DNA of 44,407 nt from Methanobacteriota archaeon. GTDB taxonomy: Bacteria > Myxococcota > UBA727 > JABDBI01. The stretch covers positions 1-44,407 of the forward strand of contig JABDBI010000014.1 in assembly GCA_013288705.1 (NCBI GenBank). The letters run 5' to 3'. A program made the translations under genes and the position numbers. Positions 1 to 44,407 of the stretch are shown here, in pieces (within the stretch, counting starts at the first letter, position 1; every line of letters starts with the position of its first letter). The notes under the pieces are model-generated. The model was not told the origin of the DNA, made no database searches, and was given only the letters and a program-made list of their open reading frames with translations.

Positions 1-931
1 ATTGGATTCGCTGTCAAAGAATATTTTCGGCACAAAGAATTCACGCCCCACAACGCTGTCGTGCACGTTGTTCGGGTGGCACGCGCGGATGTCGAAGGGA
101 AATGATGTCATTGCCCGGATTCCTGTTGGTACCCAGGTATTCGATGTGGACACCGGCGAGTGCCTAGCCGACCTCACACATCACGGTATGCAGGCGGTGA
201 TTTGCAAGGGCGGCTCAGGCGGCTTTGGCAACACCCGCTTTGCCTCTTCTACCCGGCAGGCTCCGGATTTTGCCAACCCTGGCCTTCCCGGAGACGAACG
301 TAATCTACGCCTGAGTTTGAAGCTGATGGCGGATGTTGGGCTTTTGGGCTTCCCCAATGCCGGCAAATCCACGTTGCTCTCACGCGTGAGTGCTGCCAAA
401 CCCAAGATTGCCGATTATCCTTTCACAACGCTCATTCCGCAGCTCGGAGTGGTGCGCGCGCCTGAGGGCAAGAGTTTTGTGATGGCCGATATTCCCGGCT
501 TGATTGAAGGCGCTTCGGAGGGTATCGGGCTTGGCGTGCGCTTTCTCAAACACCTCGAGCGTGTGCGGGTATTGTGCCATTTGATTGAGCCGTTGCCTTA
601 CGATTTTGCCAACGAAGAAGGCAAGCTGTCGCTGGTGCAGCGCTACGAGACGATTCGCAAGGAGCTTGCTGCATTTAACCCAGAACTTTGTGAGCTACCG
701 GAAATCGTGGTATTAAGTAAAATGGACTTGCTTTCACAAGTAGAGAGCGAAGAAGAAATTCAGGCGCTTGAGCAAACGCTCGCTGCGCAGCATGTGAGGC
801 TCTTACGCATGAGTGCAGCGACGGGTGAGGGTATTCATGAGCTTGTCACAGCGCTGTGGGTGATTATTGCTGGTGCGAAGAAGTCCGAGAAGGATGATAA
901 GACCTTAGGGTTTGATCCAGCACGGGGGTAA
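1..931 (+). CDS. obg: GTPase Obg/CgtA, 5'-partial with disturbed N-terminal frame
   Basis: This is the Obg GTPase, a ribosome-assembly and stress-associated G protein. The readable part begins near the end of the glycine-rich Obg fold (IARIPVGTQVFD, then the KGGSGGFGN loop) and continues into the G domain. G1 is GFPNAGKST, G3 is DIPGLIEG, G4 is LSKMDL (Ser in place of the usual Asn) and G5 is SAATGEG. The window edge removes the start. Upstream of about base 105 the reading frame is not continuous. Frame 1 gives an Obg-like YFRHKEFTPHN at bases 22-54, a glycine-rich stretch follows in frame 3, and the body is in frame 2. That implies at least two small indels, from either sequencing error at a contig end or real damage. 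The G domain itself is intact. The stop is 3 bp before the next gene. Confidence 0.9.
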   Translation, partial: LDSLSKNIFGTKNSRPTTLSCTLFGWHARMSKGNDVIARIPVGTQVFDVDTGECLADLTHHGMQAVICKGGSGGFGNTRFASSTRQAPDFANPGLPGDERNLRLSLKLMADVGLLGFPNAGKSTLLSRVSAAKPKIADYPFTTLIPQLGVVRAPEGKSFVMADIPGLIEGASEGIGLGVRFLKHLERVRVLCHLIEPLPYDFANEEGKLSLVQRYETIRKELAAFNPELCELPEIVVLSKMDLLSQVESEEEIQALEQTLAAQHVRLLRMSAATGEGIHELVTALWVIIAGAKKSEKDDKTLGFDPARG

Positions 932-934
932 CCA

Positions 935-1894
935 ATGGACATCAAGTCAAAGTTTCGCAATGTGCTTATGCTTTTTGCGCTTTCTTGTTGTTGGGGCCCG
1001 TCGTTTTTATTCATCAAGCTGGCTATTGTCGAGCTTCCGCCCAGCACCTTGGTGTTCTCACGGCTATTGATTGGCGTCGCCATTTTGTACACAGTGCTGA
1101 TATTCAAAGGGGAGCGGCTGAGTGAATACGCGCATCATTGGAAGCACTTTGTGGTGATGGGTTTTTTCTCCACGGCGCTACCTTTTTCGCTTATCAGTCT
1201 GGGTGAGAAGACCATTCCAAGTTCGCTGGCTGCGATCATTAACAGCACGACACCGATTTTTACGGCGTTACTCGCACATAATTTTATCGCATCGGAGCGC
1301 TTGTCTGCCAGTCGGATAATCGGTGTTTTGCTTGGGTTTATTGGTATTTCTGTCGTCTTTTCACCTGCTTTGCGTGGTGAGTTTCAGCATCATATTTTTG
1401 GTTCAATGATGGTGCTTGTTGCAGCGTCGAGCTATGCCGTTGCCATGGTGTATGGGCGTCGAAATACCAGTGAGATACCGAGCTTAGTTGGTGCGACAGG
1501 GCAGTTGATGGCGGCGAGTTTTATGTTGCTGCCCTTGTCTCTCTTCTATGACAAGGCTTATACGTTTCCCGTACCATCTTTGCAGGCAATGGCTGGGGTG
1601 CTTGGGCTTGGGATTTTTGGCACTGCGATTGCGTTTGTGCTTTATTTTCAGATTATGAAATCCGCTGGTGCGAGTTTCTTGTCGACGGCCACGCTTTTGT
1701 TTCCGGTGATTGGGATTATTTTGGGCGTGGTGTTTTTGGATGAGGAAGTGCGGGCGAATGCATACATTGGCTGTGCGCTGATTTTGGCAGGGCTGGCCAT
1801 TGCTAATCAGCTGTTGCCGACGCGGCTATATCTCGCGCTCGGGCAGGTCGCGATACGTGCTCGGGGATTGCTGCCGGGGTCGGGGCAAACCTAG
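935..1894 (+). CDS. EamA/DMT-family transporter
   Basis: This 319-aa protein is almost entirely hydrophobic, with about ten membrane segments arranged as two five-helix EamA repeats. Typical EamA wording is present: PSFLFIKLAI near the start, SLAAIINSTTPIFTALLA at the end of the first repeat, and TATLLFPVIGIILGVVFLDE near the end of the second. The family exports small metabolites such as amino acids across the inner membrane, but the substrate cannot be read from sequence. The ATG lies 3 bp after the obg stop, with a purine run (gggggtaa) as the likely ribosome binding site, so it is probably co-transcribed with obg. The C-terminal 25 residues are basic and cytoplasmic in appearance. Confidence 0.9.
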   Translation: MDIKSKFRNVLMLFALSCCWGPSFLFIKLAIVELPPSTLVFSRLLIGVAILYTVLIFKGERLSEYAHHWKHFVVMGFFSTALPFSLISLGEKTIPSSLAAIINSTTPIFTALLAHNFIASERLSASRIIGVLLGFIGISVVFSPALRGEFQHHIFGSMMVLVAASSYAVAMVYGRRNTSEIPSLVGATGQLMAASFMLLPLSLFYDKAYTFPVPSLQAMAGVLGLGIFGTAIAFVLYFQIMKSAGASFLSTATLLFPVIGIILGVVFLDEEVRANAYIGCALILAGLAIANQLLPTRLYLALGQVAIRARGLLPGSGQT

Positions 1895-1951
1895 GGCGTC
1901 AGCTTGACTTTGGGTTGGGTTCTCATTTAGCTTTGAATAGTCGGGGGTTAA

Positions 1952-2953
1952 ATGAAAGCAATCCAATTGTTGTGGGTCGTGTTGTTCTGTGGAGTGTGGC
2001 TGGGTGGATGCAATTCGTCGTCAGCATCTTCATCGACGGCGCCGAGTGCAAGCACGTTGGCAACCGATTTGATGACTCAGTGTCAGCCAGTGTCTACTTA
2101 CTATCAATGCAATGTTCCTGGCGGTACTGAATACTGCTTCACAACAAATCTTGGATATGTTTGCTACGACAATCCACAACAAACCTTTGATGATATCAAC
2201 CATTTCCGCTGCAGCGTAGGGGGGCAGAACTCCAGCATGTTGCGATGCTGTGCACAAGAAGGATCAATTTGTACGTCTCAGTCGGGAGTTTGTATGGATA
2301 GCCTGCAAGCGACGTGCATTTCACCGAATTTAGCGGCGCCCTGTCAGTTTGTGGCTGGTACCAACATAGGCACTACCTACAGCTCCTATGGGCCACAAGT
2401 CTGTTCAGTATGTAACACTGCGGTTACGTCAGGTAAACCCCCTGCCCAAGATACCACGACAGACATAGGTACATTTTGTGCACAGGATTTCGGTGGCAGC
2501 TGCAGTGGTCCTGATGCAAATAATAACTTTCTTTGCGGCGGCAAAACATATTCTGGCAATGTGCGCTGCCAAAATGTAGGGGACAAGGTTAATCTCGTGG
2601 GGCTGCCAACTTGCTGTATCCTTTCGGGAACCGGTAGCAGCAGGACGTGCACTCCTTTAACCTGCGCCGCCCAACCAACAGCGACACTGCCCAATTGCGC
2701 AAGCTTTTCGGGAAGCGCAACAGCAACGGCTCAGTCCGCAACTCTGGGACAAAATGCCTGTCAAGGAAATGCTATTGGCACAACTCCGCTTTGTGCCTGG
2801 CTTCCAAATGCTGCTTCGAGTTCTGCTGCTGCTGGATATTACGGCGCCTGCGCAGCCAGAACACCGCCCGTCGATATTGGCACCGCATGCAGTGCATTAG
2901 CTACCTTCCAATGTGGAACAGGCGCAAGTGCGGCTTACTGCATGGATAAGTAA
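1952..2953 (+). CDS. Cysteine-rich secreted lipoprotein, function unknown
   Basis: This 333-aa protein starts with a lipoprotein signal, MKAIQLLWVVLFCGVWLGGC, with LGGC as the lipobox. The mature part begins with a Ser/Thr/Ala-rich linker of about 25 residues. It then has roughly 28 more cysteines in short spaced motifs (for example LRCCAQEGSIC and PTCCIL), which suggests a disulfide-stabilised extracytoplasmic domain. I recognise no named family. Cysteine-rich lipoproteins of this look are common on the surface of myxobacteria-like and Bdellovibrio-like bacteria, but that is inference. It follows the EamA gene after 57 bp and is followed by a strong GC-rich hairpin. An overlapping ORF at 1915-2130 in another frame is a shadow. 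Confidence 0.75.
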   Translation: MKAIQLLWVVLFCGVWLGGCNSSSASSSTAPSASTLATDLMTQCQPVSTYYQCNVPGGTEYCFTTNLGYVCYDNPQQTFDDINHFRCSVGGQNSSMLRCCAQEGSICTSQSGVCMDSLQATCISPNLAAPCQFVAGTNIGTTYSSYGPQVCSVCNTAVTSGKPPAQDTTTDIGTFCAQDFGGSCSGPDANNNFLCGGKTYSGNVRCQNVGDKVNLVGLPTCCILSGTGSSRTCTPLTCAAQPTATLPNCASFSGSATATAQSATLGQNACQGNAIGTTPLCAWLPNAASSSAAAGYYGACAARTPPVDIGTACSALATFQCGTGASAAYCMDK

Positions 2954-2960
2954 CAAAATC

Positions 2961-2985
2961 CCCCTGCCCCCTTTTCCAAGGGGGG
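2961..2985. terminator. GC-rich hairpin between convergent genes
   Basis: The arms CCCCCTT (2967-2973) and AAGGGGG (2978-2984) enclose a four-base loop between the ends of the lipoprotein gene and bcp. There is no long T run on either side, so this may be a bidirectional terminator or a short dispersed palindrome. Confidence 0.5.
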
Positions 2986-2993
2986 AATTAAAC

Positions 2994-3449
2994 TCAGCCT
3001 GCTAGCTCCACCAATTTCTGGTGTGTCTCCGCCATGGTTGCAGTCGGGTCCACCTTGCGCCACACCGCTCTGATTTTGCCTTCCTTATCAATCAAAAACG
3101 TGTCGCGTGAAGCAAAGTCGGTGCCCTTATAAGAGCCCAGCGCTTCACTCAGCTTGTGGTCTTTATCAAACAAGAGCGGAAAGTTCAGATTGTACTTCGC
3201 CCGAAAAGCCGTGTGCGATCCAATGTCCTGCATGCTCACGCCATACACCTTGGCACCTTTGCTGGTAAACTCACCAATTCCATCGCGGTAACTGCAAGCT
3301 TCCTTTGTGCAGCCCGGAGTGTCGTCAGCAGGATAGAAATACAAAACCGTCCAGTGACCTTTCACGCCGTCGGGCAGCTTTAGATCTTTACCGTCGGTGC
3401 TGGGTAGAGAGAGATTAGGCAGAGACTGTCCGATCAGAGAGTCGGTCAT
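2994..3449 (-). CDS. bcp: Thioredoxin-dependent peroxiredoxin, BCP type
   Basis: This 151-aa protein reduces hydroperoxides with thioredoxin as the usual electron donor. The peroxidatic site is PADDTPGCTKEACSYRD at residues 40-56. The first Cys is peroxidatic and the second, five residues later, is the resolving Cys of atypical 2-Cys BCP enzymes. The later FLIDKEGKIRAVWRKV strand is also family-typical. The open frame extends much further upstream, but the start MTDSLIGQ at 3449 is chosen. It gives the normal family length and has an AAGGAG ribosome binding site that overlaps the ftsK stop codon. The gene is the last of the minus-strand run after ftsK, 11 bp from it. Confidence 0.93.
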   Translation of the reverse strand: MTDSLIGQSLPNLSLPSTDGKDLKLPDGVKGHWTVLYFYPADDTPGCTKEACSYRDGIGEFTSKGAKVYGVSMQDIGSHTAFRAKYNLNFPLLFDKDHKLSEALGSYKGTDFASRDTFLIDKEGKIRAVWRKVDPTATMAETHQKLVELAG

Positions 3450-3460
3450 GGATGGCTCCT

Positions 3461-5611
3461 TTAGTTTTGTCCAAAAATCTCGCGGTCGCCTTTGGCGTTC
3501 AAAATAGGCCCGACAATGTTCTCGCGCTCCATTTGTTCGACGATGCGCGCCGCGCGGTTGTAGCCTATCCCAAGTTGGCGCTGTAGCCAACTGGTCGAGC
3601 ATTTTTGCGTGCGCATCACAATTTGTACAGCTTCGTCATAACGTTCATCGCTGCTTTGCGGATCGGCTCCGAGCTCACCTTCTATGATGTCTTCGGGAGG
3701 TGGTACCACAATATTCATGTCGTATTGCGGCGTGCCTTGCGCCTTCCAGAATTCGATTACCCGAAACAGCTCTTTCTCCGAGACGTAAGCTCCATGAATA
3801 CGCATGACGTCGCTTGTGCCCGGCGGCATAATCAGCATGTCGCCCTTGCCGAGCAGCTTCTCGGCGCCCGAGCGATTGATGATGGTTTTCGAATCGTGCG
3901 CAGCCGCCAAGCGAAAGCCCATGCGCACAGGGAAGTTTGCTTTGATCACACCTGTAATGATGTCGACACTCGGGCGCTGGGTCGCAAGCATCACGTGAAT
4001 GCCACACGCACGCGCTTTCTGCGCAATGCGCATCACATAGCCTTCGACATCTTTACCTGCCACAGCCACGAGGTCAGCATATTCGTCAACTACGACTACG
4101 ATAAAGGGCATTTTCTCCTCGGACTTGCCATTGTAGCCATAGATATCGCGCACACCCACTTCATTCATGACTTGATAGCGTCGATCCATTTCTTTGACAG
4201 CCCATTTGAGTGCTACCGCCGCTTTTTTGCTGTCGATGATGGGTGGCAGTAACAAGTGGGGAATGCCATCGTAAATGCTAAGCTCAAGCATCTTCGGGTC
4301 GATCATCAAAAAGCGCACTTCGTTGGGCGTTGCCCTATACAAGATCGAGCAAATCATCGCGTTGACGCTTACTGATTTACCCGAGCCGGTGGTGCCGGCA
4401 ATGAGCACGTGCGGCATATCAGCCAGGTTCACGAAGTAGGGCTTGCCCTCGATGGTTTTGCCCACCGCCATGCAGAGTTTATGTGGCTGTTTGCGGTAGT
4501 GTGGGTCGGCGACGATTTCTTTGAGATAAACCATCTCGCGATGATCATTGGGCAGCTCGATACCCACTGCACCCTTTCCCGGAATGGGTGCGACAATGCG
4601 TACATGTACAGCTTCCATGGCCATTGCAATGTCGTCAGCAAGCGCGGCGATTTTAGATAGCTTGATGCCCGGAGCGGGAACAAATTCAAAGAGCGTGACG
4701 ACGGGTCCTGGGCGAATCTCGCGCACATGTCCGGGAATGCCAAACTGCGCAAATGTTTTTTCGAGTTTGCCTGCCTGTGTTCGCATCATACCCTGATCAA
4801 TTGGAATGTGTTCAGGTGCATCGAAGTCGAGCAATTTGAGTGGTGGCAATTCGTATTCTTTTGCTTTTTGCTTGGGCTCGTGTTCGGCTTGTTCCACGAC
4901 TCGTACGCCTTCTGAGACATCTCGCTCGATGATATGAAAATCGTCGTCCGGTTCGAGTCGAGCTTGCTCCGTTGGCATTTTGAAATGAATCGCAGGTTCA
5001 GGAGCTTTGCTCATATCCCCGAGCCTCCAGCTAGATTCTTCGGGAGCGGGCTCGTCTTGTATCTCTGCTTCTTTCTTTGGCAAACGCCACTCACGCAAGG
5101 ACCAGTTCGAGATGAGAAGCGCACTGGTGACGGCGCTGGTACCAGCAATGATGAACGTGCCAAGATTCGAGAGATATTTGGTTAAAACGTCGCTGAGCGC
5201 GTATCCGAGCAATCCACCTGGTAAAAAGGGAAAGAGTGATTCGAGAAATCGTGCATGCTTCAGAAAAATCGCGAGGCTCAAAAAGCCAAGTATCACGCCT
5301 ACAACTTTGCCCGGCGTATAGGATGGCTTTGCACGCAAAAACAATTGTGTTCCGAGCACGCCGAACAGGGCTGGAAACAAAAAAGCAAGTAAGCCGAATG
5401 AGGTGAGCAACACATGGGCGATGAGTGCGCCGCCTTGGCCGATCCAGTTGCGTACGATCTGCTCGCCGTGGGGTTTAAAAGAAGAATCTTCGGGGTAGTA
5501 AGAAATGAGCGAAAATAAGATTATTAATGTCGCTGCGTAGAGCAATACGCCCCACAGATCGTTGATAACGCCATAATTTTTCTTCGGCTGGGATTTACTT
5601 TGTGCAACCAT
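3461..5611 (-). CDS. ftsK: DNA translocase FtsK
   Basis: This 716-aa translocase pumps chromosome dimers and terminus DNA through the division septum. The N-terminal 170 residues hold about four membrane helices. A short linker follows, which explains why it is smaller than the 1300-aa E. coli protein. The alpha/beta motor carries Walker A GTTGSGKS near residue 403 and Walker B VVVVDEYADL near residue 503, with the conserved ATQRPSVD and RMGFRLAAAHDSKTI segments. The C-terminal 65 residues are a winged-helix gamma domain (WLQRQLGIGYNRAARIVEQM) that reads KOPS-type polar sequences. It starts 10 bp after the glcD-like stop and feeds into bcp, so the three genes are probably one transcript. Confidence 0.96.
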   Translation of the reverse strand: MVAQSKSQPKKNYGVINDLWGVLLYAATLIILFSLISYYPEDSSFKPHGEQIVRNWIGQGGALIAHVLLTSFGLLAFLFPALFGVLGTQLFLRAKPSYTPGKVVGVILGFLSLAIFLKHARFLESLFPFLPGGLLGYALSDVLTKYLSNLGTFIIAGTSAVTSALLISNWSLREWRLPKKEAEIQDEPAPEESSWRLGDMSKAPEPAIHFKMPTEQARLEPDDDFHIIERDVSEGVRVVEQAEHEPKQKAKEYELPPLKLLDFDAPEHIPIDQGMMRTQAGKLEKTFAQFGIPGHVREIRPGPVVTLFEFVPAPGIKLSKIAALADDIAMAMEAVHVRIVAPIPGKGAVGIELPNDHREMVYLKEIVADPHYRKQPHKLCMAVGKTIEGKPYFVNLADMPHVLIAGTTGSGKSVSVNAMICSILYRATPNEVRFLMIDPKMLELSIYDGIPHLLLPPIIDSKKAAVALKWAVKEMDRRYQVMNEVGVRDIYGYNGKSEEKMPFIVVVVDEYADLVAVAGKDVEGYVMRIAQKARACGIHVMLATQRPSVDIITGVIKANFPVRMGFRLAAAHDSKTIINRSGAEKLLGKGDMLIMPPGTSDVMRIHGAYVSEKELFRVIEFWKAQGTPQYDMNIVVPPPEDIIEGELGADPQSSDERYDEAVQIVMRTQKCSTSWLQRQLGIGYNRAARIVEQMERENIVGPILNAKGDREIFGQN

Positions 5612-5621
5612 GATAACTCGA

Positions 5622-6989
5622 TTATAGCAAAATTTTGCCGGGATTTAGAATGCCATTTGGATCAAACGCATGTTTAATGCGTTTTTGTAGTTCAATCAAC
5701 TCGGCGCTTTGCTCGAGTGGCAAATAACGCATTTTGGCTACCCCGATACCATGCTCTCCGGTGAGAGTGCCGCCCATTTGGATGGTGAGGCGGAAAAGTT
5801 CTTCCAAGAGTGCATCGACTTTCGGTTGATCGCGCGCGTCATCAAACATGATCTGTGCGTGTAAATTACCGTCACCCGCGTGACCGAAAGCGCAGGTGGC
5901 GAGGCCGTATTTTTCTCCGAAGGCGTAGAGTGCGCTGAGCATCTCGGGGATTCTTGTCCGGGGTACAACGATGTCTTCGGAGACTTTGTGTTTGTGGAGC
6001 TTCTTCGTTGCTTCACTGAGCAAGTGGCGTGTTTGCCAAATATCGCGGCGTTGTTTTTCGTTTTGCGCTACCACTGTCTGGGTCGCTTGTGCGAGGCTTG
6101 CTGCACGGCTGAGGATCGCGAGCACAGATTCGGGATCATCACCGTCGGTTTCTATGATGAGAGCAGCTTCGATGTTGGTAGCGAACGTGTAAGGGGCAGT
6201 TTTAAGTCGGCGTAGTGCTTCGATGCTGATTTTGTCGAGAAACTCGATGCATCGGGGCAAAATGCCGCCGCTTAAAATCTGTGTGACTGCTTCGCTTGCA
6301 TGCTGCGCCGTGGAGAACATGAGCAGCGCCGTTTGTGTGGATTGTGGTTTGGGCAAAAGCTTGAGTGTGATTTCGGTGATTACCGCGAGCGTGCCTTCGC
6401 TCCCACACAAGAGGGCGGTGAGGTCGTAGCCGGTGACGCCTTTGATGGTTTGTTTGCCGGTGCGAACGACATCACCATTGGCTAGAACTGCTTGTAGCGC
6501 GAGTACGTAATCTCGGGTCGTGCCATATTTGAGTGTCGAGGGCCCGGCCGCATTCTCGGCGACGTTGCCGCCCAGTGTGCACCATTTTAGCGATGCTGGG
6601 TCGGGTGGGTAATAGAGTCCGAGTGTGTCTACCTGTTCTTGTAAGTCTCCGAGAATCACTCCGGGTTCTACGCGAGCAGTAAGATTTTTTGGATCAGTTT
6701 CGAGGATGTGGTTCATGCGCTCAAAACCCATCACGAGTCCGCCTCGCACGGGCACGGCGCCACCGGACTTGCCGGTACCGCCTCCGCGCGGGGTGAGTGG
6801 GATGTTGTGTTTGGCGCAGAGTTTGACGATCGCTACCACTTCGTCGTGGTTTTTTGGTTGTACGAGTACGTCGGGCAAGCTTGGGGCTAGGCCGTGGGTT
6901 TCATCGCGTGAGACTTGCTCGAGGCGATCGGGCGCAGTGAATACGTTGCTGTCTCCGAGCGCTGCTTTGAGGGCGGTGAGGAAGTCCAT
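5622..6989 (-). CDS. FAD-linked glycolate/D-lactate dehydrogenase, GlcD family
   Basis: This 455-aa flavoprotein has an N-terminal FAD-binding PCMH domain, with PRGGGTGKSGGAVP near residue 67 and CTLGGNVAENAAG near residue 145, then GSEGTLAVITEITL. The C-terminal substrate domain ends with the family signature FGHAGDGNLHAQIMFD and the tail GEHGIGVAKMRYLP. Enzymes of this family oxidise 2-hydroxyacids such as glycolate or D-lactate. No Fe-S partner (GlcE/GlcF) is next to it, so a stand-alone D-lactate dehydrogenase (cytochrome) or D-2-hydroxyacid dehydrogenase is likely. It sits 4 bp after a tiny membrane-protein gene and 10 bp before ftsK, an unusual place for a metabolic oxidase. Confidence 0.9.
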   Translation of the reverse strand: MDFLTALKAALGDSNVFTAPDRLEQVSRDETHGLAPSLPDVLVQPKNHDEVVAIVKLCAKHNIPLTPRGGGTGKSGGAVPVRGGLVMGFERMNHILETDPKNLTARVEPGVILGDLQEQVDTLGLYYPPDPASLKWCTLGGNVAENAAGPSTLKYGTTRDYVLALQAVLANGDVVRTGKQTIKGVTGYDLTALLCGSEGTLAVITEITLKLLPKPQSTQTALLMFSTAQHASEAVTQILSGGILPRCIEFLDKISIEALRRLKTAPYTFATNIEAALIIETDGDDPESVLAILSRAASLAQATQTVVAQNEKQRRDIWQTRHLLSEATKKLHKHKVSEDIVVPRTRIPEMLSALYAFGEKYGLATCAFGHAGDGNLHAQIMFDDARDQPKVDALLEELFRLTIQMGGTLTGEHGIGVAKMRYLPLEQSAELIELQKRIKHAFDPNGILNPGKILL

Positions 6990-6993
6990 TGGA

Positions 6994-7185
6994 TTACCCG
7001 AGAGCGGAGCGGTAGACGACGAGGGAGAAGATTAGCAAGTAGAGCGCCGAGAGGGTGAGAGTGATGACGAGGGTGCGGGTGATGCGTTTGGCGAGGCCGT
7101 GGGATGGCTCGACGAGGGGTTTGAAGGGGCGGTGGCGCCAGGTGGTAGGCAAAGGGGGACTCCGGCAAATATTTTTAGCGAACAT
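6994..7185 (-). CDS. Small single-pass membrane protein, unknown
   Basis: This is a 63-aa protein with a basic, proline-containing N-terminal half and one strong C-terminal membrane segment (TLVITLTLSALYLLIFSLVV, about residues 38-57). I recognise no family. It is supported as a gene by its context. Its ATG overlaps the TAA of the upstream ORF as TAATG, and its own stop is 4 bp before the glcD-like ATG. Both spacings are typical of translational coupling. Overlapping ORFs in other frames here have no such support. Confidence 0.55.
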   Translation of the reverse strand: MFAKNICRSPPLPTTWRHRPFKPLVEPSHGLAKRITRTLVITLTLSALYLLIFSLVVYRSALG

Positions 7186-7418
7186 TACTCAGTTTGAGTA
7201 GATTGTTGAGCTCTCTTAGCTTTTGCAAAATCTGAAGCCATTTTCTTCGTTCGATCTTGGTGAGCTTGGGCATGTTTGTTTATTTCTCCCAAAAGGCTTC
7301 GTGGCAACTTACTTGCATCAAAACCCCTTGTATTTACAATTCGATCAGCAAAAGTCGCGAGATCATCATTTTGCCCAGCTGCTGTGCCTATACGAGTGTT
7401 TAGCCTCCCCTTTCTCAT
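7185..7418 (-). CDS. Small basic hypothetical protein, 77 aa (or frameshifted tail of the upstream protein)
   Basis: Starting at the ATG at 7418 this frame encodes 77 residues, charged and helical in look (DASKLPRSLLGEINKHAQ, then a Lys/Gln-rich end). It begins 13 bp after the stop of the 703-aa gene and ends in a TAATG overlap with the next small ORF. The frame is also open further upstream, overlapping the 703-aa gene, and no clear ribosome binding site precedes 7418. The stretch could therefore be the C-terminal tail of the 703-aa protein displaced by a frameshift rather than an independent gene. No function can be assigned. Confidence 0.4.
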   Translation of the reverse strand: MRKGRLNTRIGTAAGQNDDLATFADRIVNTRGFDASKLPRSLLGEINKHAQAHQDRTKKMASDFAKAKRAQQSTQTE

Positions 7419-7431
7419 TAGAATACCATTA

Positions 7432-9543
7432 CTATGGTGCAACAGGTCGCACAACTCGGTCGAAGACACGCGCCGCTGTGTCGTGCATGTCTTGAGCTGC
7501 AAGAATCGCTGCTTGCCTGACGAGCTCCAATCTCTCTCCGCGAATGCCACTTTGCTGAAGTGATTGGAAAGTCGGGCTCCTATCAAATTCTGTCTCGCGT
7601 CCATTTTCAATATCTCGCGTTACAGCAGCTATGAGATCGAACACATGACGTCGCTGCTCTTCTCGAAGAGGGCCTACCGCGCGAAAGCGTGGCTCAAGAT
7701 CTACCGCTTCTATTGCCACACGATCACCACGCATAACAGCCAGCGCTCGTTTTCCTTTAATAGGTTCATCATCCCCATGCGATGAAGAAGCACCCACCCA
7801 TTTGGCTGCAACCAACAGTGTACCCGCTACTCTTCCACCCCCTGGTGTCCAATTCAAATCACCATATCCAAGCTTACCACTGGCGGCGTTCCCAGCAGCT
7901 ATTTGCTTGGATATTGTATCGCGGATAGCGGCATCGATTTTGCCATGAACAACAGAAGTGTGATCTTCTTTAATAATCGCATCCATAAAATCTGCATGCG
8001 CTCTGCGTGACCTGTCTGTTGGTTCCCGTCCTGTATAGTCGCCATAATTCAAGGTATCCGTATTCCACTGAGCGTTTCTTGAACCAGTAACGGGTTCCAT
8101 CAACGATGTCGCTATATCCAAAACACGATGGGTTGCATCGCGGGGCAGTCCTTTGTTCAATTGTGCCCCACCTGCTGCTTGGTTAACCGCAGCCAGGGCT
8201 TCTCCAATCTGTTCGTCTGTTCCCCGTGGGTAAAGTGTTGCATGTAGACGATTCATCGCGTTGCGCACAGCGTCATCTTGAAAGGCGGTGCGCAAGTGCT
8301 CTTGGGTTTGTTCTGACAAAACTACACCATCGCCTAGAAGTCGATTTGTTTCTTTAAGCGTTTGGTTAACTTCTTCTGTTCGTCTTGGCTCAGCAAGTCG
8401 ATTCAACTCGCGCAAAATGCTTGCCCTGTGAGTAGAATCCATTTCCGCAGCCTGAAGAGATTCTGCAACATTCATGTATGCGTCTCCGATTGAGCCACGT
8501 TGTGGGTTACGCAAAGTCAGAGAAAAAGCCTGCATAGAATCTCGAACAGAGTCATTCTCTGCCAGAACATCTCTAAGAGCCCCGATCGCACCGCTTTCGA
8601 CCAGACCTGGGTTTCTAAAAAGCGCGGATGCGTTTTTTTCGACAACCCTTGCTTCACGCAGACGTGCTTCGCCTAATTTATCCTCAATCCCGGTGACAAG
8701 GCGATTGTACTCCCCAGCATTTTCAACCCCATGCCTAACCAGCGCGGCATGTGTAGCTTCAAGACTCTTCAACAGCTTCTTCAGATCACGGGAAGAATGG
8801 CTTTCGTCATCGGCAATTATTAGCGCTGCGTTTTCAAATGGAGCTTTTGCTGCTTCAATGGCGGCATGTTTTTCCCGTTCACGTACACCTGCGAGTCGCC
8901 CATCGATCATTCGGCTAAAGTCCTTGTACGCTTGATTTCGCTCGCCGGGGAAAAGGGTCCATCCTCGATTCGCATAGATTGAATCTGCTGCCGCTTTAAA
9001 TTGCTCGAGCCTTTCTACGGTATCGCGATTCACAGGAGAATGATCTAGATGCCGGGTAAAGCCACGAAGCGTGCTGACAATTCCAACTGAACCTCCAGGA
9101 AATCCTGTCGTCTCTCGCAAGATGGCTTCTGTGTATGCTGTGGAAATTTGTGAGCTGAGCTCTCGGTAGGCTGCAGCACGATCTCTGCCAAAAAATTTAC
9201 CTGCTCTTCCGATTTGGCTATAGGAATTTTCGACGTGCAAATTGATGTTTTTCAATTGGTCCCTCGTGAGGGGTGGTGTTGCATCCTGAATATGGCGTGC
9301 AAGCGCGCGGAATTCGTTAGCCGTTGCTGGAAGATTTGACGAAGTCCTTGTTGAGGGAGGAGCAAGTAGCTGTGCATTTATCTGTTGTGGATGGTGACTT
9401 GAAGGACCGACATTTATGTCAGAGAAGCCATGGCCATGCACGGGCGGGAGTGCACCCTCGTGCACCGGGGGATGCGTGCCCCGAACAGTTGTGACCTCGC
9501 CAGCAACGGTATGCACGCGATGCGATGGAATTCCTGGCCGCAT
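7432..9543 (-). CDS. Large helical hypothetical protein, 703 aa
   Basis: I recognise no known domain. The first 70 residues are His/Pro/Ser-rich and look disordered. The rest is strongly helical and charged, with regularly spaced Leu/Ala and many Arg/Glu residues, for example around EKHAAIEAAKAPFENAALI. There is no signal peptide and no membrane segment, apart from a short moderately hydrophobic piece near residue 585 (GRVAGTLLVAAKWVGA). A cytoplasmic protein, or a substrate of a signal-less secretion route, are both possible. The start at 9543 has a good AAGGGGGG ribosome binding site. It heads the minus-strand run 77-aa ORF, 63-aa membrane protein, glcD-like, ftsK, bcp. A disordered N-terminus followed by a long helical body resembles many T3SS effectors, but this is speculation. 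Confidence 0.75.
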   Translation of the reverse strand: MRPGIPSHRVHTVAGEVTTVRGTHPPVHEGALPPVHGHGFSDINVGPSSHHPQQINAQLLAPPSTRTSSNLPATANEFRALARHIQDATPPLTRDQLKNINLHVENSYSQIGRAGKFFGRDRAAAYRELSSQISTAYTEAILRETTGFPGGSVGIVSTLRGFTRHLDHSPVNRDTVERLEQFKAAADSIYANRGWTLFPGERNQAYKDFSRMIDGRLAGVREREKHAAIEAAKAPFENAALIIADDESHSSRDLKKLLKSLEATHAALVRHGVENAGEYNRLVTGIEDKLGEARLREARVVEKNASALFRNPGLVESGAIGALRDVLAENDSVRDSMQAFSLTLRNPQRGSIGDAYMNVAESLQAAEMDSTHRASILRELNRLAEPRRTEEVNQTLKETNRLLGDGVVLSEQTQEHLRTAFQDDAVRNAMNRLHATLYPRGTDEQIGEALAAVNQAAGGAQLNKGLPRDATHRVLDIATSLMEPVTGSRNAQWNTDTLNYGDYTGREPTDRSRRAHADFMDAIIKEDHTSVVHGKIDAAIRDTISKQIAAGNAASGKLGYGDLNWTPGGGRVAGTLLVAAKWVGASSSHGDDEPIKGKRALAVMRGDRVAIEAVDLEPRFRAVGPLREEQRRHVFDLIAAVTRDIENGRETEFDRSPTFQSLQQSGIRGERLELVRQAAILAAQDMHDTAARVFDRVVRPVAP

Positions 9544-9606
9544 ATTCCCCCCCTTATTCCTTCACCAGTCTAGCAAAAAACCCATTTCTCCGTCATATTA
9601 GTAGAC

Positions 9607-10059
9607 ATGAAACGGCTCCTCACTCTCCTCATTGTATTGCTTCTCGCCACCGGCGGCTACTTTTTGGCCGCACAATTAACCGGCGGCGCCCTCCCCACAT
9701 TTGGCTTGCCCCTGGGCGGCGAGCGCGCGGTTGTACGCCAGCAAACGCTCAAGTTTTGGGAAGATGTGAAATTCCGCGATTTTAAATCCGCAGCCAACAT
9801 GCTCTCACCCGGCGCGCGCGACCCAGTTGCCATCGCAGATTTGCTTACTCGCACGTTCCACCTCACCCCAGAGAAACTCGACATCACAGACTGTTCTATT
9901 GATGTGGTGGAGCTAGATTCTGCCGGCCGCAGAGCGCGGGTGAAAAGCTCGGTGACTGCACATAACTTGGTGACGAAACAGCCGGTGGAAGCGGATGTGA
10001 TGCTGTTTTTTCATTTGGATCACGGGAGCTGGTATTTGGATTTAGGGAGTAGTTTTTGA
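9607..10059 (+). CDS. Membrane-anchored small periplasmic protein, unknown
   Basis: This 150-aa protein has an uncleaved-looking N-terminal hydrophobic anchor (LLTLLIVLLLATGGYFLAA, residues 4-22). The remaining domain of about 115 residues, from QTLKFWEDVKFRDFKSAANM to FHLDHGSWYLDLGSSF, resembles NTF2-like or DUF4878-type lumenal domains. These carry a helical start, a mixed centre and a final strand with Trp/Tyr. The function is unknown. It is divergent from the 703-aa gene, with 63 bp between the starts, so a divergent promoter should lie there. It is followed by the repeats that precede the AAA ATPase. Confidence 0.7.
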   Translation: MKRLLTLLIVLLLATGGYFLAAQLTGGALPTFGLPLGGERAVVRQQTLKFWEDVKFRDFKSAANMLSPGARDPVAIADLLTRTFHLTPEKLDITDCSIDVVELDSAGRRARVKSSVTAHNLVTKQPVEADVMLFFHLDHGSWYLDLGSSF

Positions 10060-10079
10060 ATGGGCGATTGAAAACCCGG

Positions 10080-10124
10080 CTATTTTGGAGTACCTTACAA
10101 AATGGACGCGTCTATTTTGGAGTA
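10080..10124. repeat. Direct repeat pair upstream of AAA/DUF4143 ATPase
   Basis: CTATTTTGGAGTA occurs at 10080-10092 and again at 10112-10124, 32 bp apart (about three helical turns). A weaker inverted version (TTACAAAATGG) lies between them. The second copy extends to a near-palindrome with CTAT and ATAG ends and lies 15 bp before the start codon. Helical phasing and position suggest an operator or a recombination/insertion boundary. Confidence 0.6.
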
Positions 10125-10139
10125 TAGGGAAAAACAGCC

Positions 10140-11285
10140 GTGAAGCGCTATTGCGAAAAACATATTGCCGAAGACCTTACGAAAAAGATGGTGTTCATTG
10201 GAGGCCCTCGCCAAGTGGGCAAAACCACTCTGAGCAAGAGACTGCTCCAAACTAAATTTCGGGGCGGCGAGTATTTTAATTGGGACGCAGATGAGGATCG
10301 CGAAGCCATCCGAAAAAAGCGGTGGAAAAGTAGCAGTCCCCTCATCGTGTTTGATGAATTGCATAAATTTACGCACTGGAAGCGCTGGATTAAGGGCGTG
10401 TACGATGTGCGCCCTGAGGGCCAGCAGTATCTTGTGACAGGATCTGCGCGGCTTGATGTCTATCGTCGAGGCGGGGACTCTTTGATGGGTCGCTACCATT
10501 ATTGGCGTTTACATCCGCTGACCTTGGACGAGCTGCCGCGGGATGTTGGTAGCAAAGAAGGCTATGAGCGCCTTCTGAAGCTTGGCGGATTTCCTGAGCC
10601 ATTTTTGTCCGGGGATGAGCGTGAAGCCAGGCGTTGGCGTAAAGAGCGATTTGATAAGGTCCTACGTGAAGACGTTCGCGATCTCGAGAATATTCGGGAT
10701 ATTCGACTGTTGCAGCTGTTTGTAGATTTGCTGCGCACGCGGGTGGGGGGATTAATCACACTCTCGAACCTCGCGGAAGATTTACAAATTTCCCCCAAGA
10801 CAGCTAAGGCTTGGTTGCTATTGATGGAGAGAATGTATGCTGTCTTTGCAGTTTATCCCTATGTGAAGCAAATGCCGCGATCGATTCAAAAGCCGCCAAA
10901 AGTGTATTTCTACGATAACGCAGACACAGCCGATGACGAGGGCATGCGTCTTGAAAATCTTGTGGCAACGACGTTGTTGAAGCGCTTGCATTACATCGAA
11001 GATTTTCACGGCTATCGTTGTAGTTTGCACTATGTTCGGGACAAAGACGGGCACGAAGTTGATTTTGTGACAGTCATTGATGGAAAAGTGGATGAGCTCA
11101 TTGAGGTCAAACACTCTGACGCGAATATTGCCACATCGCTGCGCTATTATGCTGATCGAATCAAGCATCGGGCTGCCGTACAGATTGTCGGCGATTTGAA
11201 GAGGCCTTTTGACACGGGGGGTATTCATGTCACCAACCCAATCGCGTATTTCAGCAAGCCCTTGTGGGTGCGAGAGTCTCGCTGA
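10140..11285 (+). CDS. AAA ATPase with C-terminal DUF4143
   Basis: This 381-aa protein has an N-terminal AAA_14-type ATPase, with Walker A GGPRQVGKTT near residue 23, Walker B SPLIVFDELHK near residue 67, and the sensor VTGSARLDVYRRGGDSL. The C-terminal DUF4143 domain carries a PD-(D/E)XK-like pattern, with HEVDFV followed by ELIEVKHS (residues about 304-328), as in many proteins of this group. Family members are abundant, sporadic and often multi-copy in bacteria and archaea. Their roles are poorly defined and possibly defence- or mobile-element-related. The start is GTG at 10140, because the conserved RYCEKHI...MVFIGGPRQ segment follows at once. The stop abuts the alr stop from the opposite strand with no gap. 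Confidence 0.85.
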   Translation: MKRYCEKHIAEDLTKKMVFIGGPRQVGKTTLSKRLLQTKFRGGEYFNWDADEDREAIRKKRWKSSSPLIVFDELHKFTHWKRWIKGVYDVRPEGQQYLVTGSARLDVYRRGGDSLMGRYHYWRLHPLTLDELPRDVGSKEGYERLLKLGGFPEPFLSGDEREARRWRKERFDKVLREDVRDLENIRDIRLLQLFVDLLRTRVGGLITLSNLAEDLQISPKTAKAWLLLMERMYAVFAVYPYVKQMPRSIQKPPKVYFYDNADTADDEGMRLENLVATTLLKRLHYIEDFHGYRCSLHYVRDKDGHEVDFVTVIDGKVDELIEVKHSDANIATSLRYYADRIKHRAAVQIVGDLKRPFDTGGIHVTNPIAYFSKPLWVRESR

Positions 11286-12479
11286 CTAATAATCGATATT
11301 TGTTGATATATACTTCCGCACCACCCGCTGCGAAATCGTCGTAAGCACCTCATACGAAATCGTCTCACACCACTCTGCTACTTCAACCGCGGTGATTTCA
11401 TCTTCCTCATCCGCGCCAATCAACGTCGCCATTTGACCAAGCGCACAACTGCCCATGCCGAGCTCTTCGATGATATCGCTGACATCGACAACAGTCATGT
11501 CCATGGATACCCGACCCACGATCGGTGCCCGCCGGCCAGCAATCAAAACCTGGCCGCGATTGGAATTCAGCCGATGGTAACCATCGCCATAACCGACTCC
11601 GAGCACGGCGATCTCAGTGTCGCGTTGCGCTTGCCAGGTGCAGCCATAACCAGCAAAAGACCCCTTCGCTATTTGCTTACGCACCACCACTGGCGCAACC
11701 CATTTTAAAATCGGGCGCAAGATCGGAGCAGCGATATCACGTAGGAACGGATTGACCCCATACAACATCATCCCGGGACGCACCCAGAAAGTTTTATTTG
11801 GGAACCTTGTCGGCAGAAAACTCAAAGAGCTATTCACACCGCGCAACACCGCGGCGCTATTCGAGGCATGAATGACCTTCGGGCAAATATTCTCTGTGGC
11901 CAAATAATCCAGCGCTGAGACAAAGAGGTGAATCTGTTCGTTGAGATAGTGATCGTCTTCAGCGTCGGGAGTCGCAAAGTGCGTGCATGCAGCAGCAACG
12001 TGAAGCGCTGGTGTTTCTTTTAACAACCTGATCGTGTGGACATGTGATTGGTGGTCCGCACGAAAGTATAGGCCGTTACGTGACATTCCCGTATCAACAT
12101 CCAAATGCACGTCAAATGGTTTGTCACTGCCACGTAACGTTTCACGCAGGAGGGCAACTTCTTCGGCGCTGGCTATCCACGGTGTAAGTTGATGGTGAAC
12201 CAGATCTTTCACGCCGCGCATCCAATTAGCGCCAGCGGTGATCAGAATGGTTCCCAAAATACCGCGTTCCCGAAGAAAAACACCTTCTTCGAACGTGGCC
12301 ACGCCAAGCTTGTCGATACCTGCAGCGGAAAGCGCTTTGCAAATTTCTACCACGCCGTGGCCATAGGCGTTAGCTTTGACCATGGCGATAAGATCACAAT
12401 GAGGCGCGCATGTCCGCACAACACCAATATTGTGCAGCATGTTTTGGATGTCGATAAAAGCGGTAGTGGGTTGCATCAT
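11286..12479 (-). CDS. alr: Alanine racemase
   Basis: This 397-aa enzyme is PLP-dependent and converts L-Ala to D-Ala for peptidoglycan. The PLP lysine is K35 in MVKANAYGHG. RPGMMLYGVNPF and LGVGYGDGYHR hold the conserved tyrosine segments, and GRVSMDMTVVDV and CETISYEVLT complete the C-terminal beta domain. Length is near the family norm of 360-380, with a slightly longer middle. It begins 8 bp after the RAYT-like gene on the same strand, so the two are likely co-transcribed. The 3' end is flush with the convergent ATPase gene. Two ATGs (12479 and 12476) could serve as start. Confidence 0.95.
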   Translation of the reverse strand: MMQPTTAFIDIQNMLHNIGVVRTCAPHCDLIAMVKANAYGHGVVEICKALSAAGIDKLGVATFEEGVFLRERGILGTILITAGANWMRGVKDLVHHQLTPWIASAEEVALLRETLRGSDKPFDVHLDVDTGMSRNGLYFRADHQSHVHTIRLLKETPALHVAAACTHFATPDAEDDHYLNEQIHLFVSALDYLATENICPKVIHASNSAAVLRGVNSSLSFLPTRFPNKTFWVRPGMMLYGVNPFLRDIAAPILRPILKWVAPVVVRKQIAKGSFAGYGCTWQAQRDTEIAVLGVGYGDGYHRLNSNRGQVLIAGRRAPIVGRVSMDMTVVDVSDIIEELGMGSCALGQMATLIGADEEDEITAVEVAEWCETISYEVLTTISQRVVRKYISTNIDY

Positions 12480-12487
12480 AGTCTAAT

Positions 12488-13453
12488 TTAGGATTCCAAC
12501 TGCAATTTGGCGGATAAACCTGCAGGCCCCAAATTTCTGCCGCGGACAGTTTCGAGGAGTGTTTTAAATGCTTCGTTGGAATCAAGTAAATCGATGCCCT
12601 GGGAGACCAGCCGGCTTACTTGAGCCTTATCACGCTGCAAGAACTCAGCAACGTCTGTGATGGAATGCTCGGCCAGAATCGCTGCGGCTGTGGCAAAAAG
12701 CCTGCGGGCCATGACCAGATCTTGTCTGCGGGATGCCCCAGATAGCTGATGGGTGCGAATATTGAGCAAGAGGGCAACGCGCTTACTTAGGCTTTGCAAT
12801 GATAGACGCCGCTTCGGCTTGATCCCCATGGAGGCCGTAAATATTTTTTCTGTCTTTCCGGTCAAACCAGGAGAAGACTCCGTGACACCGAGGTTATCTT
12901 CTTCCAGGGCAGCGGATTCGACGTAGCGCGCGAATGCTCGCTGTGCGAGCGTGAAATTATCATCAAAGCGTTGAAGCACATCCCAACTATCCAGCATATC
13001 AGCCAAGGGATGCCCAAGGGTGACATACGCACCATGGCTACTCCAATGGTAAATCTCTGGCCGGCGTACCAGTCCATTTCGCACCGGCCAAAGATGTACA
13101 CTGCGAATCACGCTGGCGGCTTCTTCGGGAGAAAATACGATCGATTGAAAGCGCCCCCTGAAGAGATGGCCTCGCCTGCCAAACCTGTTGTTGATGCGCA
13201 ACGTGTGGCTGCAGTGTAGCCGTTGCATGATGCGCGCCAAAGAAAATTTGAGGGGTTTTATAACGAGCCGGATCTCATTTTTTTGCAGACAAAAGCCGTG
13301 AACTTTGGCCATGCGATCCCGCACCATTTGACGCAGCAATTGGATGTATGACTGAAAGTCATCTTCGTCGTAAAAGAGCTGAGCACCGCTGTTGGCCTCG
13401 GCAATCACGAGATGCGGATATCCAATCCAACTGACACGACCCACTCTAGACAC
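12488..13453 (-). CDS. Inactivated REP-associated transposase (RAYT)-like protein with DnaA domain IV-like tail
   Basis: The N-terminal 170 residues match the Y1/TnpA_REP fold, with GYPHLVIAEANSG, then QKNEIRLVIKP, SLARIMQRLHCSHTLRINN, GRRGHLFRGRF and YHWSSHGAYV. In active members the second segment reads NHVHLL (HUH motif) and the third carries the nucleophilic Tyr before the YFN triplet. Here the two histidines are Glu and Arg, and the Tyr position is His, so transposition chemistry should be lost. The C-terminal part (about 220-305) resembles the DnaA DNA-binding domain IV, with RTHQLSGASRRQDLVMARR and then VAEFLQRDKAQVSRLV. Such fusions exist in active RAYT relatives. It begins at a GTG and runs into alr 8 bp later. 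A sequence-specific DNA-binding role is inferred. Confidence 0.8.
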   Translation of the reverse strand: MSRVGRVSWIGYPHLVIAEANSGAQLFYDEDDFQSYIQLLRQMVRDRMAKVHGFCLQKNEIRLVIKPLKFSLARIMQRLHCSHTLRINNRFGRRGHLFRGRFQSIVFSPEEAASVIRSVHLWPVRNGLVRRPEIYHWSSHGAYVTLGHPLADMLDSWDVLQRFDDNFTLAQRAFARYVESAALEEDNLGVTESSPGLTGKTEKIFTASMGIKPKRRLSLQSLSKRVALLLNIRTHQLSGASRRQDLVMARRLFATAAAILAEHSITDVAEFLQRDKAQVSRLVSQGIDLLDSNEAFKTLLETVRGRNLGPAGLSAKLQLES

Positions 13454-13541
13454 AACATTTCCCTTGGAATGCGAATGATTGTAACAAAAGAGTTGTTCTC
13501 ACTGGGTAGAGGCGTCAGAAAAAAGCGACGAGGTATCGGAA

Positions 13542-14390
13542 ATGGCGTCGGGTTTATTCAAATGGGCCAAGCAGCACATTGAACCAGGGCTAGACCCAGA
13601 ACTTCTACAGCGCCTTGAATCTGTGCCTAAAAAAAATCTCAACGCGTTTGGTGTGGATCAATTTGGCTTTGATCCGGAAGTGTTGAAAATTACTTTTCCC
13701 ATCGCGGCGTGGATTTATAAAAACTATTTTCGCTGTGATGTTTTTGGCATTGATAAAGCGCCTGAAGGCCGCAAGCTGGTTATTTCTAACCACTCCGGCC
13801 AGTTACCGTTTGACGGCATGATGATTTTCACGGCGTTTATTTTAGATGCTCTGCATCCTTGTTTTTTGCGAGGCATGGTCGAGCGATGGGTATCTGAGCT
13901 GCCATTTGTGTCGAGCTTTTACGCACGCATCGGACAAATTGTTGGGGAGCCAAGCATCTGCCAAAAACTGCTCGAGGCCAATGAATCGGTTTTGGTGTTT
14001 CCCGAAGGTGTTAAAGGAATCAGTAAGCTTTTTCAGGATCGATATCAGCTCGCCCAATTTGGTCATGGCTTTATGCGCCTCGCTTTGCAAACCAAGACGC
14101 CAATCGTTCCCGTGGCAGTAATCGGGGCGGAAGAGCAGGCGCCAGCCATCGCGAATATTGTGCCTTTGGCAAAGCTGATGAATACGCCGGCCTGGCCGCT
14201 AATTTTTCCGCAGCTCGTTCCAATTCCGATGCCGGTCAAATATCGGATCTATTTTGGCGACCCTATGCTATTTAAGGGCGATGGTTCAGAAGACGACAGC
14301 ATTGTGGGCGGCTATGTGGAGCAAGTGCGACATCGCATTCAGACCATGCTCAATAAGGGTAGACGGAAGCGAAAAAGTATTTTCTATTAG
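13542..14390 (+). CDS. Lysophospholipid/glycerol-phosphate acyltransferase family protein
   Basis: This 282-aa protein belongs to the PlsC-like acyltransferase fold used in membrane lipid synthesis or remodelling. The catalytic block is ISNHSGQLPFDG near residue 87, with His and Asp six residues apart as in this subfamily rather than the classical HX4D. The second block is VLVFPEGVKGISK near residue 150, and VPVAVIGAEEQ follows. There is no clear membrane helix beyond an amphipathic N-terminus, so peripheral membrane association is likely. The substrate is not predictable. It ends 6 bp before the trpS ATG and is divergent from the RAYT-like gene across 88 bp. Confidence 0.85.
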   Translation: MASGLFKWAKQHIEPGLDPELLQRLESVPKKNLNAFGVDQFGFDPEVLKITFPIAAWIYKNYFRCDVFGIDKAPEGRKLVISNHSGQLPFDGMMIFTAFILDALHPCFLRGMVERWVSELPFVSSFYARIGQIVGEPSICQKLLEANESVLVFPEGVKGISKLFQDRYQLAQFGHGFMRLALQTKTPIVPVAVIGAEEQAPAIANIVPLAKLMNTPAWPLIFPQLVPIPMPVKYRIYFGDPMLFKGDGSEDDSIVGGYVEQVRHRIQTMLNKGRRKRKSIFY

Positions 14391-14396
14391 GGCGTG

Positions 14397-15401
14397 ATGA
14401 ATAACAGCAAAAGAAAACGCGTTTTTTCAGGCGTACAGCCCACCGGCAAACTCACCATTGGTAATTATGTGGGTGCGCTGCAGCAATGGGTTACGCATCA
14501 AGGTGACAACGACACCATTTTTTGTGTGGTGGATTTGCATACTCTGACGTTTCCCGAGGACATGACTCCAAAAGTGCGTTTCGAGAAATCTCGCGAGGTA
14601 GTGGCATTATACCTGGCCTGCGGGATTGATCCGAAGCAGTCCGATATTTTTGTTCAATCACATGTTCGCGAGCACACCGAGCTCACGTGGGTGCTTAATT
14701 GCGTGACGCCGATCGGCTGGCTTGAGCGCATGACGCAGTACAAGGTCAAGGCGCAAGGGCGAGAGAGCGTGAGCACGGGGCTGCTCGACTATCCGGTGCT
14801 GATGGCGGCGGATATTTTGCTGTATGAAACAGACTTGGTGCCTGTTGGCGACGATCAAAAGCAGCATCTTGAAGTGACCAGCGATATTGCGCAGCGGTTC
14901 AATCATTTATTTGGCAACGTGTTTCGTATTCCGCAGGTGGTGATTCCCAAAACTGGCGCGCGGTTGATGGGCCTTGATGATCCGACAGCGAAGATGAGCA
15001 AGAGTACGGCGGAGAAAAAAGTTGGCCATGCTGTTTGTTTGCTTGATCCGGAGAATGTGATCAAGAAGACGGTGATGTCGGCAGTGACGGATTCTGGTCA
15101 AGAGGTGCGACTTGAGCATGCGTCTCCGGGGGTGATAAATCTGTTGACGATTTATGAAGTGCTGACCAAGACGCCACGGCCCGAAATTGAGGCGCGCTTT
15201 GCCGGTAAGGGTTATGGGCAGCTGAAGAAAGATGTGTTCGTTGCGATTATGGAAACGCTTCGGCCGTTGCAAGAGCGTTATCGGCAAATCACTGCGGATC
15301 CTGCGTACGTGGAGCAAGTGATCAAAGACGGAGCAGATCGGGTTCGGCCGATTGCGGAGCGGATGATGCGCCAGGTACGCGAGATGACGGGGCTTGGTTA
15401 G
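14397..15401 (+). CDS. trpS: Tryptophanyl-tRNA synthetase
   Basis: This 334-aa class I aminoacyl-tRNA synthetase charges tRNA-Trp. The HIGH-equivalent is PTGKLTIGNYVGAL near residue 16, and the KMSKS loop is AKMSKSTAEKK near residue 200. VGDDQKQHLEVT and the C-terminal helical anticodon-binding part are typical of the bacterial TrpRS family. The ATG at 14397 is preferred over an in-frame GTG at 14394, which would add one Met codon only. It follows the acyltransferase gene by 6 bp and is probably co-transcribed with it. Confidence 0.96.
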   Translation: MNNSKRKRVFSGVQPTGKLTIGNYVGALQQWVTHQGDNDTIFCVVDLHTLTFPEDMTPKVRFEKSREVVALYLACGIDPKQSDIFVQSHVREHTELTWVLNCVTPIGWLERMTQYKVKAQGRESVSTGLLDYPVLMAADILLYETDLVPVGDDQKQHLEVTSDIAQRFNHLFGNVFRIPQVVIPKTGARLMGLDDPTAKMSKSTAEKKVGHAVCLLDPENVIKKTVMSAVTDSGQEVRLEHASPGVINLLTIYEVLTKTPRPEIEARFAGKGYGQLKKDVFVAIMETLRPLQERYRQITADPAYVEQVIKDGADRVRPIAERMMRQVREMTGLG

Positions 15402-15418
15402 CCGCTGCGTGGCGGCGC

Positions 15419-15532
15419 GATTTCCCTCTCCCGCTGGCGGGAGAGGGACCAAGGGTGAGGGTGGGAAGTGGCGACGCGCAACTCATCCACCCTCATCCTT
15501 AATCCTTCTCCCGCCAGCGGGAGAAGGAAATC
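15419..15532. repeat. Paired REP-like palindrome element (BIME-like)
   Basis: Two near-identical GC-rich hairpins face each other, CCCTCTCCCGC/GCGGGAGAGGG at 15424-15447 and CCTTCTCCCGC/GCGGGAGAAGG at 15504-15527. Between them are inverted GGGTGAGGGTGG and CCACCCTCATCC tracts, and ATTTCC/GGAAAT lies at the outer ends, so the whole 114 bp is one large inverted repeat. It fills the gap between convergent trpS and the kinase gene and may also terminate both. Such elements are typically dispersed in many copies and mobilised by RAYT transposases. Confidence 0.85.
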
Positions 15533-15549
15533 TTGGCGTCTCGCCGTGC

Positions 15550-16194
15550 TTAGGAGTGCAAAAATCTTTGCACCACGTCCAGAAAGTGCGCCTTGCCTGC
15601 ATCCGCTCGAATATCTATTTCACTGACATCGACGCACATCACATCCATCTTGTATTTGCTCTCACAAATCTGCGGTAGCACAGAGTAGTACGCGTTAAGA
15701 CCCTCTAAGAACTTCGTCGTGATGCCAGACTCTTCCGCACGCCCACGTTTTTGGATGCGCTCCATCAATGGCAACACACTCGGCACTGTAAGAAAAATGA
15801 CTTTGTCGGGGCGATGTAAATCACGGTTGAGGCGATCAAAATACTCAAAATAAAGCTCCAGCTCCCGATCATCCATAAATCCAAGGCCATGCAGGTATTT
15901 GGCAAAAATCTCCGGATCTTCATAAAGCGTGCGATCTTGAATACAAGATTTCTGCACGCGCGAAATCAGCTCATGATGCTGCACCCGCTTGATAAGAAAC
16001 TCGAGCTGCAATGTGAAGCTCCAGCGAGGCATATTATGGTAGTAGTCGACTAAAAAACGGTTGTCGATCACTGGCTCGTCGAAGAGTTCAAAACCAAAAG
16101 TTTGGCTGATCAGTTTTGCGGCAGTGGTTTTTCCGGAGCCAATGTTGCCGGCCATAGCAACGAAGATTTTTTTATCTGGTGCAATAAAAGTCAT
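15550..16194 (-). CDS. Deoxynucleoside kinase (dAK/dGK type)
   Basis: This 214-aa kinase of the deoxyadenosine/deoxyguanosine kinase family phosphorylates salvaged deoxynucleosides. The P-loop is AGNIGSGKTT at residues about 15-24, the substrate-binding EPV lies near residue 40, and the DRS-like motif is IQDRTLYEDPEIFA near residue 96. The lid region KRGRAEESGI holds the arginines that contact ATP phosphates. Length and motif order fit the bacterial family. It follows the enoyl-CoA hydratase gene by 4 bp, at the end of the carB run. The individual substrate (dA, dG or dC) cannot be settled by eye. Confidence 0.9.
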   Translation of the reverse strand: MTFIAPDKKIFVAMAGNIGSGKTTAAKLISQTFGFELFDEPVIDNRFLVDYYHNMPRWSFTLQLEFLIKRVQHHELISRVQKSCIQDRTLYEDPEIFAKYLHGLGFMDDRELELYFEYFDRLNRDLHRPDKVIFLTVPSVLPLMERIQKRGRAEESGITTKFLEGLNAYYSVLPQICESKYKMDVMCVDVSEIDIRADAGKAHFLDVVQRFLHS

Positions 16195-16198
16195 ATAA

Positions 16199-16987
16199 TT
16201 AAGCGCCGTGGAATTGCGCAGGGCGTTTTTCTAGGTACGCAGCAATACCCTCTTTGGCATCTTGCGAAACAAAGAGCTGTTGCTGCAGTTCGCGTTCGAG
16301 CGCCAGATGTTCTGCTTGCGCCATCTCGCCTCCCGATTGCACTGCGCGCTTGATATAGCCAATCGCAGTGGGTGCCGAGGTGGGTGCACAAAATTGCTCT
16401 GCATATTGAACGACTGCGGCAAGAAATTCGCTGCTTGAATTTGCTTCGATAACTTGATGCAACAAGCCATTTCGCATAGCTTCCTCCGTGCTGAGCAATC
16501 GGCCCGAAACGAGCAACTCCATCGCAGCACCTTTGCCCATTAATCGCGTAAGGCGAGCAGTGCCACCGGTACCTGGAAGCACGCCCAGTTTGACCTCGGG
16601 AAGACCCAGCTTGCCCGCGTCTTTGCGCGCGATCCGCAAATCACATGCAAGGGCGACCTCTAGACCTCCACCGACGCAATGTCCATTGATCGCAGCGATG
16701 ACTAGCTTTGGTGTATTCTCCAATCTCAGCAACGTTTCGTTTGCATGTAAGCAAAAATTATATTTGGCAAGCGGCGTACTTGCGCGCAACATGTCAACAT
16801 CAGCACCAGCGCAAAAAAAGCGATCGCCTGCTCCGGTGATTAAAATCACATCGCTATCGCTAGAAGCACGCGCTTCCAAAATCGCCTCATCGAGCGCGCG
16901 CATCATCGCATAGGAATAGCAATTTGCCGGTGGCGCATCGAGCGTGATTACAAAGACTCTTTTTTCTTTATGCGTTTTGACCAGCAT
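16199..16987 (-). CDS. Enoyl-CoA hydratase/isomerase family protein
   Basis: This 262-aa crotonase-fold enzyme acts on acyl-CoA thioesters. The oxyanion-hole segments are [11 protein letters not shown] near residue 60 and [21 protein letters not shown] near 100-120. The catalytic-glutamate region [18 protein letters not shown] is intact, so hydratase activity is plausible. The substrate is unknown. The gene starts inside the last 20 bp of carB in another frame, so its translation is probably coupled to carB. This is an odd pairing of pyrimidine/arginine synthesis with acyl-CoA metabolism. The deoxynucleoside kinase follows 4 bp later. Confidence 0.9.
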
Positions 16988-19900
16988 TTTTCATCTCCGC
17001 GAGATCTCGTAGGCGCTCTTGAATCGACGCCACTTCTAATAGCGGAGATTGACGCAAATGCAAGATTGTTCGGCTTGCCGCTTCTGCTGCTTGCACGGTG
17101 GTGTAATAAGGAATGTGCAATTCAAGTGCTTTGCGTCGAAACAGATAGCTGTCGTAAACACTGCGGGGGCCAAGTGTAGTGTTAAACAAAAGCTGCACTT
17201 CACCCGCTTCGATGGCTTCCAGGATATGTGGCGAACCTTCGCGCACTTTGTTCACGCGTCGTGACGAAATGCCATGACTCTTCAAAAAGTGGTGCGTTCC
17301 CGATGTCGCCAAAATGCGGAAACCAGCTTGTGAGAGTCCCCTGATAGCAGGCAGTATGGCTTCCTTGTCGGGCTCCGCAATCGAGATAAATATTGTTCCG
17401 TCGAGAGGCAAAGTCATGCCTGCAGCCATTTGGCTCTTGGCAAACGCATCTTCAAATAGCGTCGCAATGCCCATCACTTCACCGGTAGAGCGCATCTCCG
17501 GCCCTAAGATTGCATCTGCCTCGGGAAATTTATTAAATGGCATCACAGCTTCTTTGATGGCCACATAGGGAAAGTCGACGCTGTGAATAGGAGGCTGCTC
17601 CACGCCAAGTTCATCAAGCGTTTGACCTGCCATCACGAGTGCCGCAATACGCGCCAAGGGGAATCCAGTGGTTTTGCTCACGAAGGGAACCGTGCGTGAC
17701 GCACGCGGATTAACTTCCAGCACAAACACTTGGTTCTTCTGCACCGCAAATTGGATGTTCACGAGCCCAATGGCATGGAGTTCAAGTGCAAGGCGTCTCG
17801 ATGCTTCACAAATCTCATCTACGACGGCCCGATCAAGCCCATGAGGTGGAAGCACACAGGCCGAGTCGCCGGAGTGCACACCGGCTTCTTCGATGTGACG
17901 CATGACGCCACCAATGATTACAGTGGAGCCGTCGCAAACAACATCGACGTCCACTTCGATGGCTTCATCTAGAAACCGATCGATGAGAACAGGTCTTTCG
18001 TCAGAGGCTTGTACAGCCGATGTAAGATATCGGAGCAAACCTGCATCGTCGTATATGAGCTCCATCGCCCGTCCACCGAGCACGTAAGAGGGCCTTAGCA
18101 TGAGCGGATATCCCAAAGCCTGCGCCGCAACTTTTGCTTCCTCAATTGACTTGACCAAATAGGAGGGCGGCTGTTTTAGCCCGAGCTTGGCCACGAGCGC
18201 GGCTGAGCGCCCGCGGTCCTCCGCGCGATCAATTGCGTCTGGGGAAGTGCCAATGATGGGCACACCGGCCTGCTCAAGTCGCTTAGCAAGCTTTAACGGA
18301 GTTTGTCCACCAAACTGCACGATCACCCCCTCGGGCTTCTCGTGTTCGACGATATTCATCACGTGCTCGAACGTGAGCGGCTCAAAGTAGAGTCGATCTG
18401 CACAGTCGTAGTCGGTGCTTACAGTCTCCGGATTACAATTCACCATAATGGTCTCATAACCAGCTTTCGTGAGAGCTTGCACTGCTTGGACACAGCAATA
18501 ATCAAACTCGATGCCTTGCCCAATGCGAATTGGTCCACCACCGAGCACCATGATTTTTTTTGCGTTGGTTGGCGGCGATTCGATATCGTCGATCTGTGGA
18601 CGCTCATAGCAAGAGTAGAGATAGGGTGTGAACGCCTCAAACTCAGCTGCGCAAGTGTCGACTTGTTTGAAGCACGGCACAACCTTGTTTTGATAGCGCA
18701 GCGCGCGAATCTCCTGCTCAGATTTGTTGGTGAGGCTGGCAATGCTCGCATCACTAAAACCCCACTGCTTGGCTTGCCAAAGTTTGTCCGCATCAATGCT
18801 GGTTTGCAGTTCTATTTCAAACGCAATCATTTGGGCGATGTGTGTGAGAAACCAAGGGTCGATGGCTGTCGTAGCAAAAATGTCTTCGACCGAACGACCA
18901 CATCTAAAACTCTCGGCGATCAGCCAAAGGCGTTCTGCAGTAGGAGCATTTAAGCGTTCAAGCAGATTCTGTTCGGTGAGCGGGGTGCCGCTGATTTTAT
19001 TGACGGCGCTTGCTTCGAAGCCATCACAGCCATACTCGAGCGAGCACAACACTTTGCCCAGGGCTTCTTTAAACGTTCGCCCAATGGCCATCGCTTCGCC
19101 CACAGATTGCATCTGCGTGGTCAACTTGCCACTGACGCCCTTGAATTTTTCAAACGCAAACCTGGGGGCTTTCACTACGACGTAATCGAGGCTCGGTTCA
19201 AAAGCAGCTTTGGTCTTTTGCGTGATGTCATTGGTAATTTCGTCGAGCGTGTAGCCAACCGCAACCTTAGCAGCGATTTTGGCGATCGGATAACCCGTCG
19301 CTTTCGACGCCAGCGCAGAACTACGCGAGACACGCGGATTCATCTCGATGATCACCACACGGCCGGTTGTCGGGTGCACCGCAAATTGCACATTGCTGCC
19401 ACCCGTCTTCACCCCGATGGCGCGCAAAATGGCCAAGCTCGCATTCCGAAGCACCTGGTATTCTTTATCGGTGAGCGTTTGCGCAGGCGCGACGGTAATG
19501 GAATCGCCAGTGTGAACACCCATGGGATCAAGATTCTCAATGCTACATACAATGACGGCGTTGTCGGCTTTATCGCGCATGACTTCGAATTCGAATTCTT
19601 TCCACCCGAGCGCACTTTCCTCGACCAACACTTCACCCGTTGGACTCTGTTTAAGTCCATTGCGCACGATTTTCTCAAATTGACTCTCGTCGTACGCGAT
19701 GCCCCCGCCTGTTCCCCCGAGCGTGAAGCTCGGCCTAATCACAATGGGAAGGCCGAACTGTGCCTTCGCGTGGTGCGCTTCTTGAAGTGAGCGACAAAGC
19801 TCGGAGCGCAGTGTGTCGAGGCCAATGGCAGTCATCGCCTCTTTAAAAAGTTGACGGTCTTCCGCGCGCTTGATGACATCTATCTCGGCACCGATCAATT

Positions 19901-20240
19901 CGATATCCAGTTCGTCAAGCGTGCCATCTTGCGCGAGTGCGATCGCCAAATTCAGCGCAGTTTGCCCGCCCACGGTGGGTAGGATCGCGTCGGGGCGTTC
20001 CTTTTTCAAAATCTCCCGGACCACAGCAGGCGTGAGCGGTTCGATATAAGTAGCATCGGCAAGCTCGGGATCAGTCATGATGGTAGCAGGATTCGAATTG
20101 ACCAAAATAATTCGGTATCCGTCGTCCTTTAGAGCCTTGATCGCTTGGGTGCCTGAGTAGTCAAACTCGGCAGCTTGGCCAATGATCACGGGACCTGATC
20201 CCAAAACGCAAATAGAGTGGATGTCTTTTCGTGCTGGCAT
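16968..20240 (-). CDS. carB: Carbamoyl-phosphate synthase large subunit
   Basis: This 1090-aa enzyme makes carbamoyl phosphate for pyrimidine and arginine synthesis with the small subunit CarA, which is not in this window. Two homologous ATP-grasp halves are visible. The first has [29 protein letters not shown] and [18 protein letters not shown]. The second has [27 protein letters not shown] and [17 protein letters not shown]. The C-terminal MGS-like allosteric domain follows ([16 protein letters not shown]). The start [10 protein letters not shown] at 20240 matches the usual family N-terminus, so the longer open frame overlapping folD is rejected. The stop overlaps the enoyl-CoA hydratase start by 20 bp. 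Only 34 bp separate it from divergent folD. Confidence 0.97.
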
Positions 20241-20274
20241 AAGTATAGTGTTCAATTTTAGGTGAGGAATATCA

Positions 20275-21129
20275 ATGCCACAAATGTTGGATGGAGCAAG
20301 GCTCGCGCAAAAAATGAAGCAAGCCCTGCGCGAAGAGATAGAGAAGCGGAGATCCAAGGGAAAGCGGCCACCGAGCTTGCGCACTGTGTTGGTCGGCGAA
20401 AATGCTGCGAGCGAAATCTACGTGCGCAATAAGATTGCCTTTGCCAACGAGGTGGGGATGAAAAGCTCCTGCTTTCATCTGCTCAGTTCTTGCCCACAGA
20501 ATCAACTCTTTGATTTGATCGGCGATCTAAACGCTGATCCCGAGGTCGATGGTATTTTGGTGCAGCTGCCGTTGCCCAAGCAAATCGATGTGCAAAAGGT
20601 GATGTCGGCCATTTTGCCTGATAAAGATGTGGATGGTTTCCATCCCTACAATATTGGCAGGCTCATCTTAGGTGAGCCGATATTTCAGCCGTGTACACCA
20701 GCAGGTATTATGCAGCTCTTGGACGATGGTGGTATTGATCTGCGAGGCCAGTACACCGTGGTGATTGGCTGTAGCAATATTGTGGGTAAGCCCCTCACAC
20801 ATATGTTGCTCGCACGTGATGCGACGGTGACGGTTTGTAATATCCACACAAGAGATTTGGAAAAAATTACCAAGCGTGCAGACATCGTCGTGTCGGCTGT
20901 GGGAAAACCAAGGCTCCTTGGGCGTGATCATATTCGCGAAGGCGCGGTTATCGTTGATGTGGGTATTAATCGGCAAAAGGACGGCACGGTGGTTGGTGAT
21001 GTAGATGCTGATGCGGTGATGGACATCGTGAAGGCGATTACCCCAGTTCCCGGTGGAGTTGGCCCAATGACGGTAGCCGTGCTTGCGCAAAACACCCTTT
21101 TGGCCAACCAATTGCACCTAGATGGCTAA
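20275..21129 (+). CDS. folD: Methylenetetrahydrofolate dehydrogenase/cyclohydrolase
   Basis: This 284-aa bifunctional enzyme interconverts methylene-THF, methenyl-THF and formyl-THF in one-carbon metabolism. The active-site Tyr and Lys lie in [16 protein letters not shown] near residues 49-65. [41 protein letters not shown] (NADP loop) and [12 protein letters not shown] are all present. The start ATG has a GGTGAGG ribosome binding site. It supplies formyl-THF, the donor used by Fmt encoded about 10 kb downstream. Confidence 0.97.
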
Positions 21130-21146
21130 ATTGTGCCACATTGTGC

Positions 21147-21175
21147 TTGACGCACCTGCATGAAACTTGTTACCT
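21147..21175 (+). promoter_or_regulatory. Sigma70-type promoter for tRNA-Ser
   Basis: TTGACG (21147-21152) and TTACCT (21170-21175) are separated by exactly 17 bp and lie 17 bp upstream of the mature tRNA 5' end, between folD and the tRNA gene. The -35 is near consensus and the -10 is weaker. Confidence 0.55.
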
Positions 21176-21192
21176 GCTAGGCGTTGGTTTTT

Positions 21193-21284
21193 GGAGCGAT
21201 GGCCGAGTGGCTGAAGGCGCACGCCTGCTAAGTGTGTATGGGGCTTAAACCCCATCCCGGGTTCGAATCCCGGTCGCTCCGCCA
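21193..21284 (+). tRNA. tRNA-Ser (anticodon GCT)
   Basis: This 92-nt class II tRNA has an acceptor stem GGAGCGA pairing with TCGCTCC, a D arm GCCGAGTGGCTGAAGGC, and an anticodon stem CACGC/GTGTG with loop CTGCTAA (anticodon GCT, reading AGC and AGT). A long variable arm (TATGGGGCTTAAACCCCAT) and the T arm CCGGGTTCGAATCCCGG follow, then an encoded GCCA 3' end. The long variable arm is the serine identity element. It sits between folD and the convergent FHA gene. Confidence 0.97.
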
Positions 21285-21304
21285 ACTAATCCTGAATCCT
21301 GTCG

Positions 21305-22291
21305 TCAGGTATAAAACAAAATCAGAAAAGCGCCTGCAATGAGTCCAACCACTGTGATCACCGCCAAACCAATAAGCGCGACGTCGGTGGCGGCCATCTT
21401 TGTTTTGGTCGGGAGTTGTGTTTGATAGGGTTCGTTCGGTATTTTGTCCAGTTTATCCGGCGCGGTTGACTTATGTTCTGCAGGTGGTGTTTGTGCCGGT
21501 CTAGCTTCAGGTTTGGCGGGCGGTGGTGGAGCAATACTGCGATTGGCAAATGCGGGAACGTTGCTAAGCCTCTGCACCATGCTTGCATCCGGATCAATAA
21601 AGGTTAACCGAATTGCGCCAAGCGAAATCTCGTCTTTGTCTTTTAGTGCTGTTCGCGCTTCGATGCGCTCACCATTGACAACCACACCATTCTTACTGCC
21701 CATGTCCTCAAGAAAAATTTCACCCCACTCCTGCTGAATGCGCGCATGGCGACGGGAAATATTGACATCATCCAGCTGCAAATCGCATTTGTCACTGCGA
21801 CCAATGACCAGCTCGCTCACACTTTGCCCGAGCTCGACTTTTTTCCCTTCTTGTGGCCCATTCATGACTCTCAGGTAGGGAATGTCATCGCCAGATGCGA
21901 GCTCACTCAAAGCCTCTTGCATCATTTTCTTTGCAACAACAGAAGTCTGCTCATCTGGAAAGTCGCTCTGGCTCGCTTCATCTGACAAATCGACGGTGAT
22001 CTGATAATGCACAATCTGGAGAACATCTTGATTCTTGAGCACACGCTTGCCCCCTGAAAGAAGAGGCTCGCCATTGTATAACGTGCCATGCGTGGAGCGC
22101 AGATCTTGTACAAACCACTCCTTGTCCTCTCGCAAAATGACTGCATGGTGACGACTAATGGTACTAAGTGGCAGTTGGACGTCATTGTTTTTATCACGGC
22201 CAAGGGTGATTTTCGGCTGATCAAATGACAAATCAAAATCACGCGACGCCTCGTCGGGTACTTCAAGATGGACGTGAAGCTTGATTTGCAT
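21305..22291 (-). CDS. Tail-anchored protein with two FHA domains
   Basis: This 328-aa protein has two forkhead-associated domains that bind phosphothreonine peptides. FHA1 (about 25-90) has ITLGRDKNNDVQL, TISRHHAVI and RSTHGTLYNG. FHA2 (about 155-220) has LVIGRSDKCDLQL, NISRRHARI and GSKNGVVVNG. The key Arg, Ser and Asn residues are intact in both. A Pro/Ala-rich linker follows (240-300), and one membrane helix at the extreme C-terminus (VALIGLAVITVVGLIAGAFL). It is therefore tail-anchored with the FHA domains in the cytoplasm. No Ser/Thr kinase gene is in the window. It starts 9 bp after the TPR lipoprotein gene, at the end of a four-gene run. Confidence 0.9.
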   Translation of the reverse strand: MQIKLHVHLEVPDEASRDFDLSFDQPKITLGRDKNNDVQLPLSTISRHHAVILREDKEWFVQDLRSTHGTLYNGEPLLSGGKRVLKNQDVLQIVHYQITVDLSDEASQSDFPDEQTSVVAKKMMQEALSELASGDDIPYLRVMNGPQEGKKVELGQSVSELVIGRSDKCDLQLDDVNISRRHARIQQEWGEIFLEDMGSKNGVVVNGERIEARTALKDKDEISLGAIRLTFIDPDASMVQRLSNVPAFANRSIAPPPPAKPEARPAQTPPAEHKSTAPDKLDKIPNEPYQTQLPTKTKMAATDVALIGLAVITVVGLIAGAFLILFYT

Positions 22292-22300
22292 GCGAAGCCT

Positions 22301-23443
22301 TTATTGCCCAGAAAGAGTTGTAATGATGCGTTGACATTGTGCAAGCTTATCGGGCTCACCCCTGCCGACGTTGCAGAGCAGGTAGGATTGACAATTCTGA
22401 AATGCAGATTTTGAGTTAAGCACCTTTTTGTAATACATGGCGAGGCTGTAATATGCCAAGCAGAGTTTAGAATCGAGTTTGGCGGCTGTCTCGCACTCAG
22501 AAACGCCCATGTCATTCATGCCGTTCTCGAAGAGGGCGGCACAATATCCATAGTGGCCTTGCGCGTCCTGTGGATTTGCCTTAATTCGATCGATATATTG
22601 CGAGAGGGCACCCGTCTTCATTTGGCTGCCCTGATACGCTGCATCCATTCCTTGGATGCAGACTGGGTTTTTCTTGTTGAGCGCAAGGCACTGAACGAAT
22701 GCATAGAGGGCTTGGTCGAATTGGTTGAGGTAAAGCAATGTGTGACCATCGCTTTCGAGACAGCCCTCATTAGTGGGCTCAACACGGAGGCACTGCGAAA
22801 AGAAACGGAGGGCTTCCTGTAATTCTTGGTGCATCCGATCCGGGTGCTTTTCGGCCGCAGCAAGGTAGGTCATGATCAATCCCTGATCGCGATAGGCATT
22901 GGCAAAGCTTGGATTTAGAGCGGCAACCTTTTGATACTGGCCCAAGGCGAGATCGTAGTTGGTTTTCGCGTTGACAAAATCCTGTTGTCCCGTCAATTTT
23001 TGCCCCACACGCAAGTACGTGAGACCGAGGTTGTATCGGGCATCTAAATAGCCAGGGTCAATTTCAATAGCAGCCTTAAAAAAGGGCAACGCTGCTTCAT
23101 ATTCATATTTCCTGAAATGCACGACACCAAGATTGTTTCGGGCTTGGGCGAAGTTTTTACTCTTGCTAATGGCTTGGGTGAAATATTTGATGGCTGTGTC
23201 GGAATCGTTTCTACCTAGTGCAACAAGCCCAAGCCCATTGATGCACTCAGGGACATTCTCGTCGTACTCGAGGCAAAGCTGGCAGCGTGTTTCAGCGGCG
23301 TCATAGTCGCCCACTTGTAAACTTTGAACACAGGCATTTTCCTGGTTTAATGCAAGCGGATTAATACCCTTTGGCGATGAACAGGATTGGTTAAGAGCCA
23401 AACAAACCGCAAAAAAAATAATGCCACGATAAATATGCTTCAT
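22301..23443 (-). CDS. TPR-repeat lipoprotein
   Basis: This 380-aa lipoprotein has signal MKHIYRGIIFFAVCLALNQSC with the lipid-modified Cys at about residue 21. The mature part is a solenoid of about seven TPR units, for example AIKYFTQAISKSKNFAQARN, ALPFFKAAIEIDPGYLDARY and ALGQYQKVAALNPSFANAYR. TPR lipoproteins of this kind act as assembly or pilotin factors for outer-membrane machines (Tgl/PilF-like) or as general scaffolds. Which applies here is unknown. The C-terminal third has extra cysteines (YGYCAALF, CQSYLLCN). It lies between a YIP1-like gene (25 bp upstream) and the FHA gene (9 bp downstream). Confidence 0.85.
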   Translation of the reverse strand: MKHIYRGIIFFAVCLALNQSCSSPKGINPLALNQENACVQSLQVGDYDAAETRCQLCLEYDENVPECINGLGLVALGRNDSDTAIKYFTQAISKSKNFAQARNNLGVVHFRKYEYEAALPFFKAAIEIDPGYLDARYNLGLTYLRVGQKLTGQQDFVNAKTNYDLALGQYQKVAALNPSFANAYRDQGLIMTYLAAAEKHPDRMHQELQEALRFFSQCLRVEPTNEGCLESDGHTLLYLNQFDQALYAFVQCLALNKKNPVCIQGMDAAYQGSQMKTGALSQYIDRIKANPQDAQGHYGYCAALFENGMNDMGVSECETAAKLDSKLCLAYYSLAMYYKKVLNSKSAFQNCQSYLLCNVGRGEPDKLAQCQRIITTLSGQ

Positions 23444-23468
23444 TGTTTTCCATCCTTCGTCTCCACTA

Positions 23469-24146
23469 CTATAACACTTTCGACCAGTAGACTGCCAACG
23501 ATTGGATAGAAGACGTCCATAAAACTTTTACAAGCAGCGCCGGCGCGATAACCAGCGTGAAGGCCGAAAAAACGCGGATGGAATAGGCCTGCCTGAGCCC
23601 AATGATGAGTACGCCAATCATCCAGAGAGCCGAAATGGGCGGGCCCAGCACGGGAACTGCGGAGAAAATTTGGGGTGCCATAGCAAACGCAACAATCATC
23701 AATGTTGTGTCAAATCCCACAGGTTTGGCAGGTGTTTTAGAAAGGCCGTGAAGCGTCACATGTAAAATGCCTGCCAACACATAGCAGGTAAAATAAGTGG
23801 TAAGAGGGAGAAAAAGAAGCTCAAACATGGTTTGTGTCTGCAATATTTTGAGCTGGGTCTGAAGAGAATCAGCCAGATTCGCTGTAGGTTCGGCGAGCAT
23901 TTGCGAAATTTGCTTGAGCCACAGAGGGTCGGTTGGGATTGAATGAGAAGCCCAATTCACAAAACATAGCTGCGTAGCCGCTTGTCCCGCGCACCCTACG
24001 AAGGCACATACACATGCAAGCCAAATGGCACGTTGATTAAAATGCTCGAGCGGTTGCACCGAAAAAAAATCTTTTGGAAATCTGAGCACAAGAAAAAAAG
24101 AACTAAAAAACCAATTTAAAAATGGCGCTTCTTTAGTTGTCTGCAT
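23469..24146 (-). CDS. YIP1-family membrane protein
   Basis: This 225-aa inner-membrane protein has about five membrane segments and the layout of bacterial YIP1-domain proteins: the N-terminal LRFPKDFFSVQP amphipathic start, a first helix near residues 40-60, a loop of about 50 residues, then four closely spaced helices. LILPLT-like and PISALWMIGVLIIGLRQAYSI segments match the family look. Function is not known for bacterial members. It starts 13 bp after the stop of the AlkZ-like gene and precedes the TPR lipoprotein gene by 25 bp. Confidence 0.75.
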   Translation of the reverse strand: MQTTKEAPFLNWFFSSFFLVLRFPKDFFSVQPLEHFNQRAIWLACVCAFVGCAGQAATQLCFVNWASHSIPTDPLWLKQISQMLAEPTANLADSLQTQLKILQTQTMFELLFLPLTTYFTCYVLAGILHVTLHGLSKTPAKPVGFDTTLMIVAFAMAPQIFSAVPVLGPPISALWMIGVLIIGLRQAYSIRVFSAFTLVIAPALLVKVLWTSSIQSLAVYWSKVL

Positions 24147-24159
24147 GGTTTATGTCATG

Positions 24160-25509
24160 TCATATTGGGCTGTCTTCGTCTACAACATCAGAGGAAGGAC
24201 GGACCATATGGTCGTTATCCAAGTACTTGCCTCTCATGGTATTTGAGTGTCGTCGCTCCATGAGGTTGTCGCTGGGCCTGTTTTCTTTATCGGATACCAC
24301 AGGCTCTTTGCCAAGCGGCCAAAGGAATGAACCTAGAGGGCGTTCGAGTAGAGACCGTGGCAGAGGGCGTTCAAAAAGATTCACCGTACCTGCGCCGGTC
24401 AATTCTGCTAAACGAATCGCGTGCTCTTCCGCTCGATGGAAAACAGCCTTTCTCCGATTGGCGTGCGAGGAAAAAACATGAAATTCGAGCGTGTTGACTT
24501 GTGTATCTCTAAACTGCCAAAGCCCAAGTATCTTGCCTGCCTCCACAATGACGCTTGTTGCGTTGCCGGCCGCGTCATAGACAAACGAATGCCATTCTTT
24601 GTCCACCAATCGTTTGCGATGTACCCACCCAAGCGTGTAAGGGTCCCAAGGTGGCAAAAATTCCAGATCATCTTTACTATCGGGGAGATTTTGCATGAGC
24701 TCAACGGATTCGCGCAGGCCAATGAGATCTTCTTTGTAGCCCTCGACTGGAAATCTCACCGCTTCTCGTCGAAGGTGGGACACCGAGCGCTGGATTTGCA
24801 TAAGTGGCAGCCCAGTCCACCACCCGATATCATCGGTTGTCGCAGGCCCATAACAGCGCAGGTATCGACGAATGGTTTCAGTGCGGGCCGCTTCCGGGTT
24901 TTCCGTGGTAAGTTGGGTTTCCGTTAGCCAATTCTTGGTCAACCCAAAGGAGAAGTCATTCCCCTTCCATCCCTTAGTCATTGTTCTAACAAGAATTCCC
25001 ATGTCGCAGAGTTTACGAATTGCGAGCTTTTCCAAAATTGCGCCTGGGCGTTTCTTTACCCCCGCAAAAATGATATTGGCGATTTGATCCTGAGTTTGCG
25101 GCAGGGAAAAGTTGCTCTCCAATAGCATCTTCCCATATTTGCTGAGGATGGCTTCTGTCACCCCCACACTTTTGAGACGTTCCATGCCATTGTCTTTGAG
25201 GTGCCCATGAAGTGCGCGAAAATAGAGTGGGTAATCAGAGCTGCTCAGCAGAAATAGAGAACCACGGAAAGCCGTTGCCCGAACCAAGGTGCGGTCGTTG
25301 AGAAGTGCTTCATCCAGATCATCTGCATGAATGCTCTTTCGCCGTGCAAGCAGCGAAAGATATGCCACGGGATTTGGTCCAAAGAAGCCAGGTCGATTGG
25401 CGACCGCATCCACCAGTGTTTCATGATCGCCAAAGCAATTGAGCGTTGCATGGTGATACCGCTGCAACGTTTTCAATGCGATTCGATCGATGACAAGCCT
25501 GCTCGCCAT
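24160..25509 (-). CDS. Winged-helix DNA-binding protein, AlkZ/YcaQ-like (HTH_42)
   Basis: This 449-aa protein fits the winged-helix family that includes the DNA glycosylases AlkZ and YcaQ, which excise bulky or crosslinked bases. Visible family features are LLARRKSIHADDLDEALLNDRTLVRATAFRGSLF (about 50-85, given here only as a landmark region) reduced to its core ATAFRGSLF, the GLPLMQIQRSV helix, LEFLPPWDPYTLGW and KILGLWQF. At the position where active glycosylases carry a QxQ or QxD motif, this protein reads GFFGPNPVAY, so the catalytic glutamines seem missing. The C-terminal 60 residues are an extra charged tail. It heads a run with YIP1, TPR and FHA genes. Confidence 0.75.
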   Translation of the reverse strand: MASRLVIDRIALKTLQRYHHATLNCFGDHETLVDAVANRPGFFGPNPVAYLSLLARRKSIHADDLDEALLNDRTLVRATAFRGSLFLLSSSDYPLYFRALHGHLKDNGMERLKSVGVTEAILSKYGKMLLESNFSLPQTQDQIANIIFAGVKKRPGAILEKLAIRKLCDMGILVRTMTKGWKGNDFSFGLTKNWLTETQLTTENPEAARTETIRRYLRCYGPATTDDIGWWTGLPLMQIQRSVSHLRREAVRFPVEGYKEDLIGLRESVELMQNLPDSKDDLEFLPPWDPYTLGWVHRKRLVDKEWHSFVYDAAGNATSVIVEAGKILGLWQFRDTQVNTLEFHVFSSHANRRKAVFHRAEEHAIRLAELTGAGTVNLFERPLPRSLLERPLGSFLWPLGKEPVVSDKENRPSDNLMERRHSNTMRGKYLDNDHMVRPSSDVVDEDSPI

Positions 25510-25586
25510 GCTGCTGAGCCTTTACTGGTAGGAAGTATCTGTTCTCTTTGTCTGTTGAAGCCAGCAAAGCGTTCAAGGAGTAGTCA

Positions 25587-25811
25587 GTGGTTGATGGAGA
25601 ATTCAATGAGCAGGAGCTAATTCAACCCGAAAAATCCATGTTTCGCACACGCGTTCCTCGATCTGCCAAAGCGAATAATCACCTGTGGATTGTCATATTG
25701 GTGGTCGCGGTGACTTTAGTTATCGCTTTACTGTGTGGTGATTTCGGGTTTAGGGTAAATCCGAATAGCCAATTAGGGCGCGATCAAATTCATCTCCAGC
25801 GTGGACCTTGA
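25587..25811 (+). CDS. Small single-pass membrane protein, unknown
   Basis: This is a 74-aa protein with an acidic N-terminus, a basic patch (FRTRVPRSAKANN) and one membrane helix (LWIVILVVAVTLVIALLCG, about residues 33-51). The start is GTG with a strong AAGGAG site six bases upstream (25575-25580), which is the main reason to believe it. The positive patch before the helix fits an N-in orientation. The last 62 bp overlap the 3' end of the convergent 190-aa gene. No family is recognised. The 77 bp between the AlkZ-like gene start and this gene must hold both divergent promoters. Confidence 0.5.
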   Translation: MVDGEFNEQELIQPEKSMFRTRVPRSAKANNHLWIVILVVAVTLVIALLCGDFGFRVNPNSQLGRDQIHLQRGP

Positions 25812-26322
25812 CGCGTTTGACGACAAAGCCACTCTGCACATTGCGGAGATCCACGCTGGTAGCAAGTACAATTTCGGCAGCGCGTACATTTTCCACTTTG
25901 ATGATAATGCCCACACGGTCAGGGGTGAAATTGAACCGTCCGCGATCATCCCAATCAAAAAAGCAAGCCATTCCCGCAGCGGGAGCAGGCATTGAGCCGC
26001 GTGGTGTATAGAAATTTTGTCTCTTGAGATAATGTATGAGATTTGCCGCGCTGCGAAAAAAATAGGCCATTTGAGGCGTATTGGCGCCGCCGCCGATCTT
26101 TCTATATCCAGCTTCATCCTTGGAAAAATCGCGTTCAAGGCCATCTCGGAGCCACGGTGCACCTGCAACCATGACAACGTCGACCGCGCACAGCGCCGAG
26201 TGAACTGGGTCAAACTCCGTGCCAACGCTGGCATTCACCAAAGCTCTCGCTGCTTGAACAATATTGGCACGTCGTGCGAGTCTTGCCTCGCTGGTATCGG
26301 ATGCTTGATCTGTGACCGCCAC
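25750..26322 (-). CDS. Hypothetical protein, possibly DUF1287/NlpC-P60-like
   Basis: This 190-aa protein has no signal peptide. HSALCAVDVVMVAGAPWLRD (about 41-60), then PAAGMACFFDWDD and RVGIIIKVENV, give a Cys-containing helix followed by two strands. That order recalls the Cys/His layout of DUF1287 and other NlpC/P60-like proteins, but the expected HxGI histidine is replaced (RVGI). The assignment is weak. The start is a GTG with a GGGGAT ribosome binding site, 24 bp after the cdsA stop, making it the last gene of the sctL-uppS-cdsA run. Its 3' end overlaps the small plus-strand ORF. Confidence 0.6.
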   Translation of the reverse strand: MAVTDQASDTSEARLARRANIVQAARALVNASVGTEFDPVHSALCAVDVVMVAGAPWLRDGLERDFSKDEAGYRKIGGGANTPQMAYFFRSAANLIHYLKRQNFYTPRGSMPAPAAGMACFFDWDDRGRFNFTPDRVGIIIKVENVRAAEIVLATSVDLRNVQSGFVVKRVKVHAGDEFDRALIGYSDLP

Positions 26323-26346
26323 GAATATCCCCGTGTTGGTAGCAGC

Positions 26347-27177
26347 TTACCACAACGGACGAATAAGTGAAGTGTAGGCTAGAGTCCATGGTACGATCAC
26401 CAAAAGTGCATCAACGCGATCGAGAAATCCCCCATGCCCGGGGATCATGTGGCCAGAATCCTTGACATGATAAGCTCTCTTGATGCGGCTCTCAAACAGA
26501 TCCCCAAGGGGGCTTAGCACGATTGCCGGAAGCGCAATCCATAAAATGTCTCGCGTTTGTAGGTCTTGCAAAAACGGAATCTGAAATAGAGAAAAAACGT
26601 AGCTAAGAACAAAGGGCATCAGCACGGTTGCGATGGCTCCTCCAGCAAAACCTTCCCAGGTTTTCTTTTGGCTCACTGCAGCAAATAGCTGATGTCTACC
26701 AAACGTTCGACCGGCAAAATAAGCAAAAGTGTCATTTGACGCTGTCACCGTAATTGCTAAAAAAATGAACGATAGCCCGCCATCTGGGTATTTGCGCAAA
26801 AGAAAAATAGAGACAACACCTATACCGATGTAAGAGCACCCAAATAAAAGCATGGACATTTTTTCAAGCACGGCGGCATTGAGGCTTGGATGAAAAGTAA
26901 AGTAGGCCAAGAGCCCAAGGGTTAGGAGTGCGTAAAGCAGCAGAATTGTTGAAGCTTGCGGTGCGAGCATGCATAGCAGGCAGAAGATCACGCTGAGGGG
27001 TGCAAATATAATACGCAGCTTCGCCTGCTCTGGTGCAACCATGTGACCAAATTCAAGAAAGGAGAAGATTGCAACCACCAACACAAGCGCCAGCGTCGTC
27101 CATTGGCTTAAAACCAGTGCAGCAATGGTAACCGGCAGCAACACGAGGCTGCTCAAAATGCGCAGTCCTAGATTCAT
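26347..27177 (-). CDS. cdsA: Phosphatidate cytidylyltransferase
   Basis: This 276-aa polytopic membrane enzyme makes CDP-diacylglycerol from phosphatidic acid and CTP. About seven or eight membrane helices are visible. The C-terminal CdsA signature is clear: SPLGDLFESRIKRAYHVKD followed by PGHGGFLDRVDALL. An earlier conserved stretch is DTFAYFAGRTFGRHQL and KKTWEGFAGG. The ATG overlaps the uppS stop as ATGA, so translation is coupled. The uppS-cdsA pair is a standard bacterial envelope module. The unusual part is what lies upstream, two SctL-like genes. Confidence 0.96.
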   Translation of the reverse strand: MNLGLRILSSLVLLPVTIAALVLSQWTTLALVLVVAIFSFLEFGHMVAPEQAKLRIIFAPLSVIFCLLCMLAPQASTILLLYALLTLGLLAYFTFHPSLNAAVLEKMSMLLFGCSYIGIGVVSIFLLRKYPDGGLSFIFLAITVTASNDTFAYFAGRTFGRHQLFAAVSQKKTWEGFAGGAIATVLMPFVLSYVFSLFQIPFLQDLQTRDILWIALPAIVLSPLGDLFESRIKRAYHVKDSGHMIPGHGGFLDRVDALLVIVPWTLAYTSLIRPLW

Positions 27178-27890
27178 GTCTTAAGTTGCTCCGATGTTTT
27201 ACCAAAGCGCCTTTCGCGGCCGGCGAAATCGGCGAGTGCGATGTCTATATCCGCACGTGAAAATGCCGGCCACAATACCGGAGTAAAGTGGAGCTCCGCA
27301 TAGGATAGTTGCCAAAGCAGGAAGTTTGACAAGCGCTTCACTCCCGAGGTTCGAATAAAAAGATCTGGATCAGGTAAATCTGAGGTGTCCAGATGACGTT
27401 CCAATAATGCTTCGTCAATGTCTTCTGGTTTCAACAGACCATCTTTCAGCTTGGTGCAGATCGCTTTGGTTGCTCGGGCGAGCTCATCTCTGGCGCCGTA
27501 GGAAAGGGCAAGCGTGAGGCGCAAGCGATTTCCGTTGGCTGTTTTTTGACAGACTTGTTGAAGCGCCTTCTGAATTTGATTGGGCAATTGGTGTACGGCA
27601 CCAATCGTTCCAACACGAACACCTTTTGCAATTAACTCGTCACATTCCTTTTTTAGATAATTTTCCAGAATTCTCATAAGGCCAGAAACTTCGTCTTTGG
27701 GCCTTTGCCAATTTTCGGACGAAAATGCGTAGAGCGTTAAAAATGGAATGTGCAATTCGCCACAATATCTGACGATTTCTTGTGCAGCCTGAGCGCCCGC
27801 ACGATGACCCTCAAGGCGAGTTAGCCGTTGTTGTTTTGCCCAACGTCCATTTCCATCCATAATGATGGCAAGGTGTTTTGGTAAAGTCAC
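27174..27890 (-). CDS. uppS: Undecaprenyl diphosphate synthase
   Basis: This 238-aa cis-prenyltransferase makes undecaprenyl diphosphate, the lipid carrier for cell-wall building blocks. Its signature blocks are HLAIIMDGNGRWAKQ with the catalytic Asp, EGHRAG, LYAFSSENWQRP, RTSGVKRLSNFLLWQLSYAE and FTPVLWPAF. The start is taken as the GTG at 27890, because it places the catalytic block about 11 residues in, as in the family. That GTG overlaps the upstream sctL2 stop as GTGA. A longer reading from 27935 would overlap sctL2 extensively. The gene is coupled downstream to cdsA by ATGA. Confidence 0.96.
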   Translation of the reverse strand: MTLPKHLAIIMDGNGRWAKQQRLTRLEGHRAGAQAAQEIVRYCGELHIPFLTLYAFSSENWQRPKDEVSGLMRILENYLKKECDELIAKGVRVGTIGAVHQLPNQIQKALQQVCQKTANGNRLRLTLALSYGARDELARATKAICTKLKDGLLKPEDIDEALLERHLDTSDLPDPDLFIRTSGVKRLSNFLLWQLSYAELHFTPVLWPAFSRADIDIALADFAGRERRFGKTSEQLKT

Positions 27891-28531
27891 GCAAGGACCT
27901 TCGTGAGACTCTTGATTGCATCCGCTTCTTCGCAAAGAGCACTACCTACATCTGTGACTACACGAATGAACCCAGGTTTGACATCTGCAACTTCTTCAAT
28001 TTTGAAATCCGGGAGTGCGGTAATCTTGCCAAACAAACTTTGCTCATTTTGTGAGAATTTGTCCTTCTGCTCTTTGCACATTTGCAGCCGCAGGCAACGC
28101 CTTGCTCGCAATTGCTTGATGCCTTCTTTCAAAACATCATCAATTTGATTTGGGGGTAGCTTTTGGATCGTACCCAGAATTTTTTGTACGATTTCAAGGG
28201 CGATGACCCGAATATCAGCGGCAGCATCTTCATATACCTTTGCTCGGCGCTGAAAAATCGCAATTGCTTCGTTTGCGGCTTTCGCGAACGCTTCAGCCGC
28301 TGCTTTTGACATTGTCTCTTCTTGAACAAGAGCCGCTTGGCGCTTTCCCTCGATCAAGCGGGCTTTTCGGTCTTGCTCCCCTTTTGCGCGAATTTCTTGC
28401 GCCGTCTTTTGCGCTTGGTAAATCTCTCCTTCGATCACGCGGGCGCCGGAAAAACGAGGTGCTGTCGCTGGTGCGGCGGGAGTGGATGGCTGGGAATCGC
28501 CTTTTTGGCTTTTAATCACCCGCGTTGTCAT
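27887..28531 (-). CDS. SctL/FliH-like T3SS stator paralogue 2
   Basis: This 214-aa protein has a Pro/Ala-rich N-terminus, then a long charged coiled coil (about 35-100, rich in Ala, Lys, Glu and Gln). The C-terminal domain has the SctL/FliH layout, with VIALEIVQKILG, then a strand-rich part and VKPGFIRVVTDVGSALCEE, where the family usually has a Gly-containing strand followed by SxxGxxDA. FliH/SctL proteins form peripheral stalks that link the export ATPase to the cytoplasmic ring. The gene overlaps sctL1 upstream as ATGA and uppS downstream as GTGA. No ATPase gene (sctN/fliI) is adjacent. A V-type ATPase E-like stalk is the main alternative, because the two families share the fold. Confidence 0.65.
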   Translation of the reverse strand: MTTRVIKSQKGDSQPSTPAAPATAPRFSGARVIEGEIYQAQKTAQEIRAKGEQDRKARLIEGKRQAALVQEETMSKAAAEAFAKAANEAIAIFQRRAKVYEDAAADIRVIALEIVQKILGTIQKLPPNQIDDVLKEGIKQLRARRCLRLQMCKEQKDKFSQNEQSLFGKITALPDFKIEEVADVKPGFIRVVTDVGSALCEEADAIKSLTKVLA

Positions 28532-29106
28532 TTAAGCTCCGCGCCGCTTAGGCCTTGCAAGGCACGCGCTATTTCTTCGAGTTGGGTGGTCAGCTGGGCA
28601 TCGATGACGCCTGATTCTGTCTGGATGAGTACGCCACCCTTTTCGACCAGTCTGTCTTCCTGAATTTCTAAATCGCTTGCGCGACCCAGCGCACCTATCA
28701 ATTCTGCTTTGCTGGCTTTGAGCGTCGCTGCGTCTTGTGGATGAGCCCTCAAACGGATCTCGGAGGCCTCGCTGGTGGCCGAAAGCGCAGCTTTGGCCAC
28801 CAGGACAATGGTATCTTTGGCAGCCGCCATTTCAGCGTTCAAAAGTTGCTTGGCGACTTCTAAGGCCGTATGAATTATCTCAGCTTCTTTGTCTTTCATC
28901 AGAGTCTCTTCAAGCGTGCCGAGCTTTTCTTGCAGCTGTTCTGCCTTGCTAGAGCCCAGTTTTTGACCCGCTTCTTGCGCAGCCTTTGCCAAGGCCTCCA
29001 CTTCATCGTCAACTGCGCGCAGCCAACCAGCAACCTCTTTTTCTGTCTCTTCTATAAGAGCCTGCGCACGGGAATTGCTGGATGTTTTTCCTTGCTGAGA
29101 TTCCAT
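28528..29106 (-). CDS. sctL: SctL/FliH-like T3SS stator paralogue 1
   Basis: This 192-aa protein is counted from the ATG at 29106. It has an acidic, Gln/Glu-rich coiled-coil N-terminus (EETEKEVAGWLRAVDDEVEA) and the C-terminal SctL/FliH globular domain. The latter ends with IRLRAHPQDAATLKA, DLEIQEDRLVEKGGVLIQT and ESGVIDAQLTTQLEEIARAL. The GGVLIQTESGVIDAQL core is the classic stator signature and closer to consensus than in the next gene. An in-frame ATG at 29160 would overlap the LppC-like gene by 32 bp. The shorter form is preferred because it starts 22 bp after that stop, with GGAG upstream. It is coupled to the second paralogue by an ATGA overlap. Confidence 0.8.
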   Translation of the reverse strand: MESQQGKTSSNSRAQALIEETEKEVAGWLRAVDDEVEALAKAAQEAGQKLGSSKAEQLQEKLGTLEETLMKDKEAEIIHTALEVAKQLLNAEMAAAKDTIVLVAKAALSATSEASEIRLRAHPQDAATLKASKAELIGALGRASDLEIQEDRLVEKGGVLIQTESGVIDAQLTTQLEEIARALQGLSGAELK

Positions 29107-29128
29107 GTGAATTTTACCGCTCCAACGC

Positions 29129-30466
29129 TTAATATACACGAATAGGCTTGATGTTGCCATCCTCGAACATGAACAAGTGTGGCGGAGTCAGCGAGTCCCC
29201 ATCTTTGTCGAAAGAAATAGGGCCGCTGATTCCTTGAAAGCCTTGTGTTTCTGCCAATTGATCCCGAAAGCTGGTTCGAGAAAATTTGCCTTTCTTTGCC
29301 TGCACCATGCTTTTCACAAGCATTGCAATGTCGAAGCATTGGGCCTCCATGAGCGTTGGTTCTGCATGTTGGGCCGCGTCAAAGTTCGTCCGAAATTGTG
29401 TTGTGACCGGATCTGATGCACTGAAATCAACGCCACCTGCGAAAAAAGCACCGTCCATTTGGCTACCCAGACGCTCTCCCAGCAAATTGCTGTGCCAGCT
29501 ACTTGGACCCAGCAAGTAAATGGGCTCTGCGCCAAACCATCCCGTTGTCCTGCGATAGATATTGCCAATGCGCTGATCGTGGGAAACCAGAATATTCGCG
29601 GCAACCAGAGCCGGAATGATGTAGCTTACGGTTTTAGGAAAATCGGGAATCAGAAGACCTTCAAAGGGCACGTTTGGCAGGGCAGATTTACCGAGAAGCC
29701 TTTTGGCGTGTTCTGTAAATGTTGTTTCATTGCTTTCGTAAGATTCAAGCGAAGTGACAGTACCGCCTTGCTGTTTCACCTCTTCGACAAAAGCATGCAT
29801 CATCTCCATTCCGGGGCGGTGTTTGGGATAAAGAACGCCGAATCGTTTCAGGCTCAAATCGCGCATTGCGTGTTGTACGAGCACGCGCGCCTGTTTTTGG
29901 GGGGTGAGGCCAAAGTGGAAGGAATAAGGGCCTGTTTCTGCGATGCCTGGGCTTCTCGCAAAAGAAATGTTGGGAATTTGCAGAGCTTCTGCTTTACGTG
30001 CCACCGCAAGGCCGGTATCGCTGAGGATGTCGCCAAGCATGGCGAGCACGTGATATTTTGTGGCCAGGAGATCGACGAGCTGGATGGCGAGTTCTGCTTT
30101 GCCCTGTGAATCGCCTATGATCAGCGAGAGCGTATCGCCTTGCTGCACAGTGATGGGGGCCGGGTCCGGGGTAATGGTTGGCAAGCCAAACCCAATCTGC
30201 AGGGCGGCAAGCGCGCGTAAGCCATAATTTTTATACGGGCCCGAGAGAGGCAAGATAATTCCAATGCTCTTTGCTGCCAGCGGAATGTTGTCAGTGGTAG
30301 GCGTAATCAGCGCAGCCGGCGGGGGCGATGGTTGAGATTGCTGAGCTTGAACTTGCGTAGGGGCGGCAGCTGGCGTCGCCGTTTGACTTTTAGGGGGCAA
30401 GGTGGCACAGGCTGTCGCGAGCGCCAAACAATAAAAAATTGCAATGTATGTACGTATTGCAGTCAT
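29129..30466 (-). CDS. LppC-like penicillin-binding protein activator / type 1 periplasmic-binding-fold lipoprotein
   Basis: This 445-aa lipoprotein has signal MTAIRTYIAIFYCLALATAC with the lipidated Cys at about residue 20, then a Pro/Gln/Ala-rich linker of about 50 residues. A type 1 periplasmic-binding fold follows (SIGIILPLSGPYKNYG, LIIGDSQGKAELAIQLV, FGVLYPKHRPGMEMMHAFVEE, FEGLLIPDFPKTVSYIIPAL). This is the LpoA/LppC C-domain layout, in which the protein activates a peptidoglycan synthase from the outer membrane, though some homologues bind amino acids. The longer reading to 30652 overlaps fmt and is rejected. It is divergent from fmt over 33 bp, and sctL1 follows 22 bp later on the same strand. 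Confidence 0.82.
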   Translation of the reverse strand: MTAIRTYIAIFYCLALATACATLPPKSQTATPAAAPTQVQAQQSQPSPPPAALITPTTDNIPLAAKSIGIILPLSGPYKNYGLRALAALQIGFGLPTITPDPAPITVQQGDTLSLIIGDSQGKAELAIQLVDLLATKYHVLAMLGDILSDTGLAVARKAEALQIPNISFARSPGIAETGPYSFHFGLTPQKQARVLVQHAMRDLSLKRFGVLYPKHRPGMEMMHAFVEEVKQQGGTVTSLESYESNETTFTEHAKRLLGKSALPNVPFEGLLIPDFPKTVSYIIPALVAANILVSHDQRIGNIYRRTTGWFGAEPIYLLGPSSWHSNLLGERLGSQMDGAFFAGGVDFSASDPVTTQFRTNFDAAQHAEPTLMEAQCFDIAMLVKSMVQAKKGKFSRTSFRDQLAETQGFQGISGPISFDKDGDSLTPPHLFMFEDGNIKPIRVY

Positions 30467-30499
30467 GTCATTGTTTTCGCACAACACGCGTGAGCTGTC

Positions 30500-31480
30500 A
30501 TGACATCTTCTAAGAAAACTCGTATCGCCTTTTTTGGGACCCCGGAATTTGCCGTGCCAGTCTTCCAGGGTTTGTTGAACTATTGCGCACAACATGACTG
30601 CACACTTGCGTTTGTAGTTTGTCAGCCTGATCGACCAAAAGGTAGAGGGCAAAGAGAATCTGCGCCTGCAGTTAAGGTTTTAGCTGAGCAATATCACGTA
30701 ACTGCCTTGCAGCCAAAGAGCTTAAAGGTTGGTGCCGACGACGGAGATGCGTTGCGTGACGCGTTTCGACAAGAGCCAATCGACTTAGCAGTTGTGGTTG
30801 CCTACGGCCGCATCATCCCAGCAGATTTGTTGAGAATGTCGCGATGTGGTTTTGTAAATGTGCATGCGTCGCTGTTACCGCGCTGGCGCGGCGCAGCGCC
30901 CATACAGCGGGCTTTGGAGGCAGGTGACGCTAAAACTGGCGTATCTATCATGGATCTCGTGCCTGAGCTCGATGCTGGCGATGTTTATCTCACGCGGGAA
31001 ATTGGGATTGCTGAGTCTGACGATGCGATGTCCCTTGCAAAGAAGCTCTCTGCGTTAGGCACAAGCGCGCTGATCGACTGTTTGCCAAGAATATTAGATG
31101 GGACTTTGGAAAAAAGCGCCCAGCCAATCGATGGAATTACCTATGCAAAGATGCTGTCCAAGGAAGAAGGCGAAGTAGACTTTGCACAAAGTGCGCGTAC
31201 GATTGTCAATCGTTATCGTGGGTTTCAGCCATGGCCTGGGCTTTTTACGTCGCATAACGGCCGTACAATTCGTCTCTTTGCTGTGCGACAGAGCCGCGAT
31301 GATACGCCAAAAAGCGCCCCAGGGACTATTGTAAGGGTGGACGATTTTTTAGTCGTTCAGACAGGAGATGGCTGCGTTCAGATCGGAGAATTGCAGCTCG
31401 AGGGTAAAAAGCGGCTTCCAGTTGCGGCGTTTTTAAACGGATATCCGCTTATTGTCGGCGAGCATATTGGAAAAATTTGA
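30500..31480 (+). CDS. fmt: Methionyl-tRNA formyltransferase
   Basis: This 326-aa enzyme transfers formyl from 10-formyl-THF to initiator Met-tRNA. Signatures are IAFFGTPEFAVPVF, VCQPDRPKGRGQ, VVVAYGRIIP, NVHASLLPRWRGAAPIQRA (active-site Asn-His block) and MDLVPELDAGDVYL. The C-terminal tRNA-binding domain ends with RYRGFQPWPGLF and IGELQLEGKKRLP. All expected catalytic residues are visible. No def (peptide deformylase) gene is adjacent, although fmt and def are usually neighbours. Instead the orphan DNA methyltransferase gene follows 44 bp later. Confidence 0.97.
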   Translation: MTSSKKTRIAFFGTPEFAVPVFQGLLNYCAQHDCTLAFVVCQPDRPKGRGQRESAPAVKVLAEQYHVTALQPKSLKVGADDGDALRDAFRQEPIDLAVVVAYGRIIPADLLRMSRCGFVNVHASLLPRWRGAAPIQRALEAGDAKTGVSIMDLVPELDAGDVYLTREIGIAESDDAMSLAKKLSALGTSALIDCLPRILDGTLEKSAQPIDGITYAKMLSKEEGEVDFAQSARTIVNRYRGFQPWPGLFTSHNGRTIRLFAVRQSRDDTPKSAPGTIVRVDDFLVVQTGDGCVQIGELQLEGKKRLPVAAFLNGYPLIVGEHIGKI

Positions 31481-31524
31481 CGCAGATCAAAAAATGACCG
31501 AAGATAGAGAAAAGGACTTATCTC

Positions 31525-32421
31525 ATGGCACAAAGCGCAGCATATCAGAAGGGTGAAGTAGCACCGTACGACTTGGGTCGTACCTATGAGCCAGTGGCGA
31601 AGCCCCTTGATGCGGCGAGAGAGAATGAGGCGCAGCGCGTCTATCCAATGTACAACCAGTTGTACCTCGGAGATGTTGTTTCTACGCTACAAATGTGGCC
31701 CGACGGCCTTTTTGACGCATGCATGACTGACCCGCCATATAATATTGCGCGTGACCGCAAAGGATTATCTTGGGCATTTTCATCGCATGTGACCATCGAC
31801 AGCGATTGGGACCGCTTTAGCAACACGGATTACGAGGCATTTACGACGGCTTGGCTGCAGGAAATTTGTCGTATCACAAAAAAGAATGGCAACATTTTTA
31901 TTTTTGGTAGCTATCACAACATCTATACCATCGGCGCTATCGCGGCGCGGCTTGATTTACGTGTCGTGAACAGCATTGTATGGGCAAAACCTAATGCGCA
32001 GCCAAATATTACCTGCCGCATGTTCACAGAGAGCACTGAGCAAATTTTGTGGCTTTGCAACAATACCAACAAAGATGCCAAGCATTGGACGTTTAATTAC
32101 CACCACATGAAAGAGCTCAATGGTGGCAAACAAATGCGCAATTTTTGGGAAATTCCCGTCACGCCTATGCGAGAACGCGTGCATGGTAAGCACCCATCGC
32201 AAAAGCCTCTGAGATTGATGGAGCGTTTGGTATTGGCGGGTACGAATCCGAACGATGTCGTTGTCGATTGCTTTGCCGGCTCAGGATCGACGCTACTTGC
32301 CTGTGATCGCTTGGATCGCCGCTGGGTTGGCGTGGAGCGCGATGAGGGCTACTGCGAAATTGCGCATCGCCGCCTTGATGACGAGCGTAAACAGCGTCGC
32401 TTATTTCCCGCGATGCTCTGA
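31525..32421 (+). CDS. Orphan DNA methyltransferase (N6-adenine/N4-cytosine, beta class)
   Basis: This 298-aa DNA methyltransferase has the catalytic motif IV DPPYN at residues 69-73 preceding the AdoMet motif I CFAGSGSTLL near 249-258, the beta-class order seen in CcrM and many type II or III enzymes. HPSQKPLRLMERL before motif I and WVGVERDEGYC after it complete the fold. The usual C-terminal target-recognition extension of CcrM is absent. No restriction gene is adjacent, so it is an orphan in this window. The first 40 residues precede the catalytic fold and are unassigned. The stop overlaps the convergent mltA stop by about 20 bp. The ribosome binding site is AAAGGA. Confidence 0.9.
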   Translation: MAQSAAYQKGEVAPYDLGRTYEPVAKPLDAARENEAQRVYPMYNQLYLGDVVSTLQMWPDGLFDACMTDPPYNIARDRKGLSWAFSSHVTIDSDWDRFSNTDYEAFTTAWLQEICRITKKNGNIFIFGSYHNIYTIGAIAARLDLRVVNSIVWAKPNAQPNITCRMFTESTEQILWLCNNTNKDAKHWTFNYHHMKELNGGKQMRNFWEIPVTPMRERVHGKHPSQKPLRLMERLVLAGTNPNDVVVDCFAGSGSTLLACDRLDRRWVGVERDEGYCEIAHRRLDDERKQRRLFPAML

Positions 32422-33675
32422 CGTCAGCAGCCATATCTCTCCGTAATGATGCAGATTGCTCGCAAGCTTTTTCGCTTGTGCGCCTGTGCCCATGTATAAA
32501 TCGATGTGCCCAGGGCCCTTGATCGCAGAGCCGGTATCCTGCGCAAAGAGAAGCCTCCAATCGTGATGATCCACTTTGCCTGCGCTGTCGAGCACAGGCA
32601 CCCGCGCGAGCAGTACGCTGCCATACGGAATAATTGTGGGATCAACAGCCACCGAGTGTTGAGCCACAAGGGGCATTCCGGAAGCACCCATGGGTTTTTG
32701 ACCTTTGGGTGTGAAAAACACATAGGATGGGTTTTGTAGGAGGTAGTGATCCAGCAGGCTCGGGTTGCAATCGAACCAATCCTGAATAGCCTCGAGGGAA
32801 ACCTCTGCCGGTGTGAGATGGCCATCTTCGACCAAGAGCCTGCCAATACTTACATAAGGATGGCCGTTTTTGCCAGCATAAGCCAGAATGCGGGATGAGC
32901 CATCTTCAAAGACGGCTAGCCCAGAGCCTTGTACTTGCATGAAAAAAATATCGAGTGGATGGTTGGTGAAGGCGATTTCCAGGCCACGCCCCCTTAAAGC
33001 ACCGTCTTGTTCAATTTCTTTACGCGACAAAAAAGGGACGCCCTGTTTCAACTCCGCAGGCTTGCGATAGAGCGGGAATCGGTAATGCGCGTCTGCTTTC
33101 TTCCGCACGTGAATAATCGGCGTGAAGTACCCGGTAAATTGCACATTTCCTTTCTTGTCTGCTCCTGAGAGTCGGTATGCAGTCAGTCCTTTGGGTAGAG
33201 CAATTTCGTCGGTGTGGCTAAAGTTTCTTTGCAAGGTTTTTGCCGCCGCGCGAAGTTTCGCGTGGCTTTTCTCATTGCGCAAATAGTGTTGTTGCAACTT
33301 AAGCCCAATTTTCGCTTCCTTGGGCAAATGCAGCTTGAGCGAGGGGAGGTCTTCTTTGGTCCAAAGGGCAGCGAGTAATTTTCTGTTGAGGCTGCGGCCA
33401 TCTCCGGAAAAGCGGTAGAAGGACGGCGGCAAATCTTCGTAGACATAAAACGCGCAATCGATCTGGCCATCATCCATTTGGGTGCAGAATGGGTATTGGG
33501 ATGCAAACGCACCGGTCGCAAAACTATCGCAAGCAATGAGGGATTGCGTACTAGACATGACGTTGCAGGCATTTCGCCTATGTTTGATTTTTGGCGAAGA
33601 ACAGCCAGCACATAAATTCCATAATAGGAAAGCAAAGTAAAGAAGGAGAATTCGATCTAAGTAAGTGGAGCGCAT
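32401..33675 (-). CDS. mltA: MltA-type membrane-bound lytic transglycosylase
   Basis: This 424-aa lipoprotein has lipobox LCAGC (Cys at about residue 24). It cleaves peptidoglycan glycan strands to 1,6-anhydro ends. The MltA domain shows FTGYFTPIIHVRK, the GSGLAVFEDGSS block, AYAGKNGHPYVSIG and FFTPKGQKPMGASG. The C-terminal 3D domain shows LLFAQDTGSAIKG and GHIDLYMGTGAQAKKLA, which includes the catalytic Asp of the family. The order and length fit MltA. The start lies 19 bp inside the end of the FliG-like gene in another frame, so it is probably translationally coupled to it. A peptidoglycan-opening role for a trans-envelope machine is plausible by context. Confidence 0.93.
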   Translation of the reverse strand: MRSTYLDRILLLYFAFLLWNLCAGCSSPKIKHRRNACNVMSSTQSLIACDSFATGAFASQYPFCTQMDDGQIDCAFYVYEDLPPSFYRFSGDGRSLNRKLLAALWTKEDLPSLKLHLPKEAKIGLKLQQHYLRNEKSHAKLRAAAKTLQRNFSHTDEIALPKGLTAYRLSGADKKGNVQFTGYFTPIIHVRKKADAHYRFPLYRKPAELKQGVPFLSRKEIEQDGALRGRGLEIAFTNHPLDIFFMQVQGSGLAVFEDGSSRILAYAGKNGHPYVSIGRLLVEDGHLTPAEVSLEAIQDWFDCNPSLLDHYLLQNPSYVFFTPKGQKPMGASGMPLVAQHSVAVDPTIIPYGSVLLARVPVLDSAGKVDHHDWRLLFAQDTGSAIKGPGHIDLYMGTGAQAKKLASNLHHYGEIWLLTSEHRGK

Positions 33676-34652
33676 TGTGCGAAACGCTTATCGATTTTTC
33701 CTTGCTTTGACAACTGTAACGTTACCTCAATAGCACGTTGCTGCAGCTCGCTGGGGCGCTGCAGTATAAGTGATTGTTCTTTTGTCAATTGCCCGACGTG
33801 ACTGAGTAATTTCTCACCCGTTGGCATCACAAGTCGCTGGGCTATCTGACGAGACAAAAGTGACTCGTTCTCCGAAAGCGCACAAGCCAAGAAATATAAC
33901 CCTGCTTTTTGGTAAAGATCTTCAACATCACGAAATTCTGCACATACGGATCGTAGAAATGGCAAAATGGCGGGCTGGTTGAGTTTACGCACAACTGAAA
34001 TAGTGCGGATATCGTTAATGATCGCGTCTCGGACGGAGGCGGGAAGATGCTTGAGAAAGTTTGCCGTTTTGCGAATACCAAACTCAGCAAACGCATGAGC
34101 CAATTGTTCTAAGCCTGCGGTGCGAAAGAAGATGGCAAACTCATCACCAGTGAGCAGCGCAATATGTTGAAAGTCGAATTTGGATTTCGGTTCTTCATAA
34201 GGCATTGGTGCAAATTTAGACTCAAAGCACTTCAAGACAAGCGACGAAGTCTCTTTTGACATCACCGGCTTCGGAGGCAGCGTTTGTGACAGAACATCCG
34301 AGTTCTGCTCGAGAATCTTTTTGCGAAGAGTTTCTGGGAATGCACTCAAGACCAAATGCCGGATGAACAACGGTTCAGCAGCAAGCCCCGTCAAAAGCCA
34401 TGTCGGATCAATGGAAAATAAACGGGTTGGTGCCTGGTGCCTGAGAAGACGCTTGAGCTCAGCAACCAGGAGTGGAATGCGCCTCTTTCTATCAATTTCA
34501 AGCAGGGGTTGAATGACTTTATCCAGGTGGTAAGCTTCTTCTTGTGGCAAATGCACAAAGAGCTCTTTGTGCTGGCGACTACCAAACATAGCTAAGGCGA
34601 TGAGCAATCCTTGCTGCTCATTTGTGGTGGAGTCAAATTGTGGCGTTACCAA
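33657..34652 (-). CDS. FliG-like / SctK-position protein
   Basis: This 331-aa, wholly cytoplasmic, all-helical protein has no signal. Length and repeated right-handed helical modules resemble flagellar FliG (about 335 aa). The N-terminal part has KELFVHLPQEEAYHLDKVIQ, the middle FDFQHIALLTGDEFAIFFRT, and the third module ANFLKHLPASVRDAIINDI, followed by a helical end with IEVTLQLSKQGKIDK, reminiscent of FliG's terminal helix. Identity is low and no EHPQR or GGXGPXG loop is visible. The gene position next to sctJ is that of sctK in some T3SS operons. The start is TTG at 34652, 11 bp after the sctJ stop with a GAGGG site. It overlaps mltA by 19 bp. I would check it by structure prediction. Confidence 0.5.
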   Translation of the reverse strand: MVTPQFDSTTNEQQGLLIALAMFGSRQHKELFVHLPQEEAYHLDKVIQPLLEIDRKRRIPLLVAELKRLLRHQAPTRLFSIDPTWLLTGLAAEPLFIRHLVLSAFPETLRKKILEQNSDVLSQTLPPKPVMSKETSSLVLKCFESKFAPMPYEEPKSKFDFQHIALLTGDEFAIFFRTAGLEQLAHAFAEFGIRKTANFLKHLPASVRDAIINDIRTISVVRKLNQPAILPFLRSVCAEFRDVEDLYQKAGLYFLACALSENESLLSRQIAQRLVMPTGEKLLSHVGQLTKEQSLILQRPSELQQRAIEVTLQLSKQGKIDKRFAQCAPLT

Positions 34653-34663
34653 GTTGGCCCTCG

Positions 34664-35686
34664 CTAGCCGATCTGTGTGCCTTCATTCTGTTTAAGATCT
34701 TCTGCATCTCTCTGAGGTGGAGGTGTTTGAGTCGGTGAAGGTGGCAATGACATATTTGCTGCGCTCTCTGCTGCCACCAGTTTTGCTTTAAGCGAAAACG
34801 ATCGCCTGAGACCGAATATCCCAAGCGCAACACCCAAAACTGCGAGGCAGGCGAAAAGCCAAAGCAACGGCCCCACGTCGCTGGATTTCGATTTTTGAAG
34901 CGGCATTGTTGCGCGTGCAGGATGTTGGGAAGGGGGCATTGGTTCCATTGGGCCGGTGCTAGGCGTAGGAGGCGCGCTTATCGGAGTTGCCGCCGCCGGC
35001 GCAGTTGTCGTTGCTACTCCCGTGCCACCGCCTTTGGACCCGTTGGCTAGACGCATGGGAACATTGGCGGCCAATACGACGGTCACACTGGCTGGTGACA
35101 AATCCTCAACTGCAGAAGCTACCAAGTACTTGACGTCGTCAGCCGTCATGGAAGCATGTCCCTTATTATCGATTGGATTGTACACAATGGCTACCGATGC
35201 AGTCGCCTTAGGAGGAGCAGCATTAATGTCACGGATCGCGTTGGTATCAGGGAAAACAATCGCAACCCGTGCCTGAACAACACCAGGCAGAATCCTCAGC
35301 ATATTCTCAATTTCGCCTTGCATGGCCATCAGAAATTTTGCTTTTTCTTCATTTTGCGAGGGGATGATGTTCGACGAGCCCGGCGGATAAACCTGCGCTA
35401 GCCCAAGACTTGCTTGCCTCGGTAGCTTATTGTCGACCAAAATGCGCATGGCGCGCACTGCATCGGCAGCTTTAGCCGAGATGGTGTATGTGACAGTTCG
35501 GCCTGGAACAGAGGTTTTAATTGCCGCAATTTTTTGCGACTGCAACACCACCATGATTTCGTTTGCATCCGGTTCCGACAGATTGGCCACCAGATTTTCA
35601 TCAGCGGCACATGCAAACATGCCAAGAACAAGGCTGACCAGTATAAGAATGCGCGCGAGTTGTGTCATGGTGGACATATTAACCAT
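34664..35686 (-). CDS. sctJ: T3SS inner-membrane ring lipoprotein SctJ
   Basis: This 340-aa protein of the SctJ/YscJ/PrgK/FliF family forms the inner ring of a type III secretion basal body. A lipoprotein-like signal ends at MFAC (Cys near residue 26), then ENLVANLSEPDANEIMVVLQ, matching the opening of SctJ proteins. Two ring modules follow. The second contains ENMLRILPGVVQARVAIVFP and TADDVKYLVASAVEDL. A Pro-rich linker leads to a C-terminal membrane helix (LLWLFACLAVLGVALGIFGL, about 280-299) and a short cytoplasmic tail. FliF would be larger, with two membrane helices, so this is the non-flagellar type. Three ATGs compete as start. It begins 50 bp after tsf, in the same direction, and leads into the FliG-like gene. 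Confidence 0.9.
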   Translation of the reverse strand: MVNMSTMTQLARILILVSLVLGMFACAADENLVANLSEPDANEIMVVLQSQKIAAIKTSVPGRTVTYTISAKAADAVRAMRILVDNKLPRQASLGLAQVYPPGSSNIIPSQNEEKAKFLMAMQGEIENMLRILPGVVQARVAIVFPDTNAIRDINAAPPKATASVAIVYNPIDNKGHASMTADDVKYLVASAVEDLSPASVTVVLAANVPMRLANGSKGGGTGVATTTAPAAATPISAPPTPSTGPMEPMPPSQHPARATMPLQKSKSSDVGPLLWLFACLAVLGVALGIFGLRRSFSLKAKLVAAESAANMSLPPSPTQTPPPQRDAEDLKQNEGTQIG

Positions 35687-35736
35687 TTGCTAGGATAATT
35701 TCACTGTAGGAAGGAAAATAATTTCCTGATCAGCGA

Positions 35737-36681
35737 TCACATTCCGGTCATGCGCGCCACTTCTTGCGCAAAGTCATCGACTTTTTTCTCAATACCCTCG
35801 CCAACTTTGAAGCGGACAAAGCGTCCCACGGAGATTTTGCATTGCACGTCTTTAGACACACTCTCTATCAGCTTGCTGATCGATGTATCGGGATCTTTTA
35901 CGAAAGCCTGCTCGAGTAAGCACACTTCACTGTAAAATTTCTCGATTTTCCCATCTACAATACGGGGGACAATGTTCTCTGGTTTGCCCTGATCAAGCAC
36001 TTGTTGCCTGAAAATTGCTCTCTCATTTTCAACAATTTTTTGATCCAGCTGGCTTCTTTCAACGCATAGAGGGTGACTTGCTGCAATGTGCATAGCAAGA
36101 TCACGCGCAAGTGCTTTGACAGGCTCAGCGTGGCTCTTTGACGCATCCGCTAAGCGGAGCTCGACGATCACACCAATAGAACCACCACCATGGACGTAGC
36201 AGCCATAAGCATCGCCCCCTTCTAGGTGAGCCATGCGGCGCAAGGAGATTTTTTCGCCAATGGTCAAAATCTTATCTTGCAAAACAGCCTCAATCGTTTT
36301 GGCTTCGTCCTTCACAAAAGGGCGGTTGCCCAATTCTGCCCCATCAACAACACCGTTTTTGTCAAACTGAGTTGTTGGCGTGACGGCCGCTTGTTCACAA
36401 AGCTGACCAATCAATGTTTGAAACTCAGTATTGCGTGCCACAAAGTCAGTTTCGCAATTGAGTTCGCACATAGCTGCCACTTGGTCTTTGACCAAGACTG
36501 CAACAAGACCTTCAGCGGCAACGCGGCCAGCCTTTTTGGCGGCGGCAGCTAGACCTTTTTCGCGCAAGTATTGGATTGCTGCTTCCATATTGCCAGCTTC
36601 CGTGAGTGCCTTTTTGCAATCCATCATGCCCGCGCCGGTTTTTTCGCGCAGTTCCTTAACCATTTGTGGGGTGATTTGCAT
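35737..36681 (-). CDS. tsf: Translation elongation factor Ts
   Basis: This 314-aa protein recycles EF-Tu from GDP to GTP. The UBA-like N-terminus MVKELREKTGAGMMDCKKAL and the core AALCELNCETDFVARN (here MCELNCETDFVARN) are diagnostic. Two dimerisation subdomains and a C-terminal stretch with QVARMTGM-like ending (EVARMTGM) are complete. It follows rpsB by 25 bp, as in most bacteria, and the rpsB leader probably drives it. What is unusual is the next gene in the same direction, sctJ, after only 50 bp and no convincing terminator. Confidence 0.97.
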   Translation of the reverse strand: MQITPQMVKELREKTGAGMMDCKKALTEAGNMEAAIQYLREKGLAAAAKKAGRVAAEGLVAVLVKDQVAAMCELNCETDFVARNTEFQTLIGQLCEQAAVTPTTQFDKNGVVDGAELGNRPFVKDEAKTIEAVLQDKILTIGEKISLRRMAHLEGGDAYGCYVHGGGSIGVIVELRLADASKSHAEPVKALARDLAMHIAASHPLCVERSQLDQKIVENERAIFRQQVLDQGKPENIVPRIVDGKIEKFYSEVCLLEQAFVKDPDTSISKLIESVSKDVQCKISVGRFVRFKVGEGIEKKVDDFAQEVARMTGM

Positions 36682-36706
36682 TCAAAAACTCCGTTATATC
36701 TGTGCC

Positions 36707-37639
36707 TTAGGCGTGATGCGACGATGATAATTTGAGATCTGCACCGTCATCGTCATCCATGTCTGGCGCGAGTTCATCCGAGTCAAGCAGGGCGCCGTTG
36801 CCGTTTTTTACATGCTCGACGACATTATGAATGACATCAACTTGTGGCTGCTTGCGCTTGCCTTTTTTGGTGTGCTGTTTGGCGCCATTTGCTTCGCTTG
36901 GCGCTTCCTCATCAGCGATGTCGCCCTTGGCGCGTTTCTCCGCCAGTCGCTCTTGATACTGTGCTGCACCTTCCAAGCATGCATCAGCGACGCTGCTCAC
37001 AAAAAGTTTGACGGCACGGATGGAGTCATCATTGGCAGGAATAGGATGATCGATCACGTCTGGATCGCAGTTGGTGTCAACGGTCGCTACGACTGGAATA
37101 CCGAGCTTGCGTGCTTCGCATACAGCGATGTACTCCAGATTGGGATCAATAATAAAAACAGCACCGGGAAGTTTGCCCATGTCTTTTACACCGAGCAGAT
37201 TCTTCTCTAGCTTGCCCAGCTCTCGTGAGAGATTAATCACTTCTTTTTTTGGCAATTTTTCGAACGTCCCATCTTTGGACATTTCCTCAATGGAGCGCAT
37301 GCGGTCCACAGATTGCTTCACCGTTTTGAAGTTAGTGAGCATGCCGCCGAGCCAGCGGTTATTTACATAATGCTGTCCAGCGCGTTTGGCCTCTTCCGCA
37401 ATGATATCTTGTGCTTGTTTTTTTGTACCAACAAAGAGCACCTTTCCGCCATTTGCCACCAAGTTTACGACAAAGGTGTAGGCTTGCTTTAAAAGCGGCA
37501 CAGTCTGCTGCAGGTCGATGATGTGAATACCGTTACGGGGACCGAAAATGTACTTGGACATTTTTGGGTTCCAACGGCGGGTCTGGTGGCCAAAGTGGGC
37601 ACCAGCTTCGAGCATTTCTCGCATTCCTAGTTTTGACAT
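36707..37639 (-). CDS. rpsB: 30S ribosomal protein S2 with long C-terminal tail
   Basis: This 310-aa ribosomal protein S2 starts [20 protein letters not shown], with [40 protein letters not shown] and [16 protein letters not shown] all conserved. S2 proteins are usually 230-260 aa. Here about 65 extra residues follow the fold, first a Lys-rich [12 protein letters not shown] and then an acidic [10 protein letters not shown] tail. Such tails are variable across phyla and this one is probably disordered. It starts the rpsB-tsf-sctJ-fliG-like-mltA run and is preceded by a 216-bp leader/intergenic region after nadE. Confidence 0.97.
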
Positions 37640-37657
37640 ATCTCACATCCTTTTTTT

Positions 37658-37670
37658 GCCCCTTTGGGGC
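37658..37670 (-). promoter_or_regulatory. Hairpin in the rpsB leader
   Basis: GCCCC-AAA-GGGGC (minus-strand reading) lies about 20 nt upstream of the rpsB ATG, just before the GGATG ribosome binding region, and is followed by an A run rather than U. That makes it unlikely to terminate rpsB transcription, and it could act in S2 autoregulation or as the end of a plus-strand transcript. The rest of the 37671-37855 gap shows no gene. A minus-strand GGGC-TTATG-GCCC hairpin is the only other structure I see. Confidence 0.4.
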
Positions 37671-37855
37671 TTTTGGGTTAAAACCTCCACACCATCCATG
37701 CACCGCCTTTGGCTCTCGCCATTGCGGCACCCTAGCAAGGCAACCTGTTTCTTGTGAGGACGATTCCAACGCAGAAACAGATCGGGTGTGTGCGTATTTG
37801 GGCCATAAGCCCAGTTGGTGTGTCTAACAACGTCAACTCGGCTTGGCAACAGGCT

Positions 37856-39514
37856 TTAGAGCGGATCAAACTTTTTTGCAATCGGCCACCTGCGTCCCAT
37901 GCCAAACACCCGTTCGGAGACCATCAGCGAAAAAGGCGCTTGGCGGCGTTTATATTCATTTCGATGCACCATCGAAATGATGCGCATCAGATCTTTGCGC
38001 GGAATTTGGGTTTCCTGCTCGATCTGCCGGACGGGCATCTCTTGATCGATATAACGGCTCAAAATGGCATCCAGCAAATCGTACGGGGGCAGGGTGTCTT
38101 GATCCGTTTGATTTTCTTTGAGCTCTGCGCTCGCGGGTTTCGTGATGCTTCTTTCGGGAATGCTGGGACCATTCGTGTTGAAGTGATGGGCAAGCCTGTA
38201 GACGTCTGTTTTATAGATGTCAGAGAGTGGGCCAAGCGCGCCGCACATGTCGCCATAGAGTGTGGAGTATCCTACGGATGTCTCACTCTTGTTGCCCGTG
38301 GTGAGCACCAAATAGTCGGTTTTGTTAGAGAACGCCATCAGCACCATGCCGCGTGCGCGTGCTTGTAGATTTTGGTCAGTGACATCGTCAGTATGCGTTG
38401 CGAATCCCGCCAACGGCGCGCTTAGTGCGTTCCGAAAAGAAGCCACCATAGGCTCTATAGGCACCGTATGAAGTTTGATGCCGAGGTTGTTGGCGAGTTC
38501 CTCTGCATCTTCCAGAGAGTGGTTAGAGGAGAATTTGCTTGGCATGCGAACGCCTAGTACGCGCTCTGGCCCAAGTGCGCGTACGGCGAGTGCAGCCGTT
38601 ACCGCCGAATCAATGCCGCCAGACAGGCCCACAATAGCGCCCGGACTGCGACATTTTTGCACATAGTCTCGAATACCGGTGATCAGGGCAAGGCTCAGCA
38701 TTTCCATCTCGTTGGGAAAGGGTCTCGCCTTTTCTTTTGCCTTAACCCCGATATCCACCAATAGCAAAGCCTCTTCGAACACGGGTGCGCGCGCCATTAC
38801 CTGACCATCCTCATCGATGGCAACCGAGCTTCCATCAAAAATAAGCTGGTCGTTGGCTCCGACTTGCCCCACCATGATTAGGGTGCGCTGGTGTTTCTTT
38901 GCCAGATGGGAAAACACTTGTTCTCGTAACAAGGGCTTCTTACGCGAGTAGGGGGATGCAGAGAGGTTTAAAATAATCTGTGCTCCCTGCCCGACGACTT
39001 CTTCAACAGGATTTTCCTGATAGCGTTGATGAGGCCAAAACTGCGGATCGTTCCAGGCGTCTTCGCAAATGGTAACGCCAAATATAACACCGCCGAGCTC
39101 CATGATGCCCTGCTCATCTTTTTGGCCCTTTGGCTCAAAATAGCGCTTCTCATCGAAAACGTCATAGTTCGGGAGCAGTGCTTTTTTGCCAATTACTTTT
39201 ACCTGTCCCTTGGTGCAAAGGACAGCGGCGTTCCAAAGTGGATTTTCGTTGGGCTGGTGATGGCGGACTGGAGCGCCGACCAGCACGGGAATTGGGGCAT
39301 GTCGGGCGATTTCGAGAAGGTGCTCTTCTATCTGATCAAGTAACTCCTGGCGGAACAGAAGATCTTGGGGTGGGTAGCCACAGATGGCAAGCTCGGGGAG
39401 AATGAGCAACTGTGCGCCTTTTTCGCTGGCTTGTTTGGCAAACGCCAAAATCCGCTCCGCATTTTGCGAGATAGCTCCTATCAGTGGATTGAACTGGCAC
39501 AAAGCGACGCGCAT
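37856..39514 (-). CDS. nadE: Glutamine-dependent NAD+ synthetase
   Basis: This 552-aa enzyme forms NAD+ from deamido-NAD. The N-terminal nitrilase-type glutaminase domain has the catalytic Glu in ILPELAICGYPPQDLL (about residue 45), Lys in ALLPNYDVFDEKRYF and Cys in GVTICEDAWND (about 150), so it can draw ammonia from glutamine. The C-terminal synthetase has the P-loop GLSGGIDSAVTAALA and TTGNKSETSVGY. The ATG at 39514 (MRVALCQFNPLIG) is preferred over an upstream TTG because the fold starts there. It follows the DUF4136-like lipoprotein gene by 31 bp on the same strand. Confidence 0.96.
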   Translation of the reverse strand: MRVALCQFNPLIGAISQNAERILAFAKQASEKGAQLLILPELAICGYPPQDLLFRQELLDQIEEHLLEIARHAPIPVLVGAPVRHHQPNENPLWNAAVLCTKGQVKVIGKKALLPNYDVFDEKRYFEPKGQKDEQGIMELGGVIFGVTICEDAWNDPQFWPHQRYQENPVEEVVGQGAQIILNLSASPYSRKKPLLREQVFSHLAKKHQRTLIMVGQVGANDQLIFDGSSVAIDEDGQVMARAPVFEEALLLVDIGVKAKEKARPFPNEMEMLSLALITGIRDYVQKCRSPGAIVGLSGGIDSAVTAALAVRALGPERVLGVRMPSKFSSNHSLEDAEELANNLGIKLHTVPIEPMVASFRNALSAPLAGFATHTDDVTDQNLQARARGMVLMAFSNKTDYLVLTTGNKSETSVGYSTLYGDMCGALGPLSDIYKTDVYRLAHHFNTNGPSIPERSITKPASAELKENQTDQDTLPPYDLLDAILSRYIDQEMPVRQIEQETQIPRKDLMRIISMVHRNEYKRRQAPFSLMVSERVFGMGRRWPIAKKFDPL

Positions 39515-39545
39515 ATCACACAACCTAGCAAAAGAGTTCGACTAA

Positions 39546-40121
39546 TCAACGACTTTCATCTTCTAAGCGAACTCTCCCCGCAAAGTTCTCACCCAAGTGC
39601 CGAATTAACAATCGAAGTGAATCATGTATGCGGTCGGGGCTTAATTCAACGGTACCTTCCCAGACAGGGATGCGTTTTCCGCGCTTAAATGCGCTTGCTT
39701 CGAATACGCGCAGGCGTGCTCGATCAATGCTGTAACTGTAAATCTGTGGAACAGGTTGGTAGCCCATTGTCGTCGTGTAGTAAGGATATCCTCCAATGTA
39801 GTCTACAGATGTGTAGGTTTCTGGAATGTATTGGTATCCTTGGTAGAAATATCTTTGCTCGGTGATCTTAGAAGTTAGCACCAAGTGAGCGTCTTCCAGT
39901 CGGGAAACCACATTCACACCAGCGGCGCTGAGCTCCCTGACCACCGCGGCTCGAAAATTAACCTCTGATACACTGACATCATCCCCAAGATAGACAAACA
40001 ACGGCTCGCTTCTGTCAAAACGGTAGCCCTCATCATGCTGGGCATAAACAAAAACCGTGCTATAGCATCCACCGCAGCTGACTAAAAAAAGAAGAAGTAT
40101 TTTTTTAATAAATTCATTCAT
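39546..40121 (-). CDS. Lipoprotein, DUF4136-like, unknown
   Basis: This 191-aa protein has signal MNEFIKKILLLFLVSCGGC, with the Cys near residue 19 as a probable lipid site (an earlier Cys at 16 is also possible). The mature part begins with strands suited to a DUF4136-like domain (FVYLGDDVSVSEVNFRAAVV, then LSAAGVNVVSRLEDAHLVLT). A Tyr/Gly-rich stretch follows (FYQGYQYIPE, GGYPYYTTTMGY), then a closing RLRVFEASAFKRGKRIPVWEG block typical of this group. Members are outer-membrane lipoproteins of unknown role. It is divergent from the lipase maturation factor gene across an AT-rich 31-bp gap. The start at 40121 is chosen because the longer frame would run into that gene. Confidence 0.7.
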   Translation of the reverse strand: MNEFIKKILLLFLVSCGGCYSTVFVYAQHDEGYRFDRSEPLFVYLGDDVSVSEVNFRAAVVRELSAAGVNVVSRLEDAHLVLTSKITEQRYFYQGYQYIPETYTSVDYIGGYPYYTTTMGYQPVPQIYSYSIDRARLRVFEASAFKRGKRIPVWEGTVELSPDRIHDSLRLLIRHLGENFAGRVRLEDESR

Positions 40122-40152
40122 ATAATCACAGATAAAATATATAATTTTAGAC

Positions 40153-41529
40153 ATGAATGGTCAAGCGATCTGCCTGCATTTGCTCGGTGTGGTCTATCTT
40201 TGCGCGTTTTCCTCTTTGCTATGGCAGGTACGGGGGCTTTACGCGCGGAGCGGCATTCTACCGATTAGGCAATTCTTACGATCGATAAGCCACGTGTATG
40301 GAAGGAGGCGATTTGTTGAGGTTCCCACGCTGTTTTGGCTTGGTACGGGAGACGGGTGGATTTTGTCTTTAGCCTGGGCCGGCACTTTGCTGTCTCTTCT
40401 TCTGCTCGCTGATGTTTATCCGGTGCTTATTCTCGCGCTTCTTTTTGCCTTGTACCTTTCCTTTGTGAGCGTTGGGCAAGATTTTCTATCGTTTCAATGG
40501 GATAGGTTGCTGCTCGAAGTTTCATTCTTGGCGTTCTTCTTTGCGCTGCAGACGCCACCATCTCCTTTGATGCTATTGGCTTGGTGGTTTTTGTTGGCGC
40601 GTTTGATGTGGTCGTCTGGCTTAGTTAAGTTTCTCAGCGGCGATCCAAATTGGCGAAATGGCAAAGCCCTTTGTTTTCATTACGAGACGCAGCCGCTGCC
40701 AAATCGCGTGGCGTGGTACATGCATCAGCTTCCGGTGTGGGCGCATCAAGCTTCGACGTTTGTGATGTTTGCCGTCGAGCTGTTGGTGCCATTTCTGATT
40801 TTTGGTCCATTTAGTTTTAGGTTCGTTGCATTTTGTGTTCTGATTTTTTTTCAGATTCTACTCATCGTCACGGGCAACTTTGCCTTTTTCAATCTTCTTA
40901 CCATTGCTATGTGCATGCCTTTATTGAGCAGCATAGTCTGGTCGAACCTGCTCGCGACGCCCCTCGGGATTTTGTGTGATATGGCGGGCTTGTTTTTCAT
41001 TGCGATCAATTGCGTCCAGCTCCTTCGTCTGGTTTGGCCGAAGCAATGGATGATTCGCTTTTTGCAGACGCCCGTGGTTTCCAATATATCAAGTTCGTAT
41101 GGGCTATTTGCTGTCATGACGACAGAGCGTCTAGAGTTGGTGATCGAAGGTAGCGATGATAAGATCTTGTGGCAGCCCTATGCGTTTCGACACAAACCAG
41201 GCAGAATGGACCGGCCACCGACGCAAATTGCGCCATTCCAGCCGCGCCTTGACTGGCAAATGTGGTTTGCCGCGCTCAGAGGTGGTTGGATCGATCCTTG
41301 GCTACGGCAGTTTTTGAACCACCTGCTTATGGGTTCTCCTCACGTTTTGGCGTTGCTAAAAGAAAACCCATTTCCGGTGCGACCGCCGAAATATCTGCGC
41401 ATCGGTGTGTATCGATACCATTTTACCGACCGGACAGCCCGACGAGAAACCGGTCAGTGGTGGCGACGGGTATTTATTGGACAGTTGCCACTACCGGAAG
41501 ATGGTCTGATGCATCCAAGGCCTCTTTAA
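40153..41529 (+). CDS. Lipase maturation factor family protein
   Basis: This 458-aa polytopic membrane protein resembles vertebrate LMF1/LMF2. About eight hydrophobic segments span the first 310 residues. Family landmarks include FLSFQWDRLLLEVSFLAFFF (about 115-134), LMWSSGLVKFLSGDPNWRNG, LCFHYETQPLPNRVAWYMHQ, and then the C-terminal soluble part FRHKPGRMDRPP, PRLDWQMWFAALR and VRPPKYLRIGVYRYHF. In animals the protein folds secreted lipases in the ER. In bacteria the role is unknown, perhaps folding or export of envelope enzymes. Its 3' end overlaps the convergent EEP gene by 56 bp. No lipase gene is adjacent. Confidence 0.93.
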   Translation: MNGQAICLHLLGVVYLCAFSSLLWQVRGLYARSGILPIRQFLRSISHVYGRRRFVEVPTLFWLGTGDGWILSLAWAGTLLSLLLLADVYPVLILALLFALYLSFVSVGQDFLSFQWDRLLLEVSFLAFFFALQTPPSPLMLLAWWFLLARLMWSSGLVKFLSGDPNWRNGKALCFHYETQPLPNRVAWYMHQLPVWAHQASTFVMFAVELLVPFLIFGPFSFRFVAFCVLIFFQILLIVTGNFAFFNLLTIAMCMPLLSSIVWSNLLATPLGILCDMAGLFFIAINCVQLLRLVWPKQWMIRFLQTPVVSNISSSYGLFAVMTTERLELVIEGSDDKILWQPYAFRHKPGRMDRPPTQIAPFQPRLDWQMWFAALRGGWIDPWLRQFLNHLLMGSPHVLALLKENPFPVRPPKYLRIGVYRYHFTDRTARRETGQWWRRVFIGQLPLPEDGLMHPRPL

Positions 41530-42523
41530 CAACGCGGCCTTTAGAAACATGTGTTCCCGGTCCACCGAAAATATAGTCGATTCGGCGTGTGGGTTTGTCA
41601 GAGCGAAAGGTGAAAGTGCTTTGCTCATCTGTTTGGTGAAGGCTGAGGGGAAGTGCCTCGTTATAATGTGAGAACCCGTTACGCACGATTTGCATGGTGG
41701 TGTCTAGCGACTCATCATCCGTGGGGTCATCTGGAAATCCGTTTCGCACTTTTGCTTCGGGCGGGAGCGAGTTGAAATCGCCCCCAAGGATGTAAGGCCC
41801 CGGAATCAGCTTGACCCACTTCATTAGAAGGCGTGCCTGCTCTTCGCGAGTTTTAATGTCGTATGCTTCCAAGTGAACATTCACGACTGTGAGCGTTTTG
41901 TTGCCAATCTGCACTTCAACACGTTGTGCGCCCCGGTCAATGTAGCCGAGATTATACCAGTAGGGATTTGCCGCAGGCTTGTCATAGACGATGCGTAGAT
42001 GGTTTTTCAGTGGATAGCGCGATAGAGTGCAGTTAGCTGCCTTCATGCTTCCCAGGTGATGTGCGAGTGGCCATATAGGAAAAGGAATATAGTTTTTGTC
42101 CCACAACAAAGCGCAAGCATAGTAAGGGTATCCGGCGTTTTCGGCCAGATATTGTGCCTCGTTGATGTGATGCGTTCGATTGGAATCGAGGTCAACTTCT
42201 TGCAGAAGAACGATGTCGCTACCAATCTTTGCTAAGACTGCCGCAAGTTCGCTCATTTTTTTCTCAGTAAATTTTTTATCTCGCCAATCGGTTGGATCGG
42301 CCTTGATACCTTGCCCGTGGCCGATGTTGTAGGTGGTAATTGTAATAGCGTCTTTCGGGGGCAGAGGCGATGCATGAGGGAGCTCATCGGCGCCGAGCGT
42401 GCTTTCCTTGGGCAATGTGGGACCGACCGCCCACCAGACTATCAGGATGACAAGCATCATGACTGCGCAGAGAGCAATCAACGCGCGTCTAAGATAACGT
42501 GAAGCGGCTAAAGATGCAGACAT
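41474..42523 (-). CDS. Endonuclease/exonuclease/phosphatase family protein, membrane-anchored
   Basis: This 349-aa protein, counted from the ATG at 42523 (ribosome binding site GGGAGA, which beats an upstream TTG), has an N-terminal anchor (ALIALCAVMMLVILIVWWAVG). The EEP phosphohydrolase fold follows, with TTYNIGHGQG, DIVLLQEVDLDSN (Glu for metal), VVNVHLEAYD, GGDFNSLPPE, RRIDYIFGG and DASDHLPVVATV. All core acid, Asn and His residues are present, so it is probably active outside the cytoplasm on a nucleic acid, phospholipid (sphingomyelinase-like) or inositol phosphate. The neighbouring lipase maturation factor makes a lipid substrate attractive but unproved. Confidence 0.9.
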   Translation of the reverse strand: MSASLAASRYLRRALIALCAVMMLVILIVWWAVGPTLPKESTLGADELPHASPLPPKDAITITTYNIGHGQGIKADPTDWRDKKFTEKKMSELAAVLAKIGSDIVLLQEVDLDSNRTHHINEAQYLAENAGYPYYACALLWDKNYIPFPIWPLAHHLGSMKAANCTLSRYPLKNHLRIVYDKPAANPYWYNLGYIDRGAQRVEVQIGNKTLTVVNVHLEAYDIKTREEQARLLMKWVKLIPGPYILGGDFNSLPPEAKVRNGFPDDPTDDESLDTTMQIVRNGFSHYNEALPLSLHQTDEQSTFTFRSDKPTRRIDYIFGGPGTHVSKGRVVKEALDASDHLPVVATVQ

Positions 42524-42578
42524 CGTATCTCCCAATTGCTATTGCAAAATCTAAGTAAGCTTTCTGTCGGGCTTTTAG

Positions 42579-42596
42579 ATCGGACACTGGTCCGAT
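42579..42596. promoter_or_regulatory. Perfect 7-bp-arm palindrome in divergent promoter region
   Basis: ATCGGAC-ACTG-GTCCGAT lies in the 190-bp gap between the EEP gene and the DUF4360 gene. It is followed by ATTTT on the plus strand, so it could be an operator or a weak terminator. The rest of 42524-42713 shows no gene. Confidence 0.45.
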
Positions 42597-42713
42597 ATTT
42601 TCGTCGCCGGATATCCAATAGTAATACCTCGGCAGTGCCAAGAAAAGTATTTTCATCGCGGATGCAACTCGGCGCTGCTTGCAATCCGAGATGATGTTTA
42701 GGGGATATGAAAG

Positions 42714-43316
42714 ATGAAGCGTTTCTTTTTAATGAGTGCCGTTACGTTGGCCTTGTCAATTCCAGGCTTTGCGGCAAACCCAGATGGCGTCTATTTAGGA
42801 ACGCCCAGTTATGGCGGCACCGGATGTCCTGCGGGGACCGCATCGGCTGCCCTGAGCCCAGATGCGACCTCGCTAAGTATCCTCTTTGACCAGTATGTTG
42901 TGCAAGCTGGAGGGCCCGGTGGGCAGTCCTTGGACCGCAAAGCCTGCAACATTGCCATCCCTGTGCATGTGCCTCAGGGATTCAGCGTCTCTGTTTTCAA
43001 AATTGACTACCGTGGCTTCAACAATCTGCCAGCTGGCACATATTCGCAATTTGGCGTTGAGTACTTCTTTGCTGGTGCACGTGGCCCAGGCTATACGAAA
43101 CACTTTGCTGGCCCGCTCTCTGACAACTACCTCTTGACCAACACGCTCGCAGCAAGTGCTGTTACCTGGTCGCCCTGTGGTCAGGATGTGATTCTGCGCA
43201 CGAACTCCAATATGTTTGTTCATACCAATTCTGCGATGGAGCAAGCAATGGCTACTGTAGATAGCCTCGATGTTGGCTCGGGACTCATTTATCACTTTCA
43301 ATGGCAACGCTGTTAA
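42714..43316 (+). CDS. DUF4360 secreted protein
   Basis: This 200-aa protein has a Sec signal (MKRFFLMSAVTLALSIPGFA, cleavage before ANPDG). The mature part matches DUF4360: YGGTGCPAGTASAALSPDATS near the start, LSILFDQYVVQAGG, ACNIAIPVHVPQGFSVSVFK, a long beta-rich centre and DSLDVGSGLIYHFQWQRC at the end. Cysteines near positions 39, 79, 160 and 200 probably form disulfides. DUF4360 proteins are common in fungi and in predatory or myxobacteria-like bacteria, and their function is unknown. The stop shares TTAA with the stop of the convergent glucokinase gene. Confidence 0.88.
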   Translation: MKRFFLMSAVTLALSIPGFAANPDGVYLGTPSYGGTGCPAGTASAALSPDATSLSILFDQYVVQAGGPGGQSLDRKACNIAIPVHVPQGFSVSVFKIDYRGFNNLPAGTYSQFGVEYFFAGARGPGYTKHFAGPLSDNYLLTNTLAASAVTWSPCGQDVILRTNSNMFVHTNSAMEQAMATVDSLDVGSGLIYHFQWQRC

Positions 43317-44026
43317 CGAGGCTGATCTTTCCAGAGGCGAATGCCTCCTAGGAGGCCAGCTAGATTGCTTGTGATGTGAACATTGCGGGGGAGGCCTTGC
43401 TTGACTCTCGTGGCATGACCTCCCCCTATATAGAGAACATCAAAGTTAAAGGTCTGTGCCCACAACTTGATGGCTTGCTTGAGATGCTTATTCCATTTGC
43501 TTTTGCCATCATGCTCGAGCCCGCGTTTGCCTAAAAGGTCTTCATAGGTTTTCGATTTGTGGAAGGGATGGTGGCCAAGTTCAAGATTGGGTACAAGCTG
43601 TCCATCGACAAAGAGTGCAGAGCCCATGCCAGTGCCTAAGGTGACGACGAGTTCCACGCCTCTTCCTTTGATATCGCCATAGCCTTGCATGTCTGCGTCG
43701 TTTGTTACGCGAACGGGCTTTTTTGTGCGTGTCGTGATGCGTTTGGCTAAATCAAACCCCTCCCACGTGTGATCAAGGTTGGGTGCTGTTTTGACGACGC
43801 CTTTTAGAACGACACCAGGAAATCCCACGGAAACACGATCAAATCGTCCGTGGTGTGGCAGCATTGACCAAAGACACTGGAGAATGGCTGACGGCGTGGC
43901 GGGATGCGGTGTCTCTACCTTTGTCCTTTCTGTTACGGACTTACCTGAAGCATCCAGCACCATCATTTTGAGACCACTGCCGCCGATATCAATCGCGAGT
44001 GTGAGCGGCGTGTTTTTCTTCGCCAT
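43313..44026 (-). CDS. ppgK: ROK-type polyphosphate glucokinase
   Basis: This 237-aa sugar kinase phosphorylates glucose, with polyphosphate and often ATP as donor. ROK/PpgK landmarks are LAIDIGGSGLKMMVLD (phosphate loop), VGFPGVVLKGV, VTNDADMQGYGD with the catalytic Asp, VTLGTGMGSALFVDG and LELGHHPFHKSKTYEDLLGK. The zinc-binding cysteines of classical ROK repressors are missing, as in PpgK. The start MAKKNTPLTLAID at 44026 is the natural one, and the longer reading to 44374 overlaps pfkA. It is divergent from pfkA over 76 bp, so the first and third steps of glycolysis share a control region. Polyphosphate use is inferred from family resemblance. Confidence 0.88.
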   Translation of the reverse strand: MAKKNTPLTLAIDIGGSGLKMMVLDASGKSVTERTKVETPHPATPSAILQCLWSMLPHHGRFDRVSVGFPGVVLKGVVKTAPNLDHTWEGFDLAKRITTRTKKPVRVTNDADMQGYGDIKGRGVELVVTLGTGMGSALFVDGQLVPNLELGHHPFHKSKTYEDLLGKRGLEHDGKSKWNKHLKQAIKLWAQTFNFDVLYIGGGHATRVKQGLPRNVHITSNLAGLLGGIRLWKDQPR

Positions 44027-44044
44027 ACTGAGTTCCTTTCGTTG

Positions 44045-44092
44045 CGCTACATTGCATTTTGCGTGACCAGAGTTATAAACGCAAGTGTAGCG
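44045..44092. promoter_or_regulatory. Shared ppgK/pfkA control region with inverted repeat
   Basis: CGCTACATTGC (44045-44055) is mirrored by GCAAGTGTAGCG (44081-44092) with one base inserted. Overlapping promoter-like boxes are TTGCAT-N16-TATAAA on plus (44052-44079) and TTGCGT-N17-CAAAAT on minus. The arms lie near both predicted start points, as expected for one regulator controlling both genes. Confidence 0.45.
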
Positions 44093-44102
44093 GAGGCTTT
44101 GT

Positions 44103-44407
44103 ATGACCAAGATAAAGCGAATCGGCGTGCTGACTGGCGGCGGCGATTGCCCTGGGTTAAATCCAGCGATCAAAGCCATTGCCAAAAAAGCGCTTGAGAA
44201 TGGCATTGAGACGATTGGCATTCGCGATGGGTGGCGGGGCGTTCTCGACGAAAAAGAGACTGTCACAACGCTAAATGCAGAGATAGTCAGACACATCGAT
44301 CGACAAGGCGGAACAATTTTAGGCACCTCTCGCACCAATCCATTCAAGATTGCTGACGGCTCACAGTCCGTCAAAAAGCGTTTCGCGGCACTTGGCCTCG
44401 ACGCATT
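44103..44407 (+). CDS. pfkA: 6-phosphofructokinase, 3'-partial
   Basis: The first 101 residues of a PfkA-family enzyme, cut by the window end, which phosphorylates fructose 6-phosphate. The nucleotide/PPi loop is [20 protein letters not shown], followed by GWRGVLDE and [15 protein letters not shown], all standard. In this family Gly versus Asp at the position after the second loop (GGDG versus GDGS) decides ATP or PPi use, but it is not reached here. The start ATG has a GGAGG ribosome binding site. Together with divergent ppgK it forms a glucose-entry module. Confidence 0.93.

Follow-up and report, generated by a model that had tools for sequence, protein, structure and literature searches.

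The window, that is, the whole stretch of 44,407 nucleotides analysed here, comes from a 1.63-Mb, 74% complete assembly of an uncultured member of the Myxococcota. On its minus strand, an intact reading frame encodes a two-domain protein. By name, the records with orthologues of this gene are MAGs of Myxococcales, Deltaproteobacteria, and Myxococcota, apart from one titled only 'bacterium'. The genes and features at the locus are as follows.

12488..13453, minus strand: catalytically dead RAYT-like gene with a DnaA domain IV-like tail; intact open reading frame of 321 residues with a GTG start
11286..12479, minus strand: alr (alanine racemase), co-directional and 8 bases downstream of the RAYT-like gene; a neighbour only in family f1
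13542..14390, plus strand: acyltransferase gene, divergent from the RAYT-like gene and conserved in the same four genomes as alr
13016..13453, minus strand: RAYT/TnpA-REP-like core (residues 1–146), from the structural match to 4er8
13268..13276, minus strand: former HuH motif, now E60-I61-R62, from the alignment of orthologues
13088..13102, minus strand: former Tyr...Asn motif, now S118-V-H-L-W122, from the alignment of orthologues
12533..12805, minus strand: DnaA domain IV-like DNA-binding domain (residues 217–307), from the structural match to 1j1v
12578..12628, minus strand: helix 276–292, the recognition helix by analogy with DnaA, with K276-A/S/G-Q278-V/I-S280-R281-L282

The reading frame, its strand, and its coordinates in the original prediction were right, the gap of 8 bases to alr was confirmed from the coordinates, and the NEIRLV, GRRGHLFRGRF, and WSSHGAY blocks that it had singled out were all found in the protein. 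The profile matches are weak: Pfam Y1_Tnp (residues 14–108, E 3e-4) and Bac_DnaA_C (residues 224–281, E 2.5e-5) both lie below the Pfam cut-off, and NCBIfam REP_Tyr_transpos (E 8.9e-7) lies below its own. The only other Pfam matches of the window protein were two weak HTH matches, with no AAA+ ATPase domain; the true DnaA is encoded elsewhere in the genome. A sequence-profile search of solved structures gave weak matches only, to DnaA (E 0.12) and to a telomere-binding protein (E 0.02), the latter regarded as a chance hit, and phmmer with the tail alone gave no matches.

The predicted structure backs both domains, a DnaA domain IV-like C-terminus on a RAYT-like fold, as had been proposed. A pattern-based scan of wider genome contigs confirmed eight loci, and the AlphaFold2 input comprised eight sequences, namely the window protein and seven of the eight loci from the genome scan (L049, whose start is cut, was excluded). 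The model has a pLDDT of 80.2 and a pTM of 0.59, so that the relative placement of the core and the tail in it is uncertain. For the core, the top Foldseek match was the E. coli REP-associated tyrosine transposase 4er8 (E 2.2e-5), and the superposition (VIA) spans residues 1–189 with a Z of 15.3 and an rmsd of 2.7 over 155. For the tail (residues 217–307), DnaA domain IV on DnaA-box DNA, 1j1v, superimposes with a Z of 16.3 and an rmsd of 1.5 over 91, and the DnaA-DNA complex 3pvp is also clearly matched.

The HuH, Tyr, and Asn residues are described as catalytic in TnpA-Y1/RAYT enzymes (PMC6006769, PMC8266576). These positions were compared between 12 orthologues and 30 distinct other Y1 relatives, from which 11 duplicate loci had been removed; one alignment of relatives excluded L013, L015, L024, L027, and L029. 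Both histidines, the Tyr, and the Asn are lost in all 12 orthologues, whereas all four are present in all 30 other relatives. In the orthologues, the first HuH position is E, A, Q, or S and the second is R or Y (His in 0/12), S, A, N, W, E, or F takes the place of the Tyr (Tyr in 0/12), and W, Y, or V that of the Asn metal ligand (Asn in 0/12). Alignment with active relatives thus does not restore the histidines or the tyrosine, and no orthologue keeps any catalytic residue. The loss of both motifs in the window protein was correctly predicted, with the HuH reading E-I-R and the Tyr gone. The Tyr position, however, is Ser118 and not His: aligning RSVHLWP with the RYIHLNP of relatives shows that the residue taken for it is His120, which is also present in 15 of the 30 active relatives. 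The prediction had also missed the loss of the third metal ligand, which is replaced by Trp122. The protein is of RAYT descent, yet it lacks the catalytic residues of RAYT membership.

The replacements are not random: R62 occurs in 11/12, E60 in 9/12, and W122 in 10/12 orthologues, and H83 is found in 12/12 compared with 3/30 active relatives. E60/R62, H80, H83, R86, and W122 could accordingly be imagined to make up a new site for binding or catalysis, acting on a nucleotide, an RNA hairpin, or in another reaction, and in the fold search the core bore some likeness to Thg1-like tRNA guanylyltransferases. That likeness, with a Z of at most 7.2, is not relied on here, as values below 8 may reflect only a common fold arrangement, and the residue conservation may also come from packing. 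Such a new activity of the core is unlikely.

With a profile of the 12 orthologues, one full-length copy was found in 12 of the 16 genomes of this uncultured order. The four genomes without the gene are one of 0.3 Mb, one of 0.5 Mb, and two assemblies that are 70–73% complete. Across the phylum, 12 of 195 genomes matched at E<=1e-35, all within the order, compared with none of the 179 others. No relative was confirmed in the viral collections, and the only plasmid relative was a Pseudomonas record with 31% identity in the core only. The 12 orthologues are monophyletic with support of 100/99 in a tree of 24 rows, composed of these and 12 other relatives (L022, L023, L025, L026, L027, and L028 are absent from it). 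An rpoB tree groups family f5 likewise, and both trees keep f1 apart from the other families, the deeper branches being without resolution; for rpoB, G007 is represented by one of its two fragments, G000 and G006 have no row, and the window's assembly is without rpoB. These results are consistent with a single domestication of a RAYT/TnpA-REP transposase of the Y1 plus DnaA-C type, no later than the common ancestor of the order.

The reading frame is open in 12/12 orthologues, at 34–54% identity to the window protein. Random decay in relatives, in the form of frameshifts or stops, was looked for and none was found; with the frames open and constrained in 12/12, a pseudogene was rejected. The omega values (Nei-Gojobori) in the 7 of 12 pairs with computable dS were 0.08–0.49 for the whole gene and 0.08–0.59 for the core; they are rough, given the many high dS values and the GC-rich f5 genomes, but lie well below 1 in both core and tail. 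Mean column identity was highest in the tail (0.67), followed by the core (0.63) and the linker (0.50). On these sequence comparisons, the gene is under purifying selection in the core and in the tail. A decaying transposase without function would be suggested by the loss of all catalytic residues, and the survey of Quentin et al. (2018) retained 722 of 924 sequences and read missing core motifs as non-function (PMC6006769). The open, constrained frames argue against decay, as do residues that are invariant specifically in this clade and the retention of the gene in genomes of 1.3–1.8 Mb, and we regard decay as highly improbable. Loss of catalysis combined with selection on the fold and the tail fits domestication as a DNA-binding protein.

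The neighbourhood of the gene differs between families. The order acyltransferase gene, RAYT-like gene, alr is kept in G000, G002, G004, and G007, and the RAYT-like gene and alr overlap by 4 bases in the last three. For G005, no alr lies at the locus and guaB directly follows the RAYT-like gene. For G011, G014, and G015, the downstream neighbour is a CHAD gene, beside which sits ppk1 or a Ppx gene, and for G008, hisS lies upstream. Thus alr adjoins the gene in 4 of 12 loci, all of one family (f1), and the idea that an operon with alr is the general rule was rejected. Linkage to alr characterises this family and does not explain the retention of the gene. Of the proposed domestication through selection for folding and DNA binding without transposition, the lost catalysis and the selected fold and tail are supported, and the co-option within an essential operon is not supported as a rule for all families. 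The varying neighbourhoods are as expected of a stand-alone regulator rather than a part of an operon; the most conserved of them (alr, CHAD, and hisS) point to no single regulon. In G002 and G007, guaB lies just downstream of alr; with its place directly after the RAYT-like gene in G005, this is a gene string specific to the family.

No upstream operator motif of 7 to 10 nucleotides was shared above shuffles in 11 of the 12 genomes (the contig of G011 ends at the gene), and a promoter scan gave no more matches than shuffles. Among the five f1 genomes, exact 10-mers common to three exceeded shuffles (1–2). These were rejected as an operator, because the genomes are closely related and the stretch runs into, or up to, the adjacent gene.

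The palindromes of the region were the other proposed ligand. The palindromic repeat at about 15415–15536 has 72 matches on both strands in the window's genome (E<=0.01), with nine copies that are 109 bp or longer and at least 90% identical. Elsewhere in the order, 7 matches were found in G004 and 1 in G007, and 13 of the 16 genomes had none (E<=0.001), among them 9 of the 12 genomes with the RAYT-like gene. With matches in just 3/16 genomes, binding to the palindrome at 15419–15532 does not hold as a conserved role, and the repeat was rejected as a conserved ligand. Its abundance, together with the absence of a second Y1 gene at E<=1e-10 in the 74% complete assembly, might suggest that the dead protein still mobilises such REP-like palindromes through unusual chemistry or a partner. 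An active RAYT, however, may sit in the missing quarter of the genome, and no inverted repeats flank the gene: between 12380 and 13640, the search for flanking REPs and inverted repeats gave a single 15-nt inverted pair, both arms of which lie within the gene (window copy only). Mobilisation is thus very unlikely, and even when it is taken jointly with decay the chance remains small. The palindrome forms a REPIN/MITE-like family, and no Y1 partner of it is visible in the incomplete assembly.

Bac_DnaA_C matches the DnaA-like head at E<=0.01 in 9/12 orthologues. R250, R251, R274, K276, Q278, S280, R281, and L282 are invariant in 12/12 orthologues. In an alignment of the head with DnaA from 15 genomes of the order, an R...A-R-R/Q frame is common to both. 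The H-T-T of the DnaA recognition helix reads the DnaA box. At the recognition-helix columns, DnaA has R-D/N-H-T/S-T in 13 of the 15 genomes (G008 and G012 are divergent), whereas the orthologues have R-D-K-A/S/G-Q (R-N-K-S-Q in G010), and the loop preceding the helix is one residue shorter in the head than in most DnaA proteins of the order. From this fixed but different recognition helix, we infer that the head would bind a fixed sequence other than the ordinary DnaA box. Binding to DnaA boxes themselves, as had been suggested, appears unlikely because the helix is changed and the loop is shorter.

These features also bear on a role in replication or the nucleoid, in which the origin, its vicinity, or DnaA-like boxes would be bound by the head, and forks or hairpins by the core, so that replication is modulated. 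The clear structural match of the head to DnaA domain IV is in line with such a factor, and the DnaA-like domain of subclass 2.1 has been proposed to target the replication fork (Quentin et al., 2018; PMC6006769, in its treatment of that subclass). Conversely, the substitution of R-D-K-A/S/G-Q for R-D-H-T-T makes ordinary DnaA boxes doubtful as targets, and the 0.3- and 0.5-Mb genomes keep DnaA without the RAYT-like gene, which places the gene outside the minimal replication set. A replication or nucleoid factor is therefore rather unlikely, though it deserves some weight.

Two further observations concern DnaA in this order. The DnaA proteins of family f2 (L099 and L100, from G008 and G012) are unusually divergent, scoring 159.8 and 149.1 bits, below the cut-off, with a recognition helix of R-D-A-S-T or R-H-P-S-S, which suggests, from the sequences, that origin recognition may be altered in this family. 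In addition, L101, L102, and L103 (G006 and G007) have a DnaA domain IV-like tail in which R-D-H-T/S-T is retained, fused to an N-terminal part that seems to resemble the phage ORF6N domain.

Taken together, the protein is probably a domesticated, sequence-specific DNA-binding regulator. It has lost the whole catalytic centre. The retained folded core probably forms dimers and may still contact DNA or RNA, and the retained DnaA domain IV-like head has a fixed recognition helix of its own. Such a protein would bind duplex DNA sequence-specifically, with neither cleavage nor transposition, and would most likely act in transcriptional regulation, a nucleoid or replication role being less likely. 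A more specific form of this reading is put forward tentatively, with a little less confidence than an even chance would warrant: the lineage as a whole could have become a dedicated regulator that binds DNA with a DnaA-like specificity of its own, in which the formerly hairpin-binding core serves as a dimerisation or effector module, possibly with a new ligand site at E60/R62/H83/W122.

The combination of Y1 and Bac_DnaA_C has already been published as TnpA-Y1 subclass 2.1.2 (Quentin et al., 2018; PMC6006769), which is linked to the TIRYTs named in 2013 (PMC3733652), all of which are said in these accounts to keep HUH and Tyr. The dead lineage shares with this subclass the HUH-Tyr core fold, the C-terminal Bac_DnaA_C/HTH domain, and the lack of REPs around the gene, but differs in having none of the four catalytic residues, in the failure to find flanking inverted repeats around the window copy, and in being kept as a single copy across the order. 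Bac_DnaA_C matches, from weak to good, also occur in relatives that keep HuH and Tyr (L014, L017, L020, and L021 of the Myxococcota, and L030 of G007, from the same family). Compared with E. coli TnpA-REP (4er8), which is reported as active on REP hairpins (PMC8266576), the core fold is alike, 4er8 matching the core only, whereas HuH, Tyr, and Asn are gone. Compared with DnaA domain IV (1j1v and 3pvp), the tail fold is alike and the R-D preceding the recognition helix is retained, but H-T-T is replaced by K-A/S/G-Q and the AAA+ domain was not found.

A search of open-licence papers, partly noisy and no proof of absence, found no publication on conserved catalytically dead RAYTs. The new element is a lineage that is conserved although catalytically dead, an exception to the equation of missing motifs with lack of function. 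The concept of a transposon protein that has lost catalysis and kept nucleic-acid binding for regulation is that of TldR. TldR proteins are described as nuclease-dead TnpB regulators (PMC13418256). The dead RAYTs belong to another protein family, have no known guide RNA, and would share the regulatory role only by our reading of the evidence above; if that reading as a dedicated regulator is true, they would be the TnpA counterpart of the dead-TnpB regulators. Discarding motif-less members of the family as non-functional, as in the sequence selection of the published survey (PMC6006769), can hide conserved proteins of this kind. RAYTs have been called domesticated transposases for the behaviour of their genes, yet they keep catalysis. 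A lineage from which catalysis is completely gone while its gene is under selection offers cleaner evidence of a host function other than mobility, one that is testable by binding-site mapping.

What the first reader, a model, noticed from the sequence alone, without database searches (positions are those of the whole stretch)
27174..29106. Tandem SctL/FliH-like stator paralogues locked to uppS-cdsA
Two adjacent genes both read as T3SS/flagellar stator proteins (coiled coil, then the GGxxxxTExGxxDAQL-type core in the first and a divergent form in the second). They overlap each other by ATGA, and the second overlaps uppS by GTGA, which overlaps cdsA by ATGA. T3SS stators normally form homodimers next to their ATPase gene sctN. 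A duplicated pair without an ATPase, coupled to lipid-carrier and phospholipid synthesis, suggests a heterodimeric stalk or a stator given a new envelope role.
Basis: partly seen in the sequence, partly recalled or inferred. Interest (0 to 1): 0.72.

Follow-up and report, generated by a model that had tools for sequence, protein, structure and literature searches.

The report
Split type III secretion stator pair
Two neighbouring genes are duplicated copies of the strut (SctL/FliH) that ties a type III secretion motor to its ATPase; in one branch of Myxococcota each copy has lost the end that the other keeps, so they most likely work only as an unequal pair.

Summary
L1 (28528-29106, -) is a clear SctL/FliH. 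L2 (27887-28531, -) is a diverged one. The ATGA/GTGA/ATGA overlaps are exact.

Two parts of the interpretation fail. 'No ATPase' reflects dispersed genes in a 74%-complete MAG: the genome has sctJ, sctK, sctQ, sctR, sctS, sctT and sctV, and close relatives have SctN elsewhere. 'A new envelope role' has no support beyond gene neighbourhood, and three sister genomes keep the pair away from uppS.

The heterodimer idea gains strong indirect support. Most other sampled Myxococcota with this system have one SctL carrying both an N-terminal KVIK motif and a C-terminal TExGxxDAQxxTQ motif. Here one duplication gave two clades (L1 100/98, L2 99/99). The C-motif is in 14/14 L1 and 0/13 L2. The N-motif is in 2/14 L1 and 13/13 L2. 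In a related family, an L2-like domain is fused to the N-terminus of the SctN ATPase, downstream of an L1-type SctL. Both models match FliH or V-ATPase subunit E. FliH homodimers bind FliI asymmetrically (literature), so this looks like that asymmetry fixed in two genes.

Physical L1-L2 pairing is inferred, not shown. Verdict: new variant of a known kind.

The parts
28528..29106 (-). L1: SctL/FliH stator paralogue that keeps the C-terminal (ATPase-side) domain and motif GGVLIQTESGVIDAQLTTQ and lacks the canonical N-terminal module; ATG 29106 (alternative starts GTG ~29139, ATG 29160)
   Evidence: PF02108 1.4e-18, NF004968 2.4e-18; canonical SctL profile positions 39-213 of 216; model matches V-ATPase E and FliH 5B0O at 2-5e-5
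27887..28531 (-). L2: diverged SctL paralogue that keeps the N-terminal motif (MTTRVIK..ARVIEGEIYQA) and coiled coil; C-terminal domain present but without the conserved motif
   Evidence: TIGR02499 2.6e-6; canonical SctL profile positions 2-196, E 2.1e-24; model's five best PDB matches are all FliH of 5B0O, E 4e-3 to 1.5e-2
28528..28531 (-). ATGA overlap of L1 stop and L2 start
   Evidence: sequence
27174..27890 (-). uppS, GTG start at 27890 overlapping the L2 stop (GTGA)
   Evidence: PF01255 2.4e-81; sequence
26347..27177 (-). cdsA, ATGA overlap with uppS
   Evidence: PF01148 1.2e-57; sequence
29129..30652 (-). Peripla_BP_6 lipoprotein (LpoA/LppC-like, weak), upstream neighbour conserved with the pair; true start probably internal
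   Evidence: PF13458 9.4e-30, PF04348 0.049; homologue precedes L1 in G006, G010, G008, G012
34664..35686 (-). sctJ inner-ring lipoprotein of the same T3SS
   Evidence: PF01514 1.2e-18; TIGR02544 1.6e-37
33657..34652 (-). sctK-like (FliG_C-like, weak); in G016 and G038 its homologue sits between sctJ and sctL
   Evidence: PF01706 0.16 (not significant); homologues 1e-29 and 8e-9 between sctJ and sctL
21305..22291 (-). two FHA domains plus a C-terminal transmembrane helix; SctD-like candidate, membership not established
   Evidence: PF00498 6.9e-42, PF16697 2.1e-31; TIGR02500 4e-6, below cut-off

Best explanation
L1 and L2 are the two unequal halves of the peripheral stalk (stator, 'spoke') of a non-flagellar type III secretion system, probably of the secretin-less 'Myxo'/T3SS* kind. 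An ancestral homodimeric SctL was duplicated once, and the copies lost complementary ends. L2 keeps the N-terminal module that by FliH/SctL precedent docks on the SctQ (FliN-like) pod or export gate. L1 keeps the C-terminal domain and motif that by FliH-FliI precedent grips the N-terminus of the ATPase SctN. Joined through their coiled coils as an L1-L2 heterodimer, they tie each SctN subunit to the sorting platform. In FliH2-FliI one homodimer already uses its two C-terminal domains in different conformations at two different sites, so a heterodimer would build that asymmetry into the genes. Shown: homology, single duplication, complementary motif loss, joint retention, L2-like domain fused to SctN in a related family. 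Inferred: physical heterodimer, which end binds which partner. The uppS-cdsA linkage is treated as co-transcription inherited in the order, not as function.
For: Both proteins are SctL/FliH. Against a profile of 14 single-copy SctL, L1 of the order align from position 27 or later (12 of 13 from 39 or later; the sister-family G032 L1 from 1), whereas L2 align from position 1-2 (three at 17-19) and stop at or before 205 of 216. C-motif segment: 1.97 bits per column in canonical, 1.54 in L1, -0.62 in L2; N-motif segment: 1.47, -0.78 and 1.03. Motif counts: C-motif 14/14 canonical, 14/14 L1, 0/13 L2; N-motif 13/14, 2/14, 13/13. The tree gives L1 one clade (100/98) and L2 one clade (99/99). Within the order both copies are present in 12 of 16 genomes, neither in 3, L1 alone in 1 fragmented MAG. 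In G038 and G031 the SctN ATPase carries an extra N-terminal domain that matches the L2 profile (1.5e-9, 1.1e-5; hhalign 95.2%) and not the L1 profile, while their SctL falls inside the L1 clade (99/99). The host genome has sctQ, R, S, T, sctV and sctJ; relatives have SctN. Literature: the FliH dimer binds FliI asymmetrically and its N-terminus binds FliN (PMC9114704); a SctL dimer links SctQ to SctN (PMC10769875).
Against: L2 still folds a C-terminal domain in the model, so it may keep some ATPase contact. The N-terminal loss in L1 depends partly on start-codon calls (G000 L1 could start at a GTG giving '(M)YIKRW'; G006 has MVSYIK; G009 and G032 keep a VIK). L2 is fast-evolving; with the f14 rows added, L2_G012 falls outside the L2 group on a long branch. 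G005 (99% complete) keeps SctN, SctJ, SctV and SctQ without either stator, so the pair is dispensable there or the system is decaying. SctN itself was not found in the window's genome.
Confidence: 0.7

Rival explanations
1. Two separate homodimeric stators with different clients or stages: L1 homodimers hold SctN, and L2 homodimers make another contact (for example cytosolic shuttling, effector-chaperone docking, or spacing pods).
For: In G011 and G014 the two genes lie at unlinked loci. L2 has long C-terminal tails outside family f1. SctL and SctQ are known to shuttle in the cytosol (PMC10769875).
Against: An L1 homodimer would mostly lack the N-terminal docking motif and an L2 homodimer the C-terminal ATPase motif. 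Two half-functional homodimers are less likely than one complementary pair. The L2-like fusion to SctN places L2 at the ATPase.
Confidence: 0.18
2. L2 is no longer a stator but a regulator or adaptor of SctN that descends from SctL (an SctN N-terminal chaperone or inhibitor, later fused to SctN in family f14).
For: Very fast evolution of L2 (end branches of 1.5-2.5 in several rows); loss of the C-motif; fusion to SctN in f14.
Against: L2 keeps the N-terminal docking motif in 13/13 species, the coiled coil, and a FliH/E-type fold in the model.
Confidence: 0.09
3. One reading: the stators have been recruited to couple lipid-carrier and phospholipid synthesis (uppS-cdsA) to a new envelope machine.
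For: L1-L2-uppS-cdsA order in G000, G006, G010 and G013, uppS beside the pair in G009, cdsA only in G008 and G012.
Against: G002, G004 and G007 keep the pair with other neighbours, and G011 and G014 keep both genes unlinked. sctJ, sctK, sctQ-T and sctV occur in the same genome and SctN in sister genomes, so the ordinary T3SS role is available. No domain or motif points to lipids.
Confidence: 0.02
4. Relic of a decaying T3SS: L2 is a degenerating duplicate without function.
For: Absent with L1 in G005; gene dispersal; reduced genomes in the family.
Against: L2 is an intact ORF in 13 species of six families, is a strongly supported clade (99/99), and keeps specific conserved positions (M1, I6, K7, G120, R144 invariant in 10).
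Confidence: 0.01

Closest known systems
SctL/FliH homodimeric stator of T3SS and flagella (FliH2-FliI1, PDB 5B0O)
   Same: Coiled coil plus E/delta-like C-terminal domain; N-terminal docking end; place in the ATPase complex of a T3SS; L1 passes the Pfam FliH cut-off
   Different: Two co-inherited paralogues with complementary loss of the two functional ends, instead of one gene giving a homodimer
Secretin-less 'Myxo' NF-T3SS / needleless T3SS* of Myxococcus xanthus (PMC3459982, PMC12075869)
   Same: Same phylum; same SctJ, SctK, SctL, SctN, SctQ, SctR-V parts; other Myxococcota have single-copy SctL of the canonical kind
   Different: Genes scattered over several contigs rather than one cluster; SctL duplicated; SctQ split into two ORFs in the window's genome; secretin and needle status not tested here
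E-G heterodimeric peripheral stalk of A/V-type ATPases; b-b' of some F-type ATP synthases (own knowledge)
   Same: Unequal two-chain stalk between rotary-type ATPase and platform; fold match of the L1 model to V-ATPase E
   Different: Here both chains are SctL paralogues that keep a C-terminal domain; arose independently inside a T3SS
FliN/FliY paralogues of the Campylobacter jejuni C-ring (PMC6946799)
   Same: Paralogous duplication in a T3SS-type machine turning a homo-oligomer into an obligate hetero-oligomer with division of binding roles
   Different: Concerns the C-ring, not the ATPase stator; in flagella

Membership tests
SctL/FliH stator family | Profile match to FliH/SctL models | tested here: met
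   L1 1.4e-18, above the Pfam cut-off; L2 sub-threshold in public models (2.6e-6) but 2.1e-24 with a myxobacterial SctL profile
SctL/FliH stator family | Long N-terminal helix followed by E/delta-like C-terminal alpha/beta domain | tested here: met
   Both models show this order of elements; best PDB matches FliH 5B0O and V-ATPase E; pLDDT only 65-69
SctL/FliH stator family | C-terminal motif (T-E-x-G-x-x-D-A-x4-Q) | tested here: inconclusive
   Met by L1 (14/14), not met by L2 (0/13); L2 is a member by descent, not by this motif
SctL/FliH stator family | Forms a homodimer that bridges SctQ and SctN | not testable with these tools
   No multimer prediction or binding data
Non-flagellar T3SS (Myxo/T3SS* type) | Export gate and ATPase: SctR, S, T, V, N | tested here: inconclusive
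   Gate met: SctR above the TIGR01102 cut-off, SctS at the TIGR01403 cut-off, SctT by position and length at G000:C1; SctV fragment G000:C30. SctN found in relatives, not in G000
Non-flagellar T3SS (Myxo/T3SS* type) | Lipoprotein SctJ rather than FliF | tested here: met
   TIGR02544 1.6e-37 vs TIGR00206 fliF 2.9e-9; lipobox-like GMFAC; flagellated relatives carry a separate FliF
Non-flagellar T3SS (Myxo/T3SS* type) | No secretin, no needle SctF | not tested
   Genome incomplete; no search made
V/A-type ATPase E subunit | Belongs to a V/A-ATPase with A and B subunits | tested here: not met
   The genome shows F-type AtpA and AtpD only; L1 is fold-similar but a FliH by sequence

The most novel reading that the evidence does not exclude
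In one clade of Myxococcota the type III secretion stator has become an obligate heterodimer by duplication and complementary loss of the SctQ-docking and SctN-gripping ends, and in one family (f14) the second half was then fused to the ATPase itself. Each pod would be tied to SctN by one fixed, asymmetric L1-L2 spoke.
Probability: 0.6. Interest if true: 0.68.

Novelty: new variant of a known kind. Interest (0 to 1): 0.55.

Why it matters
FliH and SctL are known as homodimers whose two C-terminal domains bind the ATPase in two different ways. Why two, and which chain does what, is hard to ask genetically when both come from one gene. A natural split into two genes with complementary ends lets each role be removed separately, and the L2-SctN fusion shows which half can be built into the ATPase. 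It also gives a second route, parallel to E-G in V-ATPases, by which a rotary-type ATPase gains an unequal stalk.

Tried and rejected
HrpE PF06188 in the own genome: no match, uninformative. PDB sequence search: L2 gives nothing relevant, L1 only 5B0O at 0.0017. Idea that the genome lacks an ATPase: rejected because sister genomes have SctN and the MAG is 74% complete. Idea that L2 is an unrelated coiled coil: rejected. Idea that other phylum members have hidden L2 genes: in most of them the L1 and L2 profiles hit the same single gene; the exceptions are G032 and the f14 fusion. Check for a clean deletion of the pair in G005 through its G007 neighbour gene: that gene has no homologue in G005, so no empty site could be shown. 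Co-variation of a short L2 C-domain (G002, G004, G007) with lack of a ~20-residue SctN N-terminal extension fits an L2-SctN contact but is one evolutionary event, so it is not counted. Papers on duplicated FliH/SctL: none found in 5 searches of the open library, which is not proof of absence.

Full report
1. Observation. and one search confirm both ORFs and the three four-base overlaps exactly as described. L1 (28528-29106, minus) is a FliH/SctL protein by Pfam (PF02108 1.4e-18) and NCBIfam (NF004968 2.4e-18). L2 (27887-28531, minus) is below public cut-offs (TIGR02499 2.6e-6) but clearly the same family with better profiles: 2.1e-24 against 14 single-copy SctL from other Myxococcota and 97.3% probability in a profile-profile comparison with L1. 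uppS and cdsA are as named.

2. Surroundings. In relatives G016 and G038 the homologues of sctJ, sctK and sctL are adjacent in that order. Elsewhere the host genome has a block at G000:C1 107603-111099 with sctQ split over two ORFs, a FliO-sized protein, sctR, sctS and an sctT-sized protein, and an SctV piece cut by a contig end. It is a Myxococcota MAG of 1.63 Mb in 51 contigs, 74% complete. No SctN-type ATPase was found in it, only AtpA and AtpD, but G002, G004, G005, G006, G007 and G008 have SctN/FliI-type ATPases away from the stators, and G010 has one besides its flagellar ATPase; those of G007 and G010:C31 score best as SctN. So the 'missing ATPase' is most likely a matter of dispersed genes and an incomplete assembly.

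3. Conservation of the pair. In the 16 genomes held for this order, L2 is found in 12, always together with L1. Three lack both (two are 0.3-0.5 Mb genomes without any T3SS gene found; the third, G005, is 99% complete and keeps SctN, SctJ, SctV and SctQ), and one fragmented MAG shows L1 only. The order lipoprotein-L1-L2-uppS-cdsA is kept in full in the window's family and in f4 (G010); G013 (f5) has L1-L2-uppS-cdsA, G009 (f3) L1-L2-uppS, and G008 and G012 (f2) at most cdsA. Three members of the window's own family keep the pair with other neighbours, and in G011 and G014 L1 and L2 are on separate loci. The linkage to uppS-cdsA is therefore old but not required.

4. Complementary loss. Most other sampled Myxococcota with this system have one SctL: the L1 and L2 profiles hit the same gene. 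That canonical SctL begins M(A)xKVIK, has a second box VI..EVYEA before the coiled coil, and ends with GGCxIxTExGTxDAQLxTQ. Scored segment by segment against the canonical profile, the N-motif averages 1.47 bits per column in canonical SctL, -0.78 in L1 and 1.03 in L2; the C-motif averages 1.97, 1.54 and -0.62. By pattern, the C-motif is in 14/14 canonical, 14/14 L1 and 0/13 L2; the N-motif is in 13/14, 2/14 and 13/13. The two L1 that still carry the N-motif are G009 and G032; G032 is from another family outside the order and looks like an earlier stage. Start-codon choice blurs the N-end of some L1 (G000, G006), so N-terminal loss is less certain than C-motif loss.

5. One duplication and a fusion. 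A maximum-likelihood tree gives one L1 clade (100/98) and one L2 clade (99/99) including G032. In family f14 (G038, G031) the SctL gene falls inside the L1 clade (99/99). The next gene in G038, SctN, has an extra N-terminal domain of about 160-175 residues; the same fused ORF, cut by a contig end, is present in G031. That domain matches the L2 profile (1.5e-9 and 1.1e-5; hhalign 95.2%) and not the L1 profile, and it groups with L2 in the tree, on a long branch and with weak support for the deepest split (79/87; L2_G012 then drops out of the group). The simplest history is one duplication at the base of a clade (the order, f19, f14), with L2 later fused to the ATPase in f14.

6. Structure. Single-chain models are of modest confidence (L2 pLDDT 65, L1 69). 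L2's five best PDB matches are all FliH chains of the FliH-FliI complex 5B0O (E 4e-3 to 1.5e-2, none below 1e-3). L1 matches V-ATPase subunit E and FliH at 2-5e-5. So L2 probably keeps a FliH-like C-terminal domain even though its motif is gone.

7. Mechanism. From the literature, the FliH dimer is the peripheral stalk; its N-terminus binds FliN and FlhA, and its two C-terminal domains bind FliI in completely different conformations at two sites (PMC9114704). A SctL dimer links SctQ to SctN (PMC10769875). The most likely reading here is an L1-L2 heterodimer in which L2 supplies the docking end and L1 the main ATPase grip, with L2's altered C-domain perhaps at the second site. Steps shown: family, duplication, complementary motif loss, joint retention, L2-SctN fusion. 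Steps inferred: heterodimer and the assignment of ends.

8. System. The parts fit the secretin-less 'Myxo' NF-T3SS (PMC3459982), which in Myxococcus xanthus is the needleless T3SS* that works with the Kil pilus in prey lysis (PMC12075869). Absence of secretin and needle was not tested here, and a predatory role for this organism is only a possibility.

9. Verdict. Observation confirmed; interpretation partly supported; new variant of a known kind; interest 0.55.

Noticed in passing
G038:C36 (L054:6080-7921, -) and G031:C593 (L241:5409-7175, -): SctN ATPase with an extra N-terminal stator-like (L2-like) domain, seen in two species of one genus; a natural stator-ATPase fusion.
   Followed up: yes
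G000:C1:107603-108898 (L240:5604-6899, +): SctQ is split into two adjacent ORFs (314 aa FliM-like and 113 aa FliN/SctQ-C-like) in the window's genome; paired hits with short C-terminal ORFs also in G002, G004, G005, G007, whereas other families of the order mostly have one long ORF.
   Followed up: partly
G001 (0.3 Mb, 87% complete) and G003 (0.5 Mb, 91% complete), same family as the window: Very small genomes in the same Myxococcota family, with no FliH, SctJ, SctV or SpoA match; possible extreme genome reduction.
   Followed up: no
G005 (99% complete): Keeps SctN, SctJ, SctV and SctQ but no L1 or L2 was found; a T3SS apparently without a stator, or one decaying.
   Followed up: partly
G016:C114 (L056): sctJ-sctK-sctL-sctN cluster in a genome estimated 100% complete, in which no SctV/FlhA (PF00771) match was found; possible T3SS-like sorting platform without the export gate.
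   Followed up: no
SctN N-termini, G006, G008, G009, G010, G011, G013, G014 versus G002, G004, G005, G007: SctN has a ~20-residue N-terminal extension (LEENL...LPxGKVI or similar) in genomes with a full-length L2 C-domain and lacks it in the subgroup where L2 has a ~10-residue gap (or L2 is absent).
   Followed up: partly
window 21305-22291, -: Protein with two FHA domains and a C-terminal transmembrane helix, with homologues near the pair in G006 and G010; possible SctD substitute.
   Followed up: partly
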